Shown here: piece after piece, positions 1 through 46,879 of the stretch
Position numbering within the stretch: position 1 is the stretch's first letter
Layout of the letters: each line of letters opens with the position of its first letter
DNA from: Coriobacteriia bacterium
Lineage (GTDB): Bacteria; Actinomycetota; Coriobacteriia; Anaerosomatales; Anaerosomataceae
Assembly: GCA_026416035.1 (NCBI GenBank)
Contig: JAOAFY010000005.1
Span: forward strand, 1,184 to 48,062
DNA: 46,879 nucleotides
Direction of reading: 5' to 3'
Position numbers and translations under genes: made by a program
Notes under the pieces: generated by a model
Seen by the model: the letters and a program-made list of their open reading frames with translations, nothing else
What the model was told of the DNA's origin: nothing
The model's database searches: none

Positions 1-674
1 AAATCGATGCGACCTACCGGTTCGTCCGCGATCTCGCCGCCCGTGGCGGAACGGTGCTGTTCGTCGGCACGAAGAAGCAGGCGCAGGAGACCATCGCCGA
101 GCACGCACGGCGCTGTGGCATGCCTTATGTGAACTTCCGTTGGCTCGGCGGCATGCTCACCAACTTCGCGACGATCCAGAAGCGCATCGGTCGGCTGAAC
201 GAGCTGGAGCAGATGGAGGCAGACGGCACGATGGCCTCGCTTCCGAAGAAGGAGGCCCTCAAGCTGCGCGCTGAGCACGAGAAGCTGGTGCGCAACCTCG
301 GCGGCATCCGCGAGATGACTGCGCTGCCGTCTGCGGTCTACGTGGTCGACACGAAACGCGAGGCGATCGCCGTGTCGGAGGCGCGGCGGCTCGGCATCCC
401 GCTGATCGGGCTGATCGACACCAATGCCGACCCGGACGAAGTGGACTACGTCATCCCCGGCAACGACGACGCGATCAGGTCTATCGCCCTCATCACGAGC
501 GTGATCGCCGACGCAGTCATCGACGGTCGGAGCGCGGCAGGTATGGCCGTCGAGCCCTCCGAGGCACCGCCGGTCTTCGTTCCTGAACCCGAGACCGAGC
601 CGGCAGATGAGCCGGCCGATGAAGTCGAAGACGAATCCGCTCTCGACGATGCGGAAGAGTACGAAGACGAGTGA
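1..674 (+). CDS. rpsB: 30S ribosomal protein S2, 5' truncated
   Basis: Structural protein of the small ribosomal subunit that helps hold S1 and the platform region. The reading frame is open from the window edge (first full codon at 3) to a TGA at 672-674. Family hallmarks are visible: LFVGTKKQA, then the RWLGGMLTN block, a KKEAL stretch, and [19 protein letters not shown] near the end. The C-terminus carries an acidic, Pro/Glu/Asp-rich tail of about 40 residues, as in several actinobacterial S2 proteins. The N-terminal part lies outside the window. tsf follows after 43 bp, the classical rpsB-tsf pair. Confidence 0.97.
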
Positions 675-717
675 CCTGCAGCACCTATCACGCTTACGTC
701 ACACCGAGGAGGCACCC

Positions 718-1620
<903 letters not shown>

Positions 1621-1642
1621 ATCCTCACACGCTACCTGTAGG

Positions 1643-1675
1643 CAACGAGGCGGCGCACGCGTCGCCTCGTTGTTC
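1643..1675 (+). terminator. Hairpin between tsf and pyrH
   Basis: CAACGAGGCG (1643-1652) pairs perfectly with CGCCTCGTTG (1663-1672) across a 10-base loop. The following TTC is a poor U-tract. It sits 22 bp after the tsf stop, so it is a plausible terminator or attenuator separating rpsB-tsf from the pyrH operon. Confidence 0.6.
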
Positions 1676-2440
<765 letters not shown>

Positions 2441-2998
2441 ATGTCAGTCAAGGATCTCGCTGAAGCGAAAGACCACATGGACAAAGCCGTTGCTGCGCTC
2501 GCGCACGAGTTCGCTGGCGTGCGCACCGGAAGGGCATCGGGGGCCATCCTGGAAAAGGTGACCGTCGAGTACTACGGGGTCCCGGCCGCGCTCAACCAGA
2601 TCGCCTCCATCAGCGTTCCTGAGCCGCAGATGCTGCTCATCACGCCGTACGACCGCAGCGCCATCAACGCCATCGAGAAGGCGATCCTCGCGTCGGACCT
2701 CGGGCTCACGCCATCCAACGACGGCCAGGTGATCCGGCTCCCGTTCCCGCCGCTGACCGAAGAACGTCGCAGGGAGCTCGTGAAGCTGTGCCGCCAGTAC
2801 GCGGAGGAGGCCCGCGTAGCGGTGCGCAACATCCGTCGCGACATCAACGAGCGCTTCAAGCGCCAGGAGAAGGAAGGCGAGATCTCCCAGGACGACCTCA
2901 GGCGGCTCGAGGCCGACGTCCAGAAGGAGACCGATGCGCACATCAAGGAGATCGACGAGCTCCTGAAGCGCAAAGAGCAGGAGATCATGGAGGTCTGA
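2441..2998 (+). CDS. frr: Ribosome recycling factor
   Basis: Splits post-termination ribosomes together with EF-G. The protein is 185 residues, the normal size, with the conserved segment around FAGVRTGRASGAILEKV, then EPQMLLITPYD, and a long C-terminal helical arm ending in DAHIKEIDELLKRKEQEI. The ATG at 2441 abuts the pyrH stop and carries the pyrH-internal GAGGAGG as its ribosome binding site. uppS follows after 4 bp. Confidence 0.97.
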   Translation: MSVKDLAEAKDHMDKAVAALAHEFAGVRTGRASGAILEKVTVEYYGVPAALNQIASISVPEPQMLLITPYDRSAINAIEKAILASDLGLTPSNDGQVIRLPFPPLTEERRRELVKLCRQYAEEARVAVRNIRRDINERFKRQEKEGEISQDDLRRLEADVQKETDAHIKEIDELLKRKEQEIMEV

Positions 2999-3002
2999 CC
3001 GC

Positions 3003-3776
3003 GTGCCTGACCTGGCCTCGCTCGAGGCGTTCTTCAGCGCGAAACGCGACCGCGAGCTCCTCGCTGAGCTCAGGCTCGACCGCATCCCGCGACACGTTGC
3101 CGTCATCATGGACGGCAACGGCCGGTGGGCGACGAAGCGCGGGCTGCCGCGCATCGCTGGCCACCGCGCAGGGGTCAAGGCCATCCGGGAGACGATCCAG
3201 GCCGCTCTCGAGCTCGGTATCGAAGTCCTGACCGTCTACTCGTTCTCGAGCGAGAACTGGCGACGCCCCCGCGATGAGGTCGAGCACCTCATGGACCTGT
3301 TCGTCGAGGTCCTGGAACAGGAGCTTCGCACGCTGGATGAGCTCGGCGTCCGCATCCGCGTCATCGGACGCCGCCAAGAGCTGCCGCCCCGAACGGCTGA
3401 CGCGTTCGAGCGGGCGGAGCTGGCGACTGCCGACAACCGGCGGCTCACGTACGTGGTGGCGCTCAATTACGGCGGCAGACAGGAGATCGCCGACGCCGCT
3501 CGTGCCGTAGCCGAACTCGTGGCTACCGGTCAGCTCGAGCCTGCGTCCGTCGACATCGACGCCATCGCGGCTCACCTGTACACCGCCGACCTTCCGGACC
3601 CCGACCTGCTCATCCGGACGAGCGGGGAGCTCAGGGTCTCGAACTTCCTGCTCTGGCAGATCGCCTACAGCGAGCTGTGGGTCACGTCGACGTTGTGGCC
3701 GGACTTCGACCGGCACGACCTGCTTCGGGCAGTGGTCGACTACCAGCGCAGGTCGCGGCGATTCGGGGGGTTGTGA
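3003..3776 (+). CDS. uppS: Isoprenyl transferase (undecaprenyl diphosphate synthase)
   Basis: Condenses isopentenyl diphosphate onto farnesyl diphosphate in cis to make the C55 lipid carrier for peptidoglycan. The catalytic aspartate is D37 in the VIMDGNGRWA motif, HRAGV follows, and the C-terminal RTSGELRVSNFLLWQ and ELW motifs are intact. The 257-residue length is normal. It begins with GTG 4 bp after frr. The final chain length (C55 or shorter) cannot be read from sequence. With cdsA, dxr and ispG it forms an envelope and isoprenoid group. Confidence 0.95.
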   Translation: MPDLASLEAFFSAKRDRELLAELRLDRIPRHVAVIMDGNGRWATKRGLPRIAGHRAGVKAIRETIQAALELGIEVLTVYSFSSENWRRPRDEVEHLMDLFVEVLEQELRTLDELGVRIRVIGRRQELPPRTADAFERAELATADNRRLTYVVALNYGGRQEIADAARAVAELVATGQLEPASVDIDAIAAHLYTADLPDPDLLIRTSGELRVSNFLLWQIAYSELWVTSTLWPDFDRHDLLRAVVDYQRRSRRFGGL

Positions 3777-3777
3777 C

Positions 3778-4596
3778 GTGACGACTCGCCGGCCCCTCAA
3801 GGACTTCTGGATCAGGACAGCCTCCGCGGCGGCCATCGGCATCAGCTTCTTGTCCGCGATATTCTTCGGCGGGAGCGTCGGACTGGCTGCGCTCGTCGCG
3901 GTGGTCGCCGCACTGTCGACCTACGAACTGTTCGGGATACTGCGCCGCGAGCGCCGGCTGCCAAACGAAGTCTTCGGGCTCGCGGCGGTCGTAGCCATGC
4001 CGTTCGCTGCCGCGACGCACGGCCTTGCAGGGCTCGGCGCCGGGTTTGGAGCACTGCTTGTGGCTTCGCTCGCATGGCACCTGGCCTTCAGGCAGGTCCG
4101 GGCGTCGGACACGGCCGCGACGGTGTTCGGCGCCGCGTACGTCGGCTTCTGCCTCTCGCACCTCGTGCTGATCCGCCAGCTCGACGCCGGCACCGAACTC
4201 GCGCTCGCAACGGTAGCGAGCGTGTGGGCAAACGACAGCTTCGCGTACCTCGTCGGATCCACGCTCGGGCGGCACAAGATGGCGCCGCGGATCTCGCCGA
4301 AGAAGTCGTGGGAGGGGTTCGCTGCCGGCACGCTTCTCACCGTAGCCGTCTGGATGCTGACCGGTGCCGTCGCCGACGTGGGGCTCGGTGCCGGATCGCT
4401 CGCGGCCGTCGGTGCCGCAGCGTCGCTCGCCGCGGTCGTAGGCGACCTCGCGGAGTCCCGCCTGAAACGGGAAGCCGACGTGAAAGACTCAGGTACGCTC
4501 CTGCCTGGTCACGGGGGGTTCCTCGACCGCTTCGACAGCATGATCGTGGTATCCATCGTCGCGTACTACGCACTGCTCGCGGCAGGTGCCCGGTGA
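3778..4596 (+). CDS. cdsA: Phosphatidate cytidylyltransferase
   Basis: Integral membrane enzyme making CDP-diacylglycerol from phosphatidate and CTP, the precursor for phosphatidylglycerol (see pgsA at 32775). The 272-residue protein has several hydrophobic segments, beginning at about residues 16-45, and the family signature at residues 227-253, with KR, KDSG, HGGFLDRFD in order. The GTG start at 3778 follows the uppS stop by one base. Its stop overlaps the dxr GTG by four bases (GTGA), implying coupled translation. Confidence 0.95.
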   Translation: MTTRRPLKDFWIRTASAAAIGISFLSAIFFGGSVGLAALVAVVAALSTYELFGILRRERRLPNEVFGLAAVVAMPFAAATHGLAGLGAGFGALLVASLAWHLAFRQVRASDTAATVFGAAYVGFCLSHLVLIRQLDAGTELALATVASVWANDSFAYLVGSTLGRHKMAPRISPKKSWEGFAAGTLLTVAVWMLTGAVADVGLGAGSLAAVGAAASLAAVVGDLAESRLKREADVKDSGTLLPGHGGFLDRFDSMIVVSIVAYYALLAAGAR

Positions 4597-5732
4597 TCCG
4601 CGTCGCGCTTCTCGGATCCACAGGTTCGATCGGGACGCAGACCGTCGAGGTCGCACGGCGGCATCCCGACAAAGTGCAGGTGGTCGCCCTAGCCGCGAAC
4701 CGCGACGCCGACACGCTCGCCGCGCAAGCAGTCGCGACTGGGGCTTCGATGCTTGCGATGGCGGATGCCGGCGCTGCTCAGCGGCTCAGCGAGCTTCTTC
4801 CGGGATCGGCCGTCGGAACCGGATCCGAGGCAGTCGCTGAACTCGCCGCTGCAGATGAGGTGGACGTCGTCGTCAACGCGCTCGTTGGCGCAGCCGGGCT
4901 CCGTGCGACGGTCCGCGCCCTCCAATCTGGGAAGCGCCTCGCACTGGCGAACAAGGAGTCGCTCGTCGCGGGCGGTGACGTCGTGATGCCGCTCGTCAAA
5001 CGGCGCGATTCGCTGCTTCCGGTCGACAGCGAGCACAGCGCCATCTTCCAGTGCCTCGAAGGAGAGAGGCGAGAGCGGCTGGCCCGCATCTGGCTCACGG
5101 CATCCGGCGGACCCTTCCGCGGGATGGGACCAGACCAGCTCTCGAAGGTCACCCCCGAGCAGGCTCTGAAGCATCCTCGCTGGTCGATGGGTCCGAAGAT
5201 CACCGTGGACTCGGCCACGCTGATGAACAAGGGGCTAGAAGCGATCGAAGCCCACCACCTGTTTTCGCTCCCATACGACGACATCCTAGTCGTCGTCCAC
5301 CCGCAGTCGTGCGTGCACTCCATGGTCGAGTTCCTCGATGGCAGCGTGAAAGCGCACTTAGGCGCGACGGACATGCGCATCCCGATCCAGTACGCACTGA
5401 GCTACCCGGACCGATGGGAGACTGCGGTCGGCTCCGTCGACTTCGCCGCGATCGGACGGCTGGACTTCGAAGCGCCGGACCTAGGCGCGTTCCCGTGCCT
5501 CGCTCTGGCCTACGACGCAGGCCGGGCCGGAGGAACCATGCCCGCCGTCATGAATGCCGCCAACGAGGTCGCCGTCGCCGCCTTCCTCGCTGGCAGGGCA
5601 GGGTTCCTCGACATCCCCCGCATCGTCGAGTCCGTCATGTCACGACACGACCCGTGGCCAGCCGCCTCGCTCGAAGCGGTGGAGGCCGCTGACGCGTGGG
5701 CGAGGGCCGAAGCTGAGGGTATCATCCTCTGA
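4593..5732 (+). CDS. dxr: 1-deoxy-D-xylulose 5-phosphate reductoisomerase
   Basis: Converts DXP to MEP with NADPH, the first committed step of the non-mevalonate isoprenoid pathway. The chosen GTG at 4593 gives a protein starting VIRVALLGSTGSIGTQT, which places the NADPH-binding GSTGSIG at the usual N-terminal position and yields 379 residues, the family length. The metal and substrate motifs SEHSAIFQ and NKGLEAIEAHHLF are present, as is DMRIPIQYAL. The start overlaps the cdsA stop as GTGA. ispG, a later step of the same pathway, is two genes downstream. Confidence 0.95.
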   Translation: MIRVALLGSTGSIGTQTVEVARRHPDKVQVVALAANRDADTLAAQAVATGASMLAMADAGAAQRLSELLPGSAVGTGSEAVAELAAADEVDVVVNALVGAAGLRATVRALQSGKRLALANKESLVAGGDVVMPLVKRRDSLLPVDSEHSAIFQCLEGERRERLARIWLTASGGPFRGMGPDQLSKVTPEQALKHPRWSMGPKITVDSATLMNKGLEAIEAHHLFSLPYDDILVVVHPQSCVHSMVEFLDGSVKAHLGATDMRIPIQYALSYPDRWETAVGSVDFAAIGRLDFEAPDLGAFPCLALAYDAGRAGGTMPAVMNAANEVAVAAFLAGRAGFLDIPRIVESVMSRHDPWPAASLEAVEAADAWARAEAEGIIL

Positions 5733-5798
5733 GCACCCGCGCCTCTGGCACTGCGCTTGCTTCGACTGCAGCCAGGCCGCCAGGACGAAAGGACGAGC

Positions 5799-7046
5799 AT
5801 GGCGCTATCTGGACTCGAGACCGTCTTCTGGGGTGTCGTGACCTTTTCGATACTCGTGATCCTCCACGAGGGGGGTCACTTCGTCGCCGCTCGGGCGTTC
5901 GGCGTGACCGTGCACGAGTTCATGATCGGATTGCCCGGTCCGGCACTTCGAATCCGCGGGCGCAAGACCACGTACGGCATCACCGCCATCCCCTTCGGCG
6001 GCTACGTTCGCATCGCCGGCATGGAGCCAGGCGAAGAGGACCCGCTGCTCGGTCCGGCGCTTCAGGCGATCGCCGCCTCGGGACGCATGACCGTCGGGGA
6101 GCTGGCCCGCCATCTCGGGATCGATGCTGAACGGTCGTCCGACCTCGCGTCTGTGCTGGAGGACTGGGGCGCAGTCGTCAGAGACGAAGTCCACGGCCTG
6201 ACGCTCGCTCCGGGGCTCGATCCCGAGACGCCCGCTTCTGAGCTGCTCGCCCAGGTCAGGGCACGGACCTACAGGGGTCTGTCCACCCCACGGCGCGTCG
6301 CCGTCCTGTCGGCCGGGGTGGTGACGAACATCCTCGCCGCGATCCTGGTGTTCACCTTCGTGCTCTCGGTCTTCGGCACGTACGAGCCTGGCCTGACTGT
6401 GGAGTCCGTCCAGCCGGGCTCGCCTGCGGCCCGTGCGGGGCTGCAGGCCAAGGACCGCCTCGTCTTCGCAGGCGGCAAGAAGCTCTCGTCGTGGAACGAG
6501 TTCCAGCAGACCGTGGCCTCATCGAAGCCGGGCGATGCCCTGCGAGTCGTGGTTCGCCGTGGCGGTAAGGAGGTCGCCACGGTCGTGACTCTGGGCGAGA
6601 TGGACGGGCACGGCTACGTGGGGGTCCGGGTGCAGCTCGACAAGGTCGATTACTCGCTCGGAGAAGCCCTGCGGCAGAGCTTCGTGTGGACGGGCATGGT
6701 GTTCGTCGCCATCGTAGGGTTCTTCCGTCCGGACACGTTCCCGCAGTCGGTCGAGAACGCCCGCAGCGTCGTCGGCATCAGCGTGATGGCGGCGGATGCA
6801 GCCAAGGCCGGGCCGCTCGACTACGCGTGGCTGGTCGCCTTGCTCTCGCTGTCGCTCGGCGCCATGAACCTCATGCCGATCCCGCCCCTTGACGGCGGGA
6901 AGATCGCGTTCGAGGTCCTGCAGCGCATCACTGGCAAGGCGTTCGGGCGCCGCCTCACCACCGCCGTGACGGTCGCCGGTGCGGCGCTGCTGTTCTCGTT
7001 GATCGGCTACCTCGTGTACGCTGACATCGTCAGGCTGGCAGGGTAG
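5799..7046 (+). CDS. rseP: Site-2 (M50) intramembrane metalloprotease, RseP-like
   Basis: Zinc protease that cleaves membrane-anchored regulators within the bilayer. The HExxH site is H23-H27 (HEGGH) in the first membrane helix; the second metal motif PPLDGGK is near the C-terminus, and a PDZ domain lies roughly at residues 200-270. The ATG at 5799 is preceded by GAAAGGA and places HEGGH at the usual depth; upstream in-frame codons lack a ribosome binding site. Between GGYVRIAGMEPGEED and the second helix there is a long loop, about residues 81-170, whose middle part reads like a winged helix (MTVGELARHLGI, then SDLASVLEDWGAV). The usual AGP motif is replaced by AGVVTN. Substrate unknown; it sits between dxr and ispG. 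Confidence 0.92.
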   Translation: MALSGLETVFWGVVTFSILVILHEGGHFVAARAFGVTVHEFMIGLPGPALRIRGRKTTYGITAIPFGGYVRIAGMEPGEEDPLLGPALQAIAASGRMTVGELARHLGIDAERSSDLASVLEDWGAVVRDEVHGLTLAPGLDPETPASELLAQVRARTYRGLSTPRRVAVLSAGVVTNILAAILVFTFVLSVFGTYEPGLTVESVQPGSPAARAGLQAKDRLVFAGGKKLSSWNEFQQTVASSKPGDALRVVVRRGGKEVATVVTLGEMDGHGYVGVRVQLDKVDYSLGEALRQSFVWTGMVFVAIVGFFRPDTFPQSVENARSVVGISVMAADAAKAGPLDYAWLVALLSLSLGAMNLMPIPPLDGGKIAFEVLQRITGKAFGRRLTTAVTVAGAALLFSLIGYLVYADIVRLAG

Positions 7047-7056
7047 AGGAGCCGTC

Positions 7057-8154
7057 ATGCCCCGTCGGATAGCCCGCGAGGTGCGCGTCGGCGACGTGCG
7101 CCTGGGCGGAGGAGCACCGGTCGTCGTGCAGTCGATGACCACTGCCGACACGCGCGATCCGGAAGCCACGCTGAAGCAGATCGCCGAGCTTGCGGCGGCC
7201 GGGTGCGAGGTCGTCCGCGTCGCGATACCCCACGCAGATGCGCTCGACGGCTTCGCGGCCGTGTGCGCAGGGTCTTCCCTGCCCGTGGTGGCCGACGTGC
7301 ACTTCGACCACCGCCTTGCCATCGAAGCGATAGCCCGGGGCGCTGCAAAGGTCCGGATCAACCCGGGGAACATCGGTGCATGGGAGCGCGTCGACGCCAT
7401 CGTCGATGCGGCCGGCAGCGCCGGCATCCCGCTGCGGATCGGCGTGAACGCCGGCTCGCTCGCGCCAGAGTTCCACGACCGCGATTGGCCGCTCGAAGAC
7501 AAGCTGGTCGCGAGCGCCGTGGCCTTCTGCGAGCACATCGCACGGCGAGGGTTCGAAGACCTGGTGGTCTCTGCGAAGGCATCCTCCGTCGTCGCCACGG
7601 TTCGCGCGTATCGCCGGCTGGCTGACGAACTCCCGTATCCGCTGCACCTCGGCATCACCGAGGCGGGGACTGCGTTTGCTGGGACCATCAAGTCATCCAT
7701 CGGGCTCGGCATCCTGCTCGAGCAGGGCATCGGAGACACGATCCGCGTGTCGCTCACTGCCGACCCGGTCGAAGAGGTCGCCGTCGCGTGGGAGATCCTC
7801 GCGGCCCTCGACTTGAGACGCCGCTCGCCGGAGCTCGTGTCGTGTCCGACGTGCGGCCGGTGCGAGGTCGACCTCATCGCGATCGCCACCGAAGTCGAGC
7901 GCAGGCTCAAGTCGCTCGATGCTCCGCTCAAGGTCGCAGTGATGGGATGCGTCGTCAACGGGCCGGGAGAGGCGCGCGACGCCGACGTCGGGGTGGCTGC
8001 GGGACGGGGCGTCGGGCTGATCTTCCGACACGGCGAGCCGGTGCGCAAGGTCGACGAGGAGCAGATCGTCGAGGCGCTGTTCGATGAGATCGACCGAGTC
8101 CTCGGCTCCGGCGGCCGGGTCGAGCAGAAGCCACGCTCGCACTCCTCGCCCTGA
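7057..8154 (+). CDS. ispG: 4-hydroxy-3-methylbut-2-en-1-yl diphosphate synthase
   Basis: Iron-sulfur enzyme of the MEP pathway that reduces the cyclic diphosphate MEcPP to HMBPP. It is the short bacterial form, 365 residues, with a TIM-barrel N-terminus (VVVQSMTTADTRD) and the C-terminal cluster ligands C263, C266, C298 and E305; their spacing (32 and 7 residues) matches the E. coli enzyme. An additional cysteine, C269, is close by. It starts 10 bp after rseP and closes the pyrH-to-ispG operon; a 69-bp gap with promoter-like sequence follows. Confidence 0.96.
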   Translation: MPRRIAREVRVGDVRLGGGAPVVVQSMTTADTRDPEATLKQIAELAAAGCEVVRVAIPHADALDGFAAVCAGSSLPVVADVHFDHRLAIEAIARGAAKVRINPGNIGAWERVDAIVDAAGSAGIPLRIGVNAGSLAPEFHDRDWPLEDKLVASAVAFCEHIARRGFEDLVVSAKASSVVATVRAYRRLADELPYPLHLGITEAGTAFAGTIKSSIGLGILLEQGIGDTIRVSLTADPVEEVAVAWEILAALDLRRRSPELVSCPTCGRCEVDLIAIATEVERRLKSLDAPLKVAVMGCVVNGPGEARDADVGVAAGRGVGLIFRHGEPVRKVDEEQIVEALFDEIDRVLGSGGRVEQKPRSHSSP

Positions 8155-8182
8155 TGCTCGTGTGGCGGGCGCCAGCCGCCGC

Positions 8183-8191
8183 TGGTATCCT
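8183..8191 (+). promoter_or_regulatory. Extended -10 promoter candidate
   Basis: TGG-TATCCT fits an extended -10 (TGN plus TAnnnT) in the 69-bp gap after ispG, 32 bp before the next ATG. No -35 element is evident. A GC-rich inverted repeat (GGCGG at 8164-8168, CCGCC at 8176-8180) just upstream could end the ispG transcript. Confidence 0.4.
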
Positions 8192-8223
8192 TCACGAAAC
8201 GGTCCACGGAGCAGGGAGGAGCC

Positions 8224-8631
8224 ATGTCCGCTGACAAGGTCCGCGTCGCGGTCGTCGGGGCCGGCCGTACCGGAGCGCCGTTGATCGAGGCGTTCCTGCA
8301 GCTGCCGTACGTCGAAGTCGTGGGAATCGCGGACAAGAACCCGGAGTGCCGCGGTGCGCAGATCGCGCGAGAGCGAGGCGTCTTCTTCACCGAGTACCCT
8401 GACGTCCTGACAGCCAAGGGTTCGGAGATCGACGTCATCATCGAGGTGACCGGCGATCCGTCGGTCAAGCCAGCGCTCAAGCGCGCCTTCGCGTTGCAGG
8501 GCAACACGACGACCATCATCGTCCACGACCTCGTGGCACGCCTGATCCTGAGCCTCGCGACCGGAGCCGATCACCTGGTCGAGACGTACCATCCGCACGA
8601 TCGGGGCATCGGGCCCGTCGCTCAGGGCTGA
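8224..8631 (+). CDS. Small stand-alone Rossmann-fold NAD(P)-binding protein
   Basis: I do not recognise a named gene. The 135-residue product begins with a beta strand and dinucleotide loop, VAVVGAGRTGAPLI (residues 8-21), followed by VVGIADKNPE, an acidic end of strand 2 that suits NAD binding, and VDVIIEVTGDPSVKPAL-like text typical of the N-terminal domain of homoserine dehydrogenase or Gfo/Idh oxidoreductases. No catalytic domain follows. The C-terminus is His-rich (ETYHPHDRG). GGGAGGAG precedes the ATG at 8224. Similar domains occur fused to sensory proteins in other bacteria (from memory). A redox or NAD sensor is possible but unproven; context (ispG, proS) gives no clear role. Confidence 0.75.
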   Translation: MSADKVRVAVVGAGRTGAPLIEAFLQLPYVEVVGIADKNPECRGAQIARERGVFFTEYPDVLTAKGSEIDVIIEVTGDPSVKPALKRAFALQGNTTTIIVHDLVARLILSLATGADHLVETYHPHDRGIGPVAQG

Positions 8632-8675
8632 CGAACCCACGCGCCACCTGCACCGGCAAGCACAGAGGAGAACGC

Positions 8676-10391
8676 ATGCGCACTGCCTTGAGGATGTCGC
8701 GCATCTACGCGCCGACGCTTCGCGAGGACCCCGCTGAGGCCGAGGTCCCCAGCCACCGGCTCCTCCTGAGGGCCGGCATGATCCGCAAGGTCGCGGCAGG
8801 CATCTACACCTTCTTGCCGCTCGCGTGGCGCTCGATCGCCAAGATCGAGCGCATCGTGCGCGAGGAGATGGACGCCATCGGGTGCCAGGAGCTGCTGCTG
8901 CCGGTCGTCCAACCTGCCGAGCTGTGGCACGAGTCGGGCCGCTGGGACGTCTACGGGCCCGAGCTCGCGCGGCTCAAGGACCGGGCCGGCCGCGACTTCT
9001 GCTTGGGGCCGACCCACGAAGAGGTCATCACCGCCCTCGTCCGAAACGAGCTACGCTCGTATCGCGAGCTGCCCGTTTCGCTGTACCAGGTCAACGTGAA
9101 ATTCAGGGACGAGATCCGTCCCCGATTCGGGCTGCTCCGTGGACGCGAGTTCATCATGAAGGACGCCTACTCCTTCCACGCGACGCAGGAATCCCTGCAG
9201 GAGCACTACGAGGCCCAAGCGCGAGCGTACGGGCGCATCTGCGACCGCCTCGGTCTGGTCTGGCGCGCCGTCGAGGCCGACTCCGGCCAGATCGGAGGCA
9301 AGGTCACCACCGAGTTCATGGCGCTCGCCGACACCGGCGAGGCGGAACTCGTGCACTGCTCGTGCGGGTACGCCGCCAACGTCGAAGCTGCGGAGGCGAT
9401 CGTGCCTGACCACGCGCGCTCGCATGGGCGTGAGGAGCTTCGCAAGGTCCACACGCCTGATCTGCGGACCATCGCGGAGATCGCAGGCGCGTTCGGGCTG
9501 GACGAGCGCGACACCGTCAAGACCATGGCGGGCACGACCGAAGATGGACGTCTCGTGTTCTTTTGCATCCCAGGAGACCGGGAGCTCAACCCCGTGAAGG
9601 CCGCTCGCGCCGCTGCAGGCGCCACGCTGCTTGACGAGGAGGGGTTCGCGAAGCACCGCATCCCGAAAGGCTCGCTTGGCCCGGTGTCGCCGCCACGAGG
9701 CACCCTCATCGTCGCGGATCGCTCGCTGAAGGACGACGCTTCGTGGGTCGTGGGAGCCAACGAAGACGACTATCACTTCTTCGGCGCGAGTCCTGGTCGC
9801 GACTTCCAGGTCGACGTATGGGCGGACCTCGTCGTCGCCCGGCCCGGAGACCTGTGTCCACGATGCGGTTCAGGGCTGAGCGGCGCTCGGGGCATCGAAG
9901 TCTCGCAGGTGTTCCAGCTCGGGACCCGCTACTCCGAGAGCATGGGCGCCACGTTCACGGACGAAGACGGCCAGGAGCGGCCGTTCATCATGGGTTGCTA
10001 CGGCGTGGGCATCACGCGTTCGCTCGCTGCCGTGATCGAGCAGCACCACGACGACGCCGGCATCCGCTGGCCGGTATCCGTGGCGCCAGCAGAGGCCATC
10101 GTCCTTCCGCTGTCGGTCGAGGGCGAGGTGGTCGAGGCGGCGGAGGGCATCGCCGCCGGACTCGCTGATGCCGGCGTCGAGACGGTGATCGACGACCGGG
10201 ACGAACGCGCAGGTGTGAAGTTCGCTGACGCCGACCTCATCGGGTGGCCGTACCAGGTCATCATCGGCCGCAAAGGGCTTGCGACCGGAATGGCGGAGAT
10301 CAAGCACCGTGCGAGCGGCGAACGAGAGAGCGTGCCGCTCGCCGAAGCCGTCGCCCGCGTCCGCGAGCTGGTCGCCGCAGGGAGGAGCTGA
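8676..10391 (+). CDS. proS: Prolyl-tRNA synthetase, bacterial type with editing domain
   Basis: Class II synthetase charging tRNA-Pro. At 571 residues it is the long bacterial form. The N-terminal catalytic core has RLLLRAGMIRKVAAGIYTFLPL, the motif 2 region FRDEIRPRFGLLRGREFIMKD, and a later motif 3 (GCYGVGITR). The insertion between, roughly residues 225-395, is the YbaK-like editing domain that clears Ala-tRNA-Pro. The C-terminal anticodon-binding domain follows. GAGGAGAACGC supports ATG 8676; a second in-frame ATG at 8694 is possible. Confidence 0.96.
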   Translation: MRTALRMSRIYAPTLREDPAEAEVPSHRLLLRAGMIRKVAAGIYTFLPLAWRSIAKIERIVREEMDAIGCQELLLPVVQPAELWHESGRWDVYGPELARLKDRAGRDFCLGPTHEEVITALVRNELRSYRELPVSLYQVNVKFRDEIRPRFGLLRGREFIMKDAYSFHATQESLQEHYEAQARAYGRICDRLGLVWRAVEADSGQIGGKVTTEFMALADTGEAELVHCSCGYAANVEAAEAIVPDHARSHGREELRKVHTPDLRTIAEIAGAFGLDERDTVKTMAGTTEDGRLVFFCIPGDRELNPVKAARAAAGATLLDEEGFAKHRIPKGSLGPVSPPRGTLIVADRSLKDDASWVVGANEDDYHFFGASPGRDFQVDVWADLVVARPGDLCPRCGSGLSGARGIEVSQVFQLGTRYSESMGATFTDEDGQERPFIMGCYGVGITRSLAAVIEQHHDDAGIRWPVSVAPAEAIVLPLSVEGEVVEAAEGIAAGLADAGVETVIDDRDERAGVKFADADLIGWPYQVIIGRKGLATGMAEIKHRASGERESVPLAEAVARVRELVAAGRS

Positions 10392-10396
10392 GCGCG

Positions 10397-10687
10397 GTGG
10401 GCTCTGAGCGCTTCGCGCCACCCGAAGGCGCCAGAGTGCGCATCGAGATCGTCGAGATCCTCGGTCGCGGCACCTGCTCCATCGGACTGCGCGTCGGCGA
10501 TGAGTGGGTCGTCGATTCCGCCCTGGTCCCAGCAGGGATGTGCGGGTGGGCCTACGCAGCGATGCTGCCGTTCCTCCAACCGCTCCGCTTCGGGGGATCG
10601 TTCCCGTGGGAGGAGGAAGGGGAGGCGCGCGTGTGCTGTCCCGATCCCGCCAATCCGGTGGTATTCCGCCTCACGGTCGAACGCTGA
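10397..10687 (+). CDS. TIGR04076-like small protein
   Basis: A 96-residue protein of unknown function. The layout (VRIEIVEILGRGTCSIG, an acidic GDEWVV strand, GMCGWAYAAMLPFL, LRFGGSFPWEEEGE, then CCPDPANPVVFRL) matches my memory of the TIGR04076 family, with conserved Cys at the three usual places. The GTG at 10397 lies 10 bases after GGAGGAG inside the proS end and 6 bp after the proS stop, so it is likely co-transcribed with proS. The cysteines could bind metal, but none is established. Confidence 0.75.
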   Translation: MGSERFAPPEGARVRIEIVEILGRGTCSIGLRVGDEWVVDSALVPAGMCGWAYAAMLPFLQPLRFGGSFPWEEEGEARVCCPDPANPVVFRLTVER

Positions 10688-10696
10688 GCCCCCGGG

Positions 10697-10725
10697 TTCA
10701 CCGCCCTCCGGTGCTGTGCTAGAAT
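10697..10725 (+). promoter_or_regulatory. Promoter of the rimP-nusA-infB operon
   Basis: TTCACC (10697-10702) and TAGAAT (10720-10725) are separated by 17 bp, and TG at 10717-10718 makes an extended -10. The start of rimP is 85 bp downstream of the -10, leaving a leader that contains a hairpin. Confidence 0.65.
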
Positions 10726-10756
10726 CAGCACGCACGGGAAATCTGCAGTCGTTGCG

Positions 10757-10784
10757 AGAAGTGGGCTGACCCCCGCTTCTTTTG
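10757..10784 (+). terminator. Attenuator-like hairpin in the rimP leader
   Basis: AGAAGTGGG (10757-10765) pairs with CCCGCTTCT (10772-10780) with one G-U wobble and a 6-base loop, followed by TTTGTTCT. It lies inside the leader, after the promoter and before rimP. Hairpins of this kind with GTGGG/CCCAC-like stems are common upstream of rimP-nusA operons, where NusA-stimulated termination gives autoregulation in some bacteria; the role here is inference. Confidence 0.6.
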
Positions 10785-10810
10785 TTCTGGACACGGCGCG
10801 GGAGGTGGGC

Positions 10811-11296
10811 ATGGCACGCGACGTCGCATACGAGATCGAGCAGGCCCTGACGCCGCTCGCGCTCGCGCACGGCCTTGAACTGGTAGCGGTCGAGGTCGCC
10901 GGGCATAGCGGGCGCCCCGTCGTCCGCGTGTTCTTGGACCGCAACGGCGGCATCGACCTCGATGCCATCGCCGAGGCGAATCCGTGGATCTCGGATGCCA
11001 TCGACGCAACCGGTGCGATTCCAGGGTCGTACATCCTGGAGGTGTCATCCCCCGGGATCGAGCGTCCGCTTCGCAGCACGCGAGACTGGGACCGGTTCCG
11101 TGGCAGGTCGGCGTCGGTCGCTCTCTCCGAGCCGCTGAACGGGCGCAAGAACTTCACCGGCGTCGTTGCGGGTCACGATGGCGACGACGCCCTGCTTGAG
11201 GTCGAGGGCGCCCTGGTCCGCCTGCCGTTCGCACGGATACGCAAGGCGCACCTGGTGTTCGACTTCTCGTCATTCGAGAGCAAGGAGACACGATGA
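10811..11296 (+). CDS. rimP: Ribosome maturation factor RimP
   Basis: Assembly factor for the 30S subunit. The 161-residue protein has the N-terminal RimP domain (LELVAVEVAG, RVFLDRNGGIDLDAIAEAN) with the conserved YILEVSSPGIERPL motif and a C-terminal Sm-like domain. The ATG at 10811 has GGGAGG at about 6 bases; an in-frame GTG at 10805 overlaps that site and is less likely. Its stop overlaps the nusA ATG as ATGA. First gene of the rimP-nusA-ylxR-infB-rbfA operon. Confidence 0.95.
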   Translation: MARDVAYEIEQALTPLALAHGLELVAVEVAGHSGRPVVRVFLDRNGGIDLDAIAEANPWISDAIDATGAIPGSYILEVSSPGIERPLRSTRDWDRFRGRSASVALSEPLNGRKNFTGVVAGHDGDDALLEVEGALVRLPFARIRKAHLVFDFSSFESKETR

Positions 11297-12432
11297 GCTC
11301 TGAGTTGATGGAAGCGCTGAAGCAGCTTGCGCGCGAGAAGAACATCGACGAGTTCGAGATGCTCGACCGCCTCGAGCACACGCTCGCACAGACCTACCGC
11401 AAGACGCTCGACCTGGAGAACGAGGCCCGCGTCGAGATCGACCGGGACACTGGACGCATCCGCGTGTTCGAGCTCGTCCCGGTCGGCGGCACCGAGGAAG
11501 AACCCGTCTTCGAGGAGCGGGACATCACGCCCTCGGACATCTCTCGGTTCGCGGCCCTTGCCGCGAAGCAGGTCATCACACAGGCGATCCGGGAAGCCGA
11601 GCGCGAGCAGATCTTCCAGGAGTACGCAGACCGCATCGGTGACAGCATCACGGGCACCGTCCAGCAGTCAGACAGCCGCTACACGCTGATCAAGATCCGC
11701 GAGGGCGTCGAGGCGCTCCTGCCGCCGACCGAGCAGCCGCCGAATGAGCGCTACGACCACAACATGCGGCTGAAGGCGCTCATCATCGACGTCCGCAAGT
11801 CTTCCGGGAACGAACCGTCCATCGTGGTCTCGCGGACGCACCCGAACCTGCTCAAGCGCCTGTTCGAGTTGGAGGTTCCGGAGATCTACGACGGCATCGT
11901 CGAGATCAAGAGCGTTGCGCGCGAGCCAGGCATCCGGTCGAAGGTCGCCGTCGCGTCACGCGAGCCCGGCCTTGATCCCGTTGGGGCGTGCGTCGGGCCG
12001 AAGGGAAGCCGCGTGCGCATGGTGGTCGCGGAACTCAAAGGCGAGCGCATCGACGTCATCCCGTGGTCGGACGACCCGGCTACCTTCGTCGGCAACGCGC
12101 TGTCACCCGCCAAGGTGTCCACCGTGCTCATCGACGAGGACACTCATACCGCCACGGTCATCGTCCCTGACGACCAGCTCTCGCTCGCCATCGGCAAGGA
12201 GGGTCAGAATGCGCGCCTCGCAGCGAAGCTCACGGGGTGGCGTATCGACATCAAGAGCATGAGCCAGGCGCTCGAGAGCGGGATCGCGGTCAGCGCCGGA
12301 AGCGGCCATGCAGCGGGTGAGCCGATCGACGGCCGGTGCGCCCACGTCAGCAACGAGGGCATCCGCTGCCGCAACCAGGCGCTGCCGGGCAGCCGCTTCT
12401 GCAGGATCCACGCCGGAGAGGACATGAGCTAG
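11293..12432 (+). CDS. nusA: Transcription termination/antitermination factor NusA with C-terminal Cys/His tail
   Basis: RNA polymerase-binding factor that modulates pausing and termination. The N-terminal domain (1-120) is followed by S1 (GDSITGTVQQSDSRYTL) and two KH domains (VGPKGSRVRMVV and IGKEGQNARLAAKLTGW). The 379-residue protein lacks the C-terminal acidic repeats of proteobacterial NusA. Instead its last 38 residues carry C349, C359, C370 and H373 in the pattern CAHVSNEGIRC-x10-CRIH, which looks like a small zinc knuckle. The ATG overlaps the rimP stop as ATGA. Confidence 0.95.
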   Translation: MSSELMEALKQLAREKNIDEFEMLDRLEHTLAQTYRKTLDLENEARVEIDRDTGRIRVFELVPVGGTEEEPVFEERDITPSDISRFAALAAKQVITQAIREAEREQIFQEYADRIGDSITGTVQQSDSRYTLIKIREGVEALLPPTEQPPNERYDHNMRLKALIIDVRKSSGNEPSIVVSRTHPNLLKRLFELEVPEIYDGIVEIKSVAREPGIRSKVAVASREPGLDPVGACVGPKGSRVRMVVAELKGERIDVIPWSDDPATFVGNALSPAKVSTVLIDEDTHTATVIVPDDQLSLAIGKEGQNARLAAKLTGWRIDIKSMSQALESGIAVSAGSGHAAGEPIDGRCAHVSNEGIRCRNQALPGSRFCRIHAGEDMS

Positions 12433-12436
12433 CGCC

Positions 12437-12736
12437 GTGAAGCCGACGAAGCCGCATCTTCGCACCTGCCTCGGCTGCGGTCGCGAGACGGAGAAGCGCG
12501 ACCTCGTCCGCCTCGTCCGCGGTCAGGAGGGGGAGGTCTTCGTCGACCCGACCGGCAAGAGGAGCGGACGCGGCGCGTACGTGTGCGCCGACGAGGCGTG
12601 CTTCGAGACTGCGGTGCGGAAGAACCGCTTCTCGCACGCCCTGAAGACGACCATCGGAGAAGACGACATCGAGCGGTTGCGACGGGAGTTCGAGGACCTC
12701 CTCGCCACCGACGCTCGGTTCGGATCGGGACGGTGA
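12437..12736 (+). CDS. ylxR: YlxR-family (DUF448) RNA-binding protein
   Basis: Small basic protein of the nusA operon; the B. subtilis homolog has been reported to bind and modulate RNase P (RnpM). The 99 residues start with RTCLGCGRETEKRDLVRLVR, containing the CLGC signature, then GRGAYVC and CFETAVRKNRFSHAL, the standard YlxR layout. The GTG at 12437 follows nusA by 4 bp. Its TGA overlaps the infB ATG (TGATG). The ylxQ gene (L7Ae family) often found here in Firmicutes is absent. Confidence 0.93.
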   Translation: MKPTKPHLRTCLGCGRETEKRDLVRLVRGQEGEVFVDPTGKRSGRGAYVCADEACFETAVRKNRFSHALKTTIGEDDIERLRREFEDLLATDARFGSGR

Positions 12737-15228
12737 TGTGGATGCCAGCAATCAGAGTCCATGAACTTGCAAAAGAATTCGGCATGAGCTCCAACGAGCT
12801 TCTGGAGCACCTCGAGCGCCTCAAGATCCCGGTCAAGAGCCACTCGTCGACGCTGCACGACGCGTACGTGCAGAAGATCCGCAAGGACCTGGCGCCGATC
12901 ATCGCGGAGCGACAGGCAGCGATGGAGGCCGAGCGCGCTCGCCAGGAAGCTGAAGAAGCCGCCCGTCGTGCAGCGGAAGAGGAGGCGGCGCGCAAGGCGG
13001 CTGAGGCTGAAGCCGCCCGTCGTGCAGCGGAAGAGGAGGCGGCGCGCAAGGCGGCTGAGGCCAAGGCACATGAGGCCAAGGCGAGACCCGAAGCGCCGAT
13101 CGAGGAGGCTCCCACCGAGCCCGCACCCACGGCCCAGACCATCGACGAAGCACGGGCGAAGTCGAAGGCCGAAGCCGAGGAGCGTCTGAAGCGCATCGAG
13201 GAAGAACGCAAGCGCCTCGAAGCCGAAGCGCGCGCAGCGGAGGAGAAGAAGCGTCTGGAAGAGGAGGCTGCCCGCCTCGAGGCGGAAGAGGCCGAGCGCT
13301 ACCGACGCATGGCACGCGAAGCCGAGGAAGCCGCGCGCCACGCGCACCTGCTTGCCGAGGCTGCGCGGCTCGCCGCCACCGGCACCGGGGGCAAGAAGAA
13401 GAAAAAGGCGAAGAAGGGCGCCGCGGAGCGCGAGGAGGCCGTCGTCGCTGCCTCGACGCAGCCGGCGAAGCCAGAGATCGCTGCTGATGTCATCACGATC
13501 TCTGAAGGAGCGACCGTAGGCGAGTTCGCCGACGCGGTCGGGCTGCCCTCGGCCGAGGTCATCAAGCGGCTGATGATGCTCGGCGAGCTTCTGACCGTCA
13601 ACCAGCCGATCGGCCGCACCACGATGGAGATACTCGCTGAGGACCTCGGCGTGAGCCTCAAGGTCCTGTCTCCCGAAGAAGAAGCGGGCATCGTCTACGA
13701 GGACAGGCCCGAGGACCTCAAGCCTCGCCCCCCGGTCGTCACCGTCATGGGTCACGTCGACCACGGGAAGACCTCGCTCCTCGACGCGATACGCGAGACG
13801 GGCGTGGCTGCGACCGAAGCCGGAGGCATCACCCAGCACATCGGTGCCTCCGTGGTGCACCACGACGGCAAGCAGATCACCTTCATCGATACGCCAGGCC
13901 ACGAGGCGTTCACGGCCATGCGCGCCCGCGGCGCGAAGGTCACCGATGTCGCCGTGCTCGTGGTGGCCGCAGACGACGGCGTCATGCCGCAGACCGTCGA
14001 GGCGATCAACCATGCCAAAGCGGCAGGGGTACCCATCATCGTCGCCGTCAACAAGATCGACAAGGACGGTGCGAACCCCGACCGCGTCCGTCAGGAGCTC
14101 ACGGAGCACGGCATCGTGCCGGAGGCATGGGGCGGCTCGAACATCTTCGTAGACGTGAGCGCCAAGAAGCGCATCAACATCGACGAGCTTCTCGAGATGA
14201 TCCTGCTGCAAGCCGAGGTGCTCGAACTCAAGGCGAATCCCGATGCGCCCGCTCACGGCGTGGTCATCGAGGCGAAGCTCGACCGGGGACGCGGCCCGGT
14301 CGCGACCGTGCTCGTGCAGCGCGGCACGCTCAGGGTCGGCGACGCAGTCGTTGCCGGCACGAGCCACGGCCGCGTGCGCGCCCTGGTGAATCCTAAGGGC
14401 GAGAACGTCGAGGCAGCACGGCCCGCGGATCCCGTGGAGATCCTCGGCCTCGCGAGCGTGCCGGCGGCCGGCGACGAGTTCCGCGTCGTGGCGGACGAGC
14501 GCGAAGCGAGGCGGATCGCAGAAGAGCGCGCCCTCAAGCAGCGTCTGCTCGCCGAGCAGCGCAAGACGCACGTCAGCCTCGACGACCTGTTCTCCCGCAT
14601 CTCCGAAGGCGAGCTCAAGGAGCTCAACCTGGTCGTCAAGGCAGACGTCCAAGGCTCGATCGAGGCGCTCAAAGACGCCCTCGACAAGATGGACCAGTCC
14701 GAGGTGCGCATCAACGTCATCCACTCCGGCGTGGGCGGCATCACCGAATCTGACGTCATGCTGGCTGATGCCTCGGACGCGATCGTCATCGGCTTCAACG
14801 TGCGTCCCGAGCCCAAGGCGAAGGCGCTTGCAGAGCAGGAGAAGGTCGACATCCGCCTGTACCGCGTCATCTACCAGGCGATCGAAGACATCAACGCGGC
14901 CCGCGTCGGTCTGCTGTCGCCAACCATCGAGGAACGCGACACAGGTCGCGCCGAGGTGCGCGAGCTCTTCAAGATCCCGAAGGTGGGCGTCGTGGCCGGC
15001 TGCGTCGTAGTGGACGGCGAGATCTTCGCCGACGACCAGGTCCGCGTCGTCCGCAACGGCACGGTCGTCTTCGAAGGCAAGATGCGCTCGCTGCGGCACT
15101 TCAAGGAAGACGTCAAGAGCGTCCGCGCCGGATCCGAGTGCGGCATCGCGATCGAGGGCTTCCAGGACGTGAAGGAAGGCGACTACATCGAGGGCTTCAA
15201 GACCGTCGAGGTCGCCCGGAAGGAGTGA
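12736..15228 (+). CDS. infB: Translation initiation factor IF-2
   Basis: GTPase that brings initiator tRNA to the ribosome. The N-terminal IF2_N motif ([21 protein letters not shown]) is followed by a charged Ala/Glu/Arg/Lys coiled region (about residues 50-240), a second IF2_N, and the G domain with GHVDHGKT at residue 339, DTPGHE and NKID, then domains II-IV. The protein has 830 residues from ATG 12736; ATG 12742 (MPAIRVHEL) is also possible, and GTG 12733 less so. The linker contains a 54-bp tandem duplication (12955-13062). Start overlaps the ylxR stop. Confidence 0.95.
12955..13062 (+). repeat. 54-bp tandem repeat inside infB
   Basis: Two adjacent copies with a 54-bp period; 12955-13007 and 13009-13061 are identical over 53 bp. 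In frame, each copy encodes 18 residues beginning [18 protein letters not shown]. It lies in the flexible charged linker of IF-2 and looks like a recent duplication that would be prone to length change. Confidence 0.9.
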
Positions 15229-15234
15229 GGCGGC

Positions 15235-15621
15235 GTGCCTGCTCCTCGCGTGCGGAAGCTGAACGAGTCGGTCCGCGCGGCGCTGGCCGACGTGCTGGTG
15301 AGCGAGGTCCAGGACCCGCGCCTGGAGCTCGCCACCATCACGAGCGTCGAGGTGAGCCCCGACCTCCGCTATGCGGACGTCTTCGTCACCGCTCACGGCG
15401 GCGAGCAGCGCTATGCCGAGCTGCTCGCTGGCCTCGAGTCCGCCAAGGGCCGGATCAGAGCAGCGCTGTCCGAACGGGTCGCGATGAAGTACCTGCCTGA
15501 GTTGAGGTTCCACATCGACGAGAGCGTCGACGTCGGTCAGCGCATCGAGCGCGCGATACGGCGTGAGCGCCGCCGCCATCCGGAGTGGACCGCAGACGAC
15601 GGTGCCGGCGATGACGGCTGA
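15235..15621 (+). CDS. rbfA: Ribosome-binding factor A
   Basis: Cold-shock associated 30S maturation factor. The 128-residue protein has the KH-like fold text RVRKLNESVRAALADVLV, DPRLELATITSVEVSPDLRYADVFV and a conserved end of the domain FHIDESVDVGQRIERAI. The GTG at 15235 lies 6 bp after infB with GGAAGGAGTGAGGC upstream. Its 3' end overlaps nrnA by 11 bp. Confidence 0.94.
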   Translation: MPAPRVRKLNESVRAALADVLVSEVQDPRLELATITSVEVSPDLRYADVFVTAHGGEQRYAELLAGLESAKGRIRAALSERVAMKYLPELRFHIDESVDVGQRIERAIRRERRRHPEWTADDGAGDDG

Positions 15622-16582
15622 GCCGCTGAAGCAAGCCGTGGAAGTGCTGCGCTCGGCGCGTCACGCGGCCGTGTGCGCGCACGTCGACCCCGACGGTGAC
15701 GCCGTCGGAAGCGTGCTCGCGCTCACGCACGCGCTCAACGCCGCGGGCGTCCGAGCAGATCCTGTCCTCGCCAGCGGAGACCATGCTCCAGCAACCTACG
15801 CGTTCCTTCCCGGTGCGGAGCAGTACCGTACCGTGGCGAGCCTCGCCGAGCAGCCCGACGTCGTCGTCGCGCTCGATGCTCCTTCTCCAACGCGCCTCGG
15901 AGAGGCCGCATCGCTTCTTGCACGCGCATCTGCGGTCGTGGTGGTCGACCACCACCCGGACAACGCCCTGTTCGGTACGGTGTGCGTGGTCGACCCTGAT
16001 GCTCCGTCGACGAGCGCGCTGGTGTGGGACCTCGTGGAACTGCTCGGCGTACCAGCCGAACAGGCGATCCTCGACTGCGTGTACTGCGGCCTGATGACCG
16101 ACACCGGCCGCTTCTCGTACAGCAACGCGACCCCGCGGGCCTTCCGCCTCGCCGCCACCCTCGCCGAAGCCGGGGCCCGCACCACATGGGTCTACCGCAA
16201 CGTGTACGAGACGCGGTCGCCGGCCGCCCTCGCGCTCACCGCCCGTGCGCTGGATCGGCTCGCCCTTGCCAACGGCGGCGCAGTCGCATACTCCTGGATC
16301 GAGGAACAGGACCTCGTCCAGACCGGAGCGCTCCAGGAGGAGACCGAGGACCTCATCGACGCCATCCGCGTTGTCGCAGGCCCGGACGTAGTCGTCTTGT
16401 TCAAGTGCTCTTCGGACCGCGTAAAGGCGAGCCTCCGCGCCAAGGACGGAGCGGATGTGGGATCCATCGCCCGCGCATTGGGGGGAGGGGGGCATCGGGC
16501 GGCGGCCGGCTTCACCGTCGAAGGCACGCTTGCCGATGCGATCGCCGCGCTGATGCCGCTGTTGCCAGCGAGGCCACGATGA
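15611..16582 (+). CDS. nrnA: DHH-family oligoribonuclease / pAp phosphatase
   Basis: Degrades 2-5 nt RNA fragments and 3'-phosphoadenosine 5'-phosphate; cytoplasmic. The DHH domain carries HVDPDGDAVGS (residues 24-34), ALDAPSPTRLGE in place of the usual D-x-P region, and VVVVDHHPDN near residue 110; the DHHA1 domain ends in GGGGHRAAAGF. Length 323 residues from ATG 15611, which overlaps rbfA; GTG 15602 is an alternative. Position between rbfA and truB is typical of Gram-positives. The truB ATG overlaps its stop (ATGA). Confidence 0.93.
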   Translation: MTAEPLKQAVEVLRSARHAAVCAHVDPDGDAVGSVLALTHALNAAGVRADPVLASGDHAPATYAFLPGAEQYRTVASLAEQPDVVVALDAPSPTRLGEAASLLARASAVVVVDHHPDNALFGTVCVVDPDAPSTSALVWDLVELLGVPAEQAILDCVYCGLMTDTGRFSYSNATPRAFRLAATLAEAGARTTWVYRNVYETRSPAALALTARALDRLALANGGAVAYSWIEEQDLVQTGALQEETEDLIDAIRVVAGPDVVVLFKCSSDRVKASLRAKDGADVGSIARALGGGGHRAAAGFTVEGTLADAIAALMPLLPARPR

Positions 16583-17484
16583 GGCAGCGAGTCGCCACCG
16601 GTATCGAGGGCGTTCTGCCCGTTGACAAGCCCGCCGGACCGACGAGCCACGACGTCGTCGCCGCCATACGCCGTGCCACGGGCGAGCGACGAGTCGGGCA
16701 CGCAGGCACCCTCGATCCCGCCGCCACTGGCCTTCTCGTGGTCCTCGTGGGACCGTACACCCGGCTCGAACCGTATCTCGCCAAGACGTCCAAGCGCTAC
16801 CTGGCAACGATACGGTTCGGAACGGCCACTGACACCGACGACGCCGACGGCGAAGTCATCGCCGAAGCACCTGTCCCAGACGACATCCTGGATCCTGATC
16901 AGGCCCGTGAAGCCGTCGCCTCGCTGGTGGGCCCGCACGAGCAGGTGCCCCCGTCGTACTCGGCGATCAAGCGAGACGGCGTCGTCGCCCACCGCGCAGC
17001 CAGATCCGGTCGCCCGATCGTGCTCGAGCCGAGGCGCATCGAGGTCTTCGAGGCACGCCTCCTTTCCGTCGACCGCGATCGGCTGTCGTGGGAACTCGAG
17101 CTCGCCGTCTCTGCCGGGACCTACGTCCGAGCGCTCGCCCGCGACCTCGGCTGCACGCTCGGCACCTGTGCGCACCTCGCCGCGCTGCGGCGCACGGCCA
17201 GCGGACACCTGTCGATCTCCGACGCGCATCCTCTGGACGAGTGCTTGGCTGTGGCCCGCTCAGGCGAGATCGCACGGCTGTTCGCGGATCCGTTCGATGC
17301 CCTCGGACTCCCGGTCGTGGATGCGGATGCGACGCAGGTGGCCGCCGGACGCGCGATCGCCGCGCCCGCAGGCACGGAAGGACTGGTCGCAATCAGAGCG
17401 GATGGACGCCTCGCGGCGGTGTATCGCAGAGCCGGTGACCAGCTCGTCCCGCAGGCGGTGTTCCCGAAGGGAAGCAGCACGTGA
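16579..17484 (+). CDS. truB: tRNA pseudouridine(55) synthase
   Basis: Makes pseudouridine 55 in the T-loop of tRNAs. The catalytic aspartate is D46 in GHAGTLDPAATG; PVDKPAGPTSHDVV precedes it and the Lys-Tyr motif SKRYLATIRFG follows. The C-terminus has RTASGHL and a PUA-like end, giving 301 residues. The ATG overlaps the nrnA stop and its own stop overlaps the ribF GTG, so all three are coupled. Confidence 0.95.
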   Translation: MRQRVATGIEGVLPVDKPAGPTSHDVVAAIRRATGERRVGHAGTLDPAATGLLVVLVGPYTRLEPYLAKTSKRYLATIRFGTATDTDDADGEVIAEAPVPDDILDPDQAREAVASLVGPHEQVPPSYSAIKRDGVVAHRAARSGRPIVLEPRRIEVFEARLLSVDRDRLSWELELAVSAGTYVRALARDLGCTLGTCAHLAALRRTASGHLSISDAHPLDECLAVARSGEIARLFADPFDALGLPVVDADATQVAAGRAIAAPAGTEGLVAIRADGRLAAVYRRAGDQLVPQAVFPKGSST

Positions 17485-18425
17485 GTCCCCGCGTCTTGAC
17501 GTTCGAGCCCGGTATGGCCTCGCTGGGTACGGCGACGGTCGCCATCGGCGTCTTCGACGGCGTCCACCTGGGACACCAGGCGCTCATCCAAACGTGCCGG
17601 AGCCGGGCCGCGGACCTCGGCACCGCGTCGGTCGTGGTGACGTTCGACCGGGATCCCGACCGCGTCGTCGCGCCGGACAGGGCCGCCTTGCAGCTTCTCG
17701 AGCTCGAGGACAAGGTGGAGGCGCTCTCCGCGCTGGGCATCGACGCGATCGTCGTCGTCCCCTTCAACGCAGCAGTCGCCTCGATGTCCCCGGAGGCCTT
17801 CGTGCACGAGGTCCTCCTTGCGGCCTGCAGACCGCTCGTCGTCGTCGTCGGCGAGGACTTCCGCTTCGGCCGCGGCGCCTCGGGAGACGTGACGTCCCTC
17901 GCAGCCATCGGCGAGCATGCATCCTTCGAGGTGGAGCCGCATCCGCTCGTGCGTGTCGGAGGCGCCCCCGTCACCTCGACGCGCATCCGCTCGCTCGTCG
18001 CAGGCGGACAGGTGGCTGCCGCGGCACAGCTCCTCGGGCGGCCTCATCGCCTCCGCGGGACGGTCATCCGCGGCCGCGGCATCGGAGCACGGCTTGGCGC
18101 ACCTACGGCCAACCTGCTCACGCACGCGTACGCGGCCACGCCCGCCCCAGGCGTCTACGCCTGCTGGGCGAACCTCGGCTTCGAGCGCCACCCGGCGGCC
18201 GTGTTCGTCGGGAAGCCGCTCACGCTCGCACAGTCGCAGCCGGGCGTCGAAGCGCACCTGATCGGATACGGCTCGGGTCCGCTGTACGGACGCGAGATGG
18301 CGCTGGACTTCGTCGACAGGCTGCGAGACGTCGAGCGTTTCGAGGACGAGCGCGCGCTCGCCGCGGCGATCGCAGCAGACATCGAGCGCGTGCGAGAGAA
18401 GCTCGGCGACGCCCAGCACAGGTAG
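17481..18425 (+). CDS. ribF: Bifunctional riboflavin kinase / FAD synthetase
   Basis: Converts riboflavin to FMN and FAD. The N-terminal nucleotidyl-transferase domain has [11 protein letters not shown] (residues 23-33) and [17 protein letters not shown]; the C-terminal kinase domain has [16 protein letters not shown], where the usual GFPTAN is GAPTAN, and [10 protein letters not shown]. The length of 314 residues is normal. GTG 17481 overlaps the truB stop (GTGA). Last gene of the rimP operon; rpsO follows behind its own promoter candidate. Confidence 0.94.
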
Positions 18426-18449
18426 CGTGCCGCGCGCGCTGCTCGCGTG

Positions 18450-18458
18450 TGGTATCAT
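18450..18458 (+). promoter_or_regulatory. Extended -10 promoter of rpsO
   Basis: TGG-TATCAT is a good extended -10 in the 124-bp ribF-rpsO gap. The -35 region is GC-rich with no match. Transcription would start near 18465 and include the folded leader before rpsO. Confidence 0.55.
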
Positions 18459-18478
18459 GCTGAGGTTGGTTCTGGATA

Positions 18479-18525
18479 CCCACGACTTGGATCAGCGATC
18501 CACCGGCGCTGTTCTCGGTTGTGGG
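18479..18525 (+). promoter_or_regulatory. Structured rpsO leader, possible S15 autoregulatory element
   Basis: CCCACGAC (18479-18486) can pair with GTTGTGGG (18518-18525) with one G-U wobble, enclosing a perfect hairpin TGGATC-AGC-GATCCA (18488-18502). The outer stem ends 15 bp before the GAAGGAAGGG ribosome binding site. Ribosomal protein S15 controls its own mRNA through unrelated leader structures in several phyla; that this is one of them is inference. Confidence 0.45.
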
Positions 18526-18549
18526 CGGACACACGAAGGAAGGGTGGAC

Positions 18550-18819
18550 ATGGCACTGTCGAAGGACGTCAAGGCGCAGATCATCGCCGAGCACGCCCGC
18601 AACGAAGGCGACACCGGCTCGCCGGAAGTCCAGATCGCGCTGCTCACGCAGCGGATCAAGGACCTCACCGAGCACCTGCGGTACCACAAGCACGATCATC
18701 ACACGCGCCGTGGGCTCCTCAAGCTCGTCGGCCAGCGCCGCAGGCTGCTGAACTACCTGAAGAAGACCGACATCGAGCGGTACCGCGCGCTGGTTGCGAA
18801 GCTCGGCCTTCGCAGCTGA
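18550..18819 (+). CDS. rpsO: 30S ribosomal protein S15
   Basis: Primary binding protein for the central domain of 16S rRNA. The ATG at 18550 gives the standard 89 residues, [20 protein letters not shown] to LGLRS, with [14 protein letters not shown] and the [21 protein letters not shown] helix. GAAGGAAGGG lies upstream. It stands in the usual order before pnp, with a strong hairpin 20 bp after the stop. Confidence 0.97.
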
Positions 18820-18839
18820 CCGAAGCAGGAGAGGCTCGC

Positions 18840-18870
18840 AGAAGGCGGGAGAGACCTCCCGCCTTCTTGC
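18840..18870 (+). terminator. Terminator or processing hairpin after rpsO
   Basis: AGAAGGCGGGAG (18840-18851) and CTCCCGCCTTCT (18856-18867) form a perfect 12-bp stem with the tetraloop AGAC, followed by TGCC rather than a U-tract. It is the strongest hairpin in the window and separates rpsO from pnp. Confidence 0.75.
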
Positions 18871-18879
18871 CGATTGCGG

Positions 18880-18906
18880 CGCTGAAGGGGAACAACCGCT
18901 TCAGCG
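18880..18906 (+). promoter_or_regulatory. Leader hairpin upstream of pnp
   Basis: CGCTGAAG (18880-18887) pairs perfectly with CTTCAGCG (18899-18906) around an 11-base loop. It lies 28 bp before the pnp ATG. In other bacteria a pnp leader stem is a control point for PNPase autoregulation; here the role is inferred only from place. Confidence 0.45.
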
Positions 18907-18934
18907 GACCAAACGAAGAGGAAGAAGAAGAGGC

Positions 18935-21100
18935 ATGGGAAAAGTCACTGAGCAGTTCGAGCTGTACGGCAAGACGTACTCGCTGGAGACCGGCGAGTTG
19001 GCCAAGCAAGCAGGGGGAGCGGTCGTCGTCCGGCAAGGCGACAGCGTCGTGCTCGTCACCGCAGTCGCGAGCACGGAGTCGAAGGACCTCGACTTCTTCC
19101 CGCTGACTGTCGATTTCGAGGAGCGCATGTATGCCGCCGGCAAGCTCCCTGGCGGGTTCATCAAGCGCGAGGCCAGGCCGAGCGAGAAGGCCATCCTCAC
19201 GGCGCGCATGATCGACCGACCGATCCGCGCCGCGTTCGCAGACGGGTTCCGCAACGAGGTGCAGATCATCGGCACGGTGCTGTCGGCCGACCAGGAACAC
19301 CAGGTCGACGTCATCTCGATCATGGGTGCTTCGGCGGCGCTGATGATCGCAGGCATCCCCTTCGAAGGGCCTCTGGCGGGCGTCCGCATCTCGCGCACCG
19401 AAGACGGCGAGTGGCTCGTCAACCCGACCTTCGAGGAGACCGAAGCGTCCGACCTGGACCTCGTGGTGGCGGGCTCGAAAGACGCCATCTTCATGGTCGA
19501 AGCCGGCGCGAAGATGGTCTCCGAGGAAGACATGCTCGCTGCACTCGAGTTCGCTCAGCGCGCGATCGCCGAGTTCTGCGCGGTGCAGGAGCGGTTCTTG
19601 TCTAAGATCGACGTCACTCCGATGCAAGTCGTGCTCGACGAGCCTCCAGCGGAACTCTGGGAGCGCATCCGCAGCCTCGGTGCCGACAAGATGCGCGCGG
19701 CGCTGCACAACCCCGACAAGCACGCCCGCATGGACGCCGTCGCGGCGGTCAAGGACGAGATCAAGGCGTCGTTCAGCGACGAGGAGCTGCTCGCGCACGG
19801 CAAGCACATCAAGGCGCTGCTGAAGCGTCTTGAGAAGGAGACGATGCGCGCGATGGTGCTCGACGAGGGCGAACGCGCTGACGGCCGCGGGCTTGCGGAC
19901 ATCCGACCGATCTCGTGCGTCGCAGGCTACCTTCCCCGCAGCCACGGATCCGGGCTCTTCACCCGCGGCCAGACCCAGGTGCTCTCCGTGCTGACGCTTG
20001 GCATGCTCTCCGAGTGGCAGCGCATCGACACCATCGATGTGATGGAGGGCAAGCGCTACCTGCACCACTACAACTTCCCGCCGTTCTGCACCGGCGAGAT
20101 CGGCTTCATGCGCGGTCCTAAGCGCCGGGACATCGGTCACGGTGCCCTGGCAGAGCGCGCACTGCTTCCGGTCATTCCGCCCGAGGAGGAGTTCCCCTAC
20201 ACGATCCGCATCGTCTCCGAGGTGCTCGAGAGCAACGGCTCGTCGTCCATGGCCTCGGTGTGCGGCTCCACGCTCGCGCTGATGGACGCGGGCGTCCCGA
20301 TCAAGGCGCCGGTCTCGGGCGTCGCGATGGGGCTGATCAAGGAGGGAGACCGCGTCGCGGTGCTCACCGACATCCAGGGTCTTGAGGACTTCCTCGGCGA
20401 CATGGACTTCAAAGTCGCCGGCACTGCCGATGGCATCACCGCGCTGCAGATGGACAACAAGGCCAAGGGTCTGTCCGTGGACATCCTCCGTCAGGCGCTC
20501 ATGCAGGCCAAGGAGGCGCGCGCCTTCATCCTCAGCAAGATGCTCGAAGCGATTCCCGAGCCGCGTCAGGACCTCTCGCCGTACGCGCCGCGCATCATCA
20601 CCATCAAGATCCCGACCGACAAGATCCGCGACGTCATCGGTCCAGGAGGCAAGATGATCCGCAGCATCATCGAGGCGACGGGGGCCGAGATCGACGTCAA
20701 CGACGACGGCACCGTCTACGTCGCGTCACGCGATGCCGGCGGCCTGGAAGCGGTCGAGCGCATCAAGCAGCTCACCAGAGAGGTGCAGGTAGGCGAGGTG
20801 TTCACCGGCCGCGTGGTCGCGATCCAGCCGTTCGGCGCCTTCGTCGAGCTTCTGCCCGGCCGCGACGGGCTGCTCCACATCTCACGGATGGCGAAGGGTC
20901 GCCTCGCTAAGGTCGAGGACGTCTTGAACATCGGCGATGAGGTCGAGGTCGTGGTGCTCGAGATCGACGAGCGCGGCAAGGTGAGCCTGGACGCCGTGAA
21001 CAAGTTCGACGTCCCGGAAGGGTCCGCACAGCCCCCGCAGCCCTCTGATCGGCACGACGAAGGACGCGGCCACGACCGCAGGCCGCGCAGGCGCAGGTAG
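18935..21100 (+). CDS. pnp: Polyribonucleotide nucleotidyltransferase (PNPase)
   Basis: Phosphorolytic 3'-5' exoribonuclease, trimer, central to mRNA decay. The ATG at 18935 follows a purine-rich AAGAGG ribosome binding site and gives 721 residues. Two RNase PH domains are present, the second with FTRGQTQVL, YNFPPFCTGEIG and the catalytic stretch GDMDFKVAGTADGITALQMD; the KH domain (IGPGGKMIRSI) is near residue 569 and S1 is about 618-690. The C-terminus ends in an Arg-rich run (RRPRRRR) that could help bind RNA. An M16 peptidase follows after 11 bp. Confidence 0.97.
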   Translation: MGKVTEQFELYGKTYSLETGELAKQAGGAVVVRQGDSVVLVTAVASTESKDLDFFPLTVDFEERMYAAGKLPGGFIKREARPSEKAILTARMIDRPIRAAFADGFRNEVQIIGTVLSADQEHQVDVISIMGASAALMIAGIPFEGPLAGVRISRTEDGEWLVNPTFEETEASDLDLVVAGSKDAIFMVEAGAKMVSEEDMLAALEFAQRAIAEFCAVQERFLSKIDVTPMQVVLDEPPAELWERIRSLGADKMRAALHNPDKHARMDAVAAVKDEIKASFSDEELLAHGKHIKALLKRLEKETMRAMVLDEGERADGRGLADIRPISCVAGYLPRSHGSGLFTRGQTQVLSVLTLGMLSEWQRIDTIDVMEGKRYLHHYNFPPFCTGEIGFMRGPKRRDIGHGALAERALLPVIPPEEEFPYTIRIVSEVLESNGSSSMASVCGSTLALMDAGVPIKAPVSGVAMGLIKEGDRVAVLTDIQGLEDFLGDMDFKVAGTADGITALQMDNKAKGLSVDILRQALMQAKEARAFILSKMLEAIPEPRQDLSPYAPRIITIKIPTDKIRDVIGPGGKMIRSIIEATGAEIDVNDDGTVYVASRDAGGLEAVERIKQLTREVQVGEVFTGRVVAIQPFGAFVELLPGRDGLLHISRMAKGRLAKVEDVLNIGDEVEVVVLEIDERGKVSLDAVNKFDVPEGSAQPPQPSDRHDEGRGHDRRPRRRR

Positions 21101-21111
21101 CCGGCAACACG

Positions 21112-22371
21112 ATGGGTGCCGCGTTCTACACACGCACCACTACGAGCAACGGCGTCGAGGTCCTCACCGAGACCATCGACACCGTGCGCTCCGTCGCGGT
21201 CGGCATCTGGCTGCGCGTCGGCAGCCGCGACGAAGCCGCAGACGAGGCGGGGATGTCGCACTTCATGGAGCACATGGCGTTCAAGGGGACGCCGACGCGC
21301 TCCGCGCAGGACATCTCGGCGACCTTCGAGCAGCTCGGAGCAGAGTTCAACGCCTTCACGAGCAAGGAGTACACCTGCTTCTTCGCCCGTGTCATCGACG
21401 AGCGTTTCGAGGACGCGTTCGAGCTGCTTGCAGACATGGTCTCTCGCGCATCCCTTCAAGAAGACGCCGTACGCTCAGAGCGGGAGGTCGTGCTCGAGGA
21501 GATCGCACGGCACGACGACACCCCCGATGATGCCGTGCACGATGTGTTCGCAGCAGCGCTCCTCGCCGGCCATCCGCTCGGCGAACCCGTCTTGGGCCGT
21601 AAGGAAACGGTAGGGGCGTTCAGCCGCGAGGCGGTTGCCTCGTTCAAGGAGCGCCACTACACCGCTGCGAACGCCGTCGTAGCGGCTGCGGGCAACGTGT
21701 CCCACGAGCGGGTCGCAGAAGCCGTCGAACGCTGGCTCGCACTGCCTCGCGCAGACGCGGCCGGACGCACGCTCAAGGGCCCAGCGGTCGCCCCACGCCT
21801 GTCCGTCGTCACGCGCGACACGGAGCAAGCGCACATCTGCTGGGGCGTGCCGGGCATCCCTGCACGTTCGGAGGAGCGGTTCGCGCTCGCCGTGCTCGAC
21901 GGCCTCTTCGGAGGAGGCATGGCCTCGCGCCTGTTCCAGGAGGTTCGCGAGAAGCGCGGGCTCGCGTACGCCGTCTACTCGTACCATTCGCTGTTCCTCG
22001 ACACCGGCGAGTTCGTCGTGTACGCGGGCACCCGGCCGGACAACGCGCGCGAGGTCGTCAAGATCGTCAACGAGGAGGCCGCTCGGCTGGTCGCGGAAGG
22101 CGCAAGCGATGCCGAGGTGCACCGCGTGAAGGAGCACCTCAAGGGCCAGATGGTCCTCTCGCTCGAGAACACCCGCTCGCGCATGAGCCGCCTCGGCAAG
22201 AGCGCCGTCACGGACACGGAGATCCTGTCGATAGACGAGCTCATCGCGCGCGTCGATGCCGTCACCCCTGAGCACGTGGACTCTCTTGCCCGGTCGCTCT
22301 TGGAGCGTCCGAAGACCGTGGCCATGATCGCTCCGCTCGAGGGGGACGCCGTGGCGGACCTCGTCCAGTGA
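21112..22371 (+). CDS. M16 family zinc peptidase
   Basis: Single-domain-pair metallopeptidase of the insulinase/processing peptidase family. The inverted zinc motif is H50-F-M-E53-H54, followed about 76 residues later by the third ligand region EEIARHDDTPDDAVHDVF. The substrate-binding R/Y motif (FQEVREKRGLAYAVYSY) is in the second half. It has 419 residues, and placement directly after pnp and before dapB matches a conserved Gram-positive gene order. The ribosome binding site is weak, suggesting coupling to pnp. Substrate is unknown. Confidence 0.92.
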   Translation: MGAAFYTRTTTSNGVEVLTETIDTVRSVAVGIWLRVGSRDEAADEAGMSHFMEHMAFKGTPTRSAQDISATFEQLGAEFNAFTSKEYTCFFARVIDERFEDAFELLADMVSRASLQEDAVRSEREVVLEEIARHDDTPDDAVHDVFAAALLAGHPLGEPVLGRKETVGAFSREAVASFKERHYTAANAVVAAAGNVSHERVAEAVERWLALPRADAAGRTLKGPAVAPRLSVVTRDTEQAHICWGVPGIPARSEERFALAVLDGLFGGGMASRLFQEVREKRGLAYAVYSYHSLFLDTGEFVVYAGTRPDNAREVVKIVNEEAARLVAEGASDAEVHRVKEHLKGQMVLSLENTRSRMSRLGKSAVTDTEILSIDELIARVDAVTPEHVDSLARSLLERPKTVAMIAPLEGDAVADLVQ

Positions 22372-22386
22372 CGGGAGGCTGAGCCG

Positions 22387-23157
22387 ATGATCCGCGTCAT
22401 CGTCACCGGTGCGTGCGGGAAGATGGGCAGAGAGGTCATCCGCGCCGTGACTGCGGAGACCGACATGACGGTAGCCGCAGCCGTCGACCCGCTGCACGCT
22501 GGAGAGGTCGTCGAAGGCGTGCGCGTGACCGCCGACCTGCGCGACGCCATCGCAGCTGCTGCGCCCGACGTCCTGGTCGACTTCACGCAGCCCGACGCCG
22601 TCGTCGCCAACGTCCGCACGGCTGCGGCGCTCGGCGTCGACTGCGTCGTCGGCACAACCGGGGCCCCGATGGCCGCCTTCAAAGACATCGTCCGCGAGGC
22701 GCCAGAAGGGGTGTGCGTGTTCGTCGCGCCGAACTTCGCGATCGGCGCCGTGCTCATGATGCGGTTCGCTCGCGAGGCCGCACGCTACCTTCCGCACGTG
22801 GAGATCGTCGAGCTCCATCACGACCGGAAGGCCGACGCGCCTTCTGGTACGGCCTTGCGCACGGCCGAGGCGATCGCCGCGACCCGCGCCGCAGTACCTG
22901 CTGCACCGGGTCGCGAGACGGAGGTCGCCGAAGGCGCCCGCGGAGCCATGGTCGCCGGAGTCGCCGTCCACTCGGTCAGGCTTCCGGGGCTGGTCGCACA
23001 CCAAGAGGTCATATTCGGCGGGCAGGGCCAGACGTTGACCATCAGACACGACTCGATCGATCGGACGAGCTTCATGCCCGGCGTCGTGCTGGCGATCCGG
23101 GCCGTCCGGGAACGCACCGGCCTCATCGTCGGCCTCGAGGAGATCATGGCCCAGTGA
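22387..23157 (+). CDS. dapB: 4-hydroxy-tetrahydrodipicolinate reductase
   Basis: Reduces HTPA to tetrahydrodipicolinate with NAD(P)H in lysine and diaminopimelate synthesis. The nucleotide loop is GACGKMG (residues 8-14); the substrate site shows VELHHDRKADAPSGTAL, with the catalytic His-His and Lys. The length of 256 residues is usual. The 3' end overlaps lysC as GTGA. With lysC, dapA, dapF and dapL, all in this window, it makes a full short pathway to meso-DAP. Confidence 0.96.
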   Translation: MIRVIVTGACGKMGREVIRAVTAETDMTVAAAVDPLHAGEVVEGVRVTADLRDAIAAAAPDVLVDFTQPDAVVANVRTAAALGVDCVVGTTGAPMAAFKDIVREAPEGVCVFVAPNFAIGAVLMMRFAREAARYLPHVEIVELHHDRKADAPSGTALRTAEAIAATRAAVPAAPGRETEVAEGARGAMVAGVAVHSVRLPGLVAHQEVIFGGQGQTLTIRHDSIDRTSFMPGVVLAIRAVRERTGLIVGLEEIMAQ

Positions 23158-24380
23158 CCATCGAGCGACCGATCGTGGTCATGAAGTTCGGCGGCACCTC
23201 TGTCGCGACGAACGAGGGTCGCTCGGCTCTCGCCCGGCGCGTCACCGAGTCGCTGGAGGCAGGACGGCACCCCGTCGTGGTGGTGTCCGCGATGGGCCGC
23301 GCTGGCGCGCCGTACGCGACCGACACGCTGCTCGGGCTCGTAGCCGGCCTTCCGGCTGCTCCTGCTGAACGAGACCTGCTCGCATCGGTGGGGGAGACCA
23401 TATCTGCCGTCGTCGTGGCAAGCGAGCTCCGCGCTCAAGGCATCGAGGCTCGCGCGTTCACGGGTGCTGACGCCGGGATCGGCACCGACAGCATCCACGG
23501 CAACGCGACTGTCACCGAGATCCGCCCTGCACGGCTGCTGGCAGCGATCCTCGAGGGCGTCGTGCCCGTCGTCGCAGGATTCCAGGGTGTTGGCCCCGAC
23601 GGAGCGATCACGACCCTCGGAAGGGGCGGCAGCGACACCACTGCGTGCGCCCTCGGCATCGCTTTGTCGGCAGAGTCCGTCGAGATCTACACCGACGTCG
23701 ACGGCGTGATGACCGCCGACCCGCGCACCTGCAGCAGCGCCGCCGTGCTTACGGTCATCCGGTCGGACGAATTGCACCAGATGGCGCAGCACGGAGCGCG
23801 GGTGGTCCACACGCCTGCGGCAGAGATGGCGGCCTCGAGCGGGCTCCCCGTACGCGTCCGCAACACCTACTCGGACCATCCGGGCACCTTGGTCGCCGAC
23901 GTCGCGGCCTATCAGCCGCGCTCGGTGGCTACCGCGGTCTCGCACCTTCGCGGGGTCGTCCGGTTCCGGGTCGACCTCAAAGCGCCGATCGGTTCGCCCG
24001 AGCACACCAGGGCTCAGTCCGAGGTCTTCGACGCGATGGCCGCGCGGTCCGTCTCCCTCGACATGTTCACGCCTTCCGACGGACATCTCGTGTTCACCGT
24101 CTCGGCGGAAGACGCCGAGATCGCTGCAGACACGCTCGACCAGCTCGGTCGCCGCTTCGAGGTCAACAAGCCGCTCGCGAAAGTCACGCTCATCGGCGCG
24201 GGGATGCACGGAGTCCCCGGCGTGATGGCCCGCGTCGCACGCTGCCTCGTGGATTCAGGTGTGCCGATCCTGCAGATCGCTGACAGCCACACCACCATCT
24301 CCGTGCTCGTACCGGACGAGCACGCACACGCTGCGGTGCGGGCCCTGCACGACGGATTCGGGCTGCACGCCGCCGAGTGA
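23154..24380 (+). CDS. lysC: Aspartate kinase
   Basis: First step of the aspartate family pathway, aspartate to aspartyl phosphate. The GTG at 23154 overlaps the dapB stop and places the ATP-binding VVMKFGGTSV motif at residues 8-17, so the 408-residue length is right for a monofunctional kinase. GRGGSDTTACALG and YTDVDGVMTADPR mark the kinase core; the C-terminal 150 residues form ACT domains (VTLIGAGMHGVPGVMARVA), which normally sense lysine or threonine. The dapB-lysC-dapA order suggests coordinated control. Confidence 0.95.
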   Translation: MTIERPIVVMKFGGTSVATNEGRSALARRVTESLEAGRHPVVVVSAMGRAGAPYATDTLLGLVAGLPAAPAERDLLASVGETISAVVVASELRAQGIEARAFTGADAGIGTDSIHGNATVTEIRPARLLAAILEGVVPVVAGFQGVGPDGAITTLGRGGSDTTACALGIALSAESVEIYTDVDGVMTADPRTCSSAAVLTVIRSDELHQMAQHGARVVHTPAAEMAASSGLPVRVRNTYSDHPGTLVADVAAYQPRSVATAVSHLRGVVRFRVDLKAPIGSPEHTRAQSEVFDAMAARSVSLDMFTPSDGHLVFTVSAEDAEIAADTLDQLGRRFEVNKPLAKVTLIGAGMHGVPGVMARVARCLVDSGVPILQIADSHTTISVLVPDEHAHAAVRALHDGFGLHAAE

Positions 24381-24403
24381 CCTGCGAACCCCGCTGGGCT
24401 GTG

Positions 24404-24412
24404 TGGCACAAT
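24404..24412 (+). promoter_or_regulatory. Weak promoter candidate before dapA
   Basis: TGG-CACAAT resembles an extended -10 with a poor hexamer, 24 bp after the lysC stop. No -35 is seen. Confidence 0.25.
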
Positions 24413-24420
24413 ACGGTGGT

Positions 24421-24454
24421 CGGACCTGCTTGTCGGGTCCGGCCGCGTCCGGCC
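24421..24454 (+). promoter_or_regulatory. Two small hairpins in the dapA leader
   Basis: CGGACC (24421-24426) pairs with GGTCCG (24436-24441), and GGCCG (24441-24445) with CGGCC (24450-24454). They share one base, so they could be alternative or stacked. The leader is only about 60 nt, far too short for a lysine riboswitch. A weak TTGAAGG follows; an attenuator or terminator role is possible. Confidence 0.35.
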
Positions 24455-24478
24455 TTGAAGGTGGATGAGGAGCACGCC

Positions 24479-25372
24479 ATGAGCACGCCGCGATTCGGCC
24501 GACTGATAACGGCCATGGTCACGCCGTTCACGCCCGAACTCGAGCTCGACCTTCCTCGAGCCCAGGAGCTCGCGATCAAGCTGCTCGACGAGGGGTCGGA
24601 CGCGCTCGTGCTGTGCGGGACGACCGGCGAATCGCCTACGGTCTTCTACGACCAGAAGATGGACCTGTTCCGCGCGGTCATCGAAGCGGTGGACGGCAGG
24701 GCGCCGCTGATCGCGAACGTCGGCGACAACTGCACCGCGGATTCGGTCGCCTTCGCACGCGACGTCGCGAAGCTCGGCGTCGACGGGGTCATGGCTGTGG
24801 TGCCGTACTACAACAAGCCGCCGCAGGAGGGGCTCTACCGGCACTTCCGCGCCATCGCCGAAGCGGTCGACCTTCCCGTGGTGCTCTACAACATCCCCGG
24901 CCGGTGCGTCATCAACATGGAGCCGACGACGATCCTGCGGCTCGCTGACGACGTCGAGAACATCGTCGCCCTCAAGCAGGCGAATCCCGATCTGGCACAA
25001 GCCGCGACGATCATCGCACAGGCACCTGAGGGATTCGAGGTGTTCGCAGGCGATGACGAGCTGACGCTGCCCATGATGGCGCTCGGCGGGACCGGCGTGA
25101 TCTCGACGATCGGCAACATCGCAAGCGGCCGCTTCCGCGAGATGGTGTACGCCCAGGCAGGAGGCGACCACACGAAGGCGCTCCGGATCCACCTGGAGCT
25201 CCTTCCGCTGATGAAGGCGCTGTTCATGACGAGCAACCCGATCATGGTCAAGAAAGCGCTCGCTCTTGCCGGATTCCCCGTGGGAGGCGTTCGGCTCCCG
25301 CTCGTCGAGGCGACGGAAGAGCAGACAGACGAGCTGGCCCGCGTCATGCGCCACCTCGGCTTGATCGGCTGA
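24479..25372 (+). CDS. dapA: 4-hydroxy-tetrahydrodipicolinate synthase
   Basis: Condenses aspartate semialdehyde with pyruvate, the branch point to lysine and diaminopimelate. The ATG at 24479 follows GAGGAG and starts MSTPRFGRLITAMVTPF, the family N-terminus; the open frame further upstream has no ribosome binding site. The Schiff-base lysine is K166 in VALKQANPDL, the triad Tyr is in VVPYYNKPP, and LCGTTGESPT binds pyruvate. Length 297 residues. Confidence 0.95.
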   Translation: MSTPRFGRLITAMVTPFTPELELDLPRAQELAIKLLDEGSDALVLCGTTGESPTVFYDQKMDLFRAVIEAVDGRAPLIANVGDNCTADSVAFARDVAKLGVDGVMAVVPYYNKPPQEGLYRHFRAIAEAVDLPVVLYNIPGRCVINMEPTTILRLADDVENIVALKQANPDLAQAATIIAQAPEGFEVFAGDDELTLPMMALGGTGVISTIGNIASGRFREMVYAQAGGDHTKALRIHLELLPLMKALFMTSNPIMVKKALALAGFPVGGVRLPLVEATEEQTDELARVMRHLGLIG

Positions 25373-25421
25373 CGGGCTCCCGGCTTGGATCCCTGTGTAG
25401 AAGGAGAACGATCCTCACCGT

Positions 25422-27095
25422 ATGACACGACGTAAAGAGCGCCTGCGCGTCGTCCCCCTTGGGGGGCTCGACGAGATAGGCAAGAACATGACCGTGCTCG
25501 AGCTCGGCAACGACATGGTCGTCATCGATGCCGGGCTGATGTTCCCCGATGATGACACTCCGGGCGTCGACCTCATCCTTCCCGACTACTCCTACGTCCT
25601 GAAGCGCAAGGAGAAGCTCCGTGGGATCGTCATCACGCACGGGCACGAGGATCACACGGGTGCGCTGCCGTACCTGCTCAAGGACCTCGGACAGCCCGTC
25701 CCTGTGCTCGGCACCCGGCTGACCCTCGGACTCGTGAAGGGAAAGCTCGAGGAGCACCGCATCACCAAGCCGAAACTGCGGGAGATCAGGCCAGGGAGCC
25801 ATGTGAGCCTCGGCGCGTTCGGCCTCGACTTCCTAGCCGTCAACCACTCGATACCGGATGGCGTGGCCGTGCTCGTCCGCACTCCCGTCGCGACCGTACT
25901 TCACACGGGAGACTTCAAGCTCGACCAGACCCCGATCGACGGCAGGCTCACGGACTACGTCGGCTTCACGAAGGCGGGTCGTGCTGGCGTGACGTTGCTG
26001 CTGTCCGACTCCACGAACGCTGACGCGGCAGGGCACACGCCGAGCGAGGCCGTGGTCGGCGAAACGCTCCGGTCCATCTTCGCGCAGGCGTCCGGCCGCA
26101 TCATCGTGGCATCGTTCGCCTCGCACATCCATCGGCTTCAGCAGGTGTGCGACGCCGCGCTGGCATCTGGCCGCAAGGTCGTCGTCACCGGACGATCCAT
26201 GGTGAATAACACCCGCATCGCACGCGAGCTGGGCTACCTGGACATCCCCGCGAGCGAGATCGTCGACGCCTATGAGATGAAGGACCTCCCGCCAGAGCGG
26301 GTGGTCGTCCTGTGCACGGGCAGCCAGGGCGAGCCGTTGTCTGCGCTGGCGCGCATCGCCAACCGCGACCACAAGACCGTCTCCATCGAGCCCGGAGACA
26401 CCGTGATCATCTCGGCATCGCCTGTGCCCGGCAACGAGAAGGCGGTCTCTCGCGTGATCAACCGGCTCCACAAGGCAGGCGCGACCGTCGTGCACAAGGG
26501 TTCAGCTCAGGTGCACGTTTCGGGTCACGGCGCATCCGAGGAGCTCAAGTTGATGTTGAACATGACCAGGCCACGCTACTTCGTGCCGGTGCACGGCGAG
26601 ACCCGTCACCTCCATGCGCACGCGAGGCTTGCCGCATCCGTCGGGATCCCCGATGACGCGATCTTCGTCCTCGAGAACGGCCAGTGCCTCGAGATAGACG
26701 AGCACGGGGCGCGCCTCGCGGAGCACGTCGAGAGCGGCGTCAAGTACGTCGACGGCCTTTCGGTCGGAGACGTCGGCCAGGTCGTCTTGCGAGACCGCCA
26801 GGTCCTTTCGAGCGACGGTATCGTGATGGTCGTGGTCGTCATCGACGCGCAGACCGGACGGGTAGCGGCGGAGCCCGAGATCGTGACGCGTGGTGTCGTC
26901 CTGACGGTCACTGACGACACGGACGTCGTCGAGGACATGCGCTTACGCGTCCACAAGGTGCTCGCGCGGACGGCAGACGAAGGCGTCACGGACCACGGCG
27001 TCATCAAGAAGGCACTGCGCGACTCGCTCTCATCGTTCGTCTGGGAGCGCAGCCGGATGCGTCCGATGATCATCCCAGTCGTCTTGGAGGTGTGA
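25422..27095 (+). CDS. rnj: Ribonuclease J
   Basis: Metallo-beta-lactamase endonuclease and 5'-3' exonuclease for mRNA decay and rRNA maturation. The zinc motif HGHEDH is at residues 73-78; the beta-CASP domain shows the later conserved SGHGASEELK segment. The 557-residue length is typical and C-terminal domain sequence is complete. The nearest purine-rich site, AAGGAG, is 15 bases from the ATG, longer than usual, and no better in-frame start is seen. The GTG of uppP overlaps the stop (GTGA). This order, dapA-rnj, is common in actinobacteria. Confidence 0.95.
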   Translation: MTRRKERLRVVPLGGLDEIGKNMTVLELGNDMVVIDAGLMFPDDDTPGVDLILPDYSYVLKRKEKLRGIVITHGHEDHTGALPYLLKDLGQPVPVLGTRLTLGLVKGKLEEHRITKPKLREIRPGSHVSLGAFGLDFLAVNHSIPDGVAVLVRTPVATVLHTGDFKLDQTPIDGRLTDYVGFTKAGRAGVTLLLSDSTNADAAGHTPSEAVVGETLRSIFAQASGRIIVASFASHIHRLQQVCDAALASGRKVVVTGRSMVNNTRIARELGYLDIPASEIVDAYEMKDLPPERVVVLCTGSQGEPLSALARIANRDHKTVSIEPGDTVIISASPVPGNEKAVSRVINRLHKAGATVVHKGSAQVHVSGHGASEELKLMLNMTRPRYFVPVHGETRHLHAHARLAASVGIPDDAIFVLENGQCLEIDEHGARLAEHVESGVKYVDGLSVGDVGQVVLRDRQVLSSDGIVMVVVVIDAQTGRVAAEPEIVTRGVVLTVTDDTDVVEDMRLRVHKVLARTADEGVTDHGVIKKALRDSLSSFVWERSRMRPMIIPVVLEV

Positions 27096-27913
27096 CGGTG
27101 GACGCGCTTCACGCAGCAGCGCTCGGCATCGTGCAAGGAGCGACCGAGTTCCTGCCGATCTCGTCCGACGGCCATCTCGCTGTGGCATATCACCTGCTCG
27201 GCATGAAGCCGGACCTCACCTTCGAGGTGTTCCTCCACGTCGCCACGCTGGCAGCCATGATCGGGTACTTCCGTGCCGACTTGGCCGCGCTGGTGCGAGC
27301 GACCGTCTCCCGACGCCCCGAGGACGCGGCCGTCCGCAGGCTGGCCGTGCGCATCGCAGGCGTCACGGTGTTGAGCGCCCTCACCGCTCTGGCGATCTCG
27401 CCTGCGGTCGAACCGGCGAACGAGTCCCTCGCATGGATCGGCGCCGGTTTCCTCGTGACCTCGGTGCTGCTCGCCGCCGCCGAGATCTCGGCTCGGGCGC
27501 AGCGTCGCGGCACGACCGCCGAGACGCTGCCGCCAGCCGCCGTCGCGCTCGTCGCCGTCCTGCAGGGGCTGGCTGCCCTGCCGGGCGTATCGCGGTCCGG
27601 CTCCACGATCGCCGCAGGCATGTTCGCCGGGCTCGACCGTGAACGCGCCGCGCGGTTCTCCTTCCTGTGCGGGATCCCCATCATCGCGCTCGCGGCGGCC
27701 AAGGACTTCGTCGACCTTATCGGCGGATCGTCGACCCTGCCCGGAGTCGCGCCTTCTCTCGCCGGGTTCTTGGCAGCGGCCGTCGCCGGATACCTCGCCA
27801 TCGCAGGACTGCTCGGCCTCGTCAAGAGGCACGGCCTGTGGGTGTTCGCTGCGTATACGAGCGCGCTCGGAGCAGGTATGCTCGTGTTCGCGGCGATCGC
27901 TTCCAAGGGGTGA
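27092..27913 (+). CDS. uppP: Undecaprenyl-diphosphatase (BacA type)
   Basis: Membrane phosphatase that recycles the C55 carrier to its monophosphate form; its loss gives bacitracin sensitivity. The two signature motifs are present: EFLPISSDGHL near the N-terminus, where the usual SSSGH reads SSDGH, and LPGVSRSGSTIAAG in the middle. The 273 residues contain about seven hydrophobic segments. The GTG at 27092 overlaps the rnj stop; a second GTG at 27098 is possible. It pairs functionally with uppS at 3003. Confidence 0.94.
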   Translation: MTVDALHAAALGIVQGATEFLPISSDGHLAVAYHLLGMKPDLTFEVFLHVATLAAMIGYFRADLAALVRATVSRRPEDAAVRRLAVRIAGVTVLSALTALAISPAVEPANESLAWIGAGFLVTSVLLAAAEISARAQRRGTTAETLPPAAVALVAVLQGLAALPGVSRSGSTIAAGMFAGLDRERAARFSFLCGIPIIALAAAKDFVDLIGGSSTLPGVAPSLAGFLAAAVAGYLAIAGLLGLVKRHGLWVFAAYTSALGAGMLVFAAIASKG

Positions 27914-27915
27914 CG

Positions 27916-30156
27916 ATGCCACGGACCTCTGACCGCCCTCGAAGCACCAAGAAACCGGCACGGACGAAGGACTCCCGGCCGCGGACCCCGGGGCGCACCG
28001 GACTGGACGACGACACGCGCCGCGAGATCGCCGGCGTGCTCGTCAGCGCCTTCGCGCTCGTGCTCGCGATGTCCGTCGCAAGCCCTTCTTCGGGAATCGT
28101 CCCGCGTTTCATCGCACGGATGCTCGCGCTAGGCATCGGCATCGGCGCATACGTGCTGCCGGTCCTCGTGCTGCTCTGGGGTGCGAGCTTCTTCGTGCGG
28201 AGCGTCCGCATCGACGAGGCCCGCGTGGGCGCCGGTCTCGGCCTCGTCCTGTCAGCCGTGACCGCGATCTCGGCGGTCGATGCGCCCGCAGAAGTGTTCT
28301 GGGAGCCCGACGTCCTCGCGGCCCGTGGCGGCTACCTGGGGGGCGGCGTCGCATGGGCGCTTCGTTCGCTCTTCGGCGCCGCCATCAGCTACGTTCTGCT
28401 CGTCGCAGCGATGCTCGTGGGCCTCGTGGTCGCCGGCCTCTCGGTCTCGGCGCTGCTCGAACGCGGCTGGAGGGCGCTCCGTGGCCCCGCGAGGGACGAA
28501 CCGCTTTCCGCAGGTCCCGCTGCAAAGCGGCTCCGTGGCTCCGAGCAGCCGACGCTGCCGCTGGATGAGTCCCACCCAGAGCCCGTCGCGCATGCCGACG
28601 CATCGCCGTCCAGACGCCAACGACGCACCGACCCTGAGGCCCGCCGCGTCACCGTGCCGACCGCTGCAGTCGTCGCGCCGCGCCCCGCCCAGGGCTTCGA
28701 GCTTCCGCCGATGGGCCTTCTCAAACGCAGCTCGACGGCACCTGCTGCACACCGCGCCAACGAGCGGGAGCTCAAGGCGACCGCCCACACCATAGAGCAG
28801 ACGCTCGCGACGTTCGACATCGCTGCCCGGGTCGTCGACTGGATCCCTGGTCCGACCGTGACGATGTTCGAAGTGGAGATCGCACGCGGCGTGAAGGTCG
28901 GCCGCGTGACGGCGCTCGCCGACGATCTCGCGCTCGCGCTGGCGGCTCCGACGATCCGCATCCTCGCCCCGATCCCTGGCAAGAGCTACGTGGGCATCGA
29001 GGTCCCGAACGAGCGCCGAGCCACCGTGACCCTCGCCGACGTCTTAGAAGGCGGAGCAGCCGCGCATCCCAGCCCGCTGCTCTTGGCGATCGGCAAGGAC
29101 GTCTCCGGCAGCTCCGTCCTGGCGGACCTCGCGCCCATGCCGCATCTGCTTATCGCCGGAGCCACCGGAACCGGGAAGAGCGTGTGCATCAACGCGATCC
29201 TGATGTCCATCTTGATGCGGGCGACGCCCGCCGAGGTTCGCCTGATCCTCATCGACCCGAAACGGATCGAGCTCAGCCTCTACAACGGCGTCCCGCACCT
29301 CTACGTGCCGGTGGTGACCGAGCCTAAGGAAGCTGCGTCGGCCCTCGCATGGGCGGTAGGGGAGATGGACGCCCGGCTCAAGCAGCTCCAACGCGCCAAC
29401 GCCCGCAACATCGCGCAGTACAACGCCATGGTGCACGACGGACGGGCGCCGGAGGGCGCCGAGCCGATGCCGTACCTCGTGATCGTGATCGACGAGCTCG
29501 CCGACCTGATGCTCGTCGCCGCCAAGGAGGTCGAGGACTCGATCTGCCGCCTGTCCGCGCTGGCACGGGCGGCCGGGATCCACCTGGTCGTGGCGACCCA
29601 GCGTCCCAGCACGGACATCATCACCGGTCTCATCAAGACCAACATCACCAACCGCATCGCGTTCGCCGTCTCCTCGGGCATCGACAGCCGGGTCATCCTC
29701 GACCAACCGGGAGCCGAGAAGCTCGTCGGCCAGGGCGATATGCTGTTCTCGATGCCGATATGGCCGAAACCGAAGCGCATCCAAGGCGCATTCGTGACCG
29801 AGGACGAGATCATCGCCGTGGTCGATCACCTCAAGGCGCAGGCGCAGCCCGACTACCACGAAGAGATCCTCCACCTCAAAGTCGCGCCGGGAGGCTCGGC
29901 GGACGCAGAGGCTGACGAAGATCCGCTGCTGTGGGAGGCGGCCGATCTGGTCGTCACGACGGGCATGGGTTCGACCTCGCTGCTGCAGCGGCGGCTCAAG
30001 GTCGGCTACGCGCGCGCTGGCCGGATCATGGACATGCTCGAGGCGCGCGGCATCGTCGGCCCGCCCGACGGCAGCAAGCCGCGTGAAGTCCTGGTCGACG
30101 TGGGCGAGCTCGAAGCGATCAAGCGCTTCGACTCCGAGGACGCCGCCGACACCTGA
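27916..30156 (+). CDS. ftsK: DNA translocase FtsK/SpoIIIE
   Basis: Septum-anchored ATP-driven DNA pump that clears the chromosome terminus. The 746-residue protein has a basic N-terminus, four membrane segments (about residues 37-190), a linker rich in Pro/Ala/Arg, the RecA-like motor with Walker A GATGTGKSV near residue 415 and Walker B VIVIDELADLM near 520, and a C-terminal gamma winged helix (about 673-740) with STSLLQRRLKVGYARAGRIMD that reads directional sequence marks. ATG 27916 lies 2 bp after uppP. RodZ-like follows, tying division and shape genes together. Confidence 0.95.
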   Translation: MPRTSDRPRSTKKPARTKDSRPRTPGRTGLDDDTRREIAGVLVSAFALVLAMSVASPSSGIVPRFIARMLALGIGIGAYVLPVLVLLWGASFFVRSVRIDEARVGAGLGLVLSAVTAISAVDAPAEVFWEPDVLAARGGYLGGGVAWALRSLFGAAISYVLLVAAMLVGLVVAGLSVSALLERGWRALRGPARDEPLSAGPAAKRLRGSEQPTLPLDESHPEPVAHADASPSRRQRRTDPEARRVTVPTAAVVAPRPAQGFELPPMGLLKRSSTAPAAHRANERELKATAHTIEQTLATFDIAARVVDWIPGPTVTMFEVEIARGVKVGRVTALADDLALALAAPTIRILAPIPGKSYVGIEVPNERRATVTLADVLEGGAAAHPSPLLLAIGKDVSGSSVLADLAPMPHLLIAGATGTGKSVCINAILMSILMRATPAEVRLILIDPKRIELSLYNGVPHLYVPVVTEPKEAASALAWAVGEMDARLKQLQRANARNIAQYNAMVHDGRAPEGAEPMPYLVIVIDELADLMLVAAKEVEDSICRLSALARAAGIHLVVATQRPSTDIITGLIKTNITNRIAFAVSSGIDSRVILDQPGAEKLVGQGDMLFSMPIWPKPKRIQGAFVTEDEIIAVVDHLKAQAQPDYHEEILHLKVAPGGSADAEADEDPLLWEAADLVVTTGMGSTSLLQRRLKVGYARAGRIMDMLEARGIVGPPDGSKPREVLVDVGELEAIKRFDSEDAADT

Positions 30157-30184
30157 CGCCGGTGGCTTTCGGGAAGGGTGCACG

Positions 30185-30967
30185 ATGCCTGTCGGACAAC
30201 GCCTCGCGAACGAGCGACGCTCCCGCGGCAAGAGCATGGCCGACATCTCGGCGGCGACGCGCATCATGGCCTCGAAGCTCGAGGCGCTCGAACACGACCG
30301 GTTCGACGAGCTTCCGGCACCCGTGTACGTCCGCGGCTACATCTCCGCCTACGCGCGGGCGCTCGGCCTCGATCCAGGTCCGTTCCTCGCCGAGTACGAG
30401 CGGGACGTGGGGACGACGGCATCCGGCGTCCGACTCTCAGCGATGCCGGAGATGGAGTCGGTCGTGCCCCTCGGTCATCAGACCCACGCACTCCCGACGC
30501 GCGTGTGGGTCGTCGCAGTCGTCCTCGTCGTCCTCGCGTCCCTGACTGCGTGGGTCGTCCGAGCGCTATCATCCTCTCCTGACGAGGTGACGCCCGTGCC
30601 TCCTGCGAGCAGCACCCCTGCGACGGCTCCAGCCGCATCCGGCCCAGGAGCCCCGACGACGCCGGCGGGATCGGTCTCCGAGACGGTCGCGGGCGTCCAG
30701 CCCTCGGAGACTGAGGAGAGTCCTGGCTTCGTCGTGCGAGTGGACGTCTCTTCGGGTATGGCCTCGTGGCTCCGCGTGACCGTCGACGGTCGGCTTGCCT
30801 ACGAGGGCACGCTCACCGGAGGATCGACCAAGCAATGGACCGTGCAGCGCGAGGCGGTGGTCCGCGCAGGAAAGCCGAGCGCGGTGACCGTCACCCGAGA
30901 CGGGGCTCCTGTATCATTCACGAGCGCAGGCGGCGTCGGCGTCGCCACGATCACTGCATCGCCGTGA
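30185..30967 (+). CDS. rodZ: RodZ-like helix-turn-helix membrane protein
   Basis: Cytoskeleton-linked protein of cell shape in rods. Residues 1-66 form an HTH_25 domain (GQRLANERRSRGKSMADIS, then VYVRGYISAYARALGLD); one membrane helix lies at about 105-125, followed by a Pro/Ala/Ser/Thr-rich linker and a C-terminal DUF4115-type beta domain (WLRVTVDGRLAYEGTL). The 260-residue layout is typical. Start ATG 30185 follows GAAGGG. Whether MreB is present cannot be seen here, so the function is by family only. It lies 28 bp after ftsK. Confidence 0.88.
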   Translation: MPVGQRLANERRSRGKSMADISAATRIMASKLEALEHDRFDELPAPVYVRGYISAYARALGLDPGPFLAEYERDVGTTASGVRLSAMPEMESVVPLGHQTHALPTRVWVVAVVLVVLASLTAWVVRALSSSPDEVTPVPPASSTPATAPAASGPGAPTTPAGSVSETVAGVQPSETEESPGFVVRVDVSSGMASWLRVTVDGRLAYEGTLTGGSTKQWTVQREAVVRAGKPSAVTVTRDGAPVSFTSAGGVGVATITASP

Positions 30968-30980
30968 GAGGATCATCGCC

Positions 30981-31478
30981 ATGGCAAGGGAACAGAGCTT
31001 CGACGTCGTGTCGCAGGTCGACCTCCAGGAGGTGGACAACGCCGTCCAGCAGGCGTCCAAGGAGATCGCACAGCGGTACGACTTGAAGGACACCGGGGCC
31101 ACGGTCGCCCTCGACCGCAAGGCCGGCCAGGTGACAATCGCTGCGCCCAGCGATTTCGTGTTGCGCCAGGTGAAGGACGTCCTGGCCAGCAAGCTCGTGC
31201 GGCGCGGCATCGACCTCAAGGCGCTCAGCTGGGGCGCCGTCCAGCAGGCATCCGGCGGCACGGTGCGAGTCACCGCGAACATCGTCAATGGCATCCCCGA
31301 GGAAGTCGCGCGCAAGGTCTCGAAAGACGTGCGCGACTTGAAGCGCAAGGTCCGCGTCGCGATCGAAGGCGACAAGGTCCGCGTGTTCTCTTTGAGCCGT
31401 GACGAGCTTCAGGGCGTCATCGCTCACCTGAAGGCGCAGGACTACGGCATCCCGCTGCAGTTCACGAACTACCGATGA
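30981..31478 (+). CDS. yajQ: YajQ-family nucleotide-binding protein
   Basis: Two-domain ferredoxin-like protein of 165 residues. The opening SFDVVSQVDLQEVDNAVQQ and the ends IPLQFTNYR are strongly conserved, so the family call is firm. Members have been reported to bind cyclic di-GMP or other nucleotides and to act as regulators; which ligand applies here is not visible. It sits 13 bp after the RodZ-like gene and 4 bp before rimO. Confidence 0.93.
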   Translation: MAREQSFDVVSQVDLQEVDNAVQQASKEIAQRYDLKDTGATVALDRKAGQVTIAAPSDFVLRQVKDVLASKLVRRGIDLKALSWGAVQQASGGTVRVTANIVNGIPEEVARKVSKDVRDLKRKVRVAIEGDKVRVFSLSRDELQGVIAHLKAQDYGIPLQFTNYR

Positions 31479-31482
31479 CGCA

Positions 31483-32778
31483 GTGGACACAACGCCGGCT
31501 GTAGCGTTCATCACCCTTGGGTGCCCGAAGAACGAGGCGGACTCGGATCGGATGGCGGGGCTGCTCGCCTCCTCGTGCCGCGTCGTGCCAGACGCGGATG
31601 ACGCGGACGTCCTCGTGATCAACACGTGCGCGTTCATCACGCCGGCCGTCGAGGAGGCGATCGACGCGATCCTCGACGGCGCCGCCTGGCGTGCCGCGCG
31701 CTCCGGAAGGCGCCTCGTGGTGGCCGGATGCCTCCCGTCACGCTACGGGGACGACCTCGTGCGTGAGCTGCCTGAGGTCGACGCGTTCGTGCCCGTCGCC
31801 GACGAGGAGCGTATCGCCCACGTGATCGCGGCCCTCGTGGGCCAGCCGCCGCCTGCACAGACGCTGCTCGACGCACCGAGGGCCGCCCCTGGTGCGACCG
31901 CGTACCTCAAGATCTCCGACGGCTGTGACCGCCGGTGCTCCTACTGCACTATCCCGGCGATACGCGGGCCGTACCGCAGCCGCACCGCAGACGACATCGT
32001 CGCCGAAGCGACGACGCTGCTGGAGAGGGAGGTGCGCGAGATCGTCCTCGTCGGCCAGGACATCACACGGTGGGGATCCGACCTGCCGGATTCGCCGCGC
32101 CTTGCGGGCCTCGTACGGAGATTGGCTGCGCTGGACGGCGACTACCGCATCAGGATGATGTACGTGCAGCCCGACGGGATCCACGATGAGCTCCTCCAGA
32201 CGATGGTCGAGCACGAGCGCGTCTGCCGGTACCTCGAGGTCCCGGTGCAGCACGCTTCGCGGTCCGTCTTGCGTGCGATGGGCAGGGGAGGAGACGGCGA
32301 GGCGCTGCTGTCGTTGGTCGATCGCATCAGGTCGGCGCTCCCGGACGTCGTGCTCCGGACGACGGTCATGCTCGGCTTCCCTGGCGAGACGCGCGCGGAC
32401 GTGGCTGAACTCGCAGCGTTCCTGGAAGCGGCGAGGTTCGACTACGTGGGAGTGTTCGCGTTCTCTCCCGAAGACGGCACCCGCGCAGCAAGCCTGCCTG
32501 ACCAGGTCCCCGCGCGCACACGCCGCGCACGGGCCCAGCGGATCCGCGACCTCGCCGACCGCATCGGCACCGCCAAGGCGGCCGAGTGGGTGGGGCGCAC
32601 GGTCCGTGTGCTGGTCGAAGGTGAGGAAGACGGTCTCGTCGCTTCGAGGACGTGCGGGCAGGCACCCGAGATTGACGGGCTGACGCTCTTTTCGGGAAGC
32701 AGCCGACCCGGTACCTTCGTGACCGTCAGGATCGTGGATGCGCACGGGTACGACCTGTTCGCGGAGGCGATGACGTGA
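31483..32778 (+). CDS. rimO: Ribosomal protein S12 methylthiotransferase
   Basis: Radical SAM enzyme that methylthiolates the conserved aspartate of S12. Both cluster sites are present: N-terminal Cys in TLGCPKNEADSD, plus two further Cys, and the radical SAM C148-x3-C152-x2-C155 in CDRRCSYC. The motif ISDGC and the text IPAIRGPYRSR favour RimO over MiaB, which is also present at 41142. A C-terminal TRAM domain completes 431 residues. The GTG at 31483 lacks a clear ribosome binding site. Its stop overlaps the pgsA GTG. Confidence 0.93.
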   Translation: MDTTPAVAFITLGCPKNEADSDRMAGLLASSCRVVPDADDADVLVINTCAFITPAVEEAIDAILDGAAWRAARSGRRLVVAGCLPSRYGDDLVRELPEVDAFVPVADEERIAHVIAALVGQPPPAQTLLDAPRAAPGATAYLKISDGCDRRCSYCTIPAIRGPYRSRTADDIVAEATTLLEREVREIVLVGQDITRWGSDLPDSPRLAGLVRRLAALDGDYRIRMMYVQPDGIHDELLQTMVEHERVCRYLEVPVQHASRSVLRAMGRGGDGEALLSLVDRIRSALPDVVLRTTVMLGFPGETRADVAELAAFLEAARFDYVGVFAFSPEDGTRAASLPDQVPARTRRARAQRIRDLADRIGTAKAAEWVGRTVRVLVEGEEDGLVASRTCGQAPEIDGLTLFSGSSRPGTFVTVRIVDAHGYDLFAEAMT

Positions 32779-33380
32779 GCCCTCTCAACAGCATGGCGAA
32801 CCGCGTGACGCTGGCACGCGTCGTCCTCATCCCGATATTCCTCGCCATCCTCCTCGCACGCCTTCCGGTGTGGGGTCCGTGGCTCGCGGCTGCCGTGTTC
32901 GGCCTGCTTGCCGCCACGGACGCGGTAGACGGCTACCTCGCCCGGTCGAGGAATGAGGTCACGACCTTCGGCAAGTTCATCGACCCGATCGCGGACAAGC
33001 TGCTGGTCACCGCCGCCCTGGTCGCGCTGGTCGAGCTCGGACGGCTTCCGTCGTGGATCGCAGTGCTCATCATCAGCCGGGAGCTCGTCGTGTCGGGGCT
33101 GCGGCTCGTCGCGGTCGCAGAAGGGCGGGTCATCGCGGCATCCGCCTGGGGCAAGGCCAAGACGGTGCTACAGACCGCAGCGATCCTCGCGTTCATCGTG
33201 AAGGACAGCGCCCTCATCCTGGATACGGTCGGCCCGACCGGGGCGCAGGCGTTCGGGATCGCTGCCTGGGTCGTGATGGCACTGGCGATGACGGCGACCG
33301 TCGGTTCGATGGCGGACTACTTCTACCACGCCAGAGACATCCTCGCCGGGCCATGGTCGAGGGAGACCGACGATGCCTGA
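32775..33380 (+). CDS. pgsA: CDP-diacylglycerol-glycerol-3-phosphate 3-phosphatidyltransferase
   Basis: Membrane enzyme making phosphatidylglycerol phosphate from CDP-diacylglycerol, the product of cdsA. The CDP-alcohol phosphotransferase motif D-G-x2-A-R-x8-G-x3-D-x3-D is complete in DAVDGYLARSRN and GKFIDPIADK. The 201 residues hold about five to six hydrophobic segments. GTG 32775 overlaps rimO (GTGA); an in-frame ATG at 32793 (MANRVTLARV) is a good alternative start. Its end overlaps cinA. Substrate specificity within the family is inferred from neighbours (cinA, recA), the common pgsA-cinA-recA order. Confidence 0.9.
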   Translation: MSPLNSMANRVTLARVVLIPIFLAILLARLPVWGPWLAAAVFGLLAATDAVDGYLARSRNEVTTFGKFIDPIADKLLVTAALVALVELGRLPSWIAVLIISRELVVSGLRLVAVAEGRVIAASAWGKAKTVLQTAAILAFIVKDSALILDTVGPTGAQAFGIAAWVVMALAMTATVGSMADYFYHARDILAGPWSRETDDA

Positions 33381-34593
33381 GCGCAAGCCCGCCGCGGTGC
33401 TCACGGTCGGTTCGGAGCTGACCACGGGGCTGCGCGTCGACACGAACACCGCCCGCATCGCGGCGAAGTGCACGGCCGCCGGCTACCGCGTGACCGAAGC
33501 GGTCACGGTCGCAGACGACCGGGACGCGATAGCCGCTGCCATCGCACGCCTCGCTCGCGGCAATGAGCTCGTGGTCGTCACCGGCGGCCTGGGCCCGACC
33601 CACGACGACCTCACGCGAGAGGCGGCTTCTTCTGCGCTTGGCAGGCCGCTCGTCCGCGACGACCGCCTCGCTGAGCAGCTTGAGGCGGTGGCTCGCCGGC
33701 ACGACGATCCCGTCGCACGCGCGCAGGTGCTGCGCCAGGCCGAGATTCTGGACGGCGCACGCGTGATCCCTCCTGTGACCGGCACCGCGCCCGGCCAGGT
33801 GATAGACACCCCGTCTGGCCTCGTCGCGCTGCTCCCGGGACCTCCGTCAGAGATGCTGCCGATGCTGGAGCAGGTTCTCGAGGGGGCCCGGTCGGTCGCC
33901 GAACCGGTGGTCCTGAGATGCGCCCGCATCCTTGAATCAGACGCCCAGGTCCGCGCACAGCGGGCCCTCGAAGGTCGCGCGGACGTGGAGCTGTCCGTGC
34001 TGGCTTCGCCAGGGCTCGTCGACGTGGTGCTCATGGACGTCGGGTGCGGCAGAGAGGGGCTCGCCGAGGCAGCGCAGGCGGTGGCGCATGCGGTCGGCGA
34101 AGCGTGTTACTCGATGGACGGCGCGTCGCTGCCCGAGGCCGTCGTGCGGCTTGCACGAGCAGCCTTCGTGCGCATAGCCGTCGCAGAATCCTGCACTGGC
34201 GGGATGATCGCTTCAGCGATCACCGACGTTCCCGGCGCATCAGAAGTGTTCGTGGGCGGGGTCGTCGCGTACAGCAACTCCCTCAAGACCGCGCTCCTCG
34301 GCGTCGAGGAGGACCTCCTCCGGTCGCACGGAGCCGTTTCGCGCGAGGTGGCCGAGGCGATGGCGCACGGTGCGCTGTCCCTCGGCGCGGACTTCGCGGT
34401 CTCCACGACGGGAATCGCCGGCCCGTCCGGCGGCACCGCAGCCAAACCGGTCGGGCTCGTCTGGGTGGCCGTCGCCGCGCCAGATGCCACCAATGCCTAC
34501 GAGCTGCACCTGAGAGGCGACCGGCAGCAGGTACGGCAGCGCGCGGTCGTCAATGCGCTCGATCTGCTCAGACTGTCCCTCGAACGTGCATGA
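33373..34593 (+). CDS. cinA: CinA-family protein (MoCF-like and nicotinamide-nucleotide amidase domains)
   Basis: Two-domain protein. The N-terminal MoCF-like domain has VGSELTTG and VVTGGLGPTHDDLTREA; the C-terminal amidase has AESCTGGMIASAITDVPGASE and STTGIAGPSGG. In other bacteria the C-terminal domain hydrolyses nicotinamide mononucleotide and the N-terminal domain ADP-ribose. The 406-residue length is usual. It overlaps pgsA and precedes thpR and recA, which fits its historical link to competence and recombination operons. Confidence 0.93.
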   Translation: MPERKPAAVLTVGSELTTGLRVDTNTARIAAKCTAAGYRVTEAVTVADDRDAIAAAIARLARGNELVVVTGGLGPTHDDLTREAASSALGRPLVRDDRLAEQLEAVARRHDDPVARAQVLRQAEILDGARVIPPVTGTAPGQVIDTPSGLVALLPGPPSEMLPMLEQVLEGARSVAEPVVLRCARILESDAQVRAQRALEGRADVELSVLASPGLVDVVLMDVGCGREGLAEAAQAVAHAVGEACYSMDGASLPEAVVRLARAAFVRIAVAESCTGGMIASAITDVPGASEVFVGGVVAYSNSLKTALLGVEEDLLRSHGAVSREVAEAMAHGALSLGADFAVSTTGIAGPSGGTAAKPVGLVWVAVAAPDATNAYELHLRGDRQQVRQRAVVNALDLLRLSLERA

Positions 34594-34597
34594 GACG

Positions 34598-35179
34598 ATG
34601 CGCCTGTTCTTCGCCATCCCGCTTCCTGACCCAGCGCGAGACGCCCTCGATACAGCGAGCCGCGCGTTCAAGGATGCGGCACCGGCCTGGCGCTCTGAGA
34701 AATGGGTCCCGCCGGCAAACCTGCACGTGACGTTGCTGTTCGTAGGCGAGCAAGCCGACGAACGGCTGGAGGCGTTGGCCGATGCCGGCAGGAGGGCTTC
34801 GTGCCGCGTGCCCCAATTCGCCATCGAGCTCGACGACATCGCAGCCTCGCCAAGGCCTCGGAACGCCACCATGCTGTGGGCCACGTTCGAGCGAGGGTCG
34901 CACCAGGCGGCGGGTCTCGCGGACGCGATCGCAGAAGCCCTCGCCCCGCTCGGCGTCCAGCCGCCCCGACGTCCGTTCGCAGCACACGTCACGCTCGTCC
35001 GGTCTCGCAGGCCGCGCCAGGCACCCGCCGATGCCCTCGCCGCCGCACGGGAGGCCCTGCTCGCAGCCGGCGATCCGCGTGTCGTGTCAGTGACCGAGGC
35101 CATACTCTACAAGAGCACGCTCACACCGTCCGGACCCGTGTACGACGCACTGGCATCGTTGCCGCTGGGAAGGGATTGA
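34598..35179 (+). CDS. thpR: RNA 2',3'-cyclic phosphodiesterase (2H family)
   Basis: Opens 2',3'-cyclic phosphate ends of RNA and, in vitro, can join 2'-5' ends. Both catalytic HxT motifs are present: H43 in HVTLLFVG and H130 in HVTLVRSR. The protein from ATG 34598 begins MRLFFAIPLPD, the standard N-terminus, and has 193 residues; GTG 34586 is an alternative. Its stop codon overlaps the -35 box of the recA promoter. Confidence 0.92.
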   Translation: MRLFFAIPLPDPARDALDTASRAFKDAAPAWRSEKWVPPANLHVTLLFVGEQADERLEALADAGRRASCRVPQFAIELDDIAASPRPRNATMLWATFERGSHQAAGLADAIAEALAPLGVQPPRRPFAAHVTLVRSRRPRQAPADALAAAREALLAAGDPRVVSVTEAILYKSTLTPSGPVYDALASLPLGRD

Positions 35180-35204
35180 CATCGAACAGGTGTTCGTATA
35201 GCGT
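35176..35204 (+). promoter_or_regulatory. recA promoter
   Basis: TTGACA (35176-35181) and TAGCGT (35199-35204) are 17 bp apart. The -35 overlaps the thpR stop codon. The spacer holds the LexA box, so repressor and polymerase would compete directly. Confidence 0.75.
35183..35196 (+). promoter_or_regulatory. LexA (SOS) operator of recA
   Basis: CGAACAGGTGTTCG matches the Gram-positive SOS box consensus CGAAC-N4-GTTCG at every fixed base. It lies entirely between the -35 and -10 boxes. Confidence 0.9.
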
Positions 35205-35254
35205 AGGAACCGCCTCAGGGGTCGCCCGTCACGGGCCGAAGGAGCAGAGGAGCC

Positions 35255-36277
35255 ATGGACCAGGACAAAGAGAAGGTGCTCGACCTGACTCGTGAGCAGA
35301 TCGAGCGGAAGTTCGGCAAGGGCACGCTCATGCGTCTGGGCGAGCACGCGGCCGTCTCCGGCATCAGCGCCATCCCGACGGGTTCCCTCGCGCTCGATGC
35401 TGCCCTGGGAATCGGCGGCGTTCCACGAGGCCGGATCGTCGAGATCTTCGGTCCCGAGTCCTCGGGCAAGACGACTCTCGCACTGCAGATCGTCGCCGAG
35501 GCCCAGCGTATGGGCGGCATCGCTGCGTACATCGACGCCGAACACGCGCTCGATCCGACGTACGCTGCCCGGCTTGGCGTCGACATCGACGAAATCCTCA
35601 TCTCGCAACCGGACACCGGCGAGCAGGCTCTGGAGATCGCCGACATGCTGATCCGGTCAGGAGCCATCGACGTGATCGTCGTCGACTCCGTCGCTGCACT
35701 CGTCCCGCGCGCCGAGCTCGAAGGCGAGATGGGCGACGCGACGGTCGGGCTGCAAGCACGCCTGATGAGCCAGGCGATGCGCAAGCTCGCCGGTTCGCTC
35801 AACAAGTCGAACACGACCTGCATCTTCATCAACCAGCTGCGCGAGAAGGTCGGCGTCATGTTCGGGAATCCTGAGACGACCTCGGGTGGACGCGCGCTGA
35901 AGTTCTACGCGTCGGTGCGCATCGACGTGCGAAGGATCGACTCGATCAAGCAAGGCTCCGAGATCGTGGGCAACAGGGTCCGCGCGAAGGTCGTGAAGAA
36001 CAAGGTCGCTCCGCCGTTCCAGCAGGCAGAATTCGACATCATGTACGGGCAGGGGATCTCCAAGGAAGGCAGCCTGCTCGACTTGGGCGTCGAAGAGGGC
36101 GTGGTCGCCAAGTCCGGTGCGTGGTACACGTACGGCGAAGAGCGGCTCGGGCAGGGTCGAGAAGCCGCCAAGGACTTCTTGCGCGAGCACACGGAGATCC
36201 GCGACCGCATAGAGCGCGAGCTGCGCGAGAAGTTGGGGTTGCCCGATCCTCTAGCCCCGGGCACGGCAGGGGAGTGA
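35255..36277 (+). CDS. recA: Recombinase RecA
   Basis: DNA strand-exchange protein and LexA co-protease. It has 340 residues. Walker A is GPESSGKT at residues 66-73; Walker B is in [18 protein letters not shown]; loop L1 EGEMGD and loop L2 [19 protein letters not shown] are intact. No intein is present. GAGGAGCC precedes the ATG. It is followed by recX through a GTGA overlap. Confidence 0.98.
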
Positions 36278-36915
36278 GACTCCTGGCACGGGTCACGGAC
36301 ATCGACCCGCTGCCCGGCTCAAAGCGAGGCCGCCGCATCTGGGTCGACGGCGCGCTGTTCCGCACGACGTCGCGTGCCGCCATCCGTATGCTTGCTCTCG
36401 ATATCGGCTCCGAAGTCGACCCCGAGAGACTCACGGAAGATTGCCTGGAGGCGGAGCGCAGAGCTGCCTGGGAGCGCGCGATCGCCCTCCTGTCGTATCA
36501 CGACTTCAGCACCTCGGCGTTGGCGAGCCGCCTGAGCGATGACGGCTACCCCCCTCAGGTCGTCCAAGAGACGGTTGCTCGGCTTGTTGAGACCGGGCTT
36601 GTGGACGACGCCCGATACGCCGAAAGCGTCGCCAGGACCCGGATGCGCGCTGGTTTCGGCCACCGAGCGGTCAGGCGATACCTCGCCAGAGCGGGTGTGG
36701 CTGACGACCTCGTCGAGGAGGCCCTTCGGTCAGCCGACGAAGACTCGCCGGACATAGAGCGCATCGCCGAGCGGCTCGCGCGCCCGCGAGACGACGTGGA
36801 CCGGCTCGCTGCGCGCCTCGTCAGACGCGGGTTCGACGTGGGCGACTCCTACTGCGCTGCGCGCGCGGTCCTCGGCGACAGCGCTGACACCGCCGCAGAT
36901 GCCGGAGACGGCTGA
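36274..36915 (+). CDS. recX: Regulatory protein RecX
   Basis: Inhibitor of RecA filament growth. The protein has the three-helix repeat text [31 protein letters not shown] and [16 protein letters not shown], conserved among RecX proteins. The GTG at 36274 overlaps the recA stop and gives 213 residues; an upstream in-frame extension would overlap recA widely. Co-transcription from the SOS promoter is expected. Confidence 0.92.
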
Positions 36916-36937
36916 GCCTGCATCCGGCCAGCGCGCC

Positions 36938-36967
36938 TTGACGCTGCAGCCCGTCGCCAGGTACCAT
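36938..36967 (+). promoter_or_regulatory. Promoter upstream of rny
   Basis: TTGACG (36938-36943) and TACCAT (36962-36967) are 18 bp apart, 22 bp after the recX stop. A transcript would carry a leader of about 270 nt before rny. Confidence 0.6.
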
Positions 36968-36990
36968 AAGCACGGCAAATGTGATCGAAG

Positions 36991-37010
36991 CGACACCCGT
37001 ACGGGTGTCG
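36991..37010. repeat. Perfect 20-bp palindrome
   Basis: CGACACCCGTACGGGTGTCG equals its own reverse complement. It lies about 25 bp downstream of the -10 box, so it could be a repressor operator or the first hairpin of a leader RNA. Confidence 0.85.
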
Positions 37011-37046
37011 ATGTGCATGCAGGAACCGGTGACGACCACTTCTCGC

Positions 37047-37066
37047 GCAGGGTCATGCGACCCTGC
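37047..37066 (+). terminator. Hairpin in the rny leader
   Basis: GCAGGGTC and GACCCTGC form a perfect 8-bp stem with loop ATGC. The downstream TGGATGTGTAT is only weakly T-rich, so it may be a terminator for recA-recX or a leader stem. Confidence 0.4.
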
Positions 37067-37230
37067 TGGATGTGTATAGGCGGCAATCCGATTCCGCATG
37101 CCTTCATCGCAATTGCCGGGCGCGGGGGCGTCCGGCGCTGACGGTGGAGGCGGACAGCCTGCTCCTCCGTCCCGCGCAGACGCGCATGCGCTGCGCGGCC
37201 CCGCGTGCACGGACAGTTCGACGCGGACGG

Positions 37231-37239
37231 AAGGAGGGG
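37231..37239 (+). promoter_or_regulatory. Ribosome binding site fixing the rny start
   Basis: AAGGAGGGG ends 4 bases before GTG 37244. An open frame continues upstream, but this strong site sets the start there. Confidence 0.8.
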
Positions 37240-37243
37240 ACCT

Positions 37244-38773
37244 GTGGTCTTCCTGTACATACTCGTCTCCCTCGTCCTCGGTGCTGCCATCGGCTACTTC
37301 GCCCACCGGTACTTCGTCTCCGACGCGATCGCGCGTTCGCGAGAGTCCGCCGAGCGGCTGCTTGAAGACGCCAAGCGCCAGGCCGAGACGACGAAGAAGG
37401 AGATGCTCCTCGAAGCCAAAGATGAGATCTTCAGGCTGAAGGCGCAGGCTGAAGAGGAGAACAAGGAGCGGCGCAAGGATCTCGCCGCGCTCGAGAACCG
37501 CTTGATACAGCGCGAAGAAGCGCTTGAGCGGCGTGCCGAAGCGCTGGACAAGCGCGAGCACCAGCTCTCGAGCATGCAAGGCCAGGTCCAGAAGATGGAG
37601 CGGGACCTGCAAGAGGCGATTGCGCAGGAGCGCGAGCGGCTCGAAGCCCTCGCAGGAATGACCGCCGAGCAGGCCAAGCAGGTGCTGCTCGAACGCGTCC
37701 GTCAGGAGGTCACCCACGACGCAGCGGTCATCATCCGTGAGGCCGAGACGCGCGCACGCGAGGAAGCCGACCGAAAAGCCCGCAACATCGTCAGCATCGC
37801 CATCCAGCGGGTCGCCGCGGACCACACTGCCGAGTCGACCGTCTCGGTCGTCCACATCCCGTCCGACGACCTTAAGGGCCGCCTGATCGGACGCGAGGGC
37901 CGCAACATCCGTGCGTTCGAGCAGCTCACCGGCATCAACCTCATCATCGACGACACACCGGAGGCCGTCATCCTGTCGTCGTTCGATCCCGTACGGCGAG
38001 AGATCGGCCGTGTCACGCTGGAGGGGTTGATCGCCGACGGCCGCATCCACCCCGCGCGGATCGAGGAGATGTTCGCCAAGGCCACGGCTCTGGTCGAGCA
38101 GCAGATCCGGGACGCAGGCGAGGCGGCGGCCCTCGAAGTCGGCATCCCGAACCTGCACGCCGACCTCGTGCGCACCCTTGGCCGCCTGAAGTTCCGGACG
38201 TCGTACGGGCAGAACGTGCTCAAGCACTCGCTCGAGGTCGCGCACCTCTCCGGTGTCATCGCGAGCGAGCTCGGGGTCGATCCGAAGACTGCGAAGCGCG
38301 CCGGGTTGCTGCACGACATCGGCAAGGCCGTGGACCATGAAGTCGAAGGTTCCCATGCCGTCATCGGCGCCGACCTTGCAAGACGGCTCGGCGAGACGCC
38401 TGACGTCGTCCACTGCATCGAGGCCCACCACGCCGACGTCGAGCCGGCCACAGTCGAAGCCGTGATCGTCCAGGCCGCGGACGCTGTATCGGCCGCAAGA
38501 CCGGGTGCTCGCCGCGAGACGCTCGAAAGCTACATCAAGCGGTTGGAGAAGCTCGAGAAGCTCGCCGAGTCGCACAAGGGCGTGGAGAAGTCCTACGCGA
38601 TGCAAGCCGGTCGCGAGATCCGCGTGATGGTCAAGCCGGACGAGATCTCCGATGCGGAGTCGACGGTGCTCGCCCGCGAGATCGCCAAGCAGATCGAAGA
38701 CGAGCTGCAGTATCCTGGCCAAATCAAGGTCATGGTCATACGCGAGAGCCGTGCGATCGAGTACGCGAAGTAG
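37244..38773 (+). CDS. rny: Ribonuclease Y
   Basis: Membrane-anchored endoribonuclease that starts mRNA decay. The N-terminal membrane helix [19 protein letters not shown] (residues 1-19) is followed by a long Glu/Arg/Lys coiled coil (about 25-190), a KH domain with [11 protein letters not shown] near 213, and an HD domain with [12 protein letters not shown] near 358. The length is 509 residues. The GTG follows a strong AAGGAGGGG. The next gene, a GHKL ATPase, starts 3 bp later, implying one transcript. Confidence 0.96.
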
Positions 38774-38776
38774 GGG

Positions 38777-39871
38777 ATGGTTGCGCCCGCGATGGGTGAG
38801 GACGCCGACCGGCTCATAGAGTTCGTCTCGTCCGTGTCTGGCGACGCGTACCTCAAGGTCGAGGAGTCCTTGGGCGACGGATTCGTCCGGCTCAAGGTCT
38901 CCGAGGCCGAGAGGCGTCAGGCGAAGCACGACATCCGTAGCGTCGAAGACATCGTGGTCGAGCTTCTCCGCAACGCTCGCGACGCCCATGCGCAGCGGAT
39001 CTTCGTCGCCACCACCAGAGATGGAGACGAGCGCTTCCTCACCGTCGTCGATGACGGCGTCGGCGTCCCACAGCACCTCCACGAAGCGGTGTTCGAGCCA
39101 CGCGTCACCAGCAAGCTGGAGACGATGGTGGTCGACCGCTGGGGCGTCCACGGACGCGGCATGGCGCTGTTCTCGGTGCGCTCGAACGCCAGCGTTGCCC
39201 GCATCGCATGCTCAGAGCCGCACAAGGGCTGCTCCGTGCAGGTGATCGCAGACGTCACGCGCCTCAGCGAGCGTGCAGACCAGTCGTCGTGGCCGGAGGT
39301 CGAGCCGGACGAGGCCGGAGCCATGCGGGTCGTGCGCGGCCCGCACAACATCGCGCGCCGCGTCGTGGAGTTCGCGTGTGAGCACCCCGAGGTCGAGGTG
39401 TACCTGGGTTCTGTCGTGGAAACGGTCGCGACGCTGCACGCGGTCGCCAGAAGCGTGCTCGAGCCGAGCGACCTTCTGTTCTGCGACGATCCTCACTCGG
39501 CCCCCATCTGGCAGCGGCCGGCGGTCTGCGCAGATGCAGACGAGCTCGTCGAGGTCGCGACGACGATGGGGCTTGCGATCTCCGAGCGTTCCGCTCACAG
39601 AATCCTGGCAGGCGAGATCGCTCCGCTTCGCAGCGTGCTCGATTCGCTCGCACCGGCACCGCGCCCGGCAGCCACCACGGCACCGGACATCTTCCGCGAC
39701 CGGCGGTCCTTGAAGCTCGCTCGAGCAGATGCCGCCGCCTTCGCGGCCGAGCTCGAGGAGGCGTTCGACTTCCTGGCCGAACGGTACTACATCAAGCTGC
39801 GAGGCGAACCGAGGATCACCGTCCTCGGCGACGAGATCAGGGTACGGTTCCTCTTCGAGAAGGACGAGTGA
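38777..39871 (+). CDS. GHKL-type ATPase of unknown function
   Basis: A 364-residue soluble protein with the Hsp90/MutL/kinase-type ATP fold. The N box is VVELLRNARDAHA (N66), the G1 box is VVDDGVGVP (D93), and the G2-like loop is WGVHGRGMALFSVR (about 122-135). There is no histidine-kinase phosphoacceptor domain, no membrane segment and no MutL C-terminal motif, so neither kinase nor mismatch repair is supported. The C-terminal half (about 220-364) matches nothing I know. It starts 3 bp after rny and stands before spoVS, suggesting a role near RNA decay or chromosome/spore-type regulation. ATG 38792 is a second possible start. Confidence 0.8.
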   Translation: MVAPAMGEDADRLIEFVSSVSGDAYLKVEESLGDGFVRLKVSEAERRQAKHDIRSVEDIVVELLRNARDAHAQRIFVATTRDGDERFLTVVDDGVGVPQHLHEAVFEPRVTSKLETMVVDRWGVHGRGMALFSVRSNASVARIACSEPHKGCSVQVIADVTRLSERADQSSWPEVEPDEAGAMRVVRGPHNIARRVVEFACEHPEVEVYLGSVVETVATLHAVARSVLEPSDLLFCDDPHSAPIWQRPAVCADADELVEVATTMGLAISERSAHRILAGEIAPLRSVLDSLAPAPRPAATTAPDIFRDRRSLKLARADAAAFAAELEEAFDFLAERYYIKLRGEPRITVLGDEIRVRFLFEKDE

Positions 39872-39902
39872 GCGGCGTGTGGCGGCCGTCGCCCCCTCTG
39901 GA

Positions 39903-39908
39903 TATACT
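39903..39908 (+). promoter_or_regulatory. Possible -10 box before spoVS
   Basis: TATACT lies in the 123-bp gap, 87 bp before the spoVS start, preceded by TGGA. No -35 is evident. Confidence 0.35.
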
Positions 39909-39983
39909 CTAGGCGCCGAAACAGCAGCCGTATTGCCCCACCCAAGCAGCCTTGTTCCAGCGAAGCCGCACGACTGATGCAGC

Positions 39984-39989
39984 AGGAGG
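39984..39989 (+). promoter_or_regulatory. Ribosome binding site fixing the spoVS start
   Basis: AGGAGG lies 5 bases before GTG 39995. This gives a protein starting MEVLKVSSKSSPN, the family N-terminus, rather than the longer form from ATG 39977. Confidence 0.8.
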
Positions 39990-39994
39990 CGTTC

Positions 39995-40270
39995 GTGGAA
40001 GTCCTCAAAGTCTCGAGCAAGTCCAGCCCCAACTCCGTCGCGGGCGCGCTCGCAGGAGTGATCCGAGAGCACGGAGCTGTGGAGATCCAGACCGTCGGAG
40101 CCGGCGCACTCAACCAGGCGATAAAGGCCATCGCCATAGCCCGCGGCTTCGTGGCGCCGATGGGCCAGGACCTCGTCTGCACGCCTGCGTTCGCGGACAT
40201 CGAGATCAACGGCGAGGAGCGGACGGCGATCCGGCTGCTCGTCGAACCGCGAGCCGTGCGCCACGGCTGA
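39995..40270 (+). CDS. spoVS: Stage V sporulation protein S (Alba-like fold)
   Basis: Small nucleic-acid-binding-type protein of 91 residues. The sequence is very close to the family consensus: VSSKSSPNSVAGALAGVIREHG, GAGALNQAIKAIAIARGFVAP, and DIEINGEERTAIRLLVEPR. In Bacillus it acts in spore coat assembly and septation, but homologs exist in many non-sporulating bacteria where the role is unknown. The GTG start is set by AGGAGG. It lies between a GHKL ATPase and a PHP phosphoesterase. Confidence 0.95.
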   Translation: MEVLKVSSKSSPNSVAGALAGVIREHGAVEIQTVGAGALNQAIKAIAIARGFVAPMGQDLVCTPAFADIEINGEERTAIRLLVEPRAVRHG

Positions 40271-40288
40271 GCTCCGCTCCGCTGCCGC

Positions 40289-41140
40289 ATGACCGTCGAC
40301 CTGCATATCCATAGCACCGCGTCCGACGGCGCGTACGAAGCTGCAACACTCGTGCGGATGGCGGCAGACCGGAAGATGAGCGCCATCGCCATCGCGGACC
40401 ACGACACGGTCGCCGCAGTCGTTCCTGCGCTGCACGAAGCGGACCGCCTTGACGCTGCTACGAGGGTCATCCCCGCCGTCGAGCTCTCAGCCCGCGCAGA
40501 CGACGGCCGGTCTGTCCACGTGCTCGGCTACTTCGTCGACACCGCCTCTCCTGCCCTCGACCGCTTCTTGGCTGACCAGCGGCAGGAACGACTACGCCGA
40601 GCCGAACGCATGGTGGCGTCGCTCCAGGACGCTGGCTTCCCCGTTACGATCGCCTCCGTTCTCCAACACGCCGGTGGAGGTTCCGTCGGACGGACGCACG
40701 TCGCGCTCGCCCTCGTCGAGAACGGCGCCGTCCCATCGGTCGGTGCCGCATTCACCGAGCTCATCGGACGAGGGCGTCCTCACTACGTCCCGAAAGACGT
40801 TCCCGGCGTCGTCGACGTCATCGCCGTGATCAGACAGGCAGGCGGCCTGGCCGTGCTTGCGCATCCCGCCGTGAGCGACGTGGTCGACATCGTGCCCCAC
40901 CTCGTGCCGCACGGCCTCGACGGCATCGAGGCGTACCACGCACAGCACGACGAGGGACAACGCGAGGACCTCGCGCGTCTCGCGCGCAACCTCGGACTGC
41001 TCGCGACGGGCGGGTCGGACTTCCACGGCCACCCAGGAGACCCGGCTCGCATAGGAGATGGGGCGGCTCCCGACTCCGTGATCCCCGCCATGGAGTCCCG
41101 TCTTACCGCGCGCCGAAAGGCGTTCGAGAGGGAGCGCTAG
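40289..41140 (+). CDS. PHP-domain phosphoesterase (TrpH/YciV, RNase AM-like)
   Basis: Metal-dependent phosphatase of 283 residues. Metal ligands are visible: HIH at residues 6-8, D13 region of ASDGAYE, ADHDT near 36, ERVIPAVEL-like VIPAVELS, LAHPAV, and GSDFHG near 243. YciV/TrpH relatives hydrolyse 3',5'-bisphosphonucleotides and act as 5'-3' exonucleases on short RNAs; the substrate here is inferred. ATG 40289 follows spoVS by 18 bp; miaB starts one base after its stop. Confidence 0.88.
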   Translation: MTVDLHIHSTASDGAYEAATLVRMAADRKMSAIAIADHDTVAAVVPALHEADRLDAATRVIPAVELSARADDGRSVHVLGYFVDTASPALDRFLADQRQERLRRAERMVASLQDAGFPVTIASVLQHAGGGSVGRTHVALALVENGAVPSVGAAFTELIGRGRPHYVPKDVPGVVDVIAVIRQAGGLAVLAHPAVSDVVDIVPHLVPHGLDGIEAYHAQHDEGQREDLARLARNLGLLATGGSDFHGHPGDPARIGDGAAPDSVIPAMESRLTARRKAFERER

Positions 41141-41141
41141 G

Positions 41142-42482
41142 GTGAGGACCTACCGCATCGTCACCTTCGGGTGCCAGATGAACCGCCACGACTCCGAGCA
41201 CATCGCGGGGCTGCTTGAGTCGCAGCTCGGGCTCGTGCCGGCAGAGGACGTGACCAGTGCCGACGTCGTGGTGTTCAACACCTGCGCCGTGCGGGAAGGA
41301 GCCGAGGACCGGCTCCGCGGGCAGGTGGCTGCCCTCAAACCGTTGAAGTCGTCCAACCCGGACCTCGTCATCGCCGTAGGCGGATGCGTCCCACAGCACG
41401 AGAAGGACCGCCTGCTCGACACTCTCCCACACGTGGACGTCCTGTTCGGCACGCACAACATTCCCGATCTGCCACGGCTCATCGAGCAGGCGGCCTCGGC
41501 GCGGCGGCCGGTCTCGGCGATTCCTGATGACACCGACCTCGACGTGGATCAGACGCCCTCGATCCGCGAGAGCCGCTGGCACGCGTGGCTCCCCATCGCC
41601 GTCGGGTGCGACAACTTCTGCGCATACTGCGTCGTGCCGTACACGCGTGGGCGTGAACGGTCTCGCCCCCTCGATGAGGTCGTCGCCGAAGCGGAGCGGC
41701 TCGTTGCCGACGGCGTGCTCGAGATCACGCTGCTCGGACAGAACGTGAACTCGTACGGTCGAGACCTGTACGGCTCGCCGCGTTTCGCTGATGTGCTCCG
41801 CGCCGTCGCCCGAACTGGCGTCAGGCGGCTGCGGTTCGTCACGAGCCACCCGAAGGACCTCTCACAGGACACGCTGCTCGCGATGGCCGAGGAGCCGGCA
41901 GTCTGCGAGTACCTCCACCTTCCAGCGCAGAGCGGGTCGTCGCGCGTCCTCGCCGCCATGAACCGCGGGTACGACCGCGAACAGTACCTCGACGCCGTGC
42001 GTCGCGCATACGAGGCCGTGCCGGGGCTCGCGCTGTCCGGCGACATCATCGTCGGGTTCCCAGGAGAGACGGACGAGGACTTCGAGGACACGCTCGACCT
42101 CGTGCGACGCTGCAGGTACGACCAGCTGTTCACCTTCTTGTACTCTCCGCGTGCAGGGACCCGGGCCGCCCGCATGCCGGACGAGGTGCCGCGGAGCATC
42201 GCGCAACGTCGCTTCGACCGTCTCGTCGAGGTCGTGCAACAGATGGCGCTCGAGAAGAACAGCGAGCTCGTCGGCCGTACGGTCGAGGTGCTCGTCGAGG
42301 GACCGTCGAAGAAGGACCCTCGGATGCTCTCGGGGAGGACGAGAACGAACAAGCTCGTCCACGCTCCGGTCCCGCCCGGCATCGAAGCCGCGTCGCTCGA
42401 GGGCGTCTTCGTCGAGATCCGGGTCACCGAGGCGCACGCCTGGCACCTCGTCGGCGAGGCGGCTGGGTATCTACGCAAGTAG
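41142..42482 (+). CDS. miaB: tRNA 2-methylthio-N6-isopentenyladenosine synthase
   Basis: Radical SAM enzyme that adds the methylthio group to i6A37 in t[17 protein letters not shown] starts the N-terminal cluster domain; the radical SAM cysteines are C156, C160 and C163 in CDNFCAYC, followed by [11 protein letters not shown], which is the MiaB form. A TRAM domain ends the 446 residues. The GTG start has GAGAGGGAGCG upstream. miaA, which makes its substrate, is two genes downstream. Confidence 0.95.
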
Positions 42483-42495
42483 GACGCCTTGTGCC

Positions 42496-42505
42496 GGAGG
42501 TGATC
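42496..42505 (+). promoter_or_regulatory. Full-length Shine-Dalgarno site of the AmmeB-A gene
   Basis: GGAGGTGATC is complementary to the conserved 16S rRNA 3' end over ten bases and is placed correctly for GTG 42509, which makes the two earlier in-frame GTG codons (42491, 42500) unlikely. Confidence 0.8.
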
Positions 42506-42508
42506 TCA

Positions 42509-43876
42509 GTGCCCCGCACGCGTTTCGGCATCATCGCACCGCATCCTCCGATCATGGTCCCGGAGGTCGGGGGCGCCGATGCCGCAGTCACCGAGTCGTC
42601 AGCGACCGCGTTGCGTGCCGCTGCGCAGATGCTGGACCGCTTCGACCCGGAGACGATCGTCGTCATGTCGCCCCACGCTCCAGGGATCTCGGACGCGTTC
42701 GTCGTCGAGACATCACCGCGGGTGTCTGGATCGCTCGCTGAGTTCAGGGCCCCGCAGGTGCGCATCTTCGCGCGCACCGACGAGGATCTGGCGCGTGCGA
42801 TACTCGCAGCGGCCGCCGACGAAGGCATCCCGGTCCTCGCTCGCGAGGGGTATCCGATGCTCCGCCCAGGAGTGCTCGACCACGGATTCCTCGTACCGAT
42901 GAGCTTCCTCGACCGCGAAGGGCGCCGACCTGTGGTCGTGCTGTCGCTGTCCTGGCTGCCGCTTGCCACGCATCGAAGGTTCGGTACGGCACTTGCACGC
43001 GCAGCCGAGGCCGTCGGGCGACGGGTGGCCTTCGTCGCGAGCGGCGACTGCAGCCATCGTCTCACGCCGGGGGCCCCCGCAGGATACTCACGGCGCGGTG
43101 CCAGTTTCGACGCGGCGCTCGTCGAAGCGCTGGAGAACAACCGGCTCGACAGCCTCGTCGACATCGATCCCGGCTTCGCTGAGGAGGCAGGGGAGTGCGG
43201 CCTGCGCTCGTTCGTCACGCTGTCAGGCTTCATGCCAGGCGCTTCCACGCGCGTCCTCGCCTACGAAGGCCCGTGGGGCGTCGGGTACCTCACGGCGGTG
43301 GCGGGCGACGCCTCGCTGCTCGACGAGCTCGCCACACCTGAAGCGGGCGTCCGCGGAGGCATGCCTGGCGACGAGGAGCCGCCCCCGGTCGCGCTCGCAC
43401 GGCGCGCCATCGAGACCTACGTCCGCACTCGCCGAGTCATCGACCCCGGGCCTGCCGAGGGACTTCTCGCGCGCGCTGCTGGAGCTTTCGTCAGCCTGCA
43501 TCGCGGAGAGGAGCTTCGGGGCTGCATCGGGACCATCGCACCGACTGCACCGAACCTCGCTCAGGAGATCGTCCACAACGCGATCCAGGCCGCCACTGCC
43601 GACCCGCGCTTCCCTCCGGTCGCCCCCGAAGAACTTGACGACCTGGAGATCTCCGTCGACGTGCTTCACGAACCCGAACCATGCTCGTTCGAAGACCTCG
43701 ATCCGAAGCGCTACGGCGTCATCGTGAGCGCAGACTGGCGTCGCGGCCTGCTTCTGCCTGACCTCGAGGGTGTCGACACCCCCGAGCAGCAAGTCGCGAT
43801 CGCGATGCGCAAGGCGGGCATCGCAGCCGGCGAGCGCGTGCGCCTCGAACGCTTCCGGGTGGACCGGTACCGATGA
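42509..43876 (+). CDS. Fused AmmeMemoRadiSam system protein B-A
   Basis: A 455-residue two-domain protein. Residues 1-275 resemble class III extradiol dioxygenase/Memo folds ([45 protein letters not shown]), with the metal-type His residues in HPP and SPHAP kept. Residues about 290-455 are an AMMECR1 domain ([19 protein letters not shown] near 337, [19 protein letters not shown]). The AmmeMemoRadiSam system normally has AmmeA, AmmeB and a radical SAM protein; here A and B are joined and the radical SAM partner is not in the window. The chemistry is unknown. The stop overlaps miaA (ATGA). Confidence 0.87.
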
Positions 43877-44868
43877 GGACGCCCGAACGCCACACCGACA
43901 GCGCTGCCCGCGTGGTCGCCATCGTCGGTCCGACAGGCGTCGGCAAGTCGTGGCTTGCCGAAGCGCTCGCCGAGCGCCTCGGCGGAGAGGTCGTCAGCGC
44001 CGACTCCATGCAGGTCTACCGGGGGATGGACATCGGCACGGCAAAGGTGCCCCCGCACGCCCGGCGCGTCCCGTACCACTGCATCGACCTCGTCGAGCCT
44101 GGCACGCCGTTCTCGGCGGCGGTCTACCAGCAGCACTCGCGTCGCGCCATCGAGGACATCCTCGCTCGCGGCCGCATCCCGGTCGTGTGCGGCGGGACGG
44201 GCCTGTACGTGCGAGCCGCGCTCGATGACATGCGGTTCCCGTCGGGCGAGATCGCCTCCCCGATACGCGCGAGCCTCGAAGATCTGGCCGAACGGATCGG
44301 CCCTCATGCGTTGCACGGCCGTCTCGCAGCCGCCGACCCTGCCTCTGCGGCGCTCATCCATCCGAACAACGTGCGCCGCACGATCCGGGCCTTGGAGATG
44401 GCCGCCCACGGGGTCTCGTACGCCGACCAGGCAGCTCGCTTCGCGACACGCACCTCCGTGTACCCCACCGTGTTCATCGGCCTGACCCTGCGTCGAGACG
44501 TCCTCTACGACCGCATAGACGAACGGGTGGACACCATGCTTCAGGCGGGGCTGTTAGATGAAGTCCGCCACCTCCTCGCGAACGGCTATCGGGAAGCGCT
44601 CACCGCGCAGCAGGCCATCGGGTACAAGGAGCTGGTGCCGGTCGTCGAAGGCGTCGCATCGCTCGACGAGGCGGTCGCTTCGATCAAGCAAGCCACCCGC
44701 CGGTACGCCAAGCGCCAGATGACGTGGTTCCGCGCCGATCCCCGCGTGCACTGGATCGACGCCACGGACCTCGCAGCCGATCAGGTCCTCGAACGCGCCG
44801 TGGTGCTGGTAGAATCGGCGGACACCGCCTGTGCGCCTAAGGAGGATCGATGCGCATCGACTTCGTGA
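43873..44868 (+). CDS. miaA: tRNA dimethylallyltransferase
   Basis: Adds the isopentenyl group to A37 of tRNAs reading U-starting codons. The P-loop GPTGVGKS is at residues 19-26, followed by [30 protein letters not shown] and QQAIGYKE are further conserved motifs. It has 331 residues; the last 20 (after ERAVVLVES) look non-conserved and overlap the dapF start by 19 bp. The ATG overlaps the AmmeB-A stop. Confidence 0.94.
44807..44815 (+). promoter_or_regulatory. Extended -10 promoter of dapF inside miaA
   Basis: TGG-TAGAAT lies 35 bp before the dapF ATG, within the 3' end of miaA. No -35 match is clear. Confidence 0.5.
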
Positions 44869-45710
44869 AGATGCACGGCCTCGGGAACGACTTCGTCGTG
44901 ATCGACGACCTTGCCTGCTCGCTCGAACTCGATCCCTCCGCGGTCGCGTGGATGTGCGACCGCAACTTCGGCATCGGAGCCGACGGCGTGATCCTCGTGC
45001 GCCCGGCGACGCGCGAGGATGCCGACCTGTACATGCACTACTTCAACGCGGACGGCTCGCTCGCAGAGATGTGCGGCAACGGCATCCGGTGCTTCGTGAA
45101 GCACGCCGTGGATGCGGGCCTCGTGCCTGCAGACGCGACGAGCGTCCGCGTCGAAACGCTCGGCGGGGTGAAGCCGGTCGCCTTCGAGCGCGGCCAGGAC
45201 GGACGCATGACCGTCGCGCGCGTCGACATGGGCGTGCCGGTGCTGGATCCTGGAGCCATCCCCGTCGACCTTCCGGGCGAGATGGTCTACGACTGCCCGC
45301 TCGAGACCGCGCACGGCACCGTCCGCATCACCGCGGTCAGCATGGGCAACCCTCACGTCGTGATCTGGGTCGATGACGTGGACGAGGCTCCCGTCCACAC
45401 CCTGGGTCCTGCGATCGAGACGCACCCGGCGTTTCCGAAACGCACCAACGTCGAGTTCGCCGAACTCGTCGACGACACCCGGATCCGCGTCCGCGTCTGG
45501 GAACGCGGCGTCGGAGAGACCCTTGCGTGCGGCACGGGCGCCTGCGCTGCCGTGGTTGCAGCGGTGTTGTCGTGCCGCACCGGCCGGTCGGCCACCGTCG
45601 AGCTTCCCGGCGGAGAGCTCGACGTCCGCTGGCATGAAGACGACCATGTGTACATGACCGGTCCGGCGACAACCGTCTACAGCGGCAGCATCGAAGTGCC
45701 GGAGGAATGA
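44850..45710 (+). CDS. dapF: Diaminopimelate epimerase
   Basis: Epimerises LL-DAP to meso-DAP for peptidoglycan and lysine. The two catalytic cysteines are C75 (EMCGNGIRC) and C227 (TLACGTGACA). The start [17 protein letters not shown] is standard, and TAAGGAGG precedes the ATG. The length of 286 residues is usual. It directly precedes dapL, which makes its LL-DAP substrate. Confidence 0.96.
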   Translation: MRIDFVKMHGLGNDFVVIDDLACSLELDPSAVAWMCDRNFGIGADGVILVRPATREDADLYMHYFNADGSLAEMCGNGIRCFVKHAVDAGLVPADATSVRVETLGGVKPVAFERGQDGRMTVARVDMGVPVLDPGAIPVDLPGEMVYDCPLETAHGTVRITAVSMGNPHVVIWVDDVDEAPVHTLGPAIETHPAFPKRTNVEFAELVDDTRIRVRVWERGVGETLACGTGACAAVVAAVLSCRTGRSATVELPGGELDVRWHEDDHVYMTGPATTVYSGSIEVPEE

Positions 45711-45719
45711 GCGGTCTTC

Positions 45720-45728
45720 TGCTACCAT
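45720..45728 (+). promoter_or_regulatory. Extended -10 promoter candidate before dapL
   Basis: TGC-TACCAT lies in the 79-bp dapF-dapL gap, 62 bp before the GTG. The -35 region is not recognisable. Confidence 0.4.
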
Positions 45729-45789
45729 TACGCGCAACCTGGCTGCTCGTGCACGCCTCGTCGCCTGGACAGAGAAGGAGATCGCGCCC

Positions 45790-46879
45790 GTGAGAACCGC
45801 GTCCCGCATCGCCAACCTTCCGCCCTACCTGTTCGCCGAGATCGACCGCAAGAAGGAGGCGAAACAGGCGCAAGGCATCGATGTGATCTCGCTCGGCATC
45901 GGCGATCCTGACACGCCGACTCCCGACCACATCGTCGAGGCGATGGCGCGGGCGATCCGCGACCCGAAGAACCATCAGTACCCGTCCTACTTCGGAGCCA
46001 AGCGCTACCGGGAGGCGGCAGCGGAATGGATGCGCCGGCGCTTCGGCGTCCAAGTGGATCCCGACACCGAGGTGCTTGCCCTCATCGGCAGCAAGGAAGG
46101 CATCGCGCACCTCTTCCTCGCCTTCACAGACCCGGGCGACTACACGCTGGTGCCGGGAGCCGGATACCCCGTGTACCACACCGGGGGGATCCTCGCCGGA
46201 GGGCAGAGCTGGTTCATGCCGATGACTGAGGAGAACGGATTCCTCGCAGACTTCGAGAGCACGCCGCCTGAGGTGCTTGCTCGCGCGAAGATGATGTTCC
46301 TGAGCTACCCGAACAACCCGACGTCCGCGATCGCCGACGCGGAGTACTTCGACCGTGCCATCGCCTTCGCGCGCGAGCACGACCTGCTGCTCGTCCACGA
46401 CAACGCATACTCGGAGATCGGCTTCGACGGCTACCGGCCGCCCAGCATCCTCGAACGCCCTGGCGCCAAGGATGTGGCGATCGAGCTGTTCAGCCTCTCC
46501 AAGGCGTACAACATGACCGGGTGGCGAGTCGCCTTCGCGGTAGGGAATGCGGAAGCGATCAAGGCGCTCGGCACAGTCAAGAGCAACATCGACTCCGGCG
46601 TCTTCACTGCGATCCAAGACGCGGCGATCGAAGCACTCCTCGGCCCGCAGGACTCCATCGACGAGCTGTGCCGCCTGTACCAGCGCCGTCGAGACCTGGT
46701 CATCGACACCCTCGCACGCATCGGCCTGCGCGCCCAGACGCCCAAGGCGACCATCTACGTGTGGGCGCGCGTGCCCGAGGGCTACACGTCTGCCGCATTC
46801 GCCGAGAAGGTTCTTGAGGAAGCGAACGTCATCGTGGCCGCAGGCACTGCGTACGGTCCGAGCGGGGAGGGGTACATCC
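45790..46879 (+). CDS. dapL: LL-diaminopimelate aminotransferase, 3' truncated
   Basis: PLP enzyme converting tetrahydrodipicolinate to LL-DAP in one step with glutamate. The frame is open from GTG 45790 to the window edge (363 codons, with one extra base). AAGGAG is 9 bases upstream. The start ASRIANLPPYLFAEIDRKK, SLGIGDPDTPTP, YPNNPT, VHDNAYSEI and the PLP lysine K238 in FSLSKAYNMTGWR fit the DapL family better than aspartate aminotransferase; the genomic pairing with dapF supports it. The remaining C-terminal residues lie outside the window. Confidence 0.88.
   Translation, partial: MRTASRIANLPPYLFAEIDRKKEAKQAQGIDVISLGIGDPDTPTPDHIVEAMARAIRDPKNHQYPSYFGAKRYREAAAEWMRRRFGVQVDPDTEVLALIGSKEGIAHLFLAFTDPGDYTLVPGAGYPVYHTGGILAGGQSWFMPMTEENGFLADFESTPPEVLARAKMMFLSYPNNPTSAIADAEYFDRAIAFAREHDLLLVHDNAYSEIGFDGYRPPSILERPGAKDVAIELFSLSKAYNMTGWRVAFAVGNAEAIKALGTVKSNIDSGVFTAIQDAAIEALLGPQDSIDELCRLYQRRRDLVIDTLARIGLRAQTPKATIYVWARVPEGYTSAAFAEKVLEEANVIVAAGTAYGPSGEGYI

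Follow-up and report, generated by a model that had tools for sequence, protein, structure and literature searches.

The protease gene and its locus

The window, i.e., the whole 46,879-nucleotide stretch of Coriobacteriia DNA analyzed here, carries on its forward strand a protease gene preceded by an AAGGA 5' of its ATG. The gene sits in the order uppS-cdsA-dxr-rseP-ispG, which is common to most of the relatives compared. Its product scores 152.7 bits against Pfam PF02163, which makes it an M50/RseP protein, and 190.7 bits against NCBIfam TIGR00054 (cut-off 147.55), i.e., above the score of the Group I family; it is the sole TIGR00054-family protein above the cut-off in its own genome. The features, in residue numbers of this protein, are as follows.

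5799..7046, +, RseP-type (Group I) site-2 protease gene, 415 aa (ATG 5799, stop 7044-7046)
5865..5879, +, HExxH zinc-binding motif HEGGH, residues 23-27 (H23, E24, G26, and H27 invariant in 38 aligned proteins)
5910..6014, +, membrane-reentrant beta-loop, residues 38-72, PxGG at 65-68 (four strands in the model; G67 and G68 invariant in 38 aligned proteins)
6042..6206, +, predicted winged helix-turn-helix (wHTH) core, residues 82-136 (AlphaFold2, full-length model, PDB matches)
6045..6266, +, insert relative to solved RseP, 74 residues, 83-156 (profile alignment to 9j82; chain residues 76 and 77 flank query residues 82 and 157)
6126..6164, +, predicted third (recognition-type) helix, residues 110-122, acidic (model, charge count)
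6165..6167, +, signature residue W123 of the insert, within D-W-G-A, 93% weighted (conservation)
6234..6260, +, predicted linker helix ahead of TM2, residues 146-154 (full-length model)
6285..6374, +, TM2, residues 163-192, AGV at 172-174 (alignment and full-length model)
6378..6647, +, PDZ domain, residues 194-283 (Pfam PDZ_2 43.9 bits, PDZ_6 37.9 bits; model)
6888..6896, +, LDG motif, residues 364-366 (D365 and G366 invariant in 38 sequences)

Judged by its HExxH motif in TM1, LDG motif in TM3, beta-loop, PDZ domain, and family score, the protein is a Group I site-2 protease (RseP, TIGR00054), and cleavage of a membrane substrate is predicted. The beta-loop is modeled as strands 38-43, 49-53, 58-62, and 68-72, and its PxGG (P65-F66-G67-G68) is the motif of the re-entrant loop described in the part of PMC4597795 drawn on here. 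The PDZ domain, with a Pfam match at 196-264, lies between TM2 and TM3. No CBS domain, a trait of Group III site-2 proteases, was among the Pfam matches of the protein to E=1. HExxH, the PxGG re-entrant beta-loop, PDZ, and LDG are all shared with E. coli and Aquifex RseP, and VIA-align gave Z values of 27.2-27.6 to 7w6x and 9j82/9j83, in an alignment that tested mostly the PDZ domain.

Elsewhere in the window, a small gene at 8224-8631 (+), between ispG and proS, encodes a 135-aa stand-alone Rossmann domain with matches barely above the respective cut-offs to DapB_N (26.8 bits) and GFO_IDH_MocA (25.8 bits). It was absent from the Collinsella, Atopobiaceae-type, and Eggerthellaceae-type loci compared, and it occupies the same place in three related loci (L086, L089, and L090).

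The insert in the first cytoplasmic loop

An additional winged-helix-like insert between the first active-site helix and TM2 had been proposed in the initial annotation. To place its boundaries, a profile of 38 relatives was aligned with the solved Aquifex RseP (9j82); the aligned pieces meet at the adjacent chain residues 76 and 77, so that query residues 83-156 have no counterpart in Aquifex RseP and the insert is real. The re-entrant beta-loop upstream is intact, and the juxtamembrane stretch and TM2 follow downstream. The insert is neither disordered nor the usual re-entrant loop, which is present besides it (38-72), these being the two outcomes against which the annotation had set its proposal. 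That the loop faces the cytoplasm, as had been assumed, follows from the RseP topology in PMC7728848 and PMC4597795, as far as the parts of both sources used here describe it.

AlphaFold2 modeling of the isolated insert (54 sequences) gave a mean pLDDT of 85.6, with 10-residue block means of 93-97 in the wHTH core, and the full-length model (mean pLDDT 93.0) recovered the same elements: helices 84-94, 99-106, and 110-122, strands 126-128 and 134-136, and helix 146-154. The model agrees with the helix-turn-helix and two-strand wing that had been read from the sequence and adds the first helix, 84-94, to them. In Pfam, the insert fragment scores 28.5-28.7 bits against MarR_2 (cut-off 27), a family whose score in the whole-protein scan is 25.9, under the cut-off, and which is also matched by 21 of the 54 related inserts at E<=0.1. 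A PDB profile search with the insert returned the wHTH of FtsK gamma (E=5.8e-4), and the best Foldseek matches in the PDB are MarR proteins (best E 5.9e-4) and FtsK gamma. For FtsK gamma the TM-score by target is 0.70-0.80 (0.72-0.80 for the four chains of 2ve8); in the MarR rows (0.37-0.45), where dimerisation helices surround the wHTH, the match covers the wHTH part alone. VIA-align of the insert gave Z values of 9.6-11.4 to many wHTH domains, including that of ESCRT-II, a protein-binding user of this fold; since so many wHTH domains match in this range, the fold can be assigned to its class but not to a family. Structure prediction and fold search confirm that the first cytoplasmic loop carries what is predicted to be a winged helix-turn-helix domain folding on its own.

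As to the family, the FtsK gamma domain is a wHTH of equal size, including the DPL lead-in, and several class inserts score 14-21 bits against PF09397, under its cut-off of 30.6 (own insert 14.6; best class insert among the matches listed 20.8). Since FtsK gamma was the best match when PDB profiles were searched, it was considered as the ancestor of the insert. Compared head to head, however, the profiles gave 64.8% for FtsK gamma versus 68.4% for MarR; they fail to separate the two, and the ancestry could lie with either. In several related genomes, protease inserts are among the next-best matches of PF09397. An ftsK gamma domain also lies in the same window at about 29914-30096 (+), about 23 kb downstream of the protease; ftsK/spoIIIE is often found near this gene cluster, and for this reason nothing is drawn from its presence.

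Distribution and conservation in Coriobacteriia

All 30 proteins taken from the window's order, the one studied here among them, have the insert. An insert model trained on these 30 insert rows, all from that order, found a match in 61/64 other class proteins, some genes being reached twice in this set (e.g., L070/L124 and L053/L079), and in 0/39 proteins outside the class, which answers the question raised in the annotation of how widely M50 proteases of Coriobacteriia carry the insert: it is class-wide, and named carriers include Collinsella, Adlercreutzia, and Slackia. The three class misses are L070 and L124, i.e., the same gene of a termite-gut MAG, which is without the insert, and L110, which has an insert too divergent for the model (merely 3.0 bits). 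The spacer between the GG motif and TM2 is about 31-63 residues long in most outside proteins and about 105-180 in the class, with L124 (42) as the class exception; in this listing the TM2 end is wrong for L224 and L231 and missing for L102 and L226. The extraction for the tree and the model test holds no protein from L063, L092, L093, L094, L130, L142-L152, L221, and L225, and inserts are visible in the spacer listing for L093 and L094. Residue-level reading beyond the class covered a sample of the genomes in the phylum. Between its flanks, the insert is about 85 to 161 residues long in the class. Three proteins (L108, L110, and L125) have further expanded inserts, 146-161 residues between flanks, with compositionally simple stretches between the wing and TM2.

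In a tree of 69 rows built without the insert columns, L070 groups together with all 47 rows that bear the insert (SH-aLRT 99; the tree is of the quick type, with SH-aLRT support only and no bootstrap). Two changes are enough to explain the pattern: the insert arises once, at the base of the class, and is lost once, in L070. On this comparison the predicted wHTH insert is shown to be a trait of the class Coriobacteriia, gained once at its base and kept almost everywhere. In the lineage without it, gene order is retained (L124). A separate gene replacing the domain there was considered and rejected: a search for a stand-alone copy gave 0 matches in the genome of that lineage (G044), and none was seen at the L124 locus.

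The domain is conserved about as tightly as the PDZ domain: mean pairwise identity among 21 order members is 0.39 for the wHTH and 0.37 for the PDZ, and pN/pS among four congeners is 0.42 and 0.44, respectively. By these sequence measures the putative wHTH evolves at PDZ-domain pace, under comparable constraint. The two domains can be separated. All four Eggerthellaceae-type proteins scanned have no PDZ, in which they differ from RseP and from the protein studied here, and keep the insert; L070 keeps the PDZ, and the insert is absent. As read from these proteins, Eggerthellaceae lost the PDZ domain and retained the predicted wHTH, and the fates of the two domains are independent. In the Eggerthellaceae-type RseP homologues without PDZ (L079-L082), TM2 runs almost straight into the TM3 region.

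The annotation had further noted an alteration of AGP to AGV in the second helix. This is correct for the protein itself (V174), but it is unlinked to the insert: the third AGx residue is V in 24, P in 12, I in 10, and A in 1 of the insert-bearing proteins (n=47), and P in 14, V in 4, A in 2, and S in 2 of those without (n=22). With no correlation, we regard AGV as incidental and not as part of the insert feature.

Possible roles of the domain

A DNA-binding-like or protein-binding domain had been suggested for this loop; the winged helix holds, DNA binding is disfavored, and the coupling of substrate choice to a cytoplasmic signal that was proposed along with it may exist. If the wHTH bound DNA or RNA, it would tether the protease to the chromosome or to a promoter, in the manner of FtsK gamma and MarR proteins, and the MarR_2 score of the fragment, the FtsK gamma similarity, and the top fold matches, most of which are DNA-binding proteins, all speak for such a tether. 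The charge speaks against it. Residues 82-136 carry a net charge of -9 to -1, negative in 54/54 sequences and averaging -5.1, with a positively charged recognition helix in only 1/54, so the basic DNA-contacting helix and wing of the MarR type are not what the insert has. As controls, the MarR domains of related genomes (n=13, from 13/30 loci recovered by motif) have a mean of -0.7 with 4/13 positive, and the FtsK gamma domains (n=27) have 0. FtsK of the related genomes bears a GY[AS]RAGR recognition helix, whereas the insert has D-x-[DE]-R-A and no GYxRA-type helix; its short wing is without the D-R wing pattern of the MarR proteins of these genomes, and the domain, which shares with the MarR regulators the wHTH core alone, is part of a membrane protease and anchored at the membrane. 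The most conserved residues are the core leucines and W123 in D-W-G-A; the signature pair D-W is not shared by the MarR and FtsK gamma domains of related genomes, which have other residues there, and the exposed face of the domain is variable apart from W123. Taken on the sequences, DNA binding by the insert is unlikely, and the tether as a whole is given a small chance; the acidic charge is consistent with a protein-facing module, although charge alone is no proof against DNA binding.

A quieter possibility is that the wHTH acts as a spacer, passive and structural, which would stabilize the loop and TM2 with no partner at all. The variable surface argues for a structural over a specific docking role, and the spread of insert lengths in the class, the loss in one lineage, and the unrelated inserts that other lineages carry at this site point the same way; the purifying selection, as strong as on the PDZ domain, the retention even in the PDZ-less Eggerthellaceae, and the nearly invariant, family-specific W do not, and we consider a mere spacer possible but less likely than not. 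It is very improbable that the insert is the RasP-type cytoplasmic insert of Bacilli in another guise. The Lactobacillaceae proteins L111 and L121 do have a long insert at the same place (spacer 111), and the closest whole-protein fold match of the full model is PDB 9a6w, titled RASP-ECSA, in which, by its title, the cytosolic ABC ATPase EcsA is modeled on RasP. However, the inserts of these RasP-type proteins have no detectable sequence relation to the one studied here: no local alignment with that of L111 was obtained, the L111 insert matches no Pfam family, and the wHTH model gives L121 0.1 bits, which is the best of the 39 outside proteins.

The reading we prefer, and to which we give about an even chance, is that the class-wide, once-gained wHTH of this Group I protease serves as a cytosolic positioning or docking module and not as a DNA binder. 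The domain would sit under the membrane beside the substrate-presenting re-entrant loop, hold the linker ahead of TM2 in place, and offer a protein-binding face to the cytoplasmic part of substrates or to an adaptor, so that cleavage could depend on a cytosolic partner. Bacillus subtilis SpoIVFB, with the role proposed for its CBS domain and linker, would offer a parallel. We favor docking because the insertion point adjoins the substrate-presenting loop (the re-entrant loop and the stretch ahead of it bind substrate in the parts of PMC7728848 and PMC4597795 used here), because the domain is retained class-wide with one gain and one loss, under PDZ-like constraint and also where the PDZ is lost, and because of its D-W signature pair and non-DNA-like charge. 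There are also precedents in which cytosolic parts matter, as far as the cited portions of these papers go: the substrate of SpoIVFB makes contact with the linker, and the CBS domain, although not essential, is proposed to place this linker and, with it, the substrate (PMC11486902), and Ecs, an ABC transporter, influences RasP (PMC2996298). SpoIVFB and the other CBS-bearing Group III proteases thus also have a cytosolic accessory domain beside the membrane core; in the parts of PMC10202637 and PMC11486902 used here it is a C-terminal CBS with no PDZ, unlike the wHTH in loop 1 of a PDZ-bearing protein. That the L070/L124 lineage lives without the domain counts against docking. The familiar substrate and partner are missing or different here, which also counts against it, since a search of the window's genome gave 0 zf-HC2 anti-sigma factors and 0 EcsB; PF08281 was found in five places, four of them above the cut-off.

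We found no site-2 protease with a winged helix or helix-turn-helix, or from Coriobacteriia, described with this architecture in the literature searched, outside which many subscription journals lie. The accessory domains of site-2 proteases named in the portion of PMC10202637 used here are PDZ (outside) or CBS (inside); the predicted wHTH would come as a third kind, located within a PDZ-type protease beside the substrate-presenting loop. With a removable domain of this sort, the responsiveness of a Group I site-2 protease to the cytosol could be tested directly; nature has run experiments of its own in the Eggerthellaceae without PDZ and in the termite-gut lineage without wHTH.

Long spacers of different make-up at this loop occur in the two Lactobacillaceae proteins above, in f62 (L044, L049, and L054), in f47 (L215), and in L222, which suggests, from sequence comparison, that the loop site tolerates modules repeatedly. 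Tentatively, the loop may be an interchangeable socket filled independently in each case, with the Coriobacteriia wHTH as a cytosolic sensor or adaptor that chooses membrane substrates and could replace the lost PDZ in Eggerthellaceae; we hold this wider reading to be possible but on the unlikely side. The inserts of f62 and f47 are long and helical-looking or highly charged; the insert model found no wHTH in those tested, and the L044 insert has no Pfam match above the cut-off. L222 (G368, same phylum, f66) is an M50 protease with an additional PDZ between the re-entrant loop and TM2: its first-loop insert is itself a PDZ domain (PF17820, 3.4e-13), in a loop that would be cytoplasmic by RseP topology.
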